Source: an uncultured bacterium
GTDB taxonomy: Bacteria > Verrucomicrobiota > Lentisphaeria > Victivallales > UBA1829
DNA length: 64,000 nt
Direction of reading: 5' to 3'
Assembly (NCBI GenBank): GCA_902802585.1
Contig: CADCMR010000002.1
Span: 152,562 to 216,561 of the forward strand
The position numbers were made by a program, and so were the translations under genes. The notes below the pieces were generated by a model. That model did no database searches. It had not been told where the DNA came from and saw only the letters and a list, made by a program, of their open reading frames with translations. This document shows, one piece after another, positions 1 to 64,000 of this stretch (position 1 is its first letter; each line of letters begins with the position of its first letter).

Positions 1-300
1 GGCGAATACTGCATTTCGAAGGCAGGGGTCGCCATGGTAACGCAGCTCTTCGCCGTCGAGATGGCGAAGTACGGCGTGAACGTGTACGAAATACGGCCCG
101 GCGTGATCGCCACGGACATGACCGCCTGCGTGAAGGAGAAATACGACAAGCTCATCGCCGAAGGACTCACGCTTCAGCCGCGCTGGGGAGCCCCGGAGGA
201 CGTCGCGAAAGCCGTCGCCATGATGGTGCGCGGCGACATCGGCTACTCCACTGGACAGGTCGTGAACGTCGGCGGCGGACTGGAGGTCGTCAGGCTGTGA
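1..300 (+). CDS. SDR family oxidoreductase, C-terminal part (start lies before the window)
   Basis: The frame is open from base 1 and ends at TGA 298-300, so only the last 99 residues are present. They begin with the short-chain dehydrogenase active-site motif YxxxK (Tyr at residue 3, Lys at residue 7 of the fragment), followed by the family's PGVIATDM loop and a C-terminal GQVVNVGGG, the usual end of FabG-like SDRs that reduce or oxidise hydroxyl/keto groups with NAD(P)H. The stop overlaps the GTG start of the next flavoprotein gene by 4 bases, so the two are translationally coupled and probably belong to one redox pathway. The substrate cannot be told from this fragment. Confidence 0.88.
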   Translation, partial: GEYCISKAGVAMVTQLFAVEMAKYGVNVYEIRPGVIATDMTACVKEKYDKLIAEGLTLQPRWGAPEDVAKAVAMMVRGDIGYSTGQVVNVGGGLEVVRL

Positions 301-2231
301 ATACCCGCCGCGTCCATACGCTCGTGATCGGGAGCGGAGCCGCCGGGCTGTGCGCCACTGTGCGCCTCCATGCGCTCGGCGTGACCGACGTCCTGATCTG
401 CTCCGAAGGGCTCCGCATGGGGACCTCCATCAACACCGGCAGCGACAAACAGACCTACTACAAGCTCGGCATGTATGGCGCGGAACCGGATTCCCCCGCC
501 CTGATGGCGCGCGACCTCTTCGCGGGCGGAGCCGTCCACGGCGACCTGGCGCTGGTTGAAGCCGCCGTCTCCCAGCAGGCGTTCGCCCACCTTGCAGCGC
601 TCGGCGTGCCGTTCCCGCACGACGAATTCGGGCAGCACATCGGCTACAAGACCGACCACGATCCGAAACGCCGTGCCACCAGTTGCGGACCGTACACTTC
701 GCGCGACATGTGCCTGCGCCTCATCGACGCCGTAAAAATGCGAGGGATTCCCGTGCTGGAGGACCGCGTGGTCTTCTCCCTGCTCACCGCTCCCGAGGGA
801 GACACGAAACGCTGCATCGGCGCGGCGCTCGTAAACCGCAGGGCAAAAAAGAAATCCAACATGATCGAATTCATCCGCGCGGAGAATGTGGTGTTCGCGA
901 CCGGCGGTCCCGGCGGTCTGTATGCCCGGAGCGTGTACCCGGCTGTCCACACGGGCGGCATCGGCGTGGCGCTGGAGGCTGGCGCGGCGGCACGGAATCT
1001 GCCGGAATCGCAGTTCGGGCTCGCCTCGCTGAAATTCCGCTGGAACGTCTCCGGCAGCTACATGCAGGTGCTGCCCCGGTTCATTTCCACGGACGAAAAC
1101 GGCGGGGACGAACGTGAGTTCCTGCGCGAGTATTTCGACGACGTCCGCGCGCTGGAGGACGCCGTCTTCCTGAAGGGCTACCAATGGCCGTTCGCCGCCG
1201 TCCACGTGCCCGGCTCCTCGCTCGTTGACCTCATGGTCTACGTAGAGACCGAGCTCCGCGGACGCCGCGTATGGCTGGACTACCGCGCCGATCCCGCCGA
1301 CCTCGACGTCGCCGCGCTTTCACAGGAAACGCGCGAATATCTCGAAAAGAGCGGCTGCACCGGGCGCACCCCGCTGGAACGCCTCCTGCAGATGAACGCG
1401 CCCGCCGTGGAGCTGTATCGCGCGCACGGCATCGACCTCGCGAAAGAACCGCTTGAGGTCGCCGTCTGCGCCCAGCACAACAACGGCGGACTTGCCGCGA
1501 ACCTCTGGTGGGAATCCGAAAACATCCGGCATCTCTTCCCCGTCGGCGAGGTCAACGGCTCGCACGGCGTGATCCGGCCCGGCGGCTCCGCGCTGAACGC
1601 GGGCCAGGTCGGGGCGTTCCGCGCCTCGGAATATATCGCCGCGCGCTATGTGGAACCCGACGGCTCGTTCGACGCGCCGTTTTTCTCCGCCGCCGAAAAA
1701 ATCGAGGAGGAGATATTCGACAAGATGGGCAAGGGCACGTTCTTCGACTGGAAGGAACAGCGCGCCATCATGCAGGCGCGCATGAGCAAATCCGGGGCGT
1801 TCCTGCGCGACAGGGAGTCGCTGAAAACCGCGCTGAAAGAGACGCGCGAACAGCTCGCGAACCTTCAGAACGACGGTCTCGCCTCGAACTCCGCCGCCGA
1901 ACTCTCCGAACGTCTCCGTACGCGCAGTCTCGTCTTCTCCGCCGCCGTCTACCTCGCCGCAATGCTCGAACAGGTCAAGGCGGGCGTCGGCTCGCGCGGC
2001 GGGTCCGTGGTACTCACTCCAGACGGACGCCCCGTACACGGCAGACTGCCGTTCCGCATCGTGGACGAGGACAAATCGTTCCGCGCAACGGTCCAGGAGG
2101 TCATCGCCGCGCCGGACGGCTCCGTTTCGGTCCGCCGCATTCCGTGCCGCCCGGTCCCGGAGACGGACGGCTGGTTCGAAACCGTATGGAAAGCCTGCCG
2201 CGAAAAACGCATTTACGATACAGGAGACTGA
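297..2231 (+). CDS. FAD-dependent oxidoreductase, fumarate reductase/succinate dehydrogenase flavoprotein-like
   Basis: A 644-residue protein starting at GTG 297 inside the SDR stop codon (GTGA overlap). The N-terminus carries the dinucleotide-binding GSGAAG at residues 13-18, and a second glycine-rich FAD contact (ATGGPGG) lies near residue 202. The C-terminal part contains PVGEVNGSHGVIRPGGSALNAGQVG, typical of the end of the FAD domain in fumarate reductase-like flavoproteins. The last 160 residues are helical, as in those enzymes. No signal peptide is seen, so it is probably cytoplasmic. It sits between an SDR and an Old Yellow Enzyme-type reductase, suggesting a three-step redox conversion of a small carbon compound. 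The substrate is unknown. Confidence 0.85.
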   Translation: MNTRRVHTLVIGSGAAGLCATVRLHALGVTDVLICSEGLRMGTSINTGSDKQTYYKLGMYGAEPDSPALMARDLFAGGAVHGDLALVEAAVSQQAFAHLAALGVPFPHDEFGQHIGYKTDHDPKRRATSCGPYTSRDMCLRLIDAVKMRGIPVLEDRVVFSLLTAPEGDTKRCIGAALVNRRAKKKSNMIEFIRAENVVFATGGPGGLYARSVYPAVHTGGIGVALEAGAAARNLPESQFGLASLKFRWNVSGSYMQVLPRFISTDENGGDEREFLREYFDDVRALEDAVFLKGYQWPFAAVHVPGSSLVDLMVYVETELRGRRVWLDYRADPADLDVAALSQETREYLEKSGCTGRTPLERLLQMNAPAVELYRAHGIDLAKEPLEVAVCAQHNNGGLAANLWWESENIRHLFPVGEVNGSHGVIRPGGSALNAGQVGAFRASEYIAARYVEPDGSFDAPFFSAAEKIEEEIFDKMGKGTFFDWKEQRAIMQARMSKSGAFLRDRESLKTALKETREQLANLQNDGLASNSAAELSERLRTRSLVFSAAVYLAAMLEQVKAGVGSRGGSVVLTPDGRPVHGRLPFRIVDEDKSFRATVQEVIAAPDGSVSVRRIPCRPVPETDGWFETVWKACREKRIYDTGD

Positions 2232-2234
2232 CGC

Positions 2235-3668
2235 ATGGATTACCCGAAACCCGCCTCGTTCCGCACGCTCGACGCATTCCGCGCGCACCTCGCCGCATCG
2301 AATATCCCCATCGGATTCGCCGAACTCCCGCCCGCCGGACAGTCCGCGCTCGCGAAACCGCTGGGCGCGATCGGCAACCGCTGGGCGGTCCTGCCCATGG
2401 AGGGCTGGGACTGCGGACGCGACGGCACGCCGTCCGAGTTCACACGCCGCCGTTGGCTCAGGTTCGCTTCGAGCGGCGCGAAGCTCATCTACGGCACCGA
2501 AGCCGCCGCCGTGATGCACAGCGGCCGCAGCAACACGCGCCAGCTGCTGGTCGCCGACCATACTGTTGGCGCTCTGAAACGACTCAACGAGGAAATGCGC
2601 CGGACGCACCGCGAACGCTTCGGCACGGATTCCGACCTGAAGATCGGGCTCCAGCTCACGCACTCCGGGCGGTTCTCGCACCCCGACGACGACCACGTGC
2701 TCGCCTCGAAGACCGCGTACGCCCATCCGCTCCTCGACAAAAAGTTTCACAACGACGCATCAAATGTGGTCTCGGACGACGAGGTCGCGGACATCATCTC
2801 GCACTTCATCCGCGCCGCAGAGCTCGCGCAGGACGCCGGATTCGATTTCGTGGACGTGAAGCTCGCGCACGGCTACCTCGGGCACGAATTCCTCACCGCC
2901 TACGACCGGCCCGGCCCGTTCGGCGGCTCCTTCGAGAACCGCACGCGCTTCTTCCGCGAGATCGCCGAAGGCATCGCGAAACGCTGTCCCGGCCTCGAAC
3001 TCTCCTCGCGCGTTAGCATCTTCGACATCCGCCCGTTCGTGAAGGGACCGGACGGCGTCGGCGTCCCGATGGAATGGGATACGGCGCGCCCCTACCCCTA
3101 CGCGTTCGGCGGCGCGGGCGACGGCCTCACGATGGACCCGGACCTGAAGGACACCGTCGCGCTCGTCGGTCTCATGCGTTCGCTCGGCGTGAAGATGATC
3201 TGCGCCACGATCGGCAGCCCGTACTACTGCGTCCACATCCAGCGCCCGGCGTTCTATCCGGTCTCCGACGGCTACCTGCCGCCGCACGACCCGCTCCGCA
3301 GCGTTTGGCTCCACATCGAGGCGGTGCGCCGTCTGCGCGAACTCTGCCCAGGCCTGCTCGTGGTCGGCTCCGGCTACACCGCGCTTCAGGAATACCTCCC
3401 GCACGCCGCCGAATACGCCGTGGCGAACGGACTCGCGGATTTCGTCGGGTTCGGGCGCATGGCGCTCTCCTACCCCGATTTCTGCGCCGATGTCCTCGCC
3501 GGACGCCCCCTGCGCCGCGCCTGCGTCTGCCGCACATTCGGCGACTGCACGAACGCTCCGCGCGCCGGGCTGATCTCCGGCTGCTATCCGCTCGACGAAT
3601 GCTACAAAAATCGCCCTGAGGCGAAGACGCTCGCCGAACTCAAGAAGGCCGCAAAATCCAGCAAATGA
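2235..3668 (+). CDS. NADH:flavin oxidoreductase, Old Yellow Enzyme family
   Basis: A 477-residue TIM-barrel FMN reductase. The sequence shows GLQLTHSGRFSHP (the HSGR segment typical of the family), a long barrel and the C-terminal FMN-phosphate region VGFGRMALSYPDF. The tail has a cysteine group (CVC, then C and C within about 20 residues) reminiscent of the iron-sulfur site of 2,4-dienoyl-CoA reductase-type members, but the spacing is not the standard one and the C-terminal FAD/NAD domains are absent. The start ATG lies 3 bases after the stop of the flavoprotein gene and is preceded by GGAG, so this is the third gene of the operon. It probably reduces an activated C=C bond. Confidence 0.86.
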   Translation: MDYPKPASFRTLDAFRAHLAASNIPIGFAELPPAGQSALAKPLGAIGNRWAVLPMEGWDCGRDGTPSEFTRRRWLRFASSGAKLIYGTEAAAVMHSGRSNTRQLLVADHTVGALKRLNEEMRRTHRERFGTDSDLKIGLQLTHSGRFSHPDDDHVLASKTAYAHPLLDKKFHNDASNVVSDDEVADIISHFIRAAELAQDAGFDFVDVKLAHGYLGHEFLTAYDRPGPFGGSFENRTRFFREIAEGIAKRCPGLELSSRVSIFDIRPFVKGPDGVGVPMEWDTARPYPYAFGGAGDGLTMDPDLKDTVALVGLMRSLGVKMICATIGSPYYCVHIQRPAFYPVSDGYLPPHDPLRSVWLHIEAVRRLRELCPGLLVVGSGYTALQEYLPHAAEYAVANGLADFVGFGRMALSYPDFCADVLAGRPLRRACVCRTFGDCTNAPRAGLISGCYPLDECYKNRPEAKTLAELKKAAKSSK

Positions 3669-3702
3669 ATTCATTCACCCCATATAAGAAAAGGTTTTCG
3701 CC

Positions 3703-5409
3703 ATGCTACACAAAACCGTTCTGACAGCTTCGCTCCTCGCCGCAGCGCTCGTTTCCGCGTTCGCCGCGGAACCCGTGCTCGAATTCAAGGTGAACAAGAA
3801 TGCGCCGCGCACCGCCGGGATGTGCGGCCCCACGCACGACGAGGAGGTGATCTTCGGCCTCGGCTCCGACGGCAAACAGCATTATTTCGCGGTCGGCACG
3901 GACGTCCGAGGTCCGGGCATCACGATCTGGCAGTCGGAGGACATGGTGAACTGGAAGGATGTCGGACGCGTCTTCACGCAGGCGAACAAGCCCGCGATCC
4001 TGGAGAGCGGCGGACGAGGCTTCGCCTACACGTTCCGCAACGTCGAGATCGGCGGTGACGGCGCGTACAAGTTCCTCGACACGCCCGCGCAGGGCAACAA
4101 CCGCCTGGGCAACGCCTTCTGGGCCCCGTGCATCTACTACCACGAGCCCGACCAGACCTATTACCTCTATTACTGCTGCTCGGCGTTCGGTGTCCGCAAC
4201 TCGTTCATCGGCTGCGCGAAGAGCAAGACGCTGGACAAAGGCTGGGAGGACTGCGGCCAGCTCATCCACACGCGCGTCGGCGACGGCAAGCGGTTCAACG
4301 CGATCGACCCGGCGGTCATTCGGGATGAAAAAGGAACCCCCTGGATGATCTACGGCTCGTATTTCGGCGGCATCGCCCTCGTTGAGCTCGACTCGAAGGA
4401 TCCCTCGAAACTGCTTCACCCCGGCACGCACGGAAAGACCGTGGCCTCGCGCACCACGGACACAGTCTTCGACATCAGCACGCTGGAAAAAGCGAAGACC
4501 GCACCGAAGAATGAGCCCGGCGGCGGCGCCGGCATCGAGGGAGCCAGTCTCCTGTATAATCCGCTTCGCGGATATTATTACCTCTTCGTCACGTACGACA
4601 ACCTGGAGTGGAGCTATCACTGCCGCGTCGGACGGTCGAAAAACATCGAGGGGCCGTACCTGGACTACAACGGCAAGCCGCTGATCGCCGACCAGCGGAA
4701 GCTCGGCGAGAACACCGTGTACGGCACGAAGATCATCGGGCCGTACCGCTGGAAGTCGGACAATGCCGGCTGGGCGGGGACCGGGCACACAACGGTCTTC
4801 CAAGCAGGCGGCAAAACCATGTTCGGCAGCAACAGCAAGTGGCAGGGCGCTCCCGGCTCGTTCCTCGGTCTGCGCCGGGTCTTCTGGTCGAAGGACGGCT
4901 GGCCCATGCTTTCGCCCTGCCTGTACGCGGGCGAAGGATTCTCCATCGGAAGCGGGGAAGAATATGTCGATGACAAACTGATTCCTTTCGATAACACGGT
5001 CAAAAAAGACGGCATCCTGAACTCCGGCGAGTCCGCGCAGTGGGATTTCATCGTCTTCAGCCAGTCGCAGGACCGCACGAACCGCCGCGTCGACGAATCG
5101 ACGATCTACACGATCAAAGCGGACGGGACCATCGAGGGCGGCGGCACGTGGAAGATCGGCACATGGAATTCCGTTATGCTGATCGCGGACGGCCGCACGA
5201 AGGACGGGAAAGGCTTCGGGCAACACATCCTCACAAACGGCGTTTCCATGCTGGTCGAGCTTCCCGGCGGCGTGAAGGCGGACGGCGTCTGCGCCTACGG
5301 CTGGGACCAGGACCGCAAATGCCAGACCGTGTTCTTCACCGGACTCACCGACAAGGGAGTCACTGTCTGGGGACAAAGAATTCCCCCCTCTTCAACCAAG
5401 GCAAATTAA
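3703..5409 (+). CDS. Secreted GH43 arabinanase-like glycoside hydrolase (paralogue 1)
   Basis: A 568-residue protein with a classic signal peptide (about residues 1-22, ending AFA-A). The five-bladed propeller pattern of GH43 endo-arabinanases is visible: THDEEV with the likely catalytic base Asp46, FWAPCIYY, YYLYY, an IDP motif with Asp202 as likely pKa modulator, and GIEGAS with Glu279 as likely acid. The C-terminal 120 residues form the beta domain that follows the catalytic domain in arabinanases, ending in VTVWGQRI. The gene begins 34 bp after the flavin reductase, with AAAAGG upstream, so it may be cotranscribed. It lacks the usual HDPS order in the first motif (HDEE instead), so substrate preference could differ from true arabinan. 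Confidence 0.84.
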   Translation: MLHKTVLTASLLAAALVSAFAAEPVLEFKVNKNAPRTAGMCGPTHDEEVIFGLGSDGKQHYFAVGTDVRGPGITIWQSEDMVNWKDVGRVFTQANKPAILESGGRGFAYTFRNVEIGGDGAYKFLDTPAQGNNRLGNAFWAPCIYYHEPDQTYYLYYCCSAFGVRNSFIGCAKSKTLDKGWEDCGQLIHTRVGDGKRFNAIDPAVIRDEKGTPWMIYGSYFGGIALVELDSKDPSKLLHPGTHGKTVASRTTDTVFDISTLEKAKTAPKNEPGGGAGIEGASLLYNPLRGYYYLFVTYDNLEWSYHCRVGRSKNIEGPYLDYNGKPLIADQRKLGENTVYGTKIIGPYRWKSDNAGWAGTGHTTVFQAGGKTMFGSNSKWQGAPGSFLGLRRVFWSKDGWPMLSPCLYAGEGFSIGSGEEYVDDKLIPFDNTVKKDGILNSGESAQWDFIVFSQSQDRTNRRVDESTIYTIKADGTIEGGGTWKIGTWNSVMLIADGRTKDGKGFGQHILTNGVSMLVELPGGVKADGVCAYGWDQDRKCQTVFFTGLTDKGVTVWGQRIPPSSTKAN

Positions 5410-5433
5410 CCCCAACACCCCGGAGGATTTACT

Positions 5434-7080
5434 ATGAAATACAAATCGACCTGCATCATCGCCGCGGTCCTCTGCGGCGGCATCCTTTCATTCGCCGCTG
5501 CTTCCTGCCAGAGCGGGAACCATGTCGCACCGAAGCCGGAAGCGCCCCTTACGTTCACCGTGCCGAACGGCCCCCGCACCGCCGGAATGTGCGGCCCCTC
5601 GCACGACGAGGAAATGATCTGGGGCCTCGGCTCCGACGGAAAGGAACACTATTACGCGGTCGGGACGGACGTCGGCGGCGCCGGCATCACGATCTGGCAG
5701 TCGGACGACCTGACGAAATGGAAGGACGTCGGGAAGGTCTTCACGCAGGCGAACGGACCGAAGATCCTGAACGGCGGAGGTCGCGGCTGGGGCTATGAGT
5801 TCAACGCCGTGAAGATCAACGACAAGGGCGAATACGAGTTCCTGACCGAGCGCAAGCCCGGCGCGAACAACTACCGTCTCGGCAACCCGTTCTGGGCCCC
5901 CTGCATCTACTTTAATGACGCGGACAAGACCTATTACCTGTACTACTCCTGCTCCGCCTACGGCACGCGCAATTCGTTCATCGGCTGCGCGAAAAGCAAG
6001 ACGCTGGACAAGGGCTGGGAAGACTGCGGACAGCTCATCCACACGCGCACCGGCGACGGCAAGAAGTTCAACGCGATCGACCCGGTCGTCTTCAAGGATG
6101 CGAACGGCAGAATCTGGCTGATTTACGGCTCGTTCTTCGGCGGCATCTCCATCGCGGAACTGAACCAGAAAGACCCCTCGAAACTGCGCGAACCCGGCAC
6201 GCACGGCAAGACCATCGCCTGCCGCGGCTACGACAAGGTCTACGAGCAGGACGGATTCGAGGGAAGACAGACGGTCAGCATCGACGGGCAGCGTTTTACC
6301 GCCTACGGCCTCGAAGGCGCAAGCATCGTGTACAATCCCGAGACGAAATATTACTATCTCTTCGTTTCCTACGACCGCCTCGCCTGGACCTACCATGTGC
6401 GCGTCGGCCGAAGCAAGTCGCCGGAAGGCCCGTACCTGGACCAGGCGGGCCGTCCGCTGGTCTATGACCAGGAGAAACAGGGGCCCGAGATCGTGAACGG
6501 CCTGAAGATCGTCGGCCCGTACCGCTGGAAATCCTGCAATGCCGGCTGGGGCGGAACCGGTCACACCACGCTCTTCTATGCCGCGGACGGCAGCCTGATG
6601 TTCGGCAGCAACTGCAAGGACCGCGCCAACGGCGGATCGTTCGTCGGCCTGCGGAAAGTCTTCTGGTCGGAAGACGGCTGGCCGCTGCTCTCCCCCTCAA
6701 TCTATGGAGGCGAAGGTTTTGACGCCTCCCTCACGCATGTCGCATCCGAGGCGGTCACGACGGACAAGGACGCCGCGGGCTGGGATTTCATCGTCTTCAG
6801 CGTCACGGACGACACCACGTTCCGCCGCACCGACGAATCGACCGTCTACACGCTCAAAAAGGACGGCTCGCTTGGAGACGGCGGCAAGTGGACGATCTCG
6901 AAGGACGGCGCATCCATGACCGTGGAGCTCCCCGGCGGCGTGAAGGCAGCCGGCAAATGCGCCTACGGCTATGATCAGGACCGCAGACAGCAGACCCTGA
7001 TCTTCACCGGGCTCACGAAGGACGGCATCGCCGTATGGGGACAGCGCATTCCTCCGAAGCCTGAGGCCCCGGCAAAATAA
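5434..7080 (+). CDS. GH43 arabinanase-like lipoprotein (paralogue 2)
   Basis: A 548-residue tandem paralogue of the preceding GH43 gene, 24 bp downstream with a GGAGG ribosome site. It shares long identical stretches (for example the SFIGCAKSKTLDKGWEDCGQ segment) and the same putative triad (Asp58, Asp216, Glu294) and C-terminal WGQRI end. The important difference is the N-terminus: residues 8-25 read as a lipoprotein signal ending AAASC, so Cys25 would be lipidated and the protein tethered to a membrane. Paralogue 1 has a simple cleavable signal. Together they could split one glycan between a released and a surface-bound enzyme. Confidence 0.84.
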   Translation: MKYKSTCIIAAVLCGGILSFAAASCQSGNHVAPKPEAPLTFTVPNGPRTAGMCGPSHDEEMIWGLGSDGKEHYYAVGTDVGGAGITIWQSDDLTKWKDVGKVFTQANGPKILNGGGRGWGYEFNAVKINDKGEYEFLTERKPGANNYRLGNPFWAPCIYFNDADKTYYLYYSCSAYGTRNSFIGCAKSKTLDKGWEDCGQLIHTRTGDGKKFNAIDPVVFKDANGRIWLIYGSFFGGISIAELNQKDPSKLREPGTHGKTIACRGYDKVYEQDGFEGRQTVSIDGQRFTAYGLEGASIVYNPETKYYYLFVSYDRLAWTYHVRVGRSKSPEGPYLDQAGRPLVYDQEKQGPEIVNGLKIVGPYRWKSCNAGWGGTGHTTLFYAADGSLMFGSNCKDRANGGSFVGLRKVFWSEDGWPLLSPSIYGGEGFDASLTHVASEAVTTDKDAAGWDFIVFSVTDDTTFRRTDESTVYTLKKDGSLGDGGKWTISKDGASMTVELPGGVKAAGKCAYGYDQDRRQQTLIFTGLTKDGIAVWGQRIPPKPEAPAK

Positions 7081-7106
7081 TCCGAGCCGATTACATGGCA
7101 AGAAAA

Positions 7107-7136
7107 GAGCCGTCCGGATTCAACTCCGGGCGGCTC
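7107..7136. terminator. Bidirectional hairpin between convergent genes
   Basis: A 12-bp stem (7107-7118 with 7125-7136, one G-T pair) and a 6-base loop lie between the end of the GH43 pair (+) and the end of the prepilin-like gene (-). A-rich sequence on its left gives a T-run on the minus strand, and AT-rich sequence follows on the right. Confidence 0.6.
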
Positions 7137-7266
7137 AATCATTATTGTGGGAAAACTAGTAGAAAAACCGTTTCGTGCTTGATCGAAGCCAAGCACTATA
7201 TCACCAATGCTTGCAGTGTGCGCAAGCGAAGATGAGCGCACTACCGAAGAGGAGGACTTGCCCTCC

Positions 7267-8130
7267 TTATTTCTTCACGCACTTGGCGTCGGACCAGCTT
7301 CCGACGGCGCGTCCCTGCCAGCCGAGACCGCTATCGCCGCCATACGTTTCGGTGAGCTTGTGGAAACGCGTCGGGATGGTCTGCATCCAGTTGTTCACGG
7401 TCACATGACCGTCGACGTACAGAATCGGCGGCGCGCCTTTGTGACGGGACTTGTCGTCGCGGACGGTGCCGAGTTCGCCGATGCTCGTGTCGTTTTCACG
7501 GATGCGCAGGTGGTACGCGTTGACGGTCTCGTATTCCTCGCTGTTGTTGGAGCGGCCCGGCTGGTGGTTCGGTCCCCAGTGGTCGGTGATCAGGATCAGG
7601 TCGGAGGGGCGCTGCGGATCGTTGAGGCGGCTGTTCACAAGGCGCGGATCGACGATGGCGTCGCTCGCGCTGCTGCCGGTTGTGCCGTCCTTGTACTTCA
7701 TCGTGCCGCCCTTGACGGGGTTGTTGCGGCCATAGCTGGCGGTGGCGCCCTCGGAGGTATCGGAGGGGCACTTGAAGACTTTCACCATGGCGAGCCCGGT
7801 GGGGTTCAGGCAGTCCTCGCGGTTCTTCTGGACGGCATCCAGGTAGTTGTCGGATTTTTCGCTGCCCGGCTTCATGCCGCCGTTCGCGTTCAGCAGGTCG
7901 CGGTACCAGGTGCTCCAGTTGGACAGCACGGTGATCTTCTGGTTGTTGTTCTGCGCGAACTGGCTGACGTACAGATGGAGGTTCTTCTGGTTCGCCAGGC
8001 ACTGCGCGCGCTTCGCGCTTTCGCGTGCGGAACGCAGCGAGGGAATCAGAATCCCTGCCAGGATCACGATAATGGCGATCACGATCAGCAGTTCGATCAG
8101 GGAATAAAACTGATATCTTGGATGTTTCAT
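7267..8130 (-). CDS. Prepilin-leader protein with H-x9-DG motif (type II secretion/pseudopilin-like)
   Basis: A 287-residue protein. The start at 8130 is chosen because AAAGGA precedes it and it puts the leader at the N-terminus; the frame stays open upstream to 8232. The leader has a short basic segment, then [23 protein letters not shown], the hydrophobic helix of prepilin-type proteins with the conserved Glu. The usual Gly before the cleavage site is not evident (QFYSLIE). The rest is a beta-rich globular domain ending with RHKGAPPILYVDGHV, an H-x9-DG motif found in large prepilin-like families of Lentisphaerota and Planctomycetota. Such proteins are usually exported to the cell surface, but their role is unknown. 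It is the last gene of a four-gene minus-strand cluster. Confidence 0.82.
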   Translation of the reverse strand: MKHPRYQFYSLIELLIVIAIIVILAGILIPSLRSARESAKRAQCLANQKNLHLYVSQFAQNNNQKITVLSNWSTWYRDLLNANGGMKPGSEKSDNYLDAVQKNREDCLNPTGLAMVKVFKCPSDTSEGATASYGRNNPVKGGTMKYKDGTTGSSASDAIVDPRLVNSRLNDPQRPSDLILITDHWGPNHQPGRSNNSEEYETVNAYHLRIRENDTSIGELGTVRDDKSRHKGAPPILYVDGHVTVNNWMQTIPTRFHKLTETYGGDSGLGWQGRAVGSWSDAKCVKK

Positions 8131-8200
8131 GGCGGATTCCTTTCTGACCGGGGGCTTCATCAAAACGGAGGCCCGAATTGTTATTTGCATCGTTTCATTC

Positions 8201-8228
8201 ACTATATCACGCTTTTCGGAAAAATCAA
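8201..8228 (-). promoter_or_regulatory. Sigma70-type promoter for the prepilin gene ending at 7267
   Basis: On the minus strand TTGATT (8223-8228) is followed after 16 bp by TATAGT (8201-8206). The predicted start point is about 64 bases upstream of the ATG at 8130. Confidence 0.55.
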
Positions 8229-8262
8229 GCATTTTTTTCTGTTTTCCGCAAAAAGCGGATAT

Positions 8263-8457
8263 TCAGTGCTTCCAGCCGTTCCGTTCGTAGAAAACATACG
8301 GCCAGCGGAGAACCAGATGGACGGCAAGCGCGCTCCGCAGGAACCACGCCAGCGTGGTCAGGTCGCGGAACCACCAGTGGACGACAACGAGGGCAACAAT
8401 GTTGATTGCAAGGATGGCATTCAGCACATAATCCCTGGAGATGTACGGCATCTTCAT
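8263..8457 (-). CDS. Small membrane protein, two predicted helices, no known family recognised
   Basis: A 64-residue protein with a good ribosome site (GGAAGGAAGG) before its ATG. Residues about 12-30 and 34-54 form two hydrophobic segments separated by RDLTT, and the C-terminus is basic and aromatic (YERNGWKH). It lies 30 bp after the truncated prepilin gene and upstream of the full-length prepilin gene, so it is probably expressed with them. A role in prepilin export or anchoring would fit the position but is only a guess. Confidence 0.55.
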   Translation of the reverse strand: MKMPYISRDYVLNAILAINIVALVVVHWWFRDLTTLAWFLRSALAVHLVLRWPYVFYERNGWKH

Positions 8458-8487
8458 GTGGGCCTTCCTTCCGCGTATCGTTTCCGG

Positions 8488-8679
8488 TTATTTCAGCGCC
8501 GGATCGTCGGACCAGCGTCCGTTGGCGGTCTCGCGGGAGGAACGGAGCGCGGGCAGCAGCAGGGCAGCGGGGATCGCGATGATGGCGATCACGATCAGCA
8601 GCTCGATGAGCGTAAAACAATGATGCGCGGAACGCCTCGCACAGGAGAAAAGCTCCTGTCTGTGGCGGGTTCCGCGCAT
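8488..8679 (-). pseudogene. Internally deleted prepilin-like gene (leader joined to C-terminal tail)
   Basis: The 63-codon frame has an intact prepilin leader ([28 protein letters not shown]) and then goes directly to GRWSDDPALK. In the neighbouring full-length gene (8717-9526) the same leader ends in [12 protein letters not shown] and the same tail, [10 protein letters not shown], comes about 215 residues later. The simplest reading is that about 200 codons were lost in frame, removing the whole globular domain including H-x9-DG. The ribosome site (AAAGG) and the frame are intact, so a mini-prepilin could still be made. A 7-bp inverted repeat (ACAGGAG/CTCCTGT) lies in the early coding part. 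Confidence 0.68.
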
Positions 8680-8716
8680 CGTGTTGACCTTTCCTGTGAA
8701 GGATGCGTCCCGGTTA

Positions 8717-9526
8717 TTATTTCTTCTTCAGGACGGGGTCGTCGGACCAGCTGCCGTAGGCGTGCCCGGTCCAGTTCATGTTGTCCTTGATCTCCTGGAC
8801 GGTGTAGCCTTTCACGGTCGACTTGTAGTCGACGGCGGTCACGTGGTTGTCGACGTAGAGGATGGGAGCGGTGCCTTTGTGGCGGGATCCGTATGCGTCG
8901 TAGTCGCCGATCTCGCGGTCGTTACGCAGATTGAACGCGTTCACGGTGTCGAATTCGCCGCCGTTCGGCCAGGCGCCGAGGCTGGTGTCGTTCTTGGTCG
9001 TTTCGCCGGGCGTGTGGTTGTCGGACCAGCGGTCGGCGATGATGATGAGGTCGGACGGCGTCTTCACGATGTTGAGGCGGCTGGCGACGAGCCTCGGATC
9101 CTTCTTGTCCTTCTGGATGGTCCAGCCGCCGCTCGGGTCGTTGCGGCCGTAGCTCGCGGTTCCCTTGGTGATGTCCGCCGGGCACTTGAAGATCTTGGCA
9201 ATGCCTTGCCCCGCCGCGTCGAGGTTGTCTTTCCTGACGTGGGAGCCGCTTTCGTTTTTGTAGGTGCCGCCGCCCGCTTTCACGATCTTCTTGTACCAGT
9301 CGTTGTAGCTCTCAAGCAGCGTGAGGGTCTGCCTGTTGTTGAGCGCGTACTGCTGGATGTAGAGACCGAGGTTCTTTTCGTTGTTGATGCAGCCCGCCTT
9401 CTTGGCTGTCTCGCGTGCGGACCGCAGCGCGGGCAGCAGCATGGCGGCGAGGATCGCGATGATGGCGATCACGATCAGGAGTTCGATGAGTGTGAAATGA
9501 CTTTGTGTGGAGCGTTTGATGGTCAT
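8717..9526 (-). CDS. Prepilin-leader protein with H-x9-DN variant motif
   Basis: A 269-residue paralogue of the gene at 7267-8130. The leader [25 protein letters not shown] is at residues 10-34. The globular part shares [22 protein letters not shown] and [16 protein letters not shown] segments with the other copy; here the motif Gly is Asn (VDN instead of VDG). It ends [12 protein letters not shown]. It is the first gene of the minus-strand cluster, 37 bp upstream of the deleted copy. The mature protein would be an envelope or surface pseudopilin-like protein. Confidence 0.82.
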
Positions 9527-9580
9527 TTTCCCGTTTGTCCTTTATGCTGAAAGAGAGGTTATTTTCGTAAAGTATTCCTA

Positions 9581-9609
9581 AATATACTCCGTCAAATCCG
9601 ATTTTTCAA
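9581..9609 (-). promoter_or_regulatory. Promoter of the prepilin cluster
   Basis: Minus strand TTGAAA (9604-9609), 17 bp, TATATT (9581-9586), about 48 bases before the ATG at 9526. Confidence 0.6.
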
Positions 9610-9691
9610 GCATTTTTCTCATTTAAAAGGGGTAAAGACTAAACGATCCGGTCATTTTCCGCATACGGAGTGGTCTCAAAAAAGCACACGG

Positions 9692-11578
9692 TCAGAGCCC
9701 CGGGACCGCCATCTGCTTCGCCTTCGGCACCCAGAAGGTGTTCTGATAAACTCCCAGCGGATACTCCACGACGTTCTGGTAGCGCTTGTTGATCACGAAG
9801 AGGTCGTAGGGCGAAACGAGGAAGAGGTACGGCTCCTCCTCGTGGATGAGGCGGTGGAACTTGTGATACAGCTCCGTGCGCTTGTCGAGGTCGAAGCACG
9901 TGCGGATCTCCATGATCAGGCGGTCCGCCTCCGGATTCGCGAACGAAACGAAGTTGCTGGACGCCTCGATCTTCAGGTTGTCGGAGTGCCACAGCTGGTA
10001 CGGGTCGTTCGAGACGGACATGCGCCACGCGAGGCGGACGGCGTCGAACTGGCGCTTGTCGATGCGTTCGAGCATGACGGACCATTCGAGGGAGAGGATT
10101 TCGAGCTTGACTCCGGCGCGCGCGAAGTCCTCCTTCAGGATCGGCAGGAGCTTCTGGTCGGTCGTGCTGGAGTTCGCGTAGATCACGGTGAAGACGAATG
10201 GCTTGCCGTCCTTGTCCAGCACGCCGTCGCCGTCGGTGTCCTTCCATCCGGCGTCCGCGAGCATCTTCTTCGCCTTCTCGACGTCGAATTCATACGGCTC
10301 GACCGAGGGATCATTGGCGCGGGAATCCACAAAGAACGGTCCGGAGACCGGACGCACGAGGTCGTAGTAGACGTCCCGGATGATGCGTTTGCGGTCAACC
10401 AGATGGCTGAGCGCCACACGGACGTTCCGGTCCTGGAACAGCGGATTCGCGAGGTTCAGCCCGATGTAGGAATAGGACATGCTCGGCAGACGCATTTTCC
10501 GCAGGAAGCCGCCCTCCTGGAACTCCGCCGTGCCGGTGTTGTTCACCCACTGTTCGGTCGTGAGGCTGTCGGCGTCAAGCGTCTGGGAGCGGAGCGCCTG
10601 CAACCGGGTGTTCGGGTGCTGGATCAGCTCGTAAACAACGGTCTTCAGGGCGGGCATGATGCCGAGGCGCCTGCCGTAGAATTTCTCGAAGCGCTTGAAG
10701 ACGACGCGCTTGCCCTTCTCCCATTTATCGAGCTGGTACGGACCGCATCCCACGATCATGCGGTTGCGGACGTGGTCGTCGTTGAACTTCGCGCCGTCGA
10801 ACGGACCCTCGTACGCGTGGTAGAAATGGCGGGGCAGCGGCATGAGCGAGAGCGTGATCTCCTCGGACAGGATGTACGGGCGCTCCCACACGACCTCGAA
10901 TTCGTAGTCATTGATGACATTGACCTGCTTCAGGTCGGCGAGGTAGCTCCGCATCGGCGCGGCGTTCACCTTTTCGTCCTTGATCACGTCCACATAGAAC
11001 TTGAAATCCTCGGCCGTGACCTCGACGTTCTCCCACTTCTTCCCCGTCTCCGGGTCGGTGAAATCGTGCCACAGGATGCCCTTGCGGAGCTTGATGCGGT
11101 AGGTCAGTTTGTCGTCGGAGAGAGTCCAGGACTCCGCCATGCGCGGCACGAACCTATCGATGTCCTTGAAATGGCGTTCCGCGAGCGTGTCGCAGGTGAG
11201 CCCCCAGAAATCCGACACGGTCGCGTCATTGTTGATGATCATGTTCATGTTGCCGGTGTCCGAGGTGATCGCCCCGATGAAGCGCCCGCCCGGCTCGGCG
11301 TCCTTGTCGTAAAACTCGACGTTGCCCGCCGGGGGTTCGCCGGAGACCGCGGATCCATTGCCGCCCGCGACGGCAATGCCGCCCGCGGAGATACGGTCGA
11401 TGCGTTCGGAAAGCTCGGCGACAGCTTTCGTGAGGGCTTCCGTCTGGAACCGCTGGCGGTCGATCGCGGTCACGACGCCCGCGCCGATGACGGCGAGGAC
11501 GATGAGGCAGAGGAAAAGCAGGATGGGCGTGAGGAATGATCTGTTCTGCATGGGATGAAACCGGGGGTTATGAATCAC
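9692..11578 (-). CDS. Membrane-anchored extracellular solute-binding protein, family 5 (peptide/opine type)
   Basis: A 628-residue protein of the DppA/OppA fold. The GTG at 11578 overlaps the stop of the M48 gene (GTGA); an ATG at 11551 is an alternative that puts the hydrophobic segment nearer the N-terminus. An uncleaved-looking transmembrane helix (LLFLCLIVLAVIGAGVV) is followed by a short coiled-coil-like stretch (residues about 42-65) and the family body, with LTYRIKLRKGILWHD, SMSYSYIGLNLANP and FQDRNVRVALSHLVDRKRI. No permease or ATPase genes are adjacent, so it is an orphan binding protein. It may capture peptides or signal rather than feed a local transporter. Its partner gene encodes a lipoprotein protease, which would fit peptide generation and capture at the envelope. 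Confidence 0.85.
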   Translation of the reverse strand: MIHNPRFHPMQNRSFLTPILLFLCLIVLAVIGAGVVTAIDRQRFQTEALTKAVAELSERIDRISAGGIAVAGGNGSAVSGEPPAGNVEFYDKDAEPGGRFIGAITSDTGNMNMIINNDATVSDFWGLTCDTLAERHFKDIDRFVPRMAESWTLSDDKLTYRIKLRKGILWHDFTDPETGKKWENVEVTAEDFKFYVDVIKDEKVNAAPMRSYLADLKQVNVINDYEFEVVWERPYILSEEITLSLMPLPRHFYHAYEGPFDGAKFNDDHVRNRMIVGCGPYQLDKWEKGKRVVFKRFEKFYGRRLGIMPALKTVVYELIQHPNTRLQALRSQTLDADSLTTEQWVNNTGTAEFQEGGFLRKMRLPSMSYSYIGLNLANPLFQDRNVRVALSHLVDRKRIIRDVYYDLVRPVSGPFFVDSRANDPSVEPYEFDVEKAKKMLADAGWKDTDGDGVLDKDGKPFVFTVIYANSSTTDQKLLPILKEDFARAGVKLEILSLEWSVMLERIDKRQFDAVRLAWRMSVSNDPYQLWHSDNLKIEASSNFVSFANPEADRLIMEIRTCFDLDKRTELYHKFHRLIHEEEPYLFLVSPYDLFVINKRYQNVVEYPLGVYQNTFWVPKAKQMAVPGL

Positions 11579-12417
11579 TTCTTATGGGTGAATTTCTTGC
11601 CGAAGCCGTACTTGATCTTCGCATTGTTGTATTCCTCGCGCGCCATCGGCTCGTTGTCCTCCATCGCCTTGATGCGGTCGGAATCGCACGGGTGCGTGGA
11701 AAGGATGGATTCGAGCTTGCTGGAGCCTTCGGCATTGTTCGTGAAACGCCGCCAGAACGTATAGGACGCGCTGGGGTCGTATCCGGCGCGCGCCATCAGG
11801 ATGAGACCGATCATATCCGCCTCGGATTCGTTGCTCCGGCTGTACGGCAGCATCACGCCGAGCTCGGTGGTCGTGCCGTAGATTGCGTTGATCGTCTCGT
11901 TTTCAAATACCGCCTCGACAAGGACCGCGCCCAAAGACTGGAGAATGCTGCGCGACATGCGTTCGCCGCCATGGCGTGCGATGGCATGCCCGATCTCGTG
12001 CCCGACCACGAATGCCAGTTCAGCCTCGTTATCCATGCCGTCCATGATGCCGCTGTAGACGGCGACCTTGCCGCCGGGCAGGCAGAACGCATTCTGAATC
12101 TCGGAGTCGAGCACCGTGAACTCCCACTCGAAATCGCTCGCGTCGCCGACTTCGTTCGCTATCGCCTTGATCGCGTTGCCGCAGCGTTCCAGCGCGGCGT
12201 TGTACTCGGCGTTCGTGCTCACCGGGTATTCCGCCTTGTATTCCTCGTAGGATTCGGCGCCCAGGCTGTTCTCGTAGGACTCGGTCGTCAGCAGAAACTG
12301 CGAACGACCCGTGACCGGGACGCTCCGGCAGCTGCAGAGGGTGCTCCCCAACAGGACCAGGAACAGAATCAGGCTGGTTTGCACTGGATGGAAAACGTGT
12401 TTGAAGGCGGATGTCAT
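11575..12417 (-). CDS. M48 family zinc metalloprotease, lipoprotein
   Basis: A 280-residue protein. The start at 12417 is preceded by CAGGAG at good spacing; the longer open frame to 12522 lacks one. The N-terminal hydrophobic segment ends LCSC, a lipobox with Cys30 as probable lipid site. The zinc motif HEIGH is at residues 140-144, and the third ligand is expected in NESEAD about 50 residues later. This is the organisation of periplasmic M48 quality-control peptidases such as the LoiP/YcaL group. Its stop overlaps the start of the solute-binding protein gene, so the two are coupled. Confidence 0.87.
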   Translation of the reverse strand: MTSAFKHVFHPVQTSLILFLVLLGSTLCSCRSVPVTGRSQFLLTTESYENSLGAESYEEYKAEYPVSTNAEYNAALERCGNAIKAIANEVGDASDFEWEFTVLDSEIQNAFCLPGGKVAVYSGIMDGMDNEAELAFVVGHEIGHAIARHGGERMSRSILQSLGAVLVEAVFENETINAIYGTTTELGVMLPYSRSNESEADMIGLILMARAGYDPSASYTFWRRFTNNAEGSSKLESILSTHPCDSDRIKAMEDNEPMAREEYNNAKIKYGFGKKFTHKK

Positions 12418-12500
12418 GGTATTTCGCTCCTGAGTAAAATGATGAACGGCGCGGCGTTCTGATTCGACGGATTTGTTTTCGCACGCACAGCGTATTTCTA

Positions 12501-12529
12501 AATATACAACATTCCGCCTCATCTTTCAA
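12501..12529 (-). promoter_or_regulatory. Promoter of the M48 protease/solute-binding protein operon
   Basis: Minus strand TTGAAA (12524-12529), 17 bp, TATATT (12501-12506), about 77 bases before the ATG at 12417. Confidence 0.62.
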
Positions 12530-12570
12530 ATCGTTTCCGGAAAAAAGATCGGCGGAAGAGCAAAGCGCAG

Positions 12571-12615
12571 TGAAAAACATGGAAGGCGGTCCGGCTGTTC
12601 GGGAGTCGGACCGCC
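12571..12615 (-). terminator. Probable terminator of the argD-htrA operon
   Basis: A perfect 9-bp stem (12585-12593 with 12607-12615) lies downstream of the HtrA stop. On the minus strand it is followed within five bases by a TTTTT run. Confidence 0.55.
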
Positions 12616-12655
12616 CTGCCCCGTGCTCTTTTTCAGGAGGGGAAGCCCCCCCCGG

Positions 12656-13816
12656 TCAGAGCGGGATCGCGTAGTCGATCTGCGGAATCACGCGGAACCA
12701 GTTGGCGGGGGCGCGTTCGAGCTTGACGCTCGTTTCATGCAGCAGATTCCGGCGCATGACAGTGAGCTTGACGATCGTGCCGGGGTCGAGCGAGAGGATC
12801 CGGTTGCGGAGATCGTAGGTGTCGGCGACGTCCTCGTCGTTGAGCTTCACGATCACGTCGCCCTCGCGCAGTCCCAGACGGTCCGCGGGGGAATCCTCGA
12901 TGATCCTGCGGATGGACGCGCCCTTCTGCACCGCCTCGTTTTCATCGCCGGGCGCGCGCATCTGCGAGGGTCTGGCGCCCATGATACCGAGCCACGGGCG
13001 GACGATCTCGCCGTGCGTGATCAGCGTGTCGGCGACCGACTTCGCGATCTCGGCGGACACGGCGAACGCGATGCCGATGTTGCCGCCGGACGGCGCGAGG
13101 ATGCAGTCGTTCACGCCGATCACGTCGCCGTCGGTGTTCAGGAGAGGGCCGCCGGAATTGCCGGGGTTGATGGAGGCGTCCGTCTGAATGTAGTTCTCGT
13201 ACAGGTTCACGCCGACGCCGGACCGCTGGACGCCGGAGACGATGCCCGCGGTCACGCTGTGCTCCAGGCTGAACGGCGCGCCGATGGCGATCGTCCACTG
13301 CCCCAGGCGGATGTTCTTCGGATTGGCGAACGTGAGCGCCATGAACTTCTTCCCCTTCGGCGGCTCGACTTTCAGCACCGCCAGGTCGGACGTCGGATCC
13401 GCGCCCACCAGGTCGGCGTGGTACTCGCGGCCTTCGCTGTCCGTCACAAGGAGCGCGTTCGCGCCGCTCGCCACGTGGTAGTTCGTGAGGATATAGCCGT
13501 CCTCGCGGATGAAGAATCCGGACCCCTGCCCCGCGGGCACTTCATAATACTGCGCGGGACGTCCCCAGCCGCGCCGCGACGGGATGATCCGCTGGTTGGA
13601 GATGCAGACGACCGCGGGCATGGCGCGTTCGATGGTGCCGGTGAAGTCCGGCCAGGCGGCGGCAGGTCCGGCGGCGGGAGGCGGCGCATACTGGCGCATT
13701 TTCGTCTGGGAATCCGACTGCTCTTCCGGGAGGGGCGGATTCACGAATTTCAGGACCAGGAGCGCGGCGCATGCGCCGGCAAGAACGGAAAAAAGCGTAT
13801 TGAAAACGGATTTCAT
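12656..13816 (-). CDS. HtrA/DegP-like trypsin-type serine protease with one PDZ domain
   Basis: A 386-residue protein. The ATG at 13816 is preferred because it overlaps the stop of the upstream glycosyltransferase (ATGA) and AAAGGA lies upstream; a longer frame reaches 13852. An N-terminal membrane segment (residues 5-24) and a Pro-rich linker precede the protease domain, with the triad His114 (TNYHV), Asp144 (TSDLAVLK) and Ser221 (NPGNSGGPL). One C-terminal PDZ domain follows (GASIRRIIEDSPADRLGLREGDVI). One PDZ and an N-terminal anchor resemble the DegS type more than DegP, so it is probably a membrane-tethered envelope stress protease. It is the last gene of the argD operon. Confidence 0.88.
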   Translation of the reverse strand: MKSVFNTLFSVLAGACAALLVLKFVNPPLPEEQSDSQTKMRQYAPPPAAGPAAAWPDFTGTIERAMPAVVCISNQRIIPSRRGWGRPAQYYEVPAGQGSGFFIREDGYILTNYHVASGANALLVTDSEGREYHADLVGADPTSDLAVLKVEPPKGKKFMALTFANPKNIRLGQWTIAIGAPFSLEHSVTAGIVSGVQRSGVGVNLYENYIQTDASINPGNSGGPLLNTDGDVIGVNDCILAPSGGNIGIAFAVSAEIAKSVADTLITHGEIVRPWLGIMGARPSQMRAPGDENEAVQKGASIRRIIEDSPADRLGLREGDVIVKLNDEDVADTYDLRNRILSLDPGTIVKLTVMRRNLLHETSVKLERAPANWFRVIPQIDYAIPL

Positions 13817-14988
13817 GGCAACGGCAATCCTTTCTTTTTGAGTTCGAGACATTTGGTGTATTCCTCTATCAGCGTGTCCGACATGGTGTGCCAGTCAAAC
13901 CTCGGTTTCACAAGTTCACGACCCGCCTCGCCGAACGCACGGCGTTTTTCATCGTTCATCAGAAGTTCGGATATCTCCTCCGCGCCGGGCGTATCGCCGC
14001 CAGGCTGAAGCAAGTACCCGGTCTTCCCGTTCAAAACGACCTCGCGCGTGCCGTCGATGTCAAACGCCACGACCGGCTTCCTCATGGCAAGCGCCTGGAC
14101 CGCCGCGCGCGGCAGTCCCTCGCGCATGGAGAAATGCACGAGGACGTCCGCCAGCGCCAGATAGCGCGGCACCTGGGCGGGCGGCACGAGCCCGGCGAAG
14201 CTCAGATGGTCGCGGAATCCGCGTTCCACCGCCTCCGCTTCCAGTTTTTCCCGCAGGATGCCGTTCCCGATCAGCAGGAAATGTACGTCCGGGACGCGTT
14301 TAACGATCTCCGGGATGCTCCGCCACAGCTCCACGTAGCCCTTCATCGGGAAGAGCCGCGCGAGCGTGCCGACGACCTTCGCGCCGTCCGGGATCCCCAG
14401 CGAACGCCGAAGTTCGGGATCGGGCCGCGTCGTAAGGAAGGGTTCCAGTTCCATGCCGCTGTACACGACCTTGAACATCCCCGGCCGTCCGATATGGTTC
14501 CGCAGGCACTGGTCGATCATGTCCTGCGCCACGGCATAGATCCGGTCGCAGCGTTTCGCCGCCATGCGTTCCAGCTGGATGTAGACCGCGTTCTTCCACG
14601 CCGGATAGATGCGCGAGAACGGCAGTCCGTGGACAGTATGGATCACCAGCGGCACCCCGGCGGCGCGGGCGGCGTAACGACCGATGATGCCCGCCTTCGA
14701 GGCGTGCGTGTGGACGACGTCGAATTTCTCCTTTTTGAAAAACTCTACCAGAGCGCGGTAGCTCCGCCAGTCGCGGACCGGGTCGATCTCCCGGCACAAG
14801 GTCGGGCACTCCTCCACGCGGAAGTCAATCCTGCCGCACTGGCGGAGGAGTTCGCCTTCCGGTCCCGGCGACGGACCTGTCATCAGGACGGATTCGTGCC
14901 CTGCCTCGTGGAGTCCGCGTGCGGAGAGAAACGTATTCTCCTGGGCGCCGCCGACGATCATGCGTGTGATGAGATGACAGACTTTCAT
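13813..14988 (-). CDS. Glycosyltransferase family 4
   Basis: A 391-residue GT-B fold enzyme. The start at 14988 overlaps the comEC stop (ATGA). The N-terminal domain begins MKVCHLITRMIVGGAQENT, the acceptor-domain GG loop of GT4 enzymes. The C-terminal domain has VGTLARLFPMKGY and the E-x7-E-like nucleotide-sugar site MREGLPRAAVQALAM, followed by GGDTPGAEEISELL. It transfers a sugar from a nucleotide donor, probably during cell-surface polysaccharide synthesis. No other polysaccharide genes are adjacent, so the product cannot be named. Confidence 0.87.
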   Translation of the reverse strand: MKVCHLITRMIVGGAQENTFLSARGLHEAGHESVLMTGPSPGPEGELLRQCGRIDFRVEECPTLCREIDPVRDWRSYRALVEFFKKEKFDVVHTHASKAGIIGRYAARAAGVPLVIHTVHGLPFSRIYPAWKNAVYIQLERMAAKRCDRIYAVAQDMIDQCLRNHIGRPGMFKVVYSGMELEPFLTTRPDPELRRSLGIPDGAKVVGTLARLFPMKGYVELWRSIPEIVKRVPDVHFLLIGNGILREKLEAEAVERGFRDHLSFAGLVPPAQVPRYLALADVLVHFSMREGLPRAAVQALAMRKPVVAFDIDGTREVVLNGKTGYLLQPGGDTPGAEEISELLMNDEKRRAFGEAGRELVKPRFDWHTMSDTLIEEYTKCLELKKKGLPLP

Positions 14989-17198
14989 GGTGTGATGCTT
15001 TCGACTGGTTGAATGTGGAGCCGCCATGCCGACGTCTGCGGGATTTCGGCGTCAGAAAACGGGATACCGTCCTGCCTCAGCGTCAGATGACCGCGACCTG
15101 TATGATTGGACAGCAGAATGCCGTCAATTGTTCCGATGGAAAACGAAAAATGCTCGCCGGAAAGTTTGTAGGATGAAATTGCGCCGTTGTACGGGAGAGC
15201 CGTGACAGTCGGACCGTCCGGCATCTTGCCCAGCGCATTCGACGGGCTGTAAATATCCAAAATGGGAATCTGCTCGGCAAACGTGTCGAGACCGTCGAAC
15301 GACGCCTTGCGTCCGCTGGAGACCGCGACGGACCGGCAGAGCGTGATGCCTCGTTCGTGCAGATAATCCGCCAGCGCGCTCCCGGTCCTGTAGTCCGGCA
15401 CGTTCACCACGTCGGCGCGTCCGAGCGCGGGATCCGTCACTACGACCGCGGGCTCCTGTCCGGTCCCGCCGCCGCTCACTACCAGGATTTCGGCGGGAAA
15501 GAACGCCGCCCGGAAACACCAGAACGAGAACAGCGCAGCCATGAGCGCCGCCGCGGATGCCGCCCGCCGCCAGTGTTTCGCGTGGAGCAGATAGAAGAGC
15601 GAGGCGAGGAACAGCACGACCGTCCACACGGGTGGACGGGGGATCGCCATCCCGCAGAGCCCGCCGAAGAAGCGTCCCAGCCATCCGATCAGACGGAAGA
15701 CCTGTTCGAGCGCGCCGGAGAAGAAAAGTCCGGCCGGCCCCATCCATGAGGAAAGCAGTGTCACGCCCGCCACAACAAACGCCAGATATACCAGCGGAAT
15801 CGCAAGCAGGTTGGCTGGGACAGCAGAAACCGGGAACAGTCCCTGGTACAGGATCGACAGCACGCCGCTGCCCAGGCTCGCCACGGCGGTCGCGGCAAGC
15901 GCGGATAATAGAACCCGGAGCCAGCGCGACACCCGGATCCGCCACACGGGAGTATAACGCACAGGGAGTGGCTGCGACAGCTTCCGAGAGAGGAATCCGA
16001 GCATGATGCTCCCGACGTCGCGCGGCAGACTCAGCAGCAGCGCCACGGACAGGAAGGAATAACACATGCCGGGTTTCAGGAGGCTCGCCGGGGAGATCAC
16101 CAGGATCACATACGCCGCCAGCATCAGGGTATTGATGTGCGAGGTCGCCAGCAGAAGCGAACGCAGAATCAGGAACGCCGCGATCATCACGTAGGCGCGC
16201 ATCGCCGGTTCGCGCATCCCGGTCGACAATGCGTAAAACAGGAGGGGGACAAGCACAAAAAGACAGCGTTTCCGGAACGGAACCCAAACCAGAATGAGCA
16301 GAAGCAGAGAGGCGAAAATCCCGACATGCGTCCCGCTGACCGTCAGGATGTGTATCGTGCCGCTGGAGAGGAATCCGGCGCGTGTCTCCTTTTCCAAAGC
16401 AATCCGGCGTCCGCCGAGCATCGCGCCCGCCATCCGCGCGTTCTCGACGCTCCGGAATCCGCGGCAGACCGCCGCCAGCGCGGCGTCACGCAGATCGTAC
16501 AGCGTCCGCCGGAACCCGGTCCCGCGCGAGACGACCTCCAGCGAATCCGGTTCCGGGCGGAACATCTCGTAGATGCCCTCGTGTTCGAGGTAGGCGGCGT
16601 AGTCGAAGGAACCGGAAAAGAGCGGCGGTTCCGGCGCAGAGAAAACACCTTTCGCAAGGACCGTATCGCCGAATCCGAGCGGAATCATAATCGCATTCTC
16701 GCCACGTCCGCAATCCATCAGCACGCGCGGCATACTCCCCTCGAACTCAATCCACGGGGCATTCGCGCCATAGCGGAACCGTTTCACGCGGCATTGCAGA
16801 TTCCGCACGCGGAACGCTTCCCCGCTCCGCGCGGACGCCGACGGGTCGTCGATGGTCAATTCCGCTTCTGCGGCGAAACGCGCCCTCCCCGCCTCGTCCG
16901 CGATGAAATTCCTCTGCTTTCCCGAGCACGCCAATGCGGCAAGCAGCGCGGGCAGCATCGGCAAAGCAAACCGGACCAGCGCGTCCCGCGTGGGGATCAG
17001 CGCCCACGCCAGCAGGACCGACGCAACCGGAATTACGGCATAAGGAAAGCCGTCCCCCCGGACGGAGAGAACGGCTGTGACTGCCGCCAGCAGGAAAAGC
17101 GCGGCAGGGCAGGACTGTTCAAACGCGGTCGCGCCCGTCCGGATTCGGCGGAACAGCGCGCGCGGAGAGACGGTTCTGTGTCCCGGCACGGATTCCAT
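14985..17198 (-). CDS. comEC: ComEC/Rec2-like DNA uptake channel protein with degenerate C-terminal domain
   Basis: A 737-residue polytopic membrane protein. It has two N-terminal membrane segments, an OB-like soluble region (residues about 95-220) and the Competence core GTIHILTVSGTHVGIFASLL, followed by about ten hydrophobic segments. In most ComEC proteins the C-terminal metallo-beta-lactamase-like domain carries HxHxDH. Here the C-terminal 170 residues keep the size and parts of the pattern (TGSALADYLHERGI) but contain no HxHxDH, so nuclease activity is probably lost. It follows argF by 24 bp and overlaps the glycosyltransferase start, making it part of the arg operon. Confidence 0.85.
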   Translation of the reverse strand: MESVPGHRTVSPRALFRRIRTGATAFEQSCPAALFLLAAVTAVLSVRGDGFPYAVIPVASVLLAWALIPTRDALVRFALPMLPALLAALACSGKQRNFIADEAGRARFAAEAELTIDDPSASARSGEAFRVRNLQCRVKRFRYGANAPWIEFEGSMPRVLMDCGRGENAIMIPLGFGDTVLAKGVFSAPEPPLFSGSFDYAAYLEHEGIYEMFRPEPDSLEVVSRGTGFRRTLYDLRDAALAAVCRGFRSVENARMAGAMLGGRRIALEKETRAGFLSSGTIHILTVSGTHVGIFASLLLLILVWVPFRKRCLFVLVPLLFYALSTGMREPAMRAYVMIAAFLILRSLLLATSHINTLMLAAYVILVISPASLLKPGMCYSFLSVALLLSLPRDVGSIMLGFLSRKLSQPLPVRYTPVWRIRVSRWLRVLLSALAATAVASLGSGVLSILYQGLFPVSAVPANLLAIPLVYLAFVVAGVTLLSSWMGPAGLFFSGALEQVFRLIGWLGRFFGGLCGMAIPRPPVWTVVLFLASLFYLLHAKHWRRAASAAALMAALFSFWCFRAAFFPAEILVVSGGGTGQEPAVVVTDPALGRADVVNVPDYRTGSALADYLHERGITLCRSVAVSSGRKASFDGLDTFAEQIPILDIYSPSNALGKMPDGPTVTALPYNGAISSYKLSGEHFSFSIGTIDGILLSNHTGRGHLTLRQDGIPFSDAEIPQTSAWRLHIQPVESITP

Positions 17199-17222
17199 GG
17201 CGCGGCGCCTGAACGGATTCCA

Positions 17223-18131
17223 TTACTGGAAGAGCGTGCAGAGGATCGCCTTGTGCATGTGGAGGCGGTTTTCCGCCTCGTCGAACACGATGGAGTGTTC
17301 GGACTCCATGACCTCGTCGGTGATCTCTTCGCCGCGGTGCGCGGGCAGGCAGTGCATCACCTTCACGTCGGGCTTTGCATATCCGAGCATCTTCATATCG
17401 AGGCGGTAGGGCTCCAGGATCTTCATGCGCTCGCGGGATTCCTTCTCGAAGCCCATGCTCACCCATACATCGGTGTAGACGAAATCGGCGTCCTGCATGG
17501 CGGCGACGGGATCGGTGGTCCATTCCACCTTGCCGGGTCCGAGGTCCTCGTCCATGATCGCCTGGCGCGGACGGAATTCCTCCGGCGCGCCGATCGTGAA
17601 CGTCATGCCGGCGAGCTTGCACGCCATCATGAGGGAATTCGCCATGTTGCTGGCGCCGTCGCCGAGGTACGCCATCTTCAGTCCTTCGAGCTTGCCTTTG
17701 CGCTCCCAGATCGTGAAGAGGTCGGCGAACGCCTGGCACGGGTGGTAGTCGTCCGTGAGGGCGTTCACAATCGGGATGGATCCGTACTGCGCGAGCCCCT
17801 CCACGTCAGACTGCCGGAACGTGCGGATCACGATGCCGTGCAGGAAGCGGCTGAGCACGCGGGCGGTGTCGGCGATGGTCTCGCCGCGCCCCATCTGAGT
17901 CTTGCTTTCGTCGAGGTAGATCGGTTGGCCGCCGAGTTCATGGATACCGACCTCGAACGAAACGCGCGTTCGGGTCGAGGACTTCGCGAAAATCATGCCG
18001 ATGGACTTGCCTTCCAGCGGGCGGGGCTGGTTCGCCTTGCCGCGTCCTGCCTTCAGGCTGGCTGTCGTTTCAATGAGTTTTTCCAGTGCGGCGCGGTCGA
18101 ATTCGCGCCCTGTAAGCAGATGCCTGATCAT
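17223..18131 (-). CDS. argF: Ornithine carbamoyltransferase
   Basis: A 302-residue cytosolic enzyme that makes citrulline from ornithine and carbamoyl phosphate. The carbamoyl-phosphate motif SSTRTR is at residues 51-56, DDYHPCQ is in the middle, and the ornithine-site HCLPAHRGEEI is near residue 261. The length is normal for the family. The ATG overlaps the argD stop (ATGA) and a strong AAAGGAGG lies inside the end of argD. Confidence 0.95.
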   Translation of the reverse strand: MIRHLLTGREFDRAALEKLIETTASLKAGRGKANQPRPLEGKSIGMIFAKSSTRTRVSFEVGIHELGGQPIYLDESKTQMGRGETIADTARVLSRFLHGIVIRTFRQSDVEGLAQYGSIPIVNALTDDYHPCQAFADLFTIWERKGKLEGLKMAYLGDGASNMANSLMMACKLAGMTFTIGAPEEFRPRQAIMDEDLGPGKVEWTTDPVAAMQDADFVYTDVWVSMGFEKESRERMKILEPYRLDMKMLGYAKPDVKVMHCLPAHRGEEITDEVMESEHSIVFDEAENRLHMHKAILCTLFQ

Positions 18132-19345
18132 TTCCGGCCTCCTTTCGAAGCTGAATATTCCTTGAATGCCGCGCCGATGATGCGCACGGCTTTGTCGCAG
18201 TCCTCCCGCTTCACGATCAGCGGGGGCAGAAGACGAAGCACGACCTCGCCCGCGGACAGGGCGACGAGCCCCTTTTCGCGCAGGACGGGGAGGATGTCCT
18301 TCGCCGGGAAATCGAGCACGATGCCGAGCATGAGACCGCGTCCGCGGACCTCCTTCACGAAATCGTACTTTTCGACGAGTTTTTCGAGCTTGCCGCGCAG
18401 ATACGACCCCATCTCCTTCACGTTGTCCAGGATCTTGTCCTTGTAGATCGTCTCGAAGACGGCGAGCGAGGCGGCGGTGGCAAGTGCGTTGCCGCCGAAG
18501 GTGTTGCCGTGTGTCCCGGGGGTCAGCACGCCGGCGAGGCGTTCGTTGCACACAAACGCACCCATCGGGATGCCGTTCGCAATCGCCTTGGCGAACGAGA
18601 ACGCATCGGGCTTGATGCCGTATCCCTGCCAGGCGCAGAGCGTGCCGGTACGGCCCATGCCGCACTGCACCTCGTCGAACATCAGCAGGACGTCTTTCTC
18701 CTTGCAGAGCTTTTCGAGCCCCTTGATGAAATCCTCGTCGGCGGGCACGATGCCGCCCTCGCCCTGGACCGCCTCAAGCAGCACGGCGCAGGTCTTCGGT
18801 CCGATCGCCTTCTTCACAGACTTCAGGTCGTTGAACTTCGCGTACTTGAAGCCGGGCATGTCGGGGTTGAACCCCTCGCGGTATTTGCTCCGGCCTGTGG
18901 CGGCGAGCGTGGCGAGCGTGCGGCCATGGAACGAATTCTCCATCACGATGATCTCGTTGCGTCCCGTGGCGTTGCCCCACTTGCGCGCGAGCTTGATGAG
19001 CCCTTCGTTCGCCTCGGCTCCGCTGTTGCAGAAGAAAACGCGTCCCTTGCCGAACGTCTTTTTCACAATCAGCTCGGCGAGGCGCGGCATGTTTTCGTTC
19101 AGGAAGAGGTTGGACACATGCACCAGCGTCTGCGCCTGGCGGCAGACCGCCTCGGTGACGGCGGGATGGCAATGCCCGAGGCTGCACACGGAGATGCCGG
19201 AGGAAAAATCCAGATACTTGCGTCGGTTCGCGTCGTACAGGTTGACGCCGCCGCCGCGCACGAACAGCACTCCGGGCGTCCCGTAGGTGTTCATGACGTT
19301 CTTTTCGTAGATTTTCTGGAGTTTTTTCGTTGTGTCCTGTTTCAT
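18128..19345 (-). CDS. argD: Acetylornithine aminotransferase (class III, PLP)
   Basis: A 405-residue enzyme of arginine synthesis. It has the class III signature MFDEVQCGMGRTGTLCAWQ, with the PLP lysine following in SFAKAIANG, and NSGAEANEGLIKLAR near the N-terminal third. It is the first gene of the operon argD-argF-comEC-GT4-htrA, with a promoter 40-70 bases upstream. Related enzymes also act on succinylornithine or lysine intermediates, but the argF neighbour favours arginine. Confidence 0.94.
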   Translation of the reverse strand: MKQDTTKKLQKIYEKNVMNTYGTPGVLFVRGGGVNLYDANRRKYLDFSSGISVCSLGHCHPAVTEAVCRQAQTLVHVSNLFLNENMPRLAELIVKKTFGKGRVFFCNSGAEANEGLIKLARKWGNATGRNEIIVMENSFHGRTLATLAATGRSKYREGFNPDMPGFKYAKFNDLKSVKKAIGPKTCAVLLEAVQGEGGIVPADEDFIKGLEKLCKEKDVLLMFDEVQCGMGRTGTLCAWQGYGIKPDAFSFAKAIANGIPMGAFVCNERLAGVLTPGTHGNTFGGNALATAASLAVFETIYKDKILDNVKEMGSYLRGKLEKLVEKYDFVKEVRGRGLMLGIVLDFPAKDILPVLREKGLVALSAGEVVLRLLPPLIVKREDCDKAVRIIGAAFKEYSASKGGRK

Positions 19346-19385
19346 TTTTTCCGGATTCCTTTCCTTATAAAGATGGAAAAGAGTT

Positions 19386-19413
19386 ACTATAGCACATTTT
19401 TCGCAGAAAACAA
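19386..19413 (-). promoter_or_regulatory. Promoter of the argD operon
   Basis: Minus strand TTGTTT (19408-19413), 16 bp, TATAGT (19386-19391), giving a leader of about 34 bases. No ARG-box-like palindrome was recognised. Confidence 0.55.
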
Positions 19414-19487
19414 TCTGTTTTCAGGCTTTTTCCCGTTTTTTTCCATTTTTTGTCGTTTTTTGTCGCAAATCCCGGCGGATTCAACGG

Positions 19488-19532
19488 AAAAAAACGGCAT
19501 GCGCCGGACTGTTTCGGGTACCGGAGCATGCC
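19488..19532 (-). terminator. Rho-independent terminator of the hibernation factor gene
   Basis: A 12-bp stem with one mismatch (19497-19508 with 19521-19532) is followed on the minus strand by seven T residues (19488-19494). Confidence 0.8.
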
Positions 19533-19581
19533 GCCGAAGCCGTGCGGCAGTCAACTCGGGACGCCGCGGGCGGGATGGAAA

Positions 19582-19914
19582 TCAGGATTCCGCGGTCGCC
19601 TCGCCGATGGACGGCGTGTGCTTGTGGTCCTGTTTCTTGTCAAGGTAGCGCCGCATCTGCGCGGAAGCCTTCGCGACGACCTCGTCGATCGCCTTGTAGA
19701 CGTTGTCGAACGCCTGGGAAGCCGCAGTGACAGGGTGGTCCTTCACAGCGGCGTCGAGGTGCGCCGTGATCAGGTTTCTCTGCAAGTCAAGAACGATCTT
19801 CACGCTGCTGATGCGCAGGCGGAATTCGGAGAAGGCATCCTCCGCCGCTTTCACGGCGTAATCGCGGACTTCGTTGTCAAGTTCGAAGTGACGAACGCTT
19901 ACGGTAATGTCCAT
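19582..19914 (-). CDS. hpf: Ribosome hibernation-promoting factor (RaiA/HPF family, short form)
   Basis: A 110-residue protein. The start at 19914 has a perfect AAGGAGGT ribosome site, while the open frame continues upstream to 20136 without one. It begins MDITVSVRHFELDNEVRDYA and has the beta-alpha-beta-beta-beta-alpha pattern of RaiA, with the basic and acidic second helix AFDNVYKAIDEVVAKASAQMRRYLDKKQDHK. It binds the 30S subunit in resting cells. The C-terminal dimerisation domain of long HPF is absent. It is monocistronic, with its own promoter and terminator. Confidence 0.92.
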   Translation of the reverse strand: MDITVSVRHFELDNEVRDYAVKAAEDAFSEFRLRISSVKIVLDLQRNLITAHLDAAVKDHPVTAASQAFDNVYKAIDEVVAKASAQMRRYLDKKQDHKHTPSIGEATAES

Positions 19915-19984
19915 AATGAGACCTCCTTGGTTCTGATGGTTCTTTGAGCGGGCCGGACCTCCCGGCCCAGTTCTCTTTGACTTC

Positions 19985-20013
19985 AACTTACATCTGTTTG
20001 TTCCAATTGTCAA
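19985..20013 (-). promoter_or_regulatory. Promoter of hpf
   Basis: Minus strand TTGACA (20008-20013), 17 bp, TAAGTT (19985-19990); the leader is about 64 bases. Confidence 0.5.
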
Positions 20014-20084
20014 GCCCTTTTTGCGATTTTTTCCGTTTTTTCCCCGATTTTCCCGAAACCAGGCGGAAAAACGCACCGCCGGAA

Positions 20085-20127
20085 GCAAAAAGAAATCCCC
20101 GGAACGCCGCGAAGGCGAAGCCGGGGA
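20085..20127 (-). terminator. Rho-independent terminator of the sialate esterase gene
   Basis: The stem 20096-20102 with 20121-20127 extends inward through a GC-rich arm. On the minus strand it is followed by a T-rich tail (TTTCTTTTTG). Confidence 0.65.
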
Positions 20128-20207
20128 AGGAGGCATTGTTCAAGGGAAGCGCCGCGGGAGACAGGAGCATCCGGCGGCGATTCCTGCCGGTTCATAGCAT
20201 CAGAGCA

Positions 20208-21767
20208 TCATTTCGGCTCGTACTCGTTTTTGACCTTGTCCGTGCGGAACGGATAGGCGGGGAAGCCGTCCTTGTTCTGGAGGTTGATGTCGCCGCGGTA
20301 CATGACGTAGGCGAAACGCACGGTCTTGGGTTCCGGGACCTTGTCGGAGGAGACTTCGACGGTATCGCCGACGATCTTGGCGTCGCCCCAGACGAACTTG
20401 CCGTCGGCGCCCGCAATGGCGAACGCGCCGGGAGCCTGGCCGTCGGAGGTGGTGAGACCCTTGCCGACGTTCTTGAAATGGATGATGCACTTGTTGCCCT
20501 TGATGTCCATGTGGTCGTAGACCGGGCCAACGCCGAGTTCGCCGCCAAAGTATTTCCATTCCACGAGCTTCGCCAGACGGTAGCCAAGAGACTGCTTGTC
20601 GCGCGGATGGATGTCGGACTGGTCGCCGATGTCCATCAGCGGAACACTGCTGACGTTCTCATAGATGTAGGACATCTCGTCCTGGATTTCGCGGGTGAGC
20701 GGCCAGCCTTCGACCTTGTCCATCGGGCCTTTGCTCTTCCACTGGTCTTCGGGGAGACGGTTCATCGGGGTCCACTGTTCAAAACCGGCGAGCTGGCAGA
20801 TAACCCACGGCTGCTTCGGATCTTTGAACTTTTCGCGCCAGCCTTCGATGAGCATTTTGTGGAGCGTGTAGTAGTCCTTGTTGCCGGTGTTGGATTCGCC
20901 CTGGTAGAAAAGGACGCCGCCGACGGTATATTTGGTCCAGGGCGCGACCATGGCGCCCCACATCGTGCCGGGGAAACTCTCACTGGAGAACTGGCCGCCG
21001 CGGGCTTGTCCGGTCGTCGGATTCGCCGCACCTGCGACCAGGGCTTCTTCGATCTGCTGGGCTTCGCGGCGGTTGTGCTTCACAAATTCGCTGTCCGGGA
21101 TAAACGGCTCGATCTTGACGCCGCCCCAGGCGGTCATGATGAGGCCGACCGGGATGTCGAGGTCCTTCTGGAGCTGACGGGCGAAGAAGTAGCCCGCGGC
21201 GGAGAAGTTCGGAACGGTCTGCGGACTGCATTCCATCCAAATGCCGGTATTTCTTCCCGCGCCAACGATTTCCTCGAACTCATCGCCCGGGGCTTTGGTC
21301 TTCGGAACTTCGAACAGACGGATGCGCGGATAGTTGGCGGCCGCGGCTTCCTGCTGGTGGTTCTTGATCTGGATCATGGCGTTGCCGGTGGACACGGGCA
21401 GTTCCATGTTGGACTGGCCGGCACAGATCCAGACTTCGCCGACGAGCACGTTGTCGAACGTGATGGTGTCGGCGCCGTCGGTCACTTTCACCTTGTACGG
21501 ACCGCCCGCTTCGAGCGCGTCGAGCTTGGCTTCCCATTCGCCGCCCGCGTCGGCCTTGGCGGTCGCGGGCTTCGCCTGTGAGCCTTCGATCGTGACCGTC
21601 ACGGTCTTGCCGGGATCGGCTTTGCCGGAAATCTTGATCGGGGCGCGCCGCTGGAGGCACATGTTGTTCTGGAAGATGTTGTGGCAGGAGAGCTTTTCCG
21701 CGTACGCGCTGGGGAGCGCGAGCAGAGCGGCGACCGCTGCTGTGAGGAGAAAAGTCATCTTTTTCAT
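20208..21767 (-). CDS. Sialate O-acetylesterase-like SGNH hydrolase, secreted
   Basis: A 519-residue protein with a signal peptide (residues 1-23, AYA). The nucleophile motif GQSNME has Ser119. QGESN and a C-terminal DIHP block, which would supply the His, are also present, as expected for the SASA (CE20-like) family. Residues 24-110 look like an N-terminal beta domain. These enzymes remove O-acetyl groups from sialic acids or from plant polysaccharides. With GH43 and CE1-like genes in the window, plant xylan/pectin or host mucin are both possible. Own promoter and terminator; good AGGAAAG ribosome site. Confidence 0.87.
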   Translation of the reverse strand: MKKMTFLLTAAVAALLALPSAYAEKLSCHNIFQNNMCLQRRAPIKISGKADPGKTVTVTIEGSQAKPATAKADAGGEWEAKLDALEAGGPYKVKVTDGADTITFDNVLVGEVWICAGQSNMELPVSTGNAMIQIKNHQQEAAAANYPRIRLFEVPKTKAPGDEFEEIVGAGRNTGIWMECSPQTVPNFSAAGYFFARQLQKDLDIPVGLIMTAWGGVKIEPFIPDSEFVKHNRREAQQIEEALVAGAANPTTGQARGGQFSSESFPGTMWGAMVAPWTKYTVGGVLFYQGESNTGNKDYYTLHKMLIEGWREKFKDPKQPWVICQLAGFEQWTPMNRLPEDQWKSKGPMDKVEGWPLTREIQDEMSYIYENVSSVPLMDIGDQSDIHPRDKQSLGYRLAKLVEWKYFGGELGVGPVYDHMDIKGNKCIIHFKNVGKGLTTSDGQAPGAFAIAGADGKFVWGDAKIVGDTVEVSSDKVPEPKTVRFAYVMYRGDINLQNKDGFPAYPFRTDKVKNEYEPK

Positions 21768-21876
21768 AAGAGTTCTTTCCTGTTTTATCGGTTTGGTTGG
21801 TTATGATGGATGGTTTTGGGAACGTTTTCCGGGCGTTTTGAGTTCAATTTCCTCATTGCGCCGTTATGTTTCTGTC

Positions 21877-21905
21877 AATATATATCTTTCCGCCGGAAAA
21901 TACAA
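21877..21905 (-). promoter_or_regulatory. Promoter of the sialate esterase gene
   Basis: Minus strand TTGTAT (21900-21905), 17 bp, TATATT (21877-21882), about 100 bases before the ATG. The rest of the 338-bp gap 21768-22105 holds this promoter and the toxin-antitoxin promoter and no other gene. Confidence 0.58.
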
Positions 21906-22046
21906 GACGGTTCTTTCACTTTTAACGCTTTTTCGGCTATTTTTCTATTGGAAAGCCGTCCGCATGTTTACCGGAAGCAATCCCGGATAATCAGCAAATC
22001 CAATTGAACAGAAAGACAAAAGCATATCCTTTTCTTTTTCCGGCGC

Positions 22047-22075
22047 TTGACTTTTGCAACCGGATATGTTATATT
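22047..22075 (+). promoter_or_regulatory. Strong promoter of the toxin-antitoxin operon
   Basis: TTGACT (22047-22052), 17 bp, TATATT (22070-22075). The antitoxin ATG follows about 24 bases after the expected start point. No clear operator palindrome was picked out. Confidence 0.68.
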
Positions 22076-22105
22076 TGATGCAAAATAGAACACAGGAGGT
22101 TTGTT

Positions 22106-22393
22106 ATGCCGACAGCAACATTCAGCGTCCGCATGGACGAAAAACTCAAGACGGAACTCGACGATCTTTGCGCCCAGTTTGGGATGAACACGTCCACCGC
22201 GATCAACCTTTTCGCCCGCGCAGTGGTCCGCGAACGCCGGATCCCGTTTGAAATCACCGCCGCTCCGTCCGACACGGGGCTGAGGGCATTTCAAAGCCTG
22301 CGCCGCCAGGCGAAGGCGAACGGTCTTCAGGACATGTCCCTATCTGAAATCAACGCGGAAATCACCAAAACAAGGAACCGCAGGGGCAAATGA
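22106..22393 (+). CDS. RelB/DinJ-type ribbon-helix-helix antitoxin
   Basis: A 95-residue protein with a consensus ribosome site (AGGAGGT). The start FSVRMDEKLKTELDDLCAQFGMNTSTAINLF is the beta strand and two helices of RelB/DinJ antitoxins, which bind their own promoter as dimers. The C-terminal half (RRQAKANGLQDMSLSEINAEI) is the usual toxin-wrapping helix. The stop overlaps the start of the PIN toxin frame (ATGA), the normal coupling. RelB/DinJ proteins are more often paired with RelE/YafQ toxins; here the partner is a PIN nuclease. Confidence 0.9.
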   Translation: MPTATFSVRMDEKLKTELDDLCAQFGMNTSTAINLFARAVVRERRIPFEITAAPSDTGLRAFQSLRRQAKANGLQDMSLSEINAEITKTRNRRGK

Positions 22394-22812
22394 AGTTTTA
22401 TGCCGTGATCGACACGAATGTGTTTGTGTCCGCCCTGTTGGCGAAACATGAAGACTCCCCCACGGTAACAATCGTGGAAAAGCTTTTTGATTCTACCGTG
22501 GTCCCTGTTTTCAGCAAAGTGATTCTTGAAGAGTAATTTGAAGTGCTGCACCGGACCAAGTTCGGATTTGATCCGGCCACGGTCAACGCGTTTCTTCAGG
22601 AAGTGGCGCAGAGAGGTATTCTTCTTGAGCCTGAACAGACCGACATCGTGTTGCCCGACATGAACGACGTGCCGTTTTATGCCGTGACTCTGGCGAACGG
22701 AAACGACAGGACCTATCTCGTCACGGGAAACCTGAAACACTTTCCTGTCAAGCCGTTCGTCGTCACTCCGGCACAATTTCTTGAGATAATCAGACAGGCC
22801 GAAAAACAGTGA
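22390..22812 (+). pseudogene. PIN-domain toxin interrupted by an in-frame TAA
   Basis: Reading from ATG 22390 gives a PIN toxin start with the acidic motif VIDTNVFVSALLA, up to SKVILEE. Then TAA at 22534-22536 stops it at codon 49. The same frame continues with FEVLHRTKFGFDP and runs to 22812, with the later motif DIVLPDMNDVPFYAVTLAN. In intact family members this position reads EEY-x-EVL-x-R, so a Tyr codon has become TAA by one base. No frame shift is involved. A GTG at 22543 could restart the C-terminal part, but it would lack the first catalytic Asp. Full length would be 140 residues. A sequencing error or stop-codon readthrough cannot be excluded. Confidence 0.78.
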
Positions 22813-23516
22813 AAGATCCCGAAACCATGTCGAACACGAAAAAAGGACGAAACATCATCCTCTCGGTCGTTGCGGTCCTTCTGGCTGGCGCGGGTACAGC
22901 CGTATCCGTCAGGTTCGCCGGGCGCCGGACACCCGACGAACCGGGCTATGCGGATCTTCAGGCGGGCAAGGCGGATTTCCGGGTGAAGAATTACGATTCG
23001 GCGGTCGCGCATTTCAGACCTGCCGCAGAACAGGGCAACGCTACGGCGCAAGTCCTGCTGGGCTTCTGCTACCGGGAGGGAAATGGCGTCGAACAGGACG
23101 ATGCCGAGGCGGAAAAGTGGTTCCGCATGGCGGCAAAACAGGGATTCGGCGCGGGACAATTGTATTTGGGGCATTGTTGCCATGAAGGCCGGGGCGTCGA
23201 AAAAGACGATGCCGATGCAGTCAAATGGTATCGCCTCGCCGCCGAACAGGACGTCGTGGACGCACAACTTATGCTCGCATGGGCTTACGGCACAGGCAAC
23301 GGAGTCGAACGGGACGATGAAGCGGCGTTCGAATGGGCGCTCAAAGCGGCGGAACGAGGTGACGATCTCGCGCAGCACCTGGTCGCCCGCTTCTATCAGG
23401 AAGGCGTCGGAGTGGACCAAAGCGACCGCGAGGCCGTGAAGTGGTACCGCATGGCAGAGGAACAAGGCAATGCCAAGGCGAAAGCGGCATTGGAAGAGCT
23501 CGAAAAGGGCGAATAA
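22809..23516 (+). CDS. Sel1-like repeat protein with N-terminal membrane anchor
   Basis: A 235-residue protein starting at GTG 22809, overlapping the toxin stop; ATG 22827 is an alternative. Residues about 12-35 form a hydrophobic anchor. Four or five Sel1-type helical repeats follow, with the pattern A-x2-G-x2-x-A-x3-L-G-x2-Y-x2-G-x-G-V-x2-D-x2-x-A-x2-W. Sel1 repeats are protein-interaction solenoids. The overlap with a toxin-antitoxin operon suggests it is transcribed with it, which is unusual. No enzyme domain is seen. Confidence 0.82.
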   Translation: MKDPETMSNTKKGRNIILSVVAVLLAGAGTAVSVRFAGRRTPDEPGYADLQAGKADFRVKNYDSAVAHFRPAAEQGNATAQVLLGFCYREGNGVEQDDAEAEKWFRMAAKQGFGAGQLYLGHCCHEGRGVEKDDADAVKWYRLAAEQDVVDAQLMLAWAYGTGNGVERDDEAAFEWALKAAERGDDLAQHLVARFYQEGVGVDQSDREAVKWYRMAEEQGNAKAKAALEELEKGE

Positions 23517-23594
23517 CACCGCCTGCGGCGATTCCGTGCGGTTCGTTATTTTCGAAAAAAACGGATTTTTCCTCGAAAAACCTTTCATTTTCGC

Positions 23595-23623
23595 TTGATT
23601 TTACGCACAATCCGGGGTAAAAT
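23595..23623 (+). promoter_or_regulatory. Promoter of the polyprenyl diphosphate synthase gene
   Basis: TTGATT (23595-23600), 17 bp, TAAAAT (23618-23623). The expected RNA start, near 23630, is practically on the upstream ATG at 23632. This favours the downstream ATG at 23719 as the real start. Confidence 0.58.
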
Positions 23624-23718
23624 ATAGGAACATGAAAAACGCGGACGCGTCAAATATGCTCTCTCGCGACCGTTTCACCTCATTTCACAGCCGGCGCGCC
23701 GCCGGTCCCGGAGACAGC

Positions 23719-24795
23719 ATGAACGAATTCAAAGACGAACTTCGCCGCGTGGGCGAACAGATCGGGAGCTTCCTTGAGGAGGACGCGTTCCCGCGGACCA
23801 TCCGCCCCGGCATCCTCGGCGACGCCGTGCGGGATTATCCCGGACGCGGAGGAAAGCGCATCCGCCCGGCGCTCGTCCTGTGGGCGTGCGAACTCTTCAG
23901 CGGGAACCGCGAACAGGCGATCCCGGCGGCAGCCGCAATTGAGATCTACCACAACTGGACGCTCGTGCACGACGACATCATTGACCGCGACGAACTCCGC
24001 CGGGGCAAGCCGTCCACGCATGTCACGGTCCGCGACTACGCTGCAAACAAGCTCAACGCCTCGCCCGAACAGGCGGCGTTCTTCGGCGAATCGTTCGCGA
24101 TTCTCGCGGGCGATGTCCAGCAGGGATGGGCGGTCGAACGCCTCGCGTCCGTCGCCGACCGCGGCGTCGATCCGGCGCTCGCGTTGACGCTGGTCCGCGC
24201 CATGCAGACGAAGCTGAACCGGGAGCTGATCTCCGGCGAGGCGCGGGACGTGGAGTTCGAGTTGCTCGATCCGGCATCGGTCTCCATCCCGGACGTGATG
24301 AGCATGATCAATGGCAAGACCGGCGCGATCATGGAGTTCGCGCTCCACTGCGGCGCGGCGATCGCGAAGGGCGCGTACAAGCCGGAATCGCCCGATTTCG
24401 TGGCGCTCTCCCGTTACGCCGTGAACCTCGCCGCCGCCTTCCAGCTTCAGGACGACATGCTCGGCGTCTTCGGCGACGAAAAGGTCCTCGGCAAGCCGAT
24501 CTGCTCCGATTTCCAGGAGGCAAAGCCCACGATGCTCTATCTCGAGGCGATCCACCGGCTCCCCGCCGAACACCGCCCCGAGCTCGACGCGTTCCTCCGT
24601 CTGCCGCACTACTCCGACGCCGACGTCGCCGCCATCCGCACGCTCCTCACCGAATGCGGAGCCGCCGGAGCCGTCCGCGACAGCATCGCCGCTCTCTCCG
24701 ACTGCGCGAAAAAATCGCTGCAGCCGCTCCCGGACAACCGCTGGCGCGGCTTGCTCGCCACCCTCGTTGAACAAATGTTAGTCCGTTCCGTATAA
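23719..24795 (+). CDS. Polyprenyl (geranylgeranyl/farnesyl type) diphosphate synthase
   Basis: A 358-residue all-helical trans-prenyltransferase. It has the first Asp-rich motif with its context (HNWTLVHDDIIDRDELRRG), the second motif AFQLQDDMLGVFGD, and GGKRIRPALVLWA for diphosphate binding. It elongates allylic diphosphates with isopentenyl diphosphate in the cytosol. The start ATG at 23719 has GGAG upstream; the frame is open to an ATG at 23632, which would give a low-complexity 29-residue extension and almost no leader. Product chain length cannot be set safely from sequence; the bulky residues before the first motif would need modelling. Confidence 0.88.
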   Translation: MNEFKDELRRVGEQIGSFLEEDAFPRTIRPGILGDAVRDYPGRGGKRIRPALVLWACELFSGNREQAIPAAAAIEIYHNWTLVHDDIIDRDELRRGKPSTHVTVRDYAANKLNASPEQAAFFGESFAILAGDVQQGWAVERLASVADRGVDPALALTLVRAMQTKLNRELISGEARDVEFELLDPASVSIPDVMSMINGKTGAIMEFALHCGAAIAKGAYKPESPDFVALSRYAVNLAAAFQLQDDMLGVFGDEKVLGKPICSDFQEAKPTMLYLEAIHRLPAEHRPELDAFLRLPHYSDADVAAIRTLLTECGAAGAVRDSIAALSDCAKKSLQPLPDNRWRGLLATLVEQMLVRSV

Positions 24796-24829
24796 CCCCC
24801 CCAAAAAACCGTAAAGGAGTCAAACCCGT

Positions 24830-25891
24830 ATGAAGATGAAAAAGATCACGTTCCAGGGATGGAAAAACTGCATCGAGCTTACCAACGGCGAATTCCGCAT
24901 CGTCGTGACCACGGAGATCGGGCCGCGCATCATCGGCGCGTTCCTCGGTTCGAAGGGTGAAAACCTCCTTTACCTCGACAAAAAGCTCCTCGGCACGTCC
25001 AACCAGAAAGTCTGGACGAACTATGGCGGGCACCGCATCTGGCACGCACCGGAAGACAGCGTCCGTTCCTACTGCCCGGACAGCCGCAAGGTCGTCATGG
25101 CGGAGCTCCGCGACGGCGGCGTCGCATTCATGGCGCCCCGTGAAGAGCTCACCGGCATCGTGAAGACCATCAACGTCTATCCCGAAGGCGAAAATTCCTT
25201 CCGCATCGAACACCAGATCCGCAACGAGGGCCTCTGGGACATCGAAGCCGCCGCATGGGGCATCACCCAGCTCATGCCCGGCGGAACCGCCATCCTGCCC
25301 CAGAACCGCGGTCCCGAAGGGCTTGTCCCGAACCGCTCCATCAATTTCTGGCCCTATGCCAGACCCGACGATTCCCGTTTCGTGTTCGGCGACCGCTTCG
25401 TGCTCGTGAAGCAGACCGCAAAGGGCGCCCCCACAAAGATCGGACTCAACTCCGGCGAGGGCTGGTGCGCCTATATCAACAAGAACACAGCGTTCGTCAA
25501 GCAGTTCGAATACTTCGACGAAAACGAGTATCCGGACCTCGGCAGCTCCATCGAAGTCTACACCGAGGGCGGCTACCTCGAACTCGAAACCCTTGGTCCG
25601 CTCGCCATCCTCGAACCCGGTGACGAGGTCACGCACTCCGAATACTGGACCGCCGCCGAAGTCGAGCAGATCCCGCTCAACAACGACAAGGACGTGATCG
25701 AAATGCTCGGCATCGAAGAGGACGACGGCTGCTGCGACGACGAATGCTGCTGCCACGAGGAGGAGCAGAAAGCCGCGAAGAAGGCGGCGAAGAAGGATGC
25801 CAAGGCTTCGAAGAAGGCGGACGACGCGAAGAAAACCGCCTCCAAAAAAGCTCCGGCGAAGAAGGCCGCGAAGAAAGCGGCGAAGAAGTAA
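24830..25891 (+). CDS. DUF4380-like (aldose-epimerase-like) protein with Cys cluster and histone-H1-like tail
   Basis: A 353-residue protein with a good ribosome site. Residues 1-285 are a beta-sandwich-type domain (FRIVVTTEIGPRIIGAFL, YGGHRIWHAPEDS, a WGITQLMPGG block) resembling DUF4380 and galactose-mutarotase-like proteins. The end is strange. Residues 293-312 are acidic with a CC-x3-CCCH cluster (Cys301, 302, 306, 307, 308, His309). The last 41 residues are a Lys/Ala/Ser/Asp run with repeated AAKKAAKK-like units, as in histone H1 tails and bacterial H1-like proteins. No signal peptide. The cluster suggests metal binding and the tail suggests nucleic acid or polyanion binding. Neither belongs to the usual epimerase fold, so the function of the whole is unknown. 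Confidence 0.8.
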   Translation: MKMKKITFQGWKNCIELTNGEFRIVVTTEIGPRIIGAFLGSKGENLLYLDKKLLGTSNQKVWTNYGGHRIWHAPEDSVRSYCPDSRKVVMAELRDGGVAFMAPREELTGIVKTINVYPEGENSFRIEHQIRNEGLWDIEAAAWGITQLMPGGTAILPQNRGPEGLVPNRSINFWPYARPDDSRFVFGDRFVLVKQTAKGAPTKIGLNSGEGWCAYINKNTAFVKQFEYFDENEYPDLGSSIEVYTEGGYLELETLGPLAILEPGDEVTHSEYWTAAEVEQIPLNNDKDVIEMLGIEEDDGCCDDECCCHEEEQKAAKKAAKKDAKASKKADDAKKTASKKAPAKKAAKKAAKK

Positions 25892-25951
25892 GGGAGGCGG
25901 CGCCTTCTCTGAAATAGTGTTTGGCTGCGATCAAACACAGAAAAGCAATTC

Positions 25952-25991
25952 ATCCCCCTGCGGCAGGACAAGCCTCCACAGGGGGATTTTT
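25952..25991 (+). terminator. Rho-independent terminator after the tailed DUF4380-like gene
   Basis: A perfect 9-bp stem (25952-25960 with 25979-25987) is followed by TTTTT (25987-25991). It lies directly upstream of the ribosome site of the thioesterase gene. Confidence 0.82.
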
Positions 25992-26006
25992 GAAAGGACT
26001 GGACAC

Positions 26007-26453
26007 ATGAATCACGCACAGATTTTCACCGCGCGCATCGACTGGAGCGACTTGGACCTGCTCGGGCACGTGAACAACATCGCGTTCTCGAGGTTTTTTC
26101 AGGCGGCGCGCGTCGAATACTGCGGACACATCGGGATGAAAGTTTACCCCGGCATGAAAACCGGTCCAATCCTGGCGGCGTCGCGCGTCCAGTTCACCGC
26201 CCAGCTTTTCTTCCCCGGCAATGTCCGCATCCTCACGCGCCTCAAGAAGGCGGGCGGCACGAGCCTTGTGTTGGAGCATGCCCTCTTCGACGACAAGTGC
26301 ACGATGTGCGCGTTCTCCGAAGACGTGGTGGTGCGCTACGATTTCACGGCAAAGACAAAGATTCCGCTCGGTGATGAGATAAAGGGTATGATCGCCGCCT
26401 ACGAGGCATCCTGCGAGGGCGTATTCCCCGATCTGCCGGGGCAACCCGGATAA
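26007..26453 (+). CDS. Hot-dog fold acyl-CoA thioesterase (4HBT family)
   Basis: A 148-residue protein. The ATG at 26007 has AAAGGA upstream; the open frame back to 25797 crosses the terminator and is not coding. The N-terminal motif RIDWSDLDLLGHVNNIAFSRFF matches the 4HBT pattern with the catalytic Asp (D-x-D-x-x-G-H-V-N-N). It hydrolyses acyl-CoA or acyl-ACP. The strong terminator just upstream implies either partial readthrough or a promoter that overlaps the hairpin. Confidence 0.85.
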   Translation: MNHAQIFTARIDWSDLDLLGHVNNIAFSRFFQAARVEYCGHIGMKVYPGMKTGPILAASRVQFTAQLFFPGNVRILTRLKKAGGTSLVLEHALFDDKCTMCAFSEDVVVRYDFTAKTKIPLGDEIKGMIAAYEASCEGVFPDLPGQPG

Positions 26454-26491
26454 ACTCATTTCCAGTGCGCGTCAGCGGCGCACGGAGCAAA

Positions 26492-28858
26492 TCAGTCGTC
26501 GTCTTCCTCTATTTCGATCATGGGCTTCCGGAAGAACCCGGTGGTCCGGACCAGTTCGTCCAGCTTGTCGTCGGGAAGCTTGGATGCCTTCTCGAAACGG
26601 GTCTTGAGCATCTCGGGATCGACGCCGAGGAACAGCGCCCGGACGTACAGGTATTCGCGGAAATCCTCGGACAGCTTCGCCATCTGGGGGCTGTTGATCA
26701 GCGTCACGATGAGCCGGTCCTCGCCCTCTTCTTTGCGGAGCTGATTCCACGCCACGCGCTGCGTTATGTTCGCCCGTCCGTCCCGGACTTTCAGGGAGAA
26801 CGTGGAACCGGAGATGTCTTCCAGCACGCTGTCCTTATATGCTTGGGACTGCGGGAATAGTTTCATGCCGCGAAGCGCCTTCTGGTTCTCGACGAGATAC
26901 TGCAGCAGCGGCGCATTGTTCAGCACCAGGAATTTGCGGATGGAGGAACAGTTCTTCCTCGGGTTTTCGTCGGTGAAATCCTTGTCCGCCAGCAGGTCGA
27001 TCACCAGCCGGAGCGCCTCGGCGCTTTTCTGTTCGTCGCGGATGGTGCCAGGCAGGTAGTCCAGCAGGAGCAGATAGTTCATGAGCAGTTTGGAATCCAG
27101 CAGGGATTCGATGGCGTCCTCCGTCTCTGGATCCGTCTTTCCGGTTTCCGGCTTCGTCGTCTGCGCGGATGTCGCCGGCTGATGTTCAACCTTGAACGTT
27201 TCCGGCTTCGTGACGCCCGAAACGTCGCCGCCCAGAGACACCGCCAGCTGAAGGTCGGAGAGCAGTTTCAGGTATTCATCGACCGCCTTCCGGTGTTCCG
27301 GCAGGAAGATGGATTCAGGCAACCCGGCATCGAGCTTCTTCAGTTCGGTCAATTTCGACTGGGCGGACGCCAGAAGCGCATCCAGGGCGTCGAAATCCAG
27401 TTTTCGCGCTTCTTCCGGCTTGAACGCCGCCGCCAAATCCAGGAGTTCGTTCCGCAGGATCAGCGCGCGGCTCTGGTTTTCGGCGGCACGGAGCGAGGCG
27501 AGCGCCTCGACGGCATCCGCGGGCGCCTTCGGTCCGGCGTCGGCGACGAATTTTTCGACCTGTTTCAGCTCCAGTCCGGAATCCTTGGATTCCTCCCGGA
27601 TCATGCGCCAGCGAGCCAGGTAAAACGCCTCGTCGTGAACGGACGCCTGTTCCTGTTTCCCCTCGGATGCGGGCTTCCCCGTCCCGGACGGCGTGTCGTT
27701 GACAACGGGCGGAGCATCCGCTCCGGATTTTTTCGACACGATGCCGAACACCGCCGCGCCGATCACGGCGAGCAGCAGGACCGCCGCGACCACGACGGCA
27801 AAAACCGGAATGCCTTTTTTCTTCGGCTTCCGGGCGGGAAGCCGTCCGGTTCCCTCTTTCTTCTGCGGTTCCGGGGCGGACGCGTCACGAAGCTCCTGTT
27901 GAATCTGCTTGAGCTCGTCGACCACGTCGCTCCAGGACGCGGGTCGGTTCGCGGGATCCTTCTCCATCAGGGCGTCGACCAAGTCGGACAACCGCTTCGG
28001 GATGTTCGGATTCAGTTCGCACAGCGGCGTCTGGACATCGGAAAGCTGCATGGCGCAGACCTTCACCGGGTCGGTCCCGACGAACGGTTCGTGCCCGATC
28101 AGGATATGATAGGCGGTCGCGCCGAAGGAATACATGTCGGACTTGAATCCGGGGACGTCCTTATCGCCGTTGATGATCTCGGGCGGGGCGTAGGCGGGCG
28201 TGGCGCGGATGTCCTCATCGGCGAGCTCGGGGTCTTTCGCGCGGCGCGCGAGCCCGAAGTCGGCGAGCTTGACCTTCCCGTTCAGGCGCATGATGATGTT
28301 TTCGGGCTTGATGTCGCCGTGGCTGAGCTGGTTGCGCGTCCACGCGTAGGACAGCGCATTCGCGACGGAAATAAAGACGTCCAGCGCCTGCGGGATGTTC
28401 AGCGGCCCGACGTTGTTCAGCACCAGTTCCAGGTTCTCCCCGGTGATCTTCTCCATCACGAAATAATAGATGCCGTCCTCGGTCACGCCCGCGTCGTATG
28501 CCTGCACCACGTTCGGATGCGACAGGCTCGCCGCCGCGCGCGCCTCGCGGAAGAACCGCTCCACGTACACTTCGTCGCTGGCGCTGTCGTCGGACAGGAT
28601 TTTGATCGCGACCTCGCGGTCGAGGTTGGTCTGCCGCGCCTGGTACACGATCCCCATTGCGCCGCGCCCGAGCTCCTCCTCAATCTGGAATCCAGCCACC
28701 ACTTCGCCCGGCCGCAGGTCGCGCCGCAACGGGATGGCGCCGCCGCATTTCTTGCAGAGATACGTCACCGTGCCATCGTCGTGTTTCTGAGGCGTCGTCG
28801 CTTCAAGCTGCTGGCATTTCGGACAGTAGAGCATGGATTCTTCTTCCTGTTGCGCCAT
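26492..28858 (-). CDS. Eukaryotic-type Ser/Thr protein kinase with N-terminal zinc ribbon and C-terminal sensor region
   Basis: A 788-residue protein. Residues 12-39 form a zinc ribbon (CPKC...CKKC). The kinase domain spans about 57-320 with glycine loop GRGAMG, VAIK (Lys86), catalytic loop HGDIKPEN (Asp182) and DFG (Asp200). In place of the usual HRD it has HGD, so it is a non-RD-type kinase that would not need activation-loop phosphorylation. A basic stretch and a membrane helix (350-374) follow, then a 410-residue outer region rich in helices with no known domain recognised. Topology predicts a cytosolic kinase reading an envelope signal. ATG 28834 (MLYCPKC), preceded by AGGAAGAAG, is a plausible alternative start. 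Confidence 0.9.
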   Translation of the reverse strand: MAQQEEESMLYCPKCQQLEATTPQKHDDGTVTYLCKKCGGAIPLRRDLRPGEVVAGFQIEEELGRGAMGIVYQARQTNLDREVAIKILSDDSASDEVYVERFFREARAAASLSHPNVVQAYDAGVTEDGIYYFVMEKITGENLELVLNNVGPLNIPQALDVFISVANALSYAWTRNQLSHGDIKPENIIMRLNGKVKLADFGLARRAKDPELADEDIRATPAYAPPEIINGDKDVPGFKSDMYSFGATAYHILIGHEPFVGTDPVKVCAMQLSDVQTPLCELNPNIPKRLSDLVDALMEKDPANRPASWSDVVDELKQIQQELRDASAPEPQKKEGTGRLPARKPKKKGIPVFAVVVAAVLLLAVIGAAVFGIVSKKSGADAPPVVNDTPSGTGKPASEGKQEQASVHDEAFYLARWRMIREESKDSGLELKQVEKFVADAGPKAPADAVEALASLRAAENQSRALILRNELLDLAAAFKPEEARKLDFDALDALLASAQSKLTELKKLDAGLPESIFLPEHRKAVDEYLKLLSDLQLAVSLGGDVSGVTKPETFKVEHQPATSAQTTKPETGKTDPETEDAIESLLDSKLLMNYLLLLDYLPGTIRDEQKSAEALRLVIDLLADKDFTDENPRKNCSSIRKFLVLNNAPLLQYLVENQKALRGMKLFPQSQAYKDSVLEDISGSTFSLKVRDGRANITQRVAWNQLRKEEGEDRLIVTLINSPQMAKLSEDFREYLYVRALFLGVDPEMLKTRFEKASKLPDDKLDELVRTTGFFRKPMIEIEEDDD

Positions 28859-28918
28859 GACCGCCGGAAAAAAAGCCCGTATCCCGGCTGGATGAGGTCA
28901 TTGGCAGTATATTATTCT

Positions 28919-28947
28919 AATATAGACCGCGCACGCGGAAACTTCAA
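28919..28947 (-). promoter_or_regulatory. Promoter of the Ser/Thr kinase gene
   Basis: Minus strand TTGAAG (28942-28947), 17 bp, TATATT (28919-28924). It is divergent from the glycosyltransferase promoter 55 bp away. Confidence 0.6.
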
Positions 28948-28999
28948 CCGGAAAACCGTTTTTTTTCCTCATTTCAGGCATATTTCCGGGTTTCGGCGC

Positions 29000-29027
29000 T
29001 TGTTTTTCGGATTTCACGGAGTATATT
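29000..29027 (+). promoter_or_regulatory. Promoter of the glycosyltransferase gene
   Basis: TTGTTT (29000-29005), 16 bp, TATATT (29022-29027), about 49 bases before the ATG at 29083. Confidence 0.55.
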
Positions 29028-29082
29028 TGTTTTCGTTCCTGTCAACCGTCTCAATCCGGGCAAACCATACGAAAAACTCAAC

Positions 29083-30255
29083 ATGATTCAATTCACACCT
29101 CCCAAACTGACCGTCCCGTCGCGCCTGGCCCGCATGGTGGAAAAATCGGCGGAAAAAACATCCGGTCCGGTCCGCCTGGATCCCCACCTGATGCATGTGT
29201 TCGGCTCCACCCACATCGACGTCGGCGGCTGCTCCTACTACCGCATCCTCTTCATTTCCCAGCTGCTTTCCCAGATCTACGACCAGGCGCTCTTCTGCGA
29301 CGCGAGACTGTTGTTCAATTACCAGGCGCTCTTCCCGCTCCTGACGTCGTTCCGGCTCCAGCGCGCATGCTCCGTCCGTGACCTCGGATGGTTCCGCAAC
29401 ATCCTTCTCCCGGCGAAAAACAAATTCCATTTCCCCGTCATCTACGAGATCGACGACATTCTCGTCCAGGAGGACATCCCGGTCTACAACTGCTACCGCC
29501 ACATTTTCAGGGAGGGCATGGACGCGATCCCGCACTTCATGGCGGGCAGCGACGCCGTCACGGTCACATGCGCCACGCTCGCGGACTACTACAGCGGCAA
29601 ATTCGGGCTCCCGCGCGAAATATTCCGCGTGATCCCGAACTATCTGCCGCGGTACTTCTTCGACTCCTACGACGAGGCGGTCATCCTCGACCGCATCCGT
29701 TCGCAGAAGACCAGAAAGCCGCGCATCTGCTTCTCCTGCAGCATGTCGCACTTCGACATGAACCGGACCGGGGCGGGCGACGATTTCTCCGGCATCCTCG
29801 ACTGGATCAGGGACAACCGCAAGAAATATGAATTCGTCTTCCACGGCGGATTTCCCCCTCCCCTCGAACCTTACGCCGCCGATTTCAAGCGCATCCCCAT
29901 CGGCCCCTTCCTGGACTATCCGCGCGTGCGCCGCTCCATCCATGCCGACCTCTTCATCCAACCGCTGCGGCACTCCATGTTCAACGAGTGCAAAAGCCCG
30001 ATCAAACTGCTGGAATCCTGGGCGGAAGGCACCCCCGCGTTCGTGCAGGACCTCGGCAGTTATATGCGAATCGCGCCGGACGCGTGCTTCGACACGGCGG
30101 ACACGCTCGACCGCATGGTCAACGGTCTCTTCGCGGATCCGGACGCACAGATGGAGACTATCCGCGCGAACTACGCCCGGATGAAAGATTTCTGGCTGGA
30201 CAACCACCTGAACGACTGGCTGGAAGTCATGATGTATCCGAAGGGACGCGGATAA
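29083..30255 (+). CDS. Glycosyltransferase-like protein (GT-B fold, family 1/4 type)
   Basis: A 390-residue protein. The N-terminal half contains STHIDVGGCSYYRILF, a glycine loop like that of GT-B enzymes, and YEIDDILVQED. The C-terminal half has FVFHGGFPPPL, then IHADLFIQPLRHSMFNECKSPIKLLESWAEGTPAFV, in which the E-x-K-S-x-I-K-x-L-E segment takes the place of the usual nucleotide-sugar E-x7-E site. This form is seen in glycosyltransferases linked to surface glycans. The ribosome site is poor. It stands alone, divergent from the kinase gene. Confidence 0.78.
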   Translation: MIQFTPPKLTVPSRLARMVEKSAEKTSGPVRLDPHLMHVFGSTHIDVGGCSYYRILFISQLLSQIYDQALFCDARLLFNYQALFPLLTSFRLQRACSVRDLGWFRNILLPAKNKFHFPVIYEIDDILVQEDIPVYNCYRHIFREGMDAIPHFMAGSDAVTVTCATLADYYSGKFGLPREIFRVIPNYLPRYFFDSYDEAVILDRIRSQKTRKPRICFSCSMSHFDMNRTGAGDDFSGILDWIRDNRKKYEFVFHGGFPPPLEPYAADFKRIPIGPFLDYPRVRRSIHADLFIQPLRHSMFNECKSPIKLLESWAEGTPAFVQDLGSYMRIAPDACFDTADTLDRMVNGLFADPDAQMETIRANYARMKDFWLDNHLNDWLEVMMYPKGRG

Positions 30256-30377
30256 AATGCTTTTTCCCGTCGTTTCGACGGAAACAAAAGAATACCCGGA
30301 CACAAACCGCTACAGCACGGGTCTACTGTGTGAGCGGGCGAAAACCGCGCACTGTCGCCGTGGAGGGCTTGCCATCT

Positions 30378-30836
30378 TCAGAAGAGATCGGCGCGGAGCT
30401 TCACGACAGCTTTTTTGATGCGGCAGGGCGCCTCCGCGGCAAATTTCGCGAAGTGTTCGTCCGAGGGGAAGAGCAGCACGAACCGGCCGGGCGTCATGGC
30501 GCAGAGCGTCATCATTTTCTGCGCGTAATAGAACGCCACGTCCTTTTCAACATTGTAGGGCATTTTGACCGTGGATTCGTCCAGCGGCGCGACGGCGATG
30601 TATTCCGTGTTGGCGATACAGTACTGGATGTCGATGTATTTCCGGTGCGCCTCGAGGATCGGCGACGGTTCCGCCTCGGTGTCGTAAGACTGCACCATCA
30701 CGTACAGGTCGCGCCCGATGAGCTCATGCGTGGCGTCCGGCGAGTCCGGCGTGAGCGTTTTCAGGAATTCGAACGCTTTCATGGTCGCAGCGCTGAAACG
30801 GTACTGGCTGATTCTGTCGATGTGGTCGTAAATCAT
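30378..30836 (-). CDS. YhcH/YjgK/YiaL family protein (DUF386, cupin-like)
   Basis: A 152-residue protein of normal family length. It begins MIYDHIDRISQY and has the family core EAHRKYIDIQYCIANTE and the later FPSDEHFAKF, where His and Glu residues form the metal site of the double-stranded beta-helix. Family members are tied to sialic acid or other sugar catabolism (possible anomerase/isomerase roles). It lies 21 bp after the Ntn-hydrolase gene. Confidence 0.88.
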   Translation of the reverse strand: MIYDHIDRISQYRFSAATMKAFEFLKTLTPDSPDATHELIGRDLYVMVQSYDTEAEPSPILEAHRKYIDIQYCIANTEYIAVAPLDESTVKMPYNVEKDVAFYYAQKMMTLCAMTPGRFVLLFPSDEHFAKFAAEAPCRIKKAVVKLRADLF

Positions 30837-30857
30837 GGGTAGCCTCCTGATGCCGGG

Positions 30858-32033
30858 TCAATCGATGAAAACGACGGGGGCATCGGATATGAATTGGTTT
30901 TTGTTGTTGATCTCGGGATGGAGAAAAAGTCGGCGGCCTTTCTGGAAATTTTCGCGGAAAAAGAAGTCGGCCCACTGCTTCCCCGGTGCGTAGACGATGC
31001 TCCACAGGGTCACGGCGTTGCCGTCGCCGCCCACCTGCGGATACCACATCTTTATTTGCGACTGCATGAGGGGCCCCAGCAGGGCCCTGGCTTCCTGGAA
31101 CGCCAGTCCGAACCTGTCGGCGAGAACGAAATCGGGGCCGATGAGTTTGTTCATTAAGTCGAATCTCAGATGGGAGTCTTCGTCCCCGACGCCCTTCTTC
31201 GGGCAGTCGGCGAGGTAGTGATTCGTGACGATGTTCGTTTCCGTGACGAGCATTTCACCGTTCACGTACTCCACGACCACGCTTTTTCCGCTCTTGTCCG
31301 CGATGGAGAAATGGTGCGCCGCGCCGATGGACGAGTTCATGTCGTACTGCTTCAGAAGTTCGATCGCCTCGTCGACGTTCGCCGCCCGGTCCAGCAGGAC
31401 GCGGATGGCGGTCGTGGTGGTGAGCGCGACCTTGCCGGTCTTCTGATGCGTCTCCTCGTCGTCCCCGGCCATGAGGTCGGCGACGACCAGGCCCTGCTCG
31501 TTCATGCCGTCCACAGGGACGTAGATCGCCGCGAGAGTCTGGATGCGTTCCTGCATGGAGCCGTCGGGCTCGTAATCGTCCCCGAATCCGAGGAAATCGA
31601 GATCGCATGTGGAAAGGGATTCGTATCCGTTTTCCGGCACAGTGTGGACGATTATCGCGCGGTCTTTCTTCCAGTCGAAATTGCGTCCGAAATACACTGC
31701 GCCGCTCTTATCTTTCACGCAGACCGTGGTGCAGCCGTAATCGCCGGGCTTGATCTCGATGTCCTCCTGCGTATAATATCCGCCGGAGAGATACCCCATC
31801 AGGTAATGGGCCAGCGCGGAATCGCTGTCCGCGCCGCCGCGTGCGAGAAAGTCGTCGAATCCGTAGTCGCCCCGGTATTCCATGACGTATAGTCCGTCCT
31901 GAAGCTTCTGAATGCTCCGCGCCGCCACGATGAACGTGCCGAACATGCGCCACGCGCCGAACGAGATGACGGCAAGAATCAGGATGAGCAGAACCGCTGC
32001 CCAGACCAATACTTTTTTCCAGCGTTTTTTCAT
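30858..32033 (-). CDS. Membrane-anchored Ntn hydrolase, linear amide C-N hydrolase/choloylglycine hydrolase-like
   Basis: A 391-residue protein. An N-terminal membrane helix (residues 9-28) and a 70-residue region precede the catalytic core. The likely nucleophile is the Cys of GCTTVCVKDKSGAVYFGRNFDW, the pattern of choloylglycine/acyltransferase Ntn enzymes (Cys, then R-N-x-D-W). Later blocks VDGMNEQGLVVADLM and VTNHYLADCP match the family Asp and Asn positions. Because the Cys is not at the mature N-terminus, processing would be needed for activity, as in the acyltransferase (C45) group. It could deconjugate N-acyl amides such as bile salts; the substrate is not certain. Confidence 0.8.
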   Translation of the reverse strand: MKKRWKKVLVWAAVLLILILAVISFGAWRMFGTFIVAARSIQKLQDGLYVMEYRGDYGFDDFLARGGADSDSALAHYLMGYLSGGYYTQEDIEIKPGDYGCTTVCVKDKSGAVYFGRNFDWKKDRAIIVHTVPENGYESLSTCDLDFLGFGDDYEPDGSMQERIQTLAAIYVPVDGMNEQGLVVADLMAGDDEETHQKTGKVALTTTTAIRVLLDRAANVDEAIELLKQYDMNSSIGAAHHFSIADKSGKSVVVEYVNGEMLVTETNIVTNHYLADCPKKGVGDEDSHLRFDLMNKLIGPDFVLADRFGLAFQEARALLGPLMQSQIKMWYPQVGGDGNAVTLWSIVYAPGKQWADFFFRENFQKGRRLFLHPEINNKNQFISDAPVVFID

Positions 32034-32087
32034 GGGAAATGTGAGAAAGAACGGAACCGCCGCGCCACTATTGGCGACCGGCGTCCG

Positions 32088-32261
32088 TCATTTGTCATTG
32101 AGGGTCAAGACCAGGGCGACGATCGTCGCGGGGAGCCACCCCAGGAAACAAAGGAAAAACACAAGCAGCATCATCCCGCAGCCTTTGTCGATAACGGCAA
32201 GAGGCGGAAAGATGATGCACAGAATGACTCTCACAACCGTGTTCTGAAGGCTCAGGCTCAT
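32088..32261 (-). CDS. Pmp3/YqaE-type small membrane protein
   Basis: A 57-residue protein. The ATG at 32261 has a perfect AAGGAG site. It shows the whole Pmp3 signature: a first helix CIIFPPLAVIDKGCG and a second helix LVFFLCFLGWLPATIVALVL, with the conserved PPLAV, GCG and LGW-P blocks. These two-helix membrane proteins are linked to membrane potential and salt/cold stress. It lies upstream of the Ntn-hydrolase gene by 54 bp and may start that transcription unit. Confidence 0.88.
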   Translation of the reverse strand: MSLSLQNTVVRVILCIIFPPLAVIDKGCGMMLLVFFLCFLGWLPATIVALVLTLNDK

Positions 32262-32289
32262 TTTGCTCTCCTTGTTTCATGTTTGAAAG

Positions 32290-32323
32290 AATAAGGCATC
32301 CCAGCGGACCGGGATACCTTTTT
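32290..32323. terminator. Hairpin with T-rich flanks, likely terminator of the hisD-ychJ operon
   Basis: The stem 32295-32302 with 32311-32318 has one mismatch and an 8-base loop. T-rich sequence lies on both sides, so it could work in both directions. It separates ychJ from the Pmp3 gene. Confidence 0.58.
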
Positions 32324-32340
32324 CGAAAATCAAGCTGAGG

Positions 32341-32847
32341 TTACTTGCCGCAGCACTTCTTGTACTTTTTGCCGGATCCGCAGGGGCACGGGTCGTTCGG
32401 ACCGACCTTCGGCGCGGTGCGGACGTAGGGCTTCGGACCGACAATCGCGCCGTCATAGAAGAACCATTCGCCGCCGCTGCGGCGGAATTCTGAAATCTCG
32501 TGGTGCTCCATCTGCATATTGCGGTTTTTGTAGCGCGCGACGAACTCGACGATGCCGTCGGAATCCTTCTCGCCGCCGCGTTCCGTGCGGAGGATGTTGA
32601 TGCCTTCCCACTCGGACTGTTCCGCCCAGTTCTTGACTTCCTGGCGGTCGCAGGTGGCGCGCTGTTCGGGGTGGGTGGAGTCGAGGATGAAATCGACGTG
32701 GCAGGTGGCGTAGGCGGAGTAACGCGCACGCATAAGTTCTTCGGGGGTTTTCGCCTTGCGGGCGCCGAGGATGACGGGTTCGCAGCAGTCGGCGAAGTGT
32801 TCGCCGGATCCGCAGGGGCAGAGATCGGGATTGGTGTTGTTGCTCAT
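32341..32847 (-). CDS. YchJ family protein with two SEC-C zinc motifs
   Basis: A 168-residue protein. It has an N-terminal SEC-C motif [13 protein letters not shown], a central NTF2-like YchJ domain ([22 protein letters not shown]) and a C-terminal SEC-C motif [17 protein letters not shown] motifs bind zinc and, in SecA, contact SecB and ribosomes; YchJ function is unknown. It is the last gene of the minus-strand his/cmk operon, 16 bp after ybgC. Confidence 0.92.
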
Positions 32848-32863
32848 TTGATTTGAAAATCCT

Positions 32864-33280
32864 TTATGATTCGGAATTGTTGGGTGCGGAAGAAATTGCG
32901 TCGAGGAAGACCTGAGGAGGCTTCTGCGGGCGGCCGTCGCGGTTCATGAACGCATGGACGGTCCAGCCTTCGGCGAGGAGCTCGTTGCCGCGTTTGACCG
33001 TGCAGGCGATCTTGACGCGGACGCCCTTCATCTCGGCGAGCGTGGCGGTGATGGTGAGGATATCCTCGAACTTGGCGGGTTTCTTGTAATGGCAGACCGC
33101 CTCGAGGACCGGGAGGGCGCATCCGAGCTCCTCAAGCCTGCTGTAGGGCAGCCCGATGGCGCGCATGAGCTCCTCGCGCGCCATCTCGAAATAGATGAGA
33201 TAGTTCGCGTAGTAGACGAATGTCATCTGGTCGGTGTCGGCGTACGGCACGCGGTAGTCGATGGAGGCGGAGACCGTCAT
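32864..33280 (-). CDS. ybgC: YbgC-type acyl-CoA thioesterase
   Basis: A 138-residue hot-dog protein. The N-terminus [22 protein letters not shown] carries the catalytic Asp in the D-x-x-x-x-V-Y-x-N-Y-x-x-Y-x-E pattern of YbgC. It hydrolyses short or medium acyl-CoAs; in other bacteria it accompanies the Tol-Pal system, but no tol genes are here. The ATG overlaps the end of cmk by 4 bases. Confidence 0.9.
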
Positions 33281-33957
33281 GCGTCGCCCCCGTCATGAAT
33301 GCACAGGACCATCGCGTCCAGCACGTCCTCGGCGGTCATGCCGCTGCTGTCGATGAAGACCGCGTCGTCCGCCTGCTTGAGCGGGGCGACGGACCGGTTC
33401 ATATCCTGACGGTCGCGCTCGGCGATCTCGGCCGCCACGGAGTCGACCGTGGCGTTGTCAGGCGTCTCGCCGCCCTGCCCCAGACGCCGGAGCGCCCGGA
33501 CACGCGGGGATGCGGTGAGGAAGAATTTATACTTGGCGTCGGGGAAGACCGCCGTGCCGATGTCGCGCCCCTCCATCACGACCAGCTGGTTCTTCGCGGC
33601 GTCGCGCTGGATCTGGAGCGTAAAGGCGCGCACGAACGGGATGGCGGCGACGTTCGACGCCCCCTGCGCGATCTCCGGCGCACGGAGCGCCTGCCCCGGG
33701 AAAACGCCGTCGATCTCGATGTCCGGGTTGCCACCGTCCGCCGGGACCGCGTACCGGATGACCGTGTCCGCGAGCATGGCGCGGAGCGCGACTTCGTCGC
33801 AGGTGGAGACGCCGTTCTGCGCGGCTTTCCATGCGATGGCGCGGTAGAGGGAGCCGGTGTTGATGTACGGGATGCCGAGGCGGGCGGCGAGGTTCCGCGC
33901 CGCCGTGCTTTTGCCGGACGCGGCGGGACCGTCGATTGCGATCACTGTGCTTGCCAT
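33277..33957 (-). CDS. cmk: Cytidylate kinase
   Basis: A 226-residue enzyme that phosphorylates CMP/dCMP with ATP. The P-loop GPAASGKST is at residues 9-17, and INTGSLYRAIAW and VMEGRDIGTAVFPDA are the CMP-binding and lid segments specific to Cmk. The length is standard. It is in the hisD operon, 27 bp after the unknown secreted protein gene. Confidence 0.95.
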   Translation of the reverse strand: MASTVIAIDGPAASGKSTAARNLAARLGIPYINTGSLYRAIAWKAAQNGVSTCDEVALRAMLADTVIRYAVPADGGNPDIEIDGVFPGQALRAPEIAQGASNVAAIPFVRAFTLQIQRDAAKNQLVVMEGRDIGTAVFPDAKYKFFLTASPRVRALRRLGQGGETPDNATVDSVAAEIAERDRQDMNRSVAPLKQADDAVFIDSSGMTAEDVLDAMVLCIHDGGDA

Positions 33958-33984
33958 ATTTGGGGCTTCCTGGGGTAAAAACTG

Positions 33985-34764
33985 TTATTTGAGTTTGCGT
34001 GTGTAGAACGACACCTGCACGGCTCCGGCGGCGTCGCGCACGATGCCGAGCAGCAGCAGCGCGTCCGGGTCCTTCTTCATGAAAACATCGCCCGCGCCCT
34101 CGAAAAGGTCGGCGTGCTCCATGGTGGCGGGAGCCCAGCCCTTGCTTTTGATTTTCGCCGTCAGGTCGTCCATGACGGGCGCGATCTCGGACTCCGTGAC
34201 CGTGTACGTGCCGAAATGTGAACCGCGGTTCGGGAAATTCATGAGCGTGAAGTCCTTCGCGCCGGCGGCGACCGGGAATTCCACGGGCCAGAGCTCCATG
34301 GGGCATTCGCGCGGCATGTCCTTCGGCAGGACCGTTGTGAACTGCAGAAGCGGGTTGAGGCCGCGGAGCTGGAGCAGGAAGATGCGCTGGGAACTGCCGT
34401 CGTCCAGCGGGCGTTTCATGAGCAGCGAGGATTCGTTGCCCGCGACCTGCGCGTTCGGGAAGAGCTTCAGCACGGACGCCCGCACGAGCGGAAGCGACTG
34501 GTCGGACATGGAAATCTTCATCGTCATGTTCCGGCCGTTGACCGTGACCTTCTCCGACCAGAACTGCGTGGCGTCGAGCAGCGTCGCCAGCGTATCCTCC
34601 GCTGATTCCGCTGACATGTCCGAAACGCCGTTCTTTCCCGCCGATCCGCCGCCGAACGGCCAGATGGAGAAAATGTCCGCGCGCAGTCCGCACGGCGCGG
34701 CAATCAGCGCCGCCGCGAGCGCGAAGAGGCGGAACGTTTGTTTCGGGGCGGTGGGGTGTCTCAT
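33985..34764 (-). CDS. Predicted secreted protein of unknown function
   Basis: A 259-residue protein. The start at 34764 overlaps the hisC stop (ATGA), while the open frame continues to 35037 through hisC. A signal peptide covers residues about 1-29 (ending GLRA-D). The mature part begins with IFSIWPFGGGSAGKNG and then alternates beta strands and helices; no family was recognised. Coupling to hisC is probably for expression only. Confidence 0.72.
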   Translation of the reverse strand: MRHPTAPKQTFRLFALAAALIAAPCGLRADIFSIWPFGGGSAGKNGVSDMSAESAEDTLATLLDATQFWSEKVTVNGRNMTMKISMSDQSLPLVRASVLKLFPNAQVAGNESSLLMKRPLDDGSSQRIFLLQLRGLNPLLQFTTVLPKDMPRECPMELWPVEFPVAAGAKDFTLMNFPNRGSHFGTYTVTESEIAPVMDDLTAKIKSKGWAPATMEHADLFEGAGDVFMKKDPDALLLLGIVRDAAGAVQVSFYTRKLK

Positions 34765-35837
34765 GATTTGCTCCCGTAGATTTTGGACAGCACCGCCCAG
34801 ACCTTCACGATCTGGACGGACGTGCCGATGGAGATGCGCACATAGCGTTTCGTGCGCGGATACGGGAAATACCGAACGAGGATGTTGCGGGCACGGAGCT
34901 CGCGGAAACAGCGTTCGCCGTCGCGGTCGGGCGGCGAGGCGAAGAGGAAATTCGTCTCGGACGGGACAACCTCGAACCCGAGGTCGAGCAGTCCGGTCAG
35001 GAGCATCTCGCGCGCAAGGCGGATCTTCTCGACGCATTCCTCGAAATACTTCTTGTCTTGGAGCGCGGCGACGGCGAGCATCTGCGTGAGGTAGGAGACG
35101 TTGTACGAATCCTTCATCTTCATCATGCCGGCGATCGTGCGCGGATGCGCCAGCGCGAACCCGAAGCGGAGTCCGGCGAGCGAACGCGACTTCGAGAACG
35201 TACGGGACACGATCACGTTCGGGAAGCGGGTCACGAAGTCCGCGCAGTTGTCGGACGCGAAGTCGGCGTACGCCTCGTCGATCAGAACCATACCCTTGTA
35301 GTTGGCGCAGATGTACTCCATCATGGAGCGCGGGAAACTGTTGCCGGTCGGGGCGTTCGGACGCGCGATGAGGAAGAGGTTGGTGCCTTCGAGCTGTTCC
35401 AGGATGTCGTCCGGCAGCCCGAAGTCGTCCGCGAGGTCGATATAACGCACCGGCGCGCCGTGGAGCGCCGCCAGCGTGGGGTACAGCGTGTAGGACGGGC
35501 GCAGGCAGGCGATCGGCAGGTCAGCCGAGGAGAAACACCGCACCGTGATGCTCAGGGTGTCGTCCGAGCCGTTGCACGCGATCACATGGTCGCGCGTCAG
35601 CCCGAACATCTTCGCGATCTCGTCGCGGACGGGATCCGAGGTCGGATTCGGGTACAGGCGGAGGCGTTCCGGGTCGATCGAGGAAAGCGCCTGGAAGACG
35701 CCGGGACACGGCGGGAACGGGTTTTCGTTGGTATTGAGCTTGATGAGCTCGGGGATATTGAGCTGTTCGCCGGGGGCGTAGCCGTCCATGCGGTCGATGT
35801 CCTTGCGGAAATACGATGTATAGCGGTCGGGAGTCAT
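34761..35837 (-). CDS. hisC: Histidinol-phosphate aminotransferase
   Basis: A 358-residue class I/II PLP enzyme. LNTNENPFPPCPGV at the N-terminus and the PLP lysine in SRTFSKSRSLAGLRFGF are the HisC signatures; IDEAYADF precedes them. It makes histidinol phosphate from imidazole-acetol phosphate. It lies 18 bp after hisD. Confidence 0.95.
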   Translation of the reverse strand: MTPDRYTSYFRKDIDRMDGYAPGEQLNIPELIKLNTNENPFPPCPGVFQALSSIDPERLRLYPNPTSDPVRDEIAKMFGLTRDHVIACNGSDDTLSITVRCFSSADLPIACLRPSYTLYPTLAALHGAPVRYIDLADDFGLPDDILEQLEGTNLFLIARPNAPTGNSFPRSMMEYICANYKGMVLIDEAYADFASDNCADFVTRFPNVIVSRTFSKSRSLAGLRFGFALAHPRTIAGMMKMKDSYNVSYLTQMLAVAALQDKKYFEECVEKIRLAREMLLTGLLDLGFEVVPSETNFLFASPPDRDGERCFRELRARNILVRYFPYPRTKRYVRISIGTSVQIVKVWAVLSKIYGSKS

Positions 35838-35855
35838 TGATTGTTGCCTTTCGCG

Positions 35856-37154
35856 TTATTTCCGTCCGGTCCGGCGGATGGATGCGCTGCGCCCGTGGGC
35901 ATCCAGTCCTTCGAGCTCGGCGAAGTGTTCGATCGCGTCCACCTCGCGCATCAGTGCGTTTTCCGTGAACGACAGGATGCTGCTGCGGCAGAAGAAATCG
36001 CCCGCGGTGATGCCGTGGAAGAACCGGGCGGTCCCGGCGGTCGGCAGCACGTGGCTTGGTCCGGCGGTGAAATCGCCCGCGGGTTCCGGCGTCCACGGAC
36101 CGAGGAAGATCGCACCCGCGGCGTGGATGCGCTTCGCGAATTTGGCGGGGGCGGCGCAGTGGAGTTCGAGGTGCTCCGGCGCGAACTTTCCGGCGATCTC
36201 CGCCGCCTCGTCCATGGAGGCGCAGCGGATCAGGAAAATGCCGTTCGCCAGCACCTTCTGAAGCGGTCCCTGCCGGGTGAGCGTCCTGGACTGTTCGAGA
36301 ATCTGCGCCTGAACGTCGGCGAGCACTTTTTTGGAATCCGTGACCAGGACCGCCTGTTCCAGGCCGGAGCCGTGCTCCGCCTGCGACAGGATGTCGGCGG
36401 CGGTCCAGGCGGAGTTCACGCTGCCGTCGGCGACCACCATGACCTCGGACGGTCCGGCGACCATGTCGATGGCGACGCGCCCGTAGACGTAGCGTTTTGC
36501 AGCGGCGACGTAGGCGTTGCCGGGGCCGACGATCTTCTCGACGGCAGGGACCGTCTCCGTACCGTAGGCAAGCGCGGCGATCGCCGTTGCGCCGCCCATC
36601 TTGTAGACGGACGTGGCGCCCGCGGCGACCAGCGCGTACAGCGTGGCGGGGTTGATGCTTCCATCCTTGCGCGGAGGCGTGGCGGCGATGATCTCGCGGA
36701 CCCCTGCGGCTTTCGCGATCGCGACCGTGTGGAGCGCGCTGGAGACCAGCGGAGCCGTGCCGCCCGGCACATAGCACGCCACGCGGTCCATCGGCTTGAA
36801 CTGCTCGCCGAGCGTGACGCCGGGACGCGGATGCGAGGTCCACGAACGCGGAATCTGCATCTTCGCGAAAGCGGTGATATTGTCGAACGCGAGCTTGATC
36901 GCGGCTTTGGTCTTGCGGGAGACGGCTTTCTTCGCGGCGGCGATCTCCTCATCGGAGACCTTCAGCTCGGGCGAAGTCAGGATCACGCGGTCGAACTTCG
37001 CGATCTGCGACAGGACGGCCGCGTCGCCGTGCGCACGGACCTCGTCCACGATCGCCTGTGCCCGCTCCTCAATCTCGGGGGGGCACGCCGGCCGGGTATA
37101 AAGCGATTGAAGCGTCTGCTCGTAATCGGCATCGGTGCAGTCAATGATTTTCAT
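35856..37154 (-). CDS. hisD: Histidinol dehydrogenase
   Basis: A 432-residue zinc enzyme that oxidises histidinol to histidine. The start at 37154 has AAAGGACC upstream; the open frame to 37385 crosses AT-rich non-coding DNA. Signatures seen are YVPGGTAPLVSS, IVGPGNAYVAAAKRYVYG, IDMVAGPSEVMVVAD and the active-site block GPSHVLPT. It is the first gene of the operon hisD-hisC-(secreted protein)-cmk-ybgC-ychJ. The other his genes are elsewhere. Confidence 0.95.
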   Translation of the reverse strand: MKIIDCTDADYEQTLQSLYTRPACPPEIEERAQAIVDEVRAHGDAAVLSQIAKFDRVILTSPELKVSDEEIAAAKKAVSRKTKAAIKLAFDNITAFAKMQIPRSWTSHPRPGVTLGEQFKPMDRVACYVPGGTAPLVSSALHTVAIAKAAGVREIIAATPPRKDGSINPATLYALVAAGATSVYKMGGATAIAALAYGTETVPAVEKIVGPGNAYVAAAKRYVYGRVAIDMVAGPSEVMVVADGSVNSAWTAADILSQAEHGSGLEQAVLVTDSKKVLADVQAQILEQSRTLTRQGPLQKVLANGIFLIRCASMDEAAEIAGKFAPEHLELHCAAPAKFAKRIHAAGAIFLGPWTPEPAGDFTAGPSHVLPTAGTARFFHGITAGDFFCRSSILSFTENALMREVDAIEHFAELEGLDAHGRSASIRRTGRK

Positions 37155-37321
37155 GGAACAGGTCCTTTCTGATTCGGGGGCGCAAACATTAATCCATATA
37201 AGATAGCTCAAAAAACGTATTTTTCCAGTCAAAACGCCCAAAAAGACGATTTTTTCAGCTCCGGCGGACCACCGTTGCGGAAAAGAAACGACTTTTTTTT
37301 GAAAAAAACGCATCGGGACAC

Positions 37322-37349
37322 TTGCATTTTCTGAAATCCCGTCTAAATT
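37322..37349 (+). promoter_or_regulatory. Promoter of the candidate ncRNA
   Basis: TTGCAT (37322-37327), 16 bp, TAAATT (37344-37349), placing the RNA start at about 37355. Confidence 0.45.
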
Positions 37350-37355
37350 AAACGT

Positions 37356-37465
37356 CAGGAAGCAGTGGTTCATTCCTCTGAACAAAGAATATATCGGGGC
37401 CGCAAGGCCTTATTGCACCTACTGTTAAGTTGGAGCGGTATATGAAACCCTGCTTCTGTTTTTTT
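37356..37465 (+). ncRNA. Candidate structured small RNA of about 110 nt, family not identified
   Basis: A gene-free stretch (37155-37632) holds a compact unit: a promoter-like pair, then 37356-37373 that pairs with 37442-37458 (about 15 pairs with two mismatches and a bulge), ending exactly in seven T residues (37459-37465). Inside is a small hairpin GGCC-GCAA-GGCC (37398-37409) with a GNRA-type loop. A long closing stem, an open middle and a T-run end resemble 6S RNA, but it is shorter than usual 6S (160-200 nt) and I see no decisive 6S motif. The 5' AGGAAGCAG resembles part of SRP RNA, but the matching half is absent. No ORF fits. Confidence 0.5.
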
Positions 37466-37520
37466 GCCTTTTTGCGGATTGCGGTTGTTTTTTCCGAATC
37501 CGCTTTTTTCGTTTAGCGGC

Positions 37521-37549
37521 TTGATTTTTTAGCTTTCAGGTATTATGTT
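37521..37549 (+). promoter_or_regulatory. Promoter of the ExbB-like/coiled-coil gene pair
   Basis: TTGATT (37521-37526), 17 bp, TATGTT (37544-37549), about 77 bases before the GTG start at 37633. Confidence 0.55.
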
Positions 37550-37632
37550 AATGTAGTTGTATGAATTTATCCGCATGGCACACTGCGCGGTTGACACAAC
37601 CAAATCAATATCCCGCAAACAGGAGGTATCCC

Positions 37633-38226
37633 GTGAACAAAACGCCTCAGAATACCGGGTCCGGCTCCGGACATTCCGCCCTCATCTACAATATCGCGAT
37701 TGTCGCGCTCGCGATCATCATCATTCTCATCCTGTCGTTCCTCTACAGAAAGAACGATTTCTTCCGTTCGCTCTTCGAAGGCGACGTGACCACCCCGACG
37801 CAGATGGCGAGCGAAAACGACATCCGCGAGGCGGCGAAGAACGTCGAGCAGATCAATAAGACCGCTGCGAACCTTTCGTTCTTCATCCTCATGCTCATCC
37901 TGGTCCTCCAGGCGATAGCGTTCATGATGGCGGCGAAAGTCTTCTCCGGACTGAAGCGAAGCGCGGAAGCGGTCGCGATCCGGCTGAAAAAGCTTGAGAA
38001 CGCCGACCTCTTCCTCGACCTGCCCCTGTACTTCGGTCTGCTCGGCACCGTCTCCAGCTTCATCGTGATGTCCTTCAACCCGAACATCAGCCGCCTGATC
38101 GCCTACTCCTCCACACTCGTCGGCATCATCTTCAGCGTGATCCTCCGCCTGCTCTTCCAGTATCCGCTCAAGCAGGCGCTCATCACCGCCGCCGACGAAC
38201 CCAACGGAAAGGAATCCGAACAGTGA
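37633..38226 (+). CDS. MotA/TolQ/ExbB-like membrane protein (divergent)
   Basis: A 197-residue protein. GTG 37633 is chosen because AGGAGG lies just upstream; an in-frame ATG at 37561 has no ribosome site. Four hydrophobic segments are seen (about 16-37, 80-104, 131-149, 153-175). The third reads LPLYFGLLGTVSSFIVMSF, very like the third helix of TolQ/ExbB/MotA proton-channel subunits (LLGLLGTVxGxI). Compared with ExbB it lacks the long cytoplasmic loop after helix 1 and has a short helical linker instead. Its stop overlaps the start of the next gene (GTGA). Inference: it is the channel part of an ion-driven motor whose partner is the coiled-coil protein. Confidence 0.72.
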   Translation: MNKTPQNTGSGSGHSALIYNIAIVALAIIIILILSFLYRKNDFFRSLFEGDVTTPTQMASENDIREAAKNVEQINKTAANLSFFILMLILVLQAIAFMMAAKVFSGLKRSAEAVAIRLKKLENADLFLDLPLYFGLLGTVSSFIVMSFNPNISRLIAYSSTLVGIIFSVILRLLFQYPLKQALITAADEPNGKESEQ

Positions 38227-40034
38227 ACCGGTCCATTCTCATTGTCACATGCGACTTCCTGGTCCTGGCGGCAATGTCCCTGTCGATCGGGATGAACGAG
38301 GTCGGCGACCCCGCCGGGGCCGCGAAGATTTCGTCGCCCGCGACCCGGCTGGTCGAGATGATCGACGAGGAACTGGCTCGCCACGAGGAAGTGAAGCAGC
38401 AGAAGGACGAGCTGGCGAAACGCCTTGAGGAATTCCGCACGCTCGCGCTCAAGGACGAAAAGCAGATCGCGTCCAAGGACGAGGAGATCAAACAGGCGCA
38501 GGCAAAGCTCGCCGAAACGCTCGCCGCCCTCACACAGTCAAAAAACGAACTCGCATCCGAAAAGACGAAATCCGAACAGGAACAGGTGAAGAGCGCTGCC
38601 GAACTTGCGAAGAGCGCCGCCGAGCTCGCGAAGACGAAAAAGGAACTTGACGAACGCGAAGCCGCGCTGAAGCGTTCCGCCGCGGTCATCGAACAGAAGG
38701 AAAGCGAACTGAAGATTTCCGCGCAGGAACTCGTTGAACGAGACAAGGTCATCCGCGACAGCGAAACCCTCCTCGAAACGAGCGAACGCTCCCTCGCACG
38801 CGTCACGCAGGAAAAGGCCGCCGCGACCGAAAAGCTCCAGCAGAGCGAAAAGAACCTGTCCCGGGCTTCCGGCCAGCTCGAACTGACGAAGAAAGAACTT
38901 GAGGCGCTCCGCGAACAGGCGCGCCTCGACCGCGCGCGCGCCGAAGAGGCCCTCGCGAAGTTCCACGCATCCGAACTCGAACTCGCGGAAACGAAATCCA
39001 AGCTCACGTCCACGCAGACTCAGCTGAACGGCATGGTGCGCGTGCTGGCGGACGTCAATTCCGATCTTTCCAAGACAAAATCCGAGCTTGACAAATCCGA
39101 GCAGTCGCTCGCCGTCTCGAGGGAGACGATCGCCCAGAACGAACGCCTTATGAGCGAGAAGGACCGGACGATCGCGCAGACAGAAACGATCCTGTCCCAG
39201 AAGGACAAGGTGATCGAAGACAAGGACCGCGACCTCTCCGAGACCAAAAAGGAAGCGGACGAGCTGAAGAAGCTGCTCAACAACGACGTCCTCACCAGCT
39301 ACAACGCCTCTGCGCTCGAGCTCTCCTTCCACCTCGTAAACGACCGCCTATTCAACAACATCGTCATCGACAAGTCGTTCTTCCTCCCAGCCGTCACGCT
39401 CGGAGGAAAGACCTGGCTCGTTTCCGCATTCCGCGACACCACCGGACTCAACCTCCACTCCGGCTACACCAAGGTCACGGAACTCCAGTATAAGGTACGC
39501 CGTCCGCAGAGCAAGGATAAATGGTCCGCCGTCAACGGTCCCGCCCTCTGTCTCGCCGAAGACGCACGCGTGTGCCTGTTCCCCGTCGCCGCGGACAAGA
39601 CTGAACCGATCCGCGTGATCACCTTCGGCGCGCTCCGCGAACGCGGGCTCGACAACCTCACGATTTTCAAGTCCGCGACCTTCTCGAAGGATTCCGCCGA
39701 CATCACGGGCCGCTGCTCCGTGAGCATGGAGCAAGGCGACAATTACCTTTACATCCGCAATCCGAACCGCTCCTCCAGCGAGCTGAAGGCGGAAGTCGGC
39801 GACGTCGTGCTCTCGAAGGAAGGATTCTTCGTCGGCGTGGTCGTGAAAGTCTCCTCGACAGACCTCGGGCAGACCTCCACGGCGCAGTGCTTCGTCTTCA
39901 CCGGCGAACCCGAACTGGCGAAAGCGGATCAGCTCCGCCTCACGAAGGAGCCGTCCCAGACGCTCTACTACGACTTCGTGGACAAGCACGAAGCCCTGCG
40001 GAAAGCCACCGAACAGCTTGACAAGAAGAGATAA
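38223..40034 (+). CDS. Long coiled-coil protein with N-terminal membrane helix and C-terminal globular domain
   Basis: A 603-residue protein starting at GTG 38223. It has an N-terminal helix (MNRSILIVTCDFLVLAAMSL), then about 320 residues of unbroken heptad-type Glu/Lys/Ala-rich coiled coil (residues 38-360) and a C-terminal beta-rich domain of about 240 residues (LSFHLVNDRLFNNIVID...VGDVVLSKEGFFVGVVVKV). The GDVVLSKEG-FFVGVV portion recalls the last strands of trypsin-like folds, but no catalytic His/Asp/Ser set was found. One helix plus a long stalk is the layout of a MotB/ExbD/ZorA-type stator arm. Coupling to the ExbB-like gene suggests one complex. The function is not known. Confidence 0.75.
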   Translation: MNRSILIVTCDFLVLAAMSLSIGMNEVGDPAGAAKISSPATRLVEMIDEELARHEEVKQQKDELAKRLEEFRTLALKDEKQIASKDEEIKQAQAKLAETLAALTQSKNELASEKTKSEQEQVKSAAELAKSAAELAKTKKELDEREAALKRSAAVIEQKESELKISAQELVERDKVIRDSETLLETSERSLARVTQEKAAATEKLQQSEKNLSRASGQLELTKKELEALREQARLDRARAEEALAKFHASELELAETKSKLTSTQTQLNGMVRVLADVNSDLSKTKSELDKSEQSLAVSRETIAQNERLMSEKDRTIAQTETILSQKDKVIEDKDRDLSETKKEADELKKLLNNDVLTSYNASALELSFHLVNDRLFNNIVIDKSFFLPAVTLGGKTWLVSAFRDTTGLNLHSGYTKVTELQYKVRRPQSKDKWSAVNGPALCLAEDARVCLFPVAADKTEPIRVITFGALRERGLDNLTIFKSATFSKDSADITGRCSVSMEQGDNYLYIRNPNRSSSELKAEVGDVVLSKEGFFVGVVVKVSSTDLGQTSTAQCFVFTGEPELAKADQLRLTKEPSQTLYYDFVDKHEALRKATEQLDKKR

Positions 40035-40070
40035 CCCCGCGCAACAAATATTTCACCTCAAAATCATTCA

Positions 40071-40105
40071 GGCGGCGCACACCGGACACCATCCGTTGCG
40101 CCGCC
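40071..40105 (+). terminator. Hairpin after the coiled-coil gene
   Basis: A perfect 9-bp stem (40071-40079 with 40097-40105) is followed by GGTTCTTATT; the T-tract is weak. Confidence 0.5.
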
Positions 40106-40193
40106 GGTTCTTATTCCGAGCTCAGGAGTACCTCTCTATAACCGCCGGGCAAAAGACTGAAACGCCGCCCGGCTTCTTCAGGACCGCATCACC

Positions 40194-40565
40194 ATGCAGA
40201 AAATCATCGAAACAATCGTCTCCATCCCCGCCATCTACCGCACGATCTTCCTTCTCATCTGCTCGAACTGCTTCATGACGTTCGCCTGGTACGGACACCT
40301 GAAGAACATGGCGAGCAAGCCGTGGTGGCTGGCCGCCATCGTCAGCTGGGGGATTGCTTTGTTCGAATATCTGCTGCAGGTGCCCGCGAACCGCATCGGC
40401 TACACAACACTCACGCTCGCCCAGCTCAAGATCATGCAGGAGGTCATCACGCTCTCCGTCTTCGTGCCGTTCTCCGTGTTCTTCATGGGCGAGAAATTCC
40501 GCCTCGACTTCGTCTGGGCCGCCCTCTGCCTCTGCGGCGCCGTCTTCTTCATCTTCCGCAAGTAA
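40194..40565 (+). CDS. DMT-superfamily small membrane protein (DUF486)
   Basis: A 123-residue protein with four membrane helices. LLICSNCFMTFAWYGHLK at the N-terminus and QLKIMQEVITLSVFVPFSVFFMGE in the second half are the DUF486 signatures, a family of small drug/metabolite-like transporters of unknown substrate. AGGA lies upstream of the ATG at 40194. It is separated from the coiled-coil gene by a hairpin, so it is likely a separate unit. Confidence 0.85.
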   Translation: MQKIIETIVSIPAIYRTIFLLICSNCFMTFAWYGHLKNMASKPWWLAAIVSWGIALFEYLLQVPANRIGYTTLTLAQLKIMQEVITLSVFVPFSVFFMGEKFRLDFVWAALCLCGAVFFIFRK

Positions 40566-40693
40566 CGGATCGTGTAGTCTTCTGACACTGTTTTGCCTCC
40601 TGGGTTACTTGGGCTTTGACCGACAGTCTAAGCTTCATGTACTCCAGGAGACTTTTCTGCGCAACTTGAGTCTAAAGATTTCTCGGCTACTTA

Positions 40694-40715
40694 CCGGCTG
40701 AGCCGGGTTCTTTTT
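40694..40715 (+). terminator. Short hairpin with T-run after the DUF486 gene
   Basis: CCGGC-TGA-GCCGG (40694-40706) is followed by GTTCTTTTTG. The 130 bp between the gene and this hairpin show no other feature. Confidence 0.5.
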
Positions 40716-40728
40716 GACAAGAATGTGT

Positions 40729-40760
40729 AAAAAAAAGGGTCCGGAGATGAGTCCGGACCC
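40729..40760 (-). terminator. Rho-independent terminator of the beta-helix protein gene
   Basis: A perfect 8-bp stem (40737-40744 with 40753-40760) is followed on the minus strand by eight T residues (40729-40736). Confidence 0.85.
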
Positions 40761-40787
40761 GTAAGAAAAGCAGTGCTGACAGACGGG

Positions 40788-42128
40788 TCAGTTGATCTTC
40801 GCCTCGGCGGCGGGTTTTTCGTCCTTGACGACCTGTGCGCCGTATCCCTTGTAAGCGCCGAAGAGCTTGAAGGTCTCTTCGAGCGGATAGCGGTTGCCGT
40901 ACATGGAGACCTTGGTCTCGATCTTGCCGACCTTGTTCATGCCCATGGCGGCGCGGAAGAGGTTGGCGGGAGAGTTTTCGTCGAAATCGGTGGTCTCGGA
41001 GTAGGAGGCGTTGAGGAAGGCGGTGAGGTATGCCTGGTTGATCGCACCCTTAAACGCGCCCGGATCCTTGAGGGAGACGTTGTCCTCGACGCTTTCCATG
41101 CCGGGGAAGTCGACCATGTCTTCGAACTCGTCGGAATCGACGCGGAGCTTGAGGATGCTGGGGCTCTTCACGACGGTAACGTCCGCCTGCTTGTTGAGGA
41201 AGAAGACGTTGTTGTCGATGGAGACCTTTTTGGTCTTGGGATCGCCCATGGCGTTGTCGACGCCGGCGAAGACGCTGAGGCCGAAGATGTTGTGGTGGAC
41301 ATTGGAGTTGACCTTGGCGTTGCAGCGGTAGCCGTAGCCCATGTCGCCGAAGTCGTCAGTGCGGCTCCAAGAGAAGAGGACGGTGTTGTTCGCGAATTCG
41401 CAGGTCACGTCGCCGTTCTGGGAGCTGGAGCAGAGGACGTTGCAGGAGATCATGCGGCAGGCGACGAAGAGGTTGTTCTCGACGGTGACTTTGCCCTTGT
41501 AGAGGTTGATGTTGATGCCGTAGTTGCCGCTGTTGGAGAAGACGCAGTTGCGGACGATGATGTTGCCTTCAAAACGGCCCTGCGTTTCGCTGTAGATGGA
41601 GTAGGATTTCGCGGAGGCGAATTTGTCCTTGGAGCCCTTGGCGGGGGGTTCGAGCCACATGCCGGTCTCGACGCCTTCCGGCTTGCCCTTGGTGTCGTGG
41701 TAGCTGTTCATGAAGGACTGGTCAATCACGATGCCGTCGAGGACCATGTCGGGACCCTTGCCGTTCGGGAGCTTGAGGGAGATCACGCCGAGACCCTTGG
41801 AGTCGTTCTTGTCGTTCGGGGGCTGGATCTTGGTGGTGAACTTGGCGAGGTCGCGGGTGGCGAAGTCGTCGGAGTAGCCGCCCTTGATGGTGAGGGGCTT
41901 GTCGATGATGATCTCGCTGGCTCCGAGCGCGCCGGAGTAGTTGCCCGCCGCCATGTAGATGGTGTCGCCGGGCTGGGCGGCCTTGACCGCGTCGAGGAGC
42001 GCCTTGAAGGGCTCTTCCTTCGTGCCGGGGCCTTTCTTCTTGCCGTTGTTCTGCGAGATGTAGAGGTCGGCGCCGAAGACGGACGCGCCGATCGCGAGGC
42101 ACATCAGGGACATCAGGAGTTTTTTCAT
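40788..42128 (-). CDS. Secreted right-handed parallel beta-helix protein (pectate-lyase-like fold)
   Basis: A 446-residue protein with a signal peptide (residues 1-19, VFG-A). The mature part starts DLYISQNNGKKKGPGTKEEPFKALLDAVKAAQPGDTIYMAAGNY, the DUF1565/beta-helix cap found in extracellular polysaccharide lyases and sulfatase-associated proteins. Repeated strands with Asn ladders follow (GNIIVRNCVFSNSGNYGI, KVTVENNLFVACR, NSNVHHNIFGLS, KVSIDNNVFFL). No lyase catalytic motif could be assigned. It has its own promoter and a strong terminator. AAAGGTC is the ribosome site. Confidence 0.85.
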   Translation of the reverse strand: MKKLLMSLMCLAIGASVFGADLYISQNNGKKKGPGTKEEPFKALLDAVKAAQPGDTIYMAAGNYSGALGASEIIIDKPLTIKGGYSDDFATRDLAKFTTKIQPPNDKNDSKGLGVISLKLPNGKGPDMVLDGIVIDQSFMNSYHDTKGKPEGVETGMWLEPPAKGSKDKFASAKSYSIYSETQGRFEGNIIVRNCVFSNSGNYGININLYKGKVTVENNLFVACRMISCNVLCSSSQNGDVTCEFANNTVLFSWSRTDDFGDMGYGYRCNAKVNSNVHHNIFGLSVFAGVDNAMGDPKTKKVSIDNNVFFLNKQADVTVVKSPSILKLRVDSDEFEDMVDFPGMESVEDNVSLKDPGAFKGAINQAYLTAFLNASYSETTDFDENSPANLFRAAMGMNKVGKIETKVSMYGNRYPLEETFKLFGAYKGYGAQVVKDEKPAAEAKIN

Positions 42129-42228
42129 GTTGTGTGACCTTTCAGTTTGAGGTTATATAGGGTTGTATTGTGTTGTTTGCGTTGCCGCGCATCCGCCATT
42201 TTCAGGCGAAAAGATGTGCGTTTTGTCT

Positions 42229-42257
42229 AATATAATCCCGTTCATCCGGAAAAGCAA
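42229..42257 (-). promoter_or_regulatory. Promoter of the beta-helix protein gene
   Basis: Minus strand TTGCTT (42252-42257), 17 bp, TATATT (42229-42234), about 94 bases before the ATG. The gap 42129-42645 (517 bp) holds this promoter, a small palindrome GCTGTA-GAA-TACAGC (42490-42504) and the esterase promoter. Open frames in it have no ribosome site or recognisable family. Confidence 0.58.
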
Positions 42258-42533
42258 GCCGGAAAGGGGAAACTCTGACATATTTTTCAGAAAAAGCGCC
42301 GGGAGGTTCTTTTTTTCTCAGCGAATCATCCACGCCACGGAACGGACGCTTTGCAATCCGCGTTCCGGTCCAGGCTGTTCCCATCATGCTATTCCTGGCT
42401 TCAATTCGGTCTCTTCCTCGTATCATGAAACGGCATTCATCCCATTCCTTCCTCAATTCATCTGCTCCAAGCAAGAGATCCTCAAAAAAGCTGTAGAATA
42501 CAGCAATTTTGTCCCCTATCCTCAAAAAAACGG

Positions 42534-42561
42534 TTGATTTTTTGTCTTGGGAATGTATATT
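42534..42561 (+). promoter_or_regulatory. Promoter of the CE1-like esterase gene
   Basis: TTGATT (42534-42539), 16 bp, TATATT (42556-42561), about 78 bases before the ATG at 42646. Confidence 0.62.
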
Positions 42562-42645
42562 AGACGATGTTCTCAAAAACGGGCCGACTTCTGATCGTCA
42601 GGTGACTTCAGGAGAAGCCCAAAAACGTAACAAGGAGTTCGAAAC

Positions 42646-43932
42646 ATGAAACTCGGTTATTTCCTCGGTTGTTCCGTCGCACTCGCGTTCGCTCTGACTG
42701 CGATCGCACAGGCTCCCGCGCAGGGACAGGGGCAGGGCGGTCAGCGTCCCGCCATGGGACAGGGCGGTCAGCGCCAGGGCGGTCAGCGTAACGGCGGCAG
42801 CCCGTTCGGAGCCGGCGGCTTCGGCGGCGGCGGACGCATCGAACCGCTTCCGGAAGGATTCGTCCCCTCAGAAACGACCATCTTCAATTCCCAGTATCCC
42901 GCAGTGAATCCGAAGACGCGCGAGGCAATCTACAAGGTGAACGCCCCCGGCGCGCAGAAAGTCACGATCACGCAGGAAGGCAAAGTCTACAACATGGAGA
43001 AGGCCTCCGACGGACGCTGGACAGTCAAGACCGATCCGCTGGTCGTCGGCTTCCACTACTATTCCTACAACGTCGACGGCAACACGTTCTTCGATCCGGG
43101 CACGGAAGCGTATTTCGGCGGCAACTTCGAGCAGTCCGGCATCGAAATCCCGGAAGACGAGAAGGAAGCGGCGTACTACCACTTCGACAAGAACGTCCCG
43201 CATGGCCAGGTCCGCCGCTGCGACTACTGGTCCGAGATTAACGGCGTTCCGCGCGTCTGCCACGTCTACACGCCCGCCGAATATGAGACCCATCCGGAAA
43301 AGCGTTACCCGGTCCTCCTCCTCCTGCACGGCTGGGGCGAAGACGAAAACGGCTGGACAAATCAGGGAAAGACCAACTACATCATGGACAACCTGATCGC
43401 GGCGGGGAAAGCTGTTCCGATGATCATCGTCATGGACTGCGGCGACCTGAAGACCAATTCCTATTTCAAGAAGCCCGGCCAGGGCGGTCGCGGCGGCAAC
43501 GTCAACGACATCTTCGTCAACGAGCTCCTTCCGTTCATCGACGCAAACTTCCGCACGCTCCCCGGACGCGAGAACCGCGCCATGGCGGGTCTTTCCCGCG
43601 GCGGCATGCAGACCTGGAGCACCGTTACCTCCAACCTCGACAAGTTCTCCTGGATCGGCAGCTTCAGTGGTCTTTCCGTGAACGGCGCAATCGACCAGGC
43701 GTTCAACGGCGCGTTCAAGACCGCGAAGGAAGATGCCTCCAAGAACATCAACCACATCTTCATCGGCCTCGGCTCCGAGGAACGTCCCGAGAACGCAAAG
43801 CGTGTCGCGGATGCCTTCAATGAATTCGGCATCAAGACCACGTTCTTTGTGTCCGAGGGAACCGCCCACGAGTGGCTCACCTGGCGCCGCTGCCTCCGCG
43901 AATTTGCTCCGATCGTCTTCAACAAGAAGTGA
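42646..43932 (+). CDS. Secreted esterase, CE1/enterochelin-esterase-like alpha/beta hydrolase
   Basis: A 428-residue protein with a signal peptide (1-21, AIA-Q) and a Gly/Gln/Arg-rich low-complexity linker (residues 24-64). A small beta domain (about 90-165, YKVNAPGAQKVTITQEGK) resembles the CBM48-like module before feruloyl esterases. The hydrolase domain has PVLLLLHGWGEDENGW, the nucleophile GLSRGG (Ser318) and the C-terminal His408 (TAHEWLTWRR); these are typical of xylan feruloyl/acetyl esterases of family CE1. AAGGAG precedes the ATG. Its own promoter and a strong terminator make it monocistronic. Confidence 0.88.
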   Translation: MKLGYFLGCSVALAFALTAIAQAPAQGQGQGGQRPAMGQGGQRQGGQRNGGSPFGAGGFGGGGRIEPLPEGFVPSETTIFNSQYPAVNPKTREAIYKVNAPGAQKVTITQEGKVYNMEKASDGRWTVKTDPLVVGFHYYSYNVDGNTFFDPGTEAYFGGNFEQSGIEIPEDEKEAAYYHFDKNVPHGQVRRCDYWSEINGVPRVCHVYTPAEYETHPEKRYPVLLLLHGWGEDENGWTNQGKTNYIMDNLIAAGKAVPMIIVMDCGDLKTNSYFKKPGQGGRGGNVNDIFVNELLPFIDANFRTLPGRENRAMAGLSRGGMQTWSTVTSNLDKFSWIGSFSGLSVNGAIDQAFNGAFKTAKEDASKNINHIFIGLGSEERPENAKRVADAFNEFGIKTTFFVSEGTAHEWLTWRRCLREFAPIVFNKK

Positions 43933-43962
43933 TCGCGCTGTCCAATTCGTGGCGTAATTACC

Positions 43963-44002
43963 CGGGACCGGATTCCTTGCGGGATTCCGGTCCCGTTTTT
44001 TT
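43963..44002 (+). terminator. Rho-independent terminator of the esterase gene
   Basis: A 10-bp stem (43963-43972 with 43986-43995) is followed by seven T residues (43996-44002). Confidence 0.88.
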
Positions 44003-44094
44003 CACTGGTTGATGATCTTATCCCAAGGAGAGGCGCCCGAATGCTTTCAGCGTACACAGGATTCGGATTCTCAAGCTTGTCGAAGAAGCCGAAA

Positions 44095-44124
44095 AACGTC
44101 AAAGGAACGTCAAAAAACGTCAAA
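44095..44124 (+). repeat. Three short direct repeats AACGTCAAA
   Basis: AACGTCAAA occurs at 44095, 44106 and 44116, i.e. at 10-11 bp steps, one helical turn. The group lies 36 bp upstream of the -35 box of the COX24-type peptide gene, so a regulator or UP-like site is possible. Confidence 0.5.
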
Positions 44125-44159
44125 AACGCGTTTTTTTTGGTGAAAAAGGCGTTTTTCGC

Positions 44160-44187
44160 TTGCCATTTCCGGATTTGATGCTATATT
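44160..44187 (+). promoter_or_regulatory. Promoter of the COX24-type peptide gene
   Basis: TTGCCA (44160-44165), 16 bp, TATATT (44182-44187), about 45 bases before the ATG at 44239. Confidence 0.58.
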
Positions 44188-44238
44188 CTTAGCAATATTT
44201 TTTCCAAAACGAGCCACTATCAACCAGGAATCTACATC

Positions 44239-44328
44239 ATGGGCAATCTGAGAAAAAAACGCCGCCGCAAAATCGCTCAGCACAAACGCAAAAAACTGCT
44301 GAAGGCAATGCGGCATAAAAACAAGTAA
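44239..44328 (+). CDS. AURKAIP1/COX24-domain small basic protein (probable ribosomal small-subunit peptide)
   Basis: A 29-residue protein, about half Lys/Arg/His, beginning MGNLRKKRRRKIAQHKRKK and ending with a second basic group and MRHKNK. This is the short AURKAIP1/COX24 C-terminal domain (DUF1713 type) also seen as a free peptide in Bacteroidota, where related peptides are ribosome components (bS22/Thx-like). It has its own promoter and a possible terminator, so high expression is likely. The start has only a weak AGGA. Confidence 0.82.
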   Translation: MGNLRKKRRRKIAQHKRKKLLKAMRHKNK

Positions 44329-44374
44329 GCGGTCATCCCGCTCTTGCAACCCGGCGGACGTCCGGGACGAATGG

Positions 44375-44425
44375 AACGCGCCCCGCGGTGCCCCTCCGGC
44401 ACTTCCGGCGCGTTTCCTGTTTTTG
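44375..44425 (+). terminator. Possible terminator after the COX24-type peptide gene
   Basis: A long hairpin with outer stem 44375-44382/44407-44414 and inner GTGCC/GGCAC is followed by CTGTTTTTG. Confidence 0.5.
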
Positions 44426-44499
44426 TGCCGTTGCGATGCAAGGCACAATATCAGCGGAGGACTTGTCCTCCCCGTTTCTCCTCACCAGAAAGTTTCGGC

Positions 44500-46356
44500 A
44501 TGACTTCTTTCCACACATCCTGGCTCCGCATTCTTTCGACGGCGCTTATGCTCGCCGCCGCGTCCCCGCTTTTCGCGCAGGGCGACATGGAGTCCGACTG
44601 GCTGCCGAACACCACGCTCTTCTTCGACGAGCTGCTGCCGTCGCACGCGGCGCAGGATGAAGCGGACACGCTGGCAGACCTGGCGAGGATTTTCGGAAAT
44701 CCGCTCCTCCTGAACCAGTTCACGGACGCGGACATCGAAAAATTCTTCGAGATGGCGGCGAAACACCCCGACAACGAGGCGTTCTTCTCCCCGCTCGTTC
44801 AGGCGGTCGTCCAGCCCGCGTTCCATGACAAAGTCCTGCCGCGCCTGCTGAAGCTCGCCGAGGAGCATCCCGAATCGCGCGAACTCAACCTCACATGCGG
44901 AGAAATCCTCGTGCAGGACAAGCGCGTCGACGACGCCGTCAGGTATTTCGAGCGGGCGTTCGAGGTCGTCCGGAAAGACCCGGAACCACCCTCCGAACGC
45001 CGCCGAGAATACAACGAAAACATCGCGTCCAAGCTCGTCCTCATCTACTCGGACAAGGCGCTCGACAAGAAGCGCCGCGAGGATCCCTCGCTCGCCGATG
45101 ATGTTCGGCAGTACCGGGACAAACTCCGCGCCCTCCGCGCCGAACTCGCCTCCATGCGCGTCTTCGACGCATCCCCCCAGGTACAGTCCGCGCTGATCGT
45201 CTCCTGTGCCGGGGACATGGAAACGTCCGACGCGAAATCCCCGCTCGCGACCTCTGTGCTCGTCCCGTTCAACAGGACCGCGTGGGCGCTCCGCGACGAA
45301 ATGCACCGTCTCGCCGAGACCTCGCTGACGTGCCTGCTCGACCGCAAGAAGGAGGTCGAAGACCCCGTCTTTCCCCAGCCGTTCCGCGTCCTCTGCGACC
45401 TCGGCTACAAGTCGCAGGTCATGGCTGCCGCGCTCGCGCGCCTGGCGGAAGCCCCCGGCGACACCGAAGCACTGTTCACGGTCGCGGTCCTCGCCGACGA
45501 ACTTGACGAGCCCCTGATCGGCGCACGCGCATGGGAACGCATCTTCGCCGTCGTGAAGGCCCCTACCCCGAGCATGTTCGCCGTGTGCGCCGAAATTCAG
45601 ACCGCTGCGAAACTCTACGACGACGCAGAGCGCACCTACCGGATCCTCGGCACGCTCCTGGAATCGCCGGACCTCGTCCTCACGAAGCTCGCGCAGCTCG
45701 AATTCAACCGCGGCAATTACAAAAAGGCGCTTGAGCTGCTCCAGCGCGCCCCGCTCGACACCGAACGCCTCCTCGTCGAAACCGACTGCTACATGCGCCT
45801 CCGCAACTACGACAAGGCGCTCGAACGCATCCGCAACGCCGCGCGCATCACGCCCGCGCTGCTCGAAGGACGCCGGTTCCGCCTCATCAGCGCGAACATC
45901 GCCGACAAGGCGAACAACATGGAGTACGTCGAGCAGATGCTCGCGCCGCTCCTCACCAGCCGTCCGCCCGCGGGTCGGACCGACGACGTGCCCGACGCGG
46001 AAATCTACAACTCCCTCGGCTACATCTTCGCCGACCACGGCTACAAGCTCCCCGAAGCCTTCGAATACTTAAAGAAGGCGGTCGAGCTTGACCCGAAGAA
46101 CGGCGCGATCGCCGACAGCTACGCGTGGGTCCTCTTCAAGCTGAAACGCTTTGAAGAGGCGAAAAAGGAAATCCTGCGCGCCATCGAACTTCTCGGCAAC
46201 GACGTTGACGCCACCATCACGGACCACGCCGGAGACATCTTCAACGCCCTCGGCGACAAAGCCGCCGCGCGCGAATACTGGGAAATGGCAATGGAGCTCG
46301 ACGGCGACGTGGACTTCGATGCGATCGAACGCAAGATCGAATCCGTCCGGCAGTGA
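44500..46356 (+). CDS. Exported TPR-repeat protein
   Basis: A 618-residue protein. The start at 44500 (after AGAAAG) gives a signal peptide of about 26 residues ending LFA-Q; the frame is open to 44344 through the hairpin region. Most of the rest is helical with TPR-like repeats, clearest near the C-terminus (AEIYNSLGYIFADHGYKLPEAFEYLKKAVELDPKNGAIADSYAWVLFKLKRFEEAKKEILRA). This resembles the BamD/PelB-type periplasmic TPR scaffolds. No catalytic domain was seen. Partners are unknown. Confidence 0.8.
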   Translation: MTSFHTSWLRILSTALMLAAASPLFAQGDMESDWLPNTTLFFDELLPSHAAQDEADTLADLARIFGNPLLLNQFTDADIEKFFEMAAKHPDNEAFFSPLVQAVVQPAFHDKVLPRLLKLAEEHPESRELNLTCGEILVQDKRVDDAVRYFERAFEVVRKDPEPPSERRREYNENIASKLVLIYSDKALDKKRREDPSLADDVRQYRDKLRALRAELASMRVFDASPQVQSALIVSCAGDMETSDAKSPLATSVLVPFNRTAWALRDEMHRLAETSLTCLLDRKKEVEDPVFPQPFRVLCDLGYKSQVMAAALARLAEAPGDTEALFTVAVLADELDEPLIGARAWERIFAVVKAPTPSMFAVCAEIQTAAKLYDDAERTYRILGTLLESPDLVLTKLAQLEFNRGNYKKALELLQRAPLDTERLLVETDCYMRLRNYDKALERIRNAARITPALLEGRRFRLISANIADKANNMEYVEQMLAPLLTSRPPAGRTDDVPDAEIYNSLGYIFADHGYKLPEAFEYLKKAVELDPKNGAIADSYAWVLFKLKRFEEAKKEILRAIELLGNDVDATITDHAGDIFNALGDKAAAREYWEMAMELDGDVDFDAIERKIESVRQ

Positions 46357-46440
46357 CCGAAGCGGAACATATCATATCCCTCATTTCCAGCTGAGACAGC
46401 ATTTCTCCCCTGCACGGCGCATTTCCCGCCGTTTTATGAA

Positions 46441-47349
46441 TCACTCGGATTTCTGGTAGACGCGGACATAGTCGACGTACATGCGGACCGGGAACGGGAT
46501 CGCGGTCACGTCGCCGCCGTTGTCGCCGCCGAGCGCGAGGTTCACCAGCAGATAGTGCGGCTGGCGGAACGGATTCGCGACGAAGCGGAACCGGGCGTTT
46601 CTGACCTCGGCAATGGAGGAATCGTTCACCGCGCGGCCGTCCACGGACAGCACGATGCGGGTCTCGTCCCAGTCCATCGTGTACACATGGAACTCGTCCG
46701 CCCAGCCCGGATTATCGCGCGTAAACCGCCGCAACGGCGTACGGACGGTATTCCATTCGGGCGTCCACAAGCCGTCCGGCGCGGACCAGCAGAAATTCGC
46801 GAGAACCTGTTCCTTGTAGTATTCGAAGATGTCGATCTCGCCGCAGGACGGCCAGTTCTCGGAAATGCCGAGCGTCCAGAACGCCGGCCAGGAGCCTTCC
46901 ATCAGGGGCGCCTTGATGCGCGCCTCGATGCGGCCGTATTGGAACGAGTGCAGTCCCTTCGTGATGAGGCAGGCGGAAGTGTACTGAATGGGGCGTTCCA
47001 CGCGGCGTCCGGGCGGATTCGGCAACGGCTGCGCGTGGTGTTCCGCCGTGATGACCAGGCATCCGTCGCGCACCTCGGCGCTCTCCGGACGGTACCACTG
47101 CGCCTCATGGTTCCGCACGTATCCGGTCTCGTACGTCCAGTTCGACGGATCGGGCCGTCCGTCCACGTTGAACTCGTCGGACCATGCCAGCCTCATCCCG
47201 GAGGGCGGATTCGGCGCGAAGGGGTCGGCGGCGGGCGCGGAAACGGATTCGGATTGCTCCGTACTCTGCTCTGATTGGGCGGAGTCACATGAGGCGAAAA
47301 CACAGGCGAGGAGAACCGGAAGGGACAGAAGGGACAGGGCTTTCATCAT
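46441..47349 (-). CDS. GH16 beta-glucanase/laminarinase-like lipoprotein
   Basis: A 302-residue protein. ATG 47349 or 47346 follows AGGAGG. The hydrophobic leader ends with possible lipobox cysteines (LLAC, FASC), so it is probably a lipoprotein. The catalytic motif GEIDIFEY supplies the two Glu residues and the Asp of GH16. WSDEFNVDGRPDPSNWTYETG at the start and PVRMYVDYVRVYQ at the end frame the jelly-roll domain. The likely substrate is a mixed-linked or beta-1,3-glucan. Confidence 0.9.
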   Translation of the reverse strand: MMKALSLLSLPVLLACVFASCDSAQSEQSTEQSESVSAPAADPFAPNPPSGMRLAWSDEFNVDGRPDPSNWTYETGYVRNHEAQWYRPESAEVRDGCLVITAEHHAQPLPNPPGRRVERPIQYTSACLITKGLHSFQYGRIEARIKAPLMEGSWPAFWTLGISENWPSCGEIDIFEYYKEQVLANFCWSAPDGLWTPEWNTVRTPLRRFTRDNPGWADEFHVYTMDWDETRIVLSVDGRAVNDSSIAEVRNARFRFVANPFRQPHYLLVNLALGGDNGGDVTAIPFPVRMYVDYVRVYQKSE

Positions 47350-47472
47350 CAAACCTCCTGAGCTGGAGTTGCGTCCGGGACCGGACAGTGGAAACGGTCG
47401 AAAGGGAGAGGTCCGCCGCCGCACAAAACGGAAAGCCGGTCATGCGGGCGGCGGATTCTTATGATATTCGCC

Positions 47473-49842
47473 TCAGTTCGAGGCGGGCATCGACATCAGG
47501 AACTCGGCGTTCGTCGAGACTTTTTTGAGCTTGGAGATCAGGACCTCCATGGCCTCGACGGGCGGGACGCCGGTCATCGCCTTGCGGAGCGTCCAGACGC
47601 GCGGGAGTTCGTCGCGGTGGAGCAGGAGTTCCTCCTTGCGCGTGCCGCTCGCCTCGATGTTGATGGCGGGGTAGACGCGTTTGTCGACCAGGCGGCGGTC
47701 GAGGTGCAGTTCCATGTTGCCGGTTCCCTTGAACTCCTCGAAGATGACCTCGTCCATCTTGCTGCCGGTGTCGATCAGCGCGGTGGCGATGATGGTCAGG
47801 CTGCCGTAGTCCTCGATGTTGCGCGCCGCGCCGAAGAAGCGTTTCGGTTTGTGCAGGGCGTTGGCGTCGACGCCGCCGGTGAGGATCTTGCCGCTGTGGG
47901 GCTGGAGCGTGTTGTAGGCGCGGGCGAGGCGCGTGATGGAGTCAAGCAGGATCACGACATCCTTCCGGGATTCTACCAGGCGCTTTGCCTTTTCAATGAC
48001 CATTTCGGCGATCTGCACGTGGCGTTCCGGCGGCTCGTCGAAGGTCGAGCTCACGACTTCCGCGTTCGAGCTCACGCTCATCTTCATGTCGGTGACTTCC
48101 TCGGGGCGTTCGTCGATCAGGAGGATGATCAGGATGACCTCCGGGTTGTTCTTGATGATCGAGTTCGCCATCTTCTGCAGGAGCACGGTCTTGCCGGTGC
48201 GCGGCGGCGCGACGATGAGGCCGCGCTGGCCGAGCCCGATCGGCGTCACCAGGTCGACCACGCGTCCGCACAGTTCGTCCGGGGTGGTCTCAAGGAAAAG
48301 CCGCCGCGTCGGGAAATACGGCTTCAGCTCGTTGAACGGGATGATGTCGCGCTTGCATTCGGGCGACTGGTGGTTGATGCTGGTCACGCGGAACATCGCG
48401 AAGAAGCGCTCCTGTTCGCGCGGCTGGCGTATTTCGCCTTCGATGAAGTCGCCCGTGCGGACGGCGTAGCGGCGGACCTGGTTCGGGCTGAGGTAGATGT
48501 CCTCGGAGGACGGCAGATAGCTGTAGTACGGGGAGCGCAGGAATCCGAAGCCGTCTGGCATGACCTCCAGGAAGCCGCTGCCGACGAGGACGCACTTGTC
48601 GCTGTTGGCGCGGGCGATCTCGAAGACGAGCTCGGATTTCGTGAGGACGCCGACGCCCTCGATGCCCATGTCGCGCGCCATTTGGCTGAGCTCGGTGATG
48701 TTCTTCTGCTGAAGCTCGGTGATGTTCAGGGTCGGCGGCGGGATCGGCTCGCCGTTCTCGTCGTACTCGATGCGCGGACCGTTGTTGTAGTTCTGCTGGG
48801 TCATCTTCATGAGGCGGCGTATTTCGGCGTAGGTCGGATCGTCGCCGCCCTGGCGGATGCTGTTGTAGCCGCCGCCGTTGCCGCCGCCCTGGAAGCGGCG
48901 CTTCTGGTTCTGCGGGTTCTGGTTGTTCTGCTGCTTGTTGAACTGACGGTTGTTCTGCTGGTTCTGATTGAACTGGCGGTTGTTGTTCTGCTGGTTCTGG
49001 TTGAACTGGCGGTTATGCTTATTGTTTCGCTGATTGTTTTGATTGTTCTGCTGATTCTGGTTGTTCTGCTGCTTATTGAACTGACGGTTGCCCCCCTGGT
49101 TGTTCTGCTGGACCGCCGCCGGACGTGCCGCGGCGGGTTCTCCCTGCGTGGGGGCGGCGTTTTCATTCTGCTGGCGCGGTTCGGCGGACGCATGTTCCCC
49201 GAGATCACGGGGCTCCATGTTGTCGTCCGGGAAATCCGGCATGGATGCTTCGTTCCGCGGCTGCCGCGCGGGCGCTTTCGGCGCAGGCGGCACATAGACG
49301 ATGTCATCGTCGGGCGGGAGGTCGACGGACGCGCCGCCGGGCTCATTCATGCCCGCGACCACGATCTCGTTCGGGCGGATTCCGCCGGGGAACTCCGGTT
49401 CCTGCGAACCGCCGCCGAAATCGTCGTCCTCGTCGCCGAGGTTGAATTTGTAGGTACGGACGGCTTTCAGCCCCTTGCGGGAAGCCGGCGTGAAGGAATC
49501 GACATGCTGGACGGAAGCGGGGTCGTAATCGCCGTCCTCGCCGAACTCCGCCGTGGACGCGTCGTTGCGGGAGGCGGACTCATGGGCGGCGGACTTGGAA
49601 CCGAACGCGGCGTGAACCGGAGCGGCGGGCTTTTCCTCTTCCTGCGCGGACTCCTGCGGCAGCTCGGGTGCGCTTTCCGCTTCCGCGTCTTCTTCCACGC
49701 GTTTTTTCGACGGACGCCCGCGGCGTTTTTTCACGGGCGTTTCGGCGGCTTCCGCCTCCGCTGCCGGAACGGTCTGCTCCGGCATTCCGTTCTGTTCGGG
49801 ATTCTGGTTTTCGGACTGCATGTTTTCCATTTCGTCGGACAT
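47473..49842 (-). CDS. rho: Transcription termination factor Rho with long N-terminal extension
   Basis: A 789-residue protein, against about 420 for E. coli Rho. The core is normal: N-terminal RNA-binding domain from about 372 ([23 protein letters not shown]), CSD (GFGFLRSP), Walker A APPRTGKT (545-552), Walker B and nearby [16 protein letters not shown], and R-loop GTGNMELHL. The first 370 residues are extra: an AT-hook-like [11 protein letters not shown] (38-48), an acidic disordered stretch, then residues 245-317 that are mostly Asn, Gln and Arg with repeated RQFN-x-x-Q-N-N units, then a Gly-rich patch. Similar but shorter inserts occur in Bacteroidota and Clostridia. The gene follows coaE by 82 bp and is probably cotranscribed with it. 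Confidence 0.95.
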
Positions 49843-49924
49843 CAGTTTTTCCTTTCGGATGCGTTTCTTTTATTTTTGAACTTGAATAATAGGACAAATG
49901 TAAGGGGGAAATAAAAAGGATGAA

Positions 49925-50542
49925 TTAAATCGGGGTTGATTTCAAATGATCGACCAGCTCGAAACACTGGTTCCGCAGGTGGTCCAGCCCGCCGTTGTTG
50001 ATCAGACCGAAGTCTGCGCGGGCGAGCTTCGCGTCGTCGGACATCTGCACGTCCAGACGCGCCTCCGCGTCTTCGCGCGTCAAATGATTCCGCGCCATCA
50101 GGCGTCCGATCCGCATCTCCCGCGGCATCCAAACCGCGATCGTGCGCGAGAATTTTGTTTCCCATCCGATCTCGAACAGCAGCGGGACTTCGACCAGGAC
50201 CAGTTCGTCTTCCCCGGCGGCATCCCTCGCCATGATTTCGTTCAGGCGCTGTTCCACAGCCGGATGCACAAGGGCGTTCAGCTCCGCGAATGCGCCCGCG
50301 CGGTCCGGTTCGGCGAAGAGCCGTTTCGACAGAGCCGTCCGGTCGATGCTGGAATCCGGGGTCACGACGTCGTCGCCCCAGTTTTTCCGCATTCCGGCAA
50401 GCAATTCCGGCGTGGGATGGCTGTAAAGGTCGTGGCAAATCGCATCGGTGTCATAGACATGAGAGAATCCGGCTTCCAGCAGGAAATGACCTGCCGTCGT
50501 TTTTCCGCATGCGATTCCGCCTGTCAGAGCAAGAGGTTTCAA
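49925..50542 (-). CDS. coaE: Dephospho-CoA kinase
   Basis: A 205-residue enzyme, last step of coenzyme A synthesis. The P-loop LTGGIACGKTT lies at the N-terminus and the later blocks DTDAICHDL, LVHPAVEQRL and LVEVPLLFE are CoaE signatures. The TTG at 50542 is preferred because a GGAG/GGAAGAG site lies upstream and it gives the usual family start MKPLALTGG. An ATG at 50650 is in frame but has no ribosome site and would add 36 unrelated residues. A promoter lies near 50751-50779. Confidence 0.88.
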   Translation of the reverse strand: MKPLALTGGIACGKTTAGHFLLEAGFSHVYDTDAICHDLYSHPTPELLAGMRKNWGDDVVTPDSSIDRTALSKRLFAEPDRAGAFAELNALVHPAVEQRLNEIMARDAAGEDELVLVEVPLLFEIGWETKFSRTIAVWMPREMRIGRLMARNHLTREDAEARLDVQMSDDAKLARADFGLINNGGLDHLRNQCFELVDHLKSTPI

Positions 50543-50750
50543 CTCTTCCGTCTCCGTGCGGGTTCTTTTTCGGGTTGTGATTCCGGAATGTGTTTCTTGA
50601 GCCGTCCAGGGCAAACTTATTCCGGGGATCCGGCATTCCGTCCGAATCATGATACAGGCGGATGATGCCTGCTCGGACGGGGGATTTTATGATCCGCGGA
50701 CCGGACAAACATCAGAGTTCCGGGGCGGTCATAAGCAAAGGAAATGTTTT

Positions 50751-50779
50751 AATGTAGCACGCTCCGTTCTTTTTTTCAA
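50751..50779 (-). promoter_or_regulatory. Promoter of the coaE-rho operon
   Basis: Minus strand TTGAAA (50774-50779), 17 bp, TACATT (50751-50756). Confidence 0.5.
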
Positions 50780-50889
50780 GCGGAAATCCGGAAAAAAGCG
50801 GAAAAAACGCCTGAAAACCGCCTGAAAAAGACTCCCGCCCGATATTCCCCTGCACGGAAGCGATCACCTCCGCGCCTCAATTGCATAAA

Positions 50890-50927
50890 GGTACCTCTAC
50901 CCATCCGATCGAATGGATAGAGGCACC
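50890..50927. other. Imperfect inverted repeat downstream of the GMP synthase gene
   Basis: Positions 50890-50904 pair with 50913-50927 (13 of 15). There is no proper T-tract on either strand, so it may be a processing or weak termination signal. Confidence 0.4.
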
Positions 50928-50961
50928 CTTCGAAAGATAATGTCCGGTCAAATGGATGCGG

Positions 50962-51942
50962 TCACTCCCATTCGATCGTGGCGGGTCCCTTCGGGCTGAG
51001 GTCGTAGAGCACGCGGCAGACGCCGGGGACTTCGGCGAGGATGCGGTCCGTGATCTTCTTCAGGACTGCCCAGTCGATCTCCGGCACGACCGCGGTCATG
51101 GCGTCGCGGGTATTCACCGCACGGATAATCACCGGCCAGTCAAATACGCGTTTGGAATCACGGACGCCCGTGGAACGGTAATCCGGCACGACGGTAAAGA
51201 ACTGCCAGACGGATTTCGTGAGACCGGCGCGGTCGAACTCCTCGCGCAGGATGGCGTCGGATTCGCGGAGCGCGGCGAGGCGGTCACGGGTGATCGCGCC
51301 GGTGCAGCGGACGCCGAGACCGGGTCCCGGGAACGGCTGGCGGTTGACCATGGAATCAGGAAGACCGAGGGCGGCGCCGATCACGCGCACTTCGTCCTTG
51401 AAGAGGAGTTTCACGGGCTCGACTAGCTCGAAATGCAGATCAGGCGGGAGACCGCCGACGTTGTGGTGCGCCTTCACGCCGACGCTCTCCACGATGTCGG
51501 GATAGATGGTGCCCTGCGCGAGGAAATCGACATCCGTGAGCTTGCGCGCCTCTTCCTCGAACACGCGGATGAACTCGCCGCCGATGATCTTGCGTTTCTG
51601 TTCGGGATCGGCGACTCCGGCGAGCTTGTCGAGGAAACGGTCGGTGGCGTCGATGTAAATCAGGTTCGCGCCGAGCTGGCGGCGGAACACCTCGACGACC
51701 TGTTCGCTTTCGCCCTTGCGCATCAGGCCGTGGTTCACATGCACGCACACGAGCTGTTGTCCGATCGCGCGGATCAGGAGCGCGGCGACCACGGAGCTGT
51801 CCACGCCGCCGGAAAGCGCCAGGAGCACCTTGCGGGAGCCGACCTGCTGGCGGATGAGGGCGATCTGTTCTTCGATAAACTTGTCTGCGAGTTCTTTCGT
51901 GGTGATGCGGACCATGTCGTCCGGGCGTTTGTTGCTGTCCAT
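50962..51942 (-). CDS. guaA: GMP synthase, ATP-pyrophosphatase/dimerisation subunit without glutaminase domain
   Basis: A 326-residue protein. The start at 51942 has AAAGGA upstream. The PP-loop LALSGGVDSS is at residues 41-50. The downstream blocks HVNHGLMRKGESEQV, AQGTIYPDIVESV, HHNVGGLPPDL, RQPFPGPGLGVRC and the C-terminal GPATIEWE are exactly GuaA. The whole N-terminal glutamine amidotransferase domain (about 190 residues) is missing, and no amidotransferase gene is next to it. It would use ammonia directly or a separate GATase subunit, as in the archaeal GuaAa/GuaAb split. It has its own strong promoter. Confidence 0.92.
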   Translation of the reverse strand: MDSNKRPDDMVRITTKELADKFIEEQIALIRQQVGSRKVLLALSGGVDSSVVAALLIRAIGQQLVCVHVNHGLMRKGESEQVVEVFRRQLGANLIYIDATDRFLDKLAGVADPEQKRKIIGGEFIRVFEEEARKLTDVDFLAQGTIYPDIVESVGVKAHHNVGGLPPDLHFELVEPVKLLFKDEVRVIGAALGLPDSMVNRQPFPGPGLGVRCTGAITRDRLAALRESDAILREEFDRAGLTKSVWQFFTVVPDYRSTGVRDSKRVFDWPVIIRAVNTRDAMTAVVPEIDWAVLKKITDRILAEVPGVCRVLYDLSPKGPATIEWE

Positions 51943-52021
51943 AGGGGAATCCTTTATTTGGGAAGTTGTGATGCCGGGGGACCGTTTTTGATTGTCCGCG
52001 CGGCAGTGCAATTCTCCAATT

Positions 52022-52049
52022 ATTATACTGCGTTTTCCGCGAAAATCAA
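52022..52049 (-). promoter_or_regulatory. Strong promoter of the GMP synthase gene
   Basis: Minus strand TTGATT (52044-52049), 16 bp, consensus TATAAT (52022-52027). The leader of about 73 bases was checked by eye for a purine-riboswitch-like fold; none was evident. Confidence 0.68.
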
Positions 52050-52142
52050 GAAAAAACATGAAAAAACCGTGCGGCTCCGTCCTATTTCCCACGTTTCCGC
52101 GCCGATGCCCGCGCTTTTCTCTATATTCCGCGCGTGTACAGC

Positions 52143-52171
52143 TTGATTTTTAGGAGTGTTTATGCTATATT
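52143..52171 (+). promoter_or_regulatory. Promoter of the ior operon
   Basis: TTGATT (52143-52148), 17 bp, TATATT (52166-52171), about 74 bases before the iorB ATG. Confidence 0.65.
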
Positions 52172-52251
52172 AGGAATTTGTTTTGAGACTGGAGATAACG
52201 ATACGGAAACACTGTTTCCGCAATCAGCATAGAAGGAGCTGCACAGCAACC

Positions 52252-52836
52252 ATGATCAAAAGCATCCTGCTGACCGGCGTGGGCGGACAGGGCATCCTGT
52301 TCGCGGCGGGCGTCATCGCGTCCGCAGCCGAAGCCGCCGGATTCAACGTCACGACCAACGAGATCCACGGCATGGCGCAGCGCGGCGGCAGCGTGACCGC
52401 CCAGGTCCGCTACGGCGAAGGCTCGTTCGCCCCGCTCGCCGTCTCCGGCGGCATCGACGTGATCGCCGCCATGGAGCACATCGAAGCCGTCCGCTACGCC
52501 CATTGGCTGAAGCCCGGCGGACTCGCCGTCGTCGCAAAAACGAGCGTGATCCCTGTGACCGTGACCAACGGTGCATGCACCTACCCCGCCGACGTGGAGG
52601 ACCGCCTCCGCGCGGTCTTCCCGCGCCTCGTCTACCTGGACTGCGCCGCGCTCGCGTTGGAGCTGGGCAACGCCCGCCTCGCGAACACGATTCTCACGGG
52701 CGCGCTTTCCAAAGGTCTCCCCGAGATCTCCGAGGACCACTGGCGCACCGGGCTGCTCGCCCGCGTCAAAAAGGGGTTTGAAGAAGCAAATCTAAACGCA
52801 TTCCGGAAAGGAAGAATGTTATGTTCCGATATTTAA
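52252..52836 (+). CDS. iorB: Indolepyruvate:ferredoxin oxidoreductase, beta subunit
   Basis: A 194-residue protein with the start of the gamma-type domain of 2-oxoacid oxidoreductases, ILLTGVGGQGILFAAGVIA, and the following GMAQRGGSVTAQVRYG. It is the small subunit paired with IorA. GGAG precedes the ATG at 52252; the frame is open to 52183. Its end overlaps the ligase gene by 16 bases. First gene of an operon for aryl-pyruvate metabolism. Confidence 0.92.
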   Translation: MIKSILLTGVGGQGILFAAGVIASAAEAAGFNVTTNEIHGMAQRGGSVTAQVRYGEGSFAPLAVSGGIDVIAAMEHIEAVRYAHWLKPGGLAVVAKTSVIPVTVTNGACTYPADVEDRLRAVFPRLVYLDCAALALELGNARLANTILTGALSKGLPEISEDHWRTGLLARVKKGFEEANLNAFRKGRMLCSDI

Positions 52837-54119
52837 ACGAAGAAGCCGAGACGCTCTCCCGCGCCCAGATCACCGAACTCCAGAACAAAAGACTGAAAGA
52901 GATCATCGCCCACACAGCGAAGAACTCCCCCTGGTCCGCGGCACGCTACCGCGCAGCCGGGGTTGATCCTGCGAACTTCCGCGGCCTTGCCGACCTGCAC
53001 AAGCTCCCCTTCTGCTCCAAGAAGGATTTCCGCGAACAGTACCCGCTCGGAATGTCCTGCGTCCCGCGCAACCAGCTCGCCGAAATGCACATGTCCAGCG
53101 GCTCCACCGGAACCCCGGTCGTGATGCCCTACACGCTTGCCGACCTCAAACAGTGGGCGACCTGTATGGGGCGCTGCTACATCATGGCGGGCGCGAATCC
53201 CGGTGACACCTGCCAGATCACGCCCGGCTTCGGACTCTTCAACGGCGGGTTCGGCTGCTACCACGGCGCGCGCGAGGCGGGGCTCTTCGTCGTCCCGACC
53301 GGCGCGGGCAACACCGTCCGCCAGATCAAGCTCGCGCGCGATTTCCAGACCCGCGTGATGGTCGCCGTTGTGTCCTACTCCATCCGCATCATGGAGATCC
53401 TCTCCGAGACCAACCAGTCCCTGCCCAACCTCAAGATCGGCATCTTCGGCGCGGAATCCTTCTCCCCCGGCATGAAGAAGCGCATCCGCGACGGGCTCAA
53501 CATCGACGCCTTCGACATCTATGGCATGACCGAGACAGGCGGCATCGGCAGCGGCATGGACTGCCCCGCCCACGAAGGCATCCACATGTGGGAGGACCAG
53601 TACATCGTCGAGGTCGTCGACCACGATACCGGCGAGCCCGTGCCCGACGGGGAATTCGGCGAGATCACGATCACCTCCCTCACCCGCGAAGCGCTCCCCG
53701 TAATCCGGTTCCGCACCGGCGACCGAGGCCGCATCCTGACCCGCGAAAAATGTGTCTGCGGACGCACCCACCTGCGCCTCGACACCATCAGCGGACGCCT
53801 CGACGACATGCTCATCATCTCCGGCGTGAACTTCTTCCCGAACCAGGTCGAACAGTCCCTGCTGAAGATTCCGGGCGTGCTCCCGAACTACCAGATCATC
53901 ATCCGCGACGACCACGGCATCAAGAGCCTGCGCGTGAACGTCGAGGCGGAGCCCGGCGTGACCGGATACATGGTCGAGAAACAGCTCAAGGAGGACCTCG
54001 GGTTCTCCCCCGAAGGCGACGTCTACAAGCCCGGCGAACTCCCGCGCACGGAAGGCAAGGCGAAGCGCATCTTCCACGAGACCGCCGGCGAAGAGAATAA
54101 AAACGAAGGAGGTAAATGA
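52821..54119 (+). CDS. Phenylacetate/arylacetate-CoA ligase (PaaK family)
   Basis: A 432-residue adenylate-forming enzyme. The AMP-binding loop SSGSTGTPVVMPYT, YGMTETGGIGSGMDC and the C-terminal hinge region RLDDMLIISGVNFFPNQVEQ are the PaaK signatures. Sitting between iorB and the aminotransferase and iorA genes, it would couple aryl-acetyl-CoA and aryl-acetate, giving ATP when run in the hydrolysis direction or activating aryl-acetates for reductive carboxylation. The stop overlaps the next start (ATGA). Confidence 0.93.
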   Translation: MFRYLNEEAETLSRAQITELQNKRLKEIIAHTAKNSPWSAARYRAAGVDPANFRGLADLHKLPFCSKKDFREQYPLGMSCVPRNQLAEMHMSSGSTGTPVVMPYTLADLKQWATCMGRCYIMAGANPGDTCQITPGFGLFNGGFGCYHGAREAGLFVVPTGAGNTVRQIKLARDFQTRVMVAVVSYSIRIMEILSETNQSLPNLKIGIFGAESFSPGMKKRIRDGLNIDAFDIYGMTETGGIGSGMDCPAHEGIHMWEDQYIVEVVDHDTGEPVPDGEFGEITITSLTREALPVIRFRTGDRGRILTREKCVCGRTHLRLDTISGRLDDMLIISGVNFFPNQVEQSLLKIPGVLPNYQIIIRDDHGIKSLRVNVEAEPGVTGYMVEKQLKEDLGFSPEGDVYKPGELPRTEGKAKRIFHETAGEENKNEGGK

Positions 54120-55315
54120 TGAACAGTATCGTTTCACCTGAAATCCTCGGCTACATGGAGCATTCTTCCTGGATCCGCAGGATGTTCGAGGCGGGTATCG
54201 AACTCAAGAAGAAATACGGCGACGACCAGGTCTATGATTTCAGCCTCGGCAACCCCGACATGCCCCCCCCGCCCGAAGTGAAGGCCGCGCTCCTCGACTT
54301 CGCGCAGACCGCCGACCAGCCCTACTCCATCGGCTACATGCCGAACGCCGGATTCCCGGACACCCGCGCCGCGCTCGCGCGCAAGGTCTCGCAGGAACAG
54401 TCCGCCGAAATCGACGCCTCGCACGTCGTCGTGACCTGCGGCGCGGCGGGCGGTCTGAATGCCGTCTTCCGTGCCACGCTCGAACCAGGCTGCGAAGTCC
54501 TCTGCCCGGCGCCCTACTTCGTCGAATACGGCTTCTACGTCTCGAACTTCGGCGGCAAGCTCTGCCCGGTCCCGTCCCATCCGGAAGATTTCTCGCTCGA
54601 CATCGAGGGATTCCGCGCCGCGCTCAGCGACAGGACGCGCGCCGTCATCATCAACTCCCCGAACAATCCGACCGGCCGCATCTACAACCGCCAGGAGCTC
54701 GCCGCGCTCGCCGACCTGCTCCGCGAACAGTCCGAAAAAAACGGCCGTCCGATCCTGCTCATCTCCGATGAACCGTACCGCTTCCTCAACTTCGAGCACA
54801 TGGAGATTCCGTCGCTCTTCTCGCTCTACGACGACTCCATCGTGGTCGGCTCATTCTCGAAGAACCTCTCGCTCGCGGGCGAACGCGTCGGCTACGTCGC
54901 CGCCGCCCCGAACTTCCGCGGCGTGAAGGAATTCATTGCCGCCGTCATCATGACGAACCGCATCCTCGGATTCGTGAACGCCCCCGCGATCGGCCAGCGC
55001 GTCCTGAACCGCTGCATCGACTGCGAGGTCGATCCCGTCCTCTACGGTCGCCGTCGCGACATGATGGCGGACGTCCTGCGCGAGGCGGGATTCGAGTTCT
55101 TCCTGCCGCCCGGAGCGTTCTATTTCTTCCCGAAGACGCCCATCGCGGACGACGTCGAATTCGTGCGCATCCTTCAGGGCGAACGCATCCTCGCCGTCCC
55201 CGGCGTCGGATTCGGCATGGCGGGTTTCATCCGCCTCGCGTTCTGCGTGCCGGAACGAACCATCACCGAATCGCTCCCGTCCTTCAAGCGCGCCGTGGCT
55301 GCGGCACGGAGGTAA
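54116..55315 (+). CDS. Class I/II aminotransferase, probable aromatic amino acid aminotransferase
   Basis: A 399-residue PLP enzyme. ATG 54116 overlaps the ligase stop and has GAAGGAGG upstream. The PLP lysine lies in GSFSKNLSLAGERVGY, with INSPNNPTGRIYN and SDEPYRFL before it. Substrate is not fixed by sequence, but its place between the ligase and iorA genes points to aromatic amino acids and aryl-pyruvates. Confidence 0.93.
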   Translation: MMNSIVSPEILGYMEHSSWIRRMFEAGIELKKKYGDDQVYDFSLGNPDMPPPPEVKAALLDFAQTADQPYSIGYMPNAGFPDTRAALARKVSQEQSAEIDASHVVVTCGAAGGLNAVFRATLEPGCEVLCPAPYFVEYGFYVSNFGGKLCPVPSHPEDFSLDIEGFRAALSDRTRAVIINSPNNPTGRIYNRQELAALADLLREQSEKNGRPILLISDEPYRFLNFEHMEIPSLFSLYDDSIVVGSFSKNLSLAGERVGYVAAAPNFRGVKEFIAAVIMTNRILGFVNAPAIGQRVLNRCIDCEVDPVLYGRRRDMMADVLREAGFEFFLPPGAFYFFPKTPIADDVEFVRILQGERILAVPGVGFGMAGFIRLAFCVPERTITESLPSFKRAVAAARR

Positions 55316-55321
55316 TCCCCC

Positions 55322-57091
55322 ATGCGCCTGCTCCTCACCGGAAACGAGGCGATCGCGCGCGGCGCGTGGGAAGGCGGCGTGACGGCGGCGTTCGGCTACC
55401 CCGGTACCCCGTCCACCGAAATCCTCGAAAACCTCGTCAAATACGACGGCGTCTACTGCGAGTGGAGCCCGAACGAGAAAGTCGCCCTCGAGGCGGCCGC
55501 CGGGGCGTCCATCGCCGGGGCGCGCTGCATCGTCACCATGAAGCTCGTCGGGCTGAACGTCGCCGCCGACCCGCTGATGACGCTCTCCTACGTCGGCGTC
55601 CGCGGCGGACTCGTGGTAGTCGTGGCGGACGACCCCGGTCAGCATTCCTCCCAGACGGAGCAGGATACGCGCCATTACGCCCGTCTCGCCAAGGTCCCGA
55701 TTCTCGATCCCGCCGACGCCGTCGATGCACGCGCCTTCATGCTGGAGGCGTTCGAGCTGTCCGAACAATACGGCTGCCCGGTCATCCTCCGCACAACCAC
55801 CTGTGTCGGGCACTCCCGCGCACTGGTCGAATGCGGCGAGCCGCGTCCGCACAACGTGACCGAGTTCAAAAAGGAACCGTCCCGCTTCGTGCCGCTGCCG
55901 CTCTGGGGTCGCAAGCTCCGCGTGAAGGTCGAGGAACGCCTGGACACACAGTCCGCCGACGCCTCGTCGCATGCCTCGCTGAACCACGTGATCCCCGGCA
56001 CAGCTGCCGACCTCGGCATCATCACGTGCGGCATCGCCGCGCTCTACTGCCGCGAGCTTATGCCGGAAGCCCCGGTCCTGAAGCTCGGCTGGCCCTGGCC
56101 CTTCCCCGATGCCATGATCCGGGAGTTTGCCGCCTCCGTCAAACGCGTCGTCGTCATCGAGGAAGGGGATCCGATCCTGGAGGAACACGTCCGGTCGCTC
56201 GGTATTGCGTGTTCCGGCAAGTCCGATGTCGTGCCTCGCTGCGGCGAGCTCACGCCGGACCGCATCTTCGAAATCCGCGAAAAACTCCGCGGCACGAACA
56301 ACGAACTTCCGACCCCCTTCCCGCAAGCCGATGGACTCCCGATGCGGCCTCCGGTCTTCTGCCCCGGCTGCCCCCATCGCGCGCTCTTCTACGCGCTGAC
56401 CAAGTTCGACGTGATCGTGACGGGCGACATCGGATGCTACAGCCTCGCGGTTTTCCCGCCGCTTGAACGCACCGACGTGCTGATCTGCATGGGCGGCGGA
56501 TTCACGCTCGCGCACGGCCTCGACAAGGCAGGCGAAAAGAAGAAGGTCGTCGGCGTGCTCGGCGATTCCACATTCTTCCACTCCGGCATCACCGGTCTGC
56601 TCGACATAGTCTACAACAAGGGCACGTCCACGCTCATCGTCGTCGACAACTCCAGCACAGCCATGACAGGACATCAGGACCACCCCGGCACCGGTCGCAC
56701 CATCTCCGGCGCACCCGCGCCCGCCGCGTCCATCGAAGCCATCGCACGCGCCTGCGGCATGAAACGCGTCACGGTCTGCGACCCGTTCGACCAGGAGAAG
56801 TTGCACAAAGTCCTCGCGGAGGAAATCGCCGCGGACGAGCCTTCCCTCATCATTTCTAAGGCTCCCTGCCCGCTCCAGATTCGCCGCCGTCTCGGTCCCG
56901 TCCGTGCCATCGACGCCGACAAGTGCAAAAACTGCAAAGCTTGCCTCAAATGCGGCTGCCCCGCCATTGTGGTCACGGCGAGCGGCAAGCCCGCCATTGA
57001 TCCGCAGCTGTGTTCCGGCTGCCGCCTCTGTGAATCCGTCTGCAAGTTCGGCGTGATCGCGCCCGTCGCGACGCCCGGACAGGAAGGCTGA
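55322..57091 (+). CDS. iorA: Indolepyruvate:ferredoxin oxidoreductase, alpha subunit
   Basis: A 589-residue protein. The N-terminal pyrimidine domain begins LLTGNEAIARGAWEGGVTAAFGYPGTPSTE. The TPP-binding part has GDIGCYSLAVFPP and GVLGDSTFFHSGITGLLD. The C-terminus carries two 4Fe-4S clusters (CKNCKACLKCGCP and CSGCRLCESVC). It decarboxylates indole-, phenyl- and hydroxyphenyl-pyruvate to the aryl-acetyl-CoA with reduction of ferredoxin, or runs in reverse. It pairs with iorB, here split from it by two genes. Confidence 0.95.
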   Translation: MRLLLTGNEAIARGAWEGGVTAAFGYPGTPSTEILENLVKYDGVYCEWSPNEKVALEAAAGASIAGARCIVTMKLVGLNVAADPLMTLSYVGVRGGLVVVVADDPGQHSSQTEQDTRHYARLAKVPILDPADAVDARAFMLEAFELSEQYGCPVILRTTTCVGHSRALVECGEPRPHNVTEFKKEPSRFVPLPLWGRKLRVKVEERLDTQSADASSHASLNHVIPGTAADLGIITCGIAALYCRELMPEAPVLKLGWPWPFPDAMIREFAASVKRVVVIEEGDPILEEHVRSLGIACSGKSDVVPRCGELTPDRIFEIREKLRGTNNELPTPFPQADGLPMRPPVFCPGCPHRALFYALTKFDVIVTGDIGCYSLAVFPPLERTDVLICMGGGFTLAHGLDKAGEKKKVVGVLGDSTFFHSGITGLLDIVYNKGTSTLIVVDNSSTAMTGHQDHPGTGRTISGAPAPAASIEAIARACGMKRVTVCDPFDQEKLHKVLAEEIAADEPSLIISKAPCPLQIRRRLGPVRAIDADKCKNCKACLKCGCPAIVVTASGKPAIDPQLCSGCRLCESVCKFGVIAPVATPGQEG

Positions 57092-57094
57092 CCA

Positions 57095-57646
57095 ATGAAA
57101 ATCCTCAACCGCGAAACCATCGCTTCCGGCGGCTGGATCTCCCTCCAGAAGATCACCTATCTCGGGCACGACGGCAAGACGCGCACCTGGGAATCCGCCT
57201 CCCGCGTCAAGTCCCGGGGCGCCGTCATGATGATCCCCGTCACCAAGCCCGGGGACAAGCTCATCGTTATCCGGCAGTTCCGCCCCCCGACCGGACGCCT
57301 CGTCTACGAATTCCCCGCCGGACTCATCAATCCCAGTGAAGACCCGGTGGAGACCGCCGTGCGCGAACTGAAGGAGGAGACCGGCTACGTCGGCACGGTC
57401 GACTACTGCTCGCCGCCGGTCTTCACCTCGCCCGGACTCTCCTCCGAATTCGTGCATCTGGTGAGGATGACCGTCGACCTGGAGGCGCAGAGCGAGCTCG
57501 CCACGAACTTCGACGAATCCGAGTACATTGAAACGTTCCTCGTCGCACAGGACGAACTCGCGGACTTCATCCGCAAGGCGGAAACCGAGGGGTGCGGCGT
57601 GGATACGAAGATGTACATGTGGGCGATTTCACAAGGTGGCTTCTGA
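57095..57646 (+). CDS. Nudix hydrolase, ADP-ribose pyrophosphatase-like
   Basis: A 183-residue protein 3 bp after iorA. The Nudix box GLINPSEDPVETAVRELKEETGY matches G-x5-E-x7-R-E-x-x-E-E-x-G, and LIVIRQFRPPTGRLVYEFPAG is the ADP-ribose-type strand before it. It probably cleaves ADP-ribose or a related nucleotide-sugar. Why it is in an ior operon is unclear. Confidence 0.88.
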   Translation: MKILNRETIASGGWISLQKITYLGHDGKTRTWESASRVKSRGAVMMIPVTKPGDKLIVIRQFRPPTGRLVYEFPAGLINPSEDPVETAVRELKEETGYVGTVDYCSPPVFTSPGLSSEFVHLVRMTVDLEAQSELATNFDESEYIETFLVAQDELADFIRKAETEGCGVDTKMYMWAISQGGF

Positions 57647-57981
57647 CGCCGCCGGATGCCTTTGCATCCATCGGTCATATAGGTCATAAGTTTTTATTCG
57701 GTTGGGTTTAATACCCCGCCCCTTGGGTCGGCTTAGAAATAATCGATAAACTCTATGCTGTCCAAGTTTGTGTTAAATCTCGGTTGTGTTTTTGCGTCCG
57801 GCTCGTTTCCGAGCCGTGTACGGTCGGGCGTAATACCGTGAGACTTGCCTCGCGGATAGCCTGATCGGAAGCAAAAACTTTATTACCGCGAGGCGGCGCT
57901 GGCGGAGTTTCTTTTTTTCATAGGACCTATTGGTCATATACGACCTATTGTTTTATAGTTTTTTGGGAAGAATCCGGGCAC
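57647..57981. other. Gene-free stretch with several inverted and direct repeats and a possible ORF relic
   Basis: Visible elements: GGATGC-CTTT-GCATCC (57654-57669); CGGCTCG-TTTC-CGAGCCG (57799-57816); a 9-bp inverted repeat 57847-57855/57886-57894 with T-rich sequence after it; GACCTATTG at 57924 and 57942; GGTCATATA at 57673 and 57932. The minus strand has about 48 sense codons before a TAA at 57733-57735 but no start codon, so it may be the remains of a gene or part of a structured RNA. No function can be given. Confidence 0.45.
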
Positions 57982-58021
57982 AAAAAAAGGAGCCTGAGAC
58001 GCAATTAACGAATCAAGCTCC
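57982..58021 (-). terminator. Terminator of the rRNA operon
   Basis: A 9-bp stem (57989-57997 with 58013-58021, one G-T pair) follows the 5S gene on the minus strand and is followed by seven T residues (57982-57988). Confidence 0.88.
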
Positions 58022-58031
58022 GGAAAAGAAA

Positions 58032-58145
58032 TCCGGCATCGAACTACTCTCCCACAGTCAAATATGCAGTACCATCGTCGCTGGGCCCCTTATCGATCGT
58101 GTTCGGGATGGGAACGTGAGTTACAAGCCCGCCATGGACACCGGA
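58032..58145 (-). rRNA. rrf: 5S ribosomal RNA
   Basis: About 114 nt. The ends pair (CCGGTGTC with GATGCCGG). The inside has the 5S loop sequences CCCATCCCGAACACG and GGGAGAGTAG. The boundaries are those of the terminal stem. Confidence 0.92.
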
Positions 58146-58300
58146 AAAAAAGGATTAAAGATGCTAGGTTTATGTTGGTTGAGTTGTGTCGGAACGACAA
58201 GCAATTTTTAGTAAATTGGGAAATTGCGATTTTGTATTTGAAAACGCAGCTTGGTGTTTTTTTCGTTCCAGTGTCCTGGCAGACATTGGAAGGAAAAAAA

Positions 58301-61210
<2,910 letters not shown>

Positions 61211-61415
61211 AAAATTCACTGTTTGTGTTTGCTTGTCTCTACGCATTGCATCCCGATATGTCTCCACATCGGGCGAATTTGTTTTGCCTGCCATATAAAA
61301 TGGCTTTCCCTACATCTAACTAACATCTTTAATGTCAATGAACACCGCGGAATTCCTCCCGCTGTATCGTCTCCGAAGTCGCCTCCGGTAAAACGCATAT
61401 CCAGATTCGCAGAAA

Positions 61416-61492
61416 TGGTGGGCGTACTTGGAGTTGAACCAAGGACCTCGTCCTTATCAGGGACGCGCTCTAACCAACTGAGCTACACGCCC
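61416..61492 (-). tRNA. tRNA-Ile (anticodon GAT)
   Basis: A 77-nt cloverleaf with encoded CCA. Acceptor GGGCGTG pairs with TACGCCC, the anticodon loop is CTGATAA, and the T arm is TTGGTTCAACTCCAA. It lies between tRNA-Ala and 23S. Confidence 0.96.
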
Positions 61493-61502
61493 ATCTCGGT
61501 TT

Positions 61503-61579
61503 TGGTGGAGCCTAAGGGACTCGAACCCTCGACATCCTGCTTGCAAAGCAGACACTCTAGCCAACTGAGTTAAGGCCCC
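61503..61579 (-). tRNA. tRNA-Ala (anticodon TGC)
   Basis: A cloverleaf with encoded CCA. Acceptor GGGGCCT pairs with AGGCTCC (one G-T), the anticodon loop is TTTGCAA, and the T arm is GAGGGTTCGAGTCCCTT. It lies directly after 16S; the order Ala then Ile is the reverse of the common Ile-Ala spacer. Confidence 0.95.
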
Positions 61580-61798
61580 CTGGTCTTCCGGACTCCTCAC
61601 CAATAAGGTGATTCGCCCCGATTCCGTGAATCGTTCACGTCTTGTAATGAACACCACTGCAGGCGTCCTTCAAAAAATGCTGAATAGTACGGTGAACCCT
61701 TGCATCCGTTGCCGGATGCCAATCCCACTTCTCCGTGGGCTTTACTCTCGACAGGCTGAATTGTGATTTGGTTGGTACAATCCCCTGTCTGCTCCTTA

Positions 61799-63314
<1,516 letters not shown>

Positions 63315-63456
63315 AAATCTTAACGCTCATTCCTGAGCATATAAAACTTTTTCACGGAAAGAGTGACTCTTTCTTGTGTTACTACGGTTATTTTATGCCT
63401 CATTGCTGAAGCAAGCCTCAAACCATTGACTCGGGCTCATCGCACTATTCAACACT

Positions 63457-63468
63457 TTTCAAAGAACA
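63457..63468 (-). promoter_or_regulatory. boxA-like antitermination site in the rRNA leader
   Basis: Minus strand GTTCTTTGAAAA, about 150 bases upstream of 16S, resembles rRNA leader boxA sequences. The leader between promoter P2 and 16S shows no ORF with a ribosome site. Confidence 0.4.
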
Positions 63469-63661
63469 CCCCCGCAACACAGGACTGTAATGCCCTTCGC
63501 AGTTCGCTCCCATGACCATAAAGACCATAAAAGACCGCCGCGCGTTTCATCGCATCTTGTATCGGGATGGTAATCTCCGGATTCTTCCGTGGAATCCTCC
63601 GGTCCGCGTCCGCCCGCCAGACAAGCCCCAAACAGGACCGCCTGCGAAGGACGGCGCATTT

Positions 63662-63689
63662 AATATAGCATCGATTTTGTGTTTGTCAA
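63662..63689 (-). promoter_or_regulatory. rRNA operon promoter P2
   Basis: Minus strand consensus TTGACA (63684-63689), 16 bp, TATATT (63662-63667). Confidence 0.75.
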
Positions 63690-63837
63690 TGCTCTTTTCA
63701 AAAATTTCCAGGATTTTTTCCCGGACACCTTTGAGAAGAACACTTCCTCGACGCCTCCTTACACCGCCCTCTCCGGGCTCTCTCAATGATCACTCCCGCC
63801 AGCTCAAAGCTTCCTCCGAATCAAGCGGGTGATATAT

Positions 63838-63865
63838 ACTATAGCACAGTTTTGCGCTTTGTCAA
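63838..63865 (-). promoter_or_regulatory. rRNA operon promoter P1
   Basis: Minus strand consensus TTGACA (63860-63865), 16 bp, TATAGT (63838-63843), 176 bp upstream of P2. Beyond it, up to the window end, only AT/GC-mixed DNA without a supported gene is seen. Confidence 0.72.
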
Positions 63866-64000
63866 ACGCTTTCCCGAAGATTTTTCGATTTTTCTTCGGT
63901 CCGGCGCCAAACCGTCACCCGGATTGGATTCATCGCAGCTTTGTCACTTTTGAGGAGAACACCGGCTCCTGATCGAACCGATATCATATAAAATACACCC

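Follow-up and report, generated by a model that had tools for sequence, protein, structure and literature searches.

We report a pair of overlapping genes (A and B) whose products probably form an ion-driven 5:2 motor, with a TolQ/ZorA-like pore built by A and with B as the axle. On our best reading, the pair represents an unannotated motor family that is new by its axle. Flagella, nutrient uptake, cell division, gliding, and phage defence all draw on ion-driven 5:2 motors. The A/B family escapes the Pfam and NCBIfam models used to count such motors, yet it is present in 96 of the 288 genomes in our phylum sample and, if the reading is true, would add a motor with a dead-protease-tipped axle to those known.

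The pair lies on the plus strand, as do all features of A and B given below, of the 64,000-nucleotide stretch of DNA analysed here (the window), which comes from an uncultured bacterium of the order Victivallales. Gene A (37633 to 38226; GTG start at 37633, TGA stop at 38224 to 38226) encodes a 197-aa four-helix TolQ/ZorA-like membrane protein, the predicted pore subunit, and is preceded by a ribosome binding site (AGGAGG, 37621 to 37626); AGGAGG or a similar motif also stands upstream of A in other members of the genus. Gene B (38223 to 40034; GTG start at 38223) encodes a 603-aa membrane-anchored coiled-coil protein, the predicted axle, and overlaps A by 4 bases, as the original prediction had it. 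Its statement that both genes stand under one promoter was not borne out: a sigma-70 consensus scan of positions 37380 to 40250 (one promoter type) found no plus-strand promoter-like site upstream of or within the pair, and the claim is carried by the 4-base overlap, identical in 59 of 80 named loci (B starts with GTG in 63 of the 80), not by a detected promoter. The pair had also been said to fit no known family, and this stood. A and B missed the cut-off of every Pfam and NCBIfam family model, a sequence search of solved structures with profiles of both gave no relevant match, no paper on the pair was found in the accessible open-access literature, and the portions covered of PMC12204202, PMC12505986, PMC9389320, and PMC11890865 do not describe it. 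Likewise, no nuclease, flagellar, or Tol/Ton-type genes were recognised by eye among the window's neighbouring genes, in agreement with the original prediction.

Hydropathy placed four membrane helices in A, the expected number, at residues 16 to 34 (37678 to 37734; outside the TolQ-like core), 83 to 101 (37879 to 37935; holding Q93, which is invariant in two alignments), 130 to 148 (38020 to 38076; GLLGTV motif, in profile register with TolQ/ExbB), and 155 to 173 (38095 to 38151; AYSSTLVGI motif). A further 24 residues follow helix 4. The LLGTV pattern that first drew attention to A does lie in helix 3, and its occurrence is not chance, because the position of its threonine (Thr139, 38047 to 38049) is Thr or Ser in 100 of 100 A homologues. 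By profile register, Thr139 aligns with E. coli ExbB T148 and TolQ T145 and is predicted to line the pore. The same is predicted for Thr161 in helix 4 (38113 to 38115), aligned with ExbB T181 and TolQ T178, a position held by Thr in 95 and by Asn in 5 of 100 homologues.

Against the TolQ/ExbB pore hairpin, the A profile scored 29.7 (shuffles, 13.8 ± 2.2, maximum 20.3, n = 150), with an HHalign probability of only 5 to 33%. The last three helices of the predicted A structure match a type II ZorAB chain (8vvi_C) over 98 residues at 2.3 Å and are also TolQ/ExbB-like, so that the TolQ-like fold proposed for A was recovered in the predicted structure; a Foldseek search with A did not reach significance by itself. 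A gave no match to PF01618 (MotA_ExbB) at E ≤ 10 and was absent from the six PF01618 matches of its own genome. Among the PADLOC models there was a weak match of A to KwaA (E 0.0052, 15 bits), and an identity with Kiwa KwaA was set aside, the match being single and weak and B having no listed KwaB match.

Outside the window's order, 20 of 41 phylum-sample matches were fetched (the distant loci), and in these A has two shapes, short (171 to 173 aa, 6 loci) and long (522 to 583 aa, 14 loci). The long shape carries an extra helix and several hundred residues, helical by eye, N-terminal to the same core. Both have this core in common, including the T/S of helix 3 and the helix-4 AY motif. The four long forms scanned (one each from L177, L184, L186, and L192) missed the Pfam and NCBIfam cut-offs.

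B had been read as one N-terminal helix, a long coiled coil, and a beta-rich end, and hydropathy, residue periodicity, and strand prediction returned the same layout, with about 310 residues of coiled coil. The membrane helix (residues 5 to 23, 38235 to 38291; hydropathy) is conserved and is predicted to be the transpore helix. All of 100 homologues have an aspartate in this helix (Asp11, 38253 to 38255); it is residue 11 in 98 of them and residue 13 in the other 2, for which the start was placed two codons further upstream. The coiled coil (residues 42 to 352, 38346 to 39278) is well supported, because the stretch has no proline (two glycines; charged residues, 41%) and its hydrophobicity repeats every 3.5 residues, as in heptads, with a power of 3.14 (best of 1000 shuffles, 2.05). 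From residue 40 to the end domain, the linker measured 225 to 450 residues (median, 292) in 76 named loci, equal to 33 to 67 nm (median, 43 nm) when fully extended, and 176 to 318 residues in the 10 distant loci measured.

No Pfam family was matched by B at E ≤ 10, PF02472 (ExbD/TolR) included, and B was absent from the nine ExbD matches of its own genome; its matches in NCBIfam and PADLOC were long coiled-coil proteins (best E 2.4e-6, SMC). Beyond the aspartate, the helix was no closer to E. coli TolR and ExbD (two reference sequences) than were shuffled columns, with 1066 of 2000 shuffles equally good, which gives no sign of common descent of B with TolR/ExbD. The likeness is one of place and kind.

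The end domain of B (residues 364 to 571, 39312 to 39935) is predicted to consist mostly of beta strands and to form an HtrA/trypsin-like double barrel, trypsin folds being listed by the fold searches, without an intact catalytic triad. It is probably a degenerate, proteolytically dead member of this fold, because the place of the catalytic Ser (located by strand order) has been lost: a Ser ahead of the invariant GD was found in 1 of 58 relatives and in 1 of 18 rows of a broad alignment. His reached at most 8 of the 58 relatives in any column and 7 of the 18 rows, and none of these seven rows, with His near the expected place, had the Ser. A profile of the domain gave no sensible register with E. 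coli DegP, DegQ, and DegS (three sequences only), so the loss of the triad rests on the column counts and the strand order. Pfam gave no PDZ match in B. The seven rows with His and no Ser are long-A lineages (L192, L194, L191, L190, L189, L186, and L177), and their residual His is possibly the trace of an active protease ancestor.

Linkage of the two genes, on which the original prediction had staked its case, was found throughout: by coordinates, B directly follows A on the same strand in all 96 genomes that have A, and it lies beside A in 80 of 80 named loci. The latter, kept from 95 loci with a relative in named genome records, include four that are truncated where the contig ends and one copy that is broken. 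Among the genomes of relatives (n = 61, the window's own included), A was present in 28 and B in the same 28; the pair was found in all 13 genomes from the window's genus and in 8 of 23 other members of the family. In the phylum sample, a narrow and a broad model of A (A1 and A7) each found 96 genomes, with one A per genome and with all broad-model matches at E ≤ 2e-43. B was matched at E ≤ 1e-3 in 150 of the 288 genomes, strongly (E ≤ 1e-17) in the 96 with A and as an end-domain fragment (E 7e-21) in the draft genome G170. Except for G170, B matches outside the 96 had best scores of 1e-10 to 1e-3 and were confined, among the matches listed, to the coiled coil. Distances of A and B correlated at 0.85 (mirror tree, 74 loci), which shows shared descent only.

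In protein searches, A had 301 relatives, B 1811, and long A 1608 (about 8000 candidates scored for each of the latter two). The organisms among the best 120 of each were Lentisphaeria, Kiritimatiellae, Opitutus, Lacunisphaera, other Opitutae, Opitutaceae, or Verrucomicrobia. Relatives include the culturable Victivallis vadensis DSM 14823, among the named loci, and Opitutus sp. ER46, from the protein searches. In one draft genome (G016, whose entries L048 and L112 are the same locus), an in-frame TAG breaks B and could be an assembly error or the mark of a decayed copy.

A Ser/Thr kinase gene lies directly behind B, on the same strand, in 50 of the 75 named loci where the room behind B exceeds 300 bases (in L117, for example, at 10484 to 13075), and the kinase is possibly a third member of the operon. 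One further locus (L153) was uncounted, the first start codon of its kinase frame lying 217 bases before the end of B, outside the limit. A membrane helix C-terminal to the kinase domain was predicted in 41 of 49 frames picked by motif pattern, and the kinases scanned behind B had Pkinase and a C-terminal FGE-sulfatase domain in 3 of 3. The window's own genus has no kinase gene directly behind B (0 of 11 named loci with room), nor have the distant loci (0 of 20); in L101, of the window's genus, a kinase match follows 2.3 kb further on. Kinase matches occur at several places in the window genome, one of them within a window gene at 26492 to 28858, and those listed cover the kinase part and its near surroundings only, up to residue 418 of 863. 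That gene (minus strand, 788 aa) is Ser/Thr kinase-like and lies at a distance of 9 kb from A. It matches the L117 kinase in the kinase part alone, and among the loci examined it is near the motor pair in this window only.

In the proposed motor, A is predicted to assemble into a TolQ/ZorA-like pentameric pore, and the N-terminal helix of B would be placed in that pore with its Asp11. Proton or sodium flow via Asp11 would then turn or pull the coiled coil and end domain of B, and the pseudo-protease domain would hold a partner in the envelope (outer membrane, cell wall, or a periplasmic protein). Fully extended, the B rod of the window would measure about 45 nm. Since a periplasm usually spans 20 to 35 nm, the rod is probably folded back, tilted, or wound. 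A gene for a Ser/Thr kinase that has a predicted membrane helix comes next in many Lentisphaerota relatives, which suggests that signalling there may be coupled to the motor or to its load. It is possible, if on balance doubtful, that the family as a whole comprises undescribed rotary motors of Lentisphaerota, Kiritimatiellae, and Opitutaceae, with a rod of 25 to 65 nm and a dead-HtrA tip, wired to kinases in many Lentisphaerota and reporting envelope load by phosphorylation. If the motor reading is true, its link by operon structure to a kinase in many Lentisphaerota opens the idea of motors as envelope sensors to direct testing.

The alternative that survives best, which we consider unlikely, takes A and B as a static TolQ-derived anchor or envelope sensor, in which the pore would not conduct, A would hold B, the rod and pseudo-protease would bind a periplasmic ligand, and the state would be passed to the kinase where one is present. 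It profits from the fact that ion flow in A and B is something we infer, from the Asn that replaces the helix-4 Thr in 5 of 100 A homologues, and from the kinase with its C-terminal FGE-sulfatase domain, a plausible signalling partner. Protease domains that have lost their activity can take on a binding role, and that of B could be such a case. A dead channel would, however, be expected to shed buried charged and polar residues, and both the Asp of the B helix and the T/S of A helix 3 are kept in 100 of 100 homologues.

Much less probable is that B is an inner-membrane lipoprotein or signal-anchored coiled-coil protein and A an unrelated four-helix protein with a coincidental LLGT motif. Cys10-Asp11 of B does resemble a lipoprotein with +2 Asp, and A is recognised by no family model. 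Cys10, however, is missing in 11 of 100 homologues and the Asp in none, on which ground B was rejected as a lipoprotein; moreover, A scores above all 150 shuffles against TolQ/ExbB and matches the ZorAB chain as given above. Hardly credible is a Zorya-like phage defence motor that senses infection via the envelope and signals to an effector: among structures, A matches a type II ZorAB chain best, the fold is common to defence and flagellar motors, and between genera of the family the distribution is patchy (8 of 23 other members), but neither A nor B had a Zorya model among its listed matches at E ≤ 10, the 24 residues after the last helix of A leave no long ZorA-type tail, no nuclease or helicase neighbour was recognised by eye, and one A per genome, with 13 of 13 genomes in the window's genus, is unlike a patchy defence island.

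The proposed A/B motor shares traits with several known systems. In TPH-vWA motors, reported mainly in Proteobacteria and Verrucomicrobia, a gene for a TolQ-like pentamer is tightly linked to that of a partner with a proton-binding aspartate in its N-terminal helix, which is predicted to enter the pore; no TolR/ExbD gene adjoins, a von Willebrand A fold forms the end of the partner, and the pairs are mostly heterologous (PMC12204202, Mol Biol Evol 2025). A and B resemble these motors in their tight linkage, in the aspartate of the partner's N-terminal helix, and in having no TolR/ExbD gene beside them. They differ in that B is the sole partner and combines a 310-residue coiled coil with a predicted HtrA-like pseudo-protease fold, and in that A has no match to PF01618, the model used for tol-pal detection in the methods of PMC12204202. 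B gave no Pfam match to von Willebrand A, and the trypsin folds listed are still compatible with another family. An aspartate of the partner is reported as the proton-binding or critical residue in MotB, TolR/ExbD, and ZorB (PMC9389320, PMC12204202, and PMC11890865), and in ZorAB it packs against a Ser/Thr of the pore subunit (PMC11890865).

ZorAB is matched in the core fold of A (8vvi_C); unlike it, A has no ZorA-type cytoplasmic tail, B has no recognised cell-wall-binding domain (0 Pfam families at E ≤ 10), and no nuclease gene was recognised adjoining. With TolQR/ExbBD (PF01618, PF02472), the pair shares the two-gene order, the T148/T181-like pore positions of A, and the Asp of the B helix, but it has no family-model match, A has four helices with short cytoplasmic parts only, B differs in its long coiled coil and in its end domain, and no TolA/TonB-like neighbour was recognised by eye. 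In MotAB, too, the last two of four helices serve as pore helices, and the partner has its Asp near the helix start (E. coli MotB D32), whereas A lacks the large cytoplasmic domain of MotA, no OmpA-like domain was recognised in B (Pfam), and no flagellar genes were recognised adjoining. The end domain of B is like HtrA/Deg proteases in its predicted trypsin-like double barrel and unlike them in its Ser count (1 of 58) and in having no PDZ match.

At distant loci, a divergent peptide deformylase-like gene (by eye) lies 150 bases or less upstream of A in 5 of 20 (L184, L185, L190, L192, and L193) and 4 kb off in one more, a neighbour that we regard as uninformative. The window genome holds six MotA_ExbB and nine ExbD matches elsewhere, and the A/B pair is thus an extra system beside ordinary motors. 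The six ordinary MotA_ExbB proteins lie at C3:57086, C13:110124, C12:44734, C13:54533, C7:63075, and C29:26284, and together with the nine ExbD matches they amount to many motors for a small 2.6-Mb genome.
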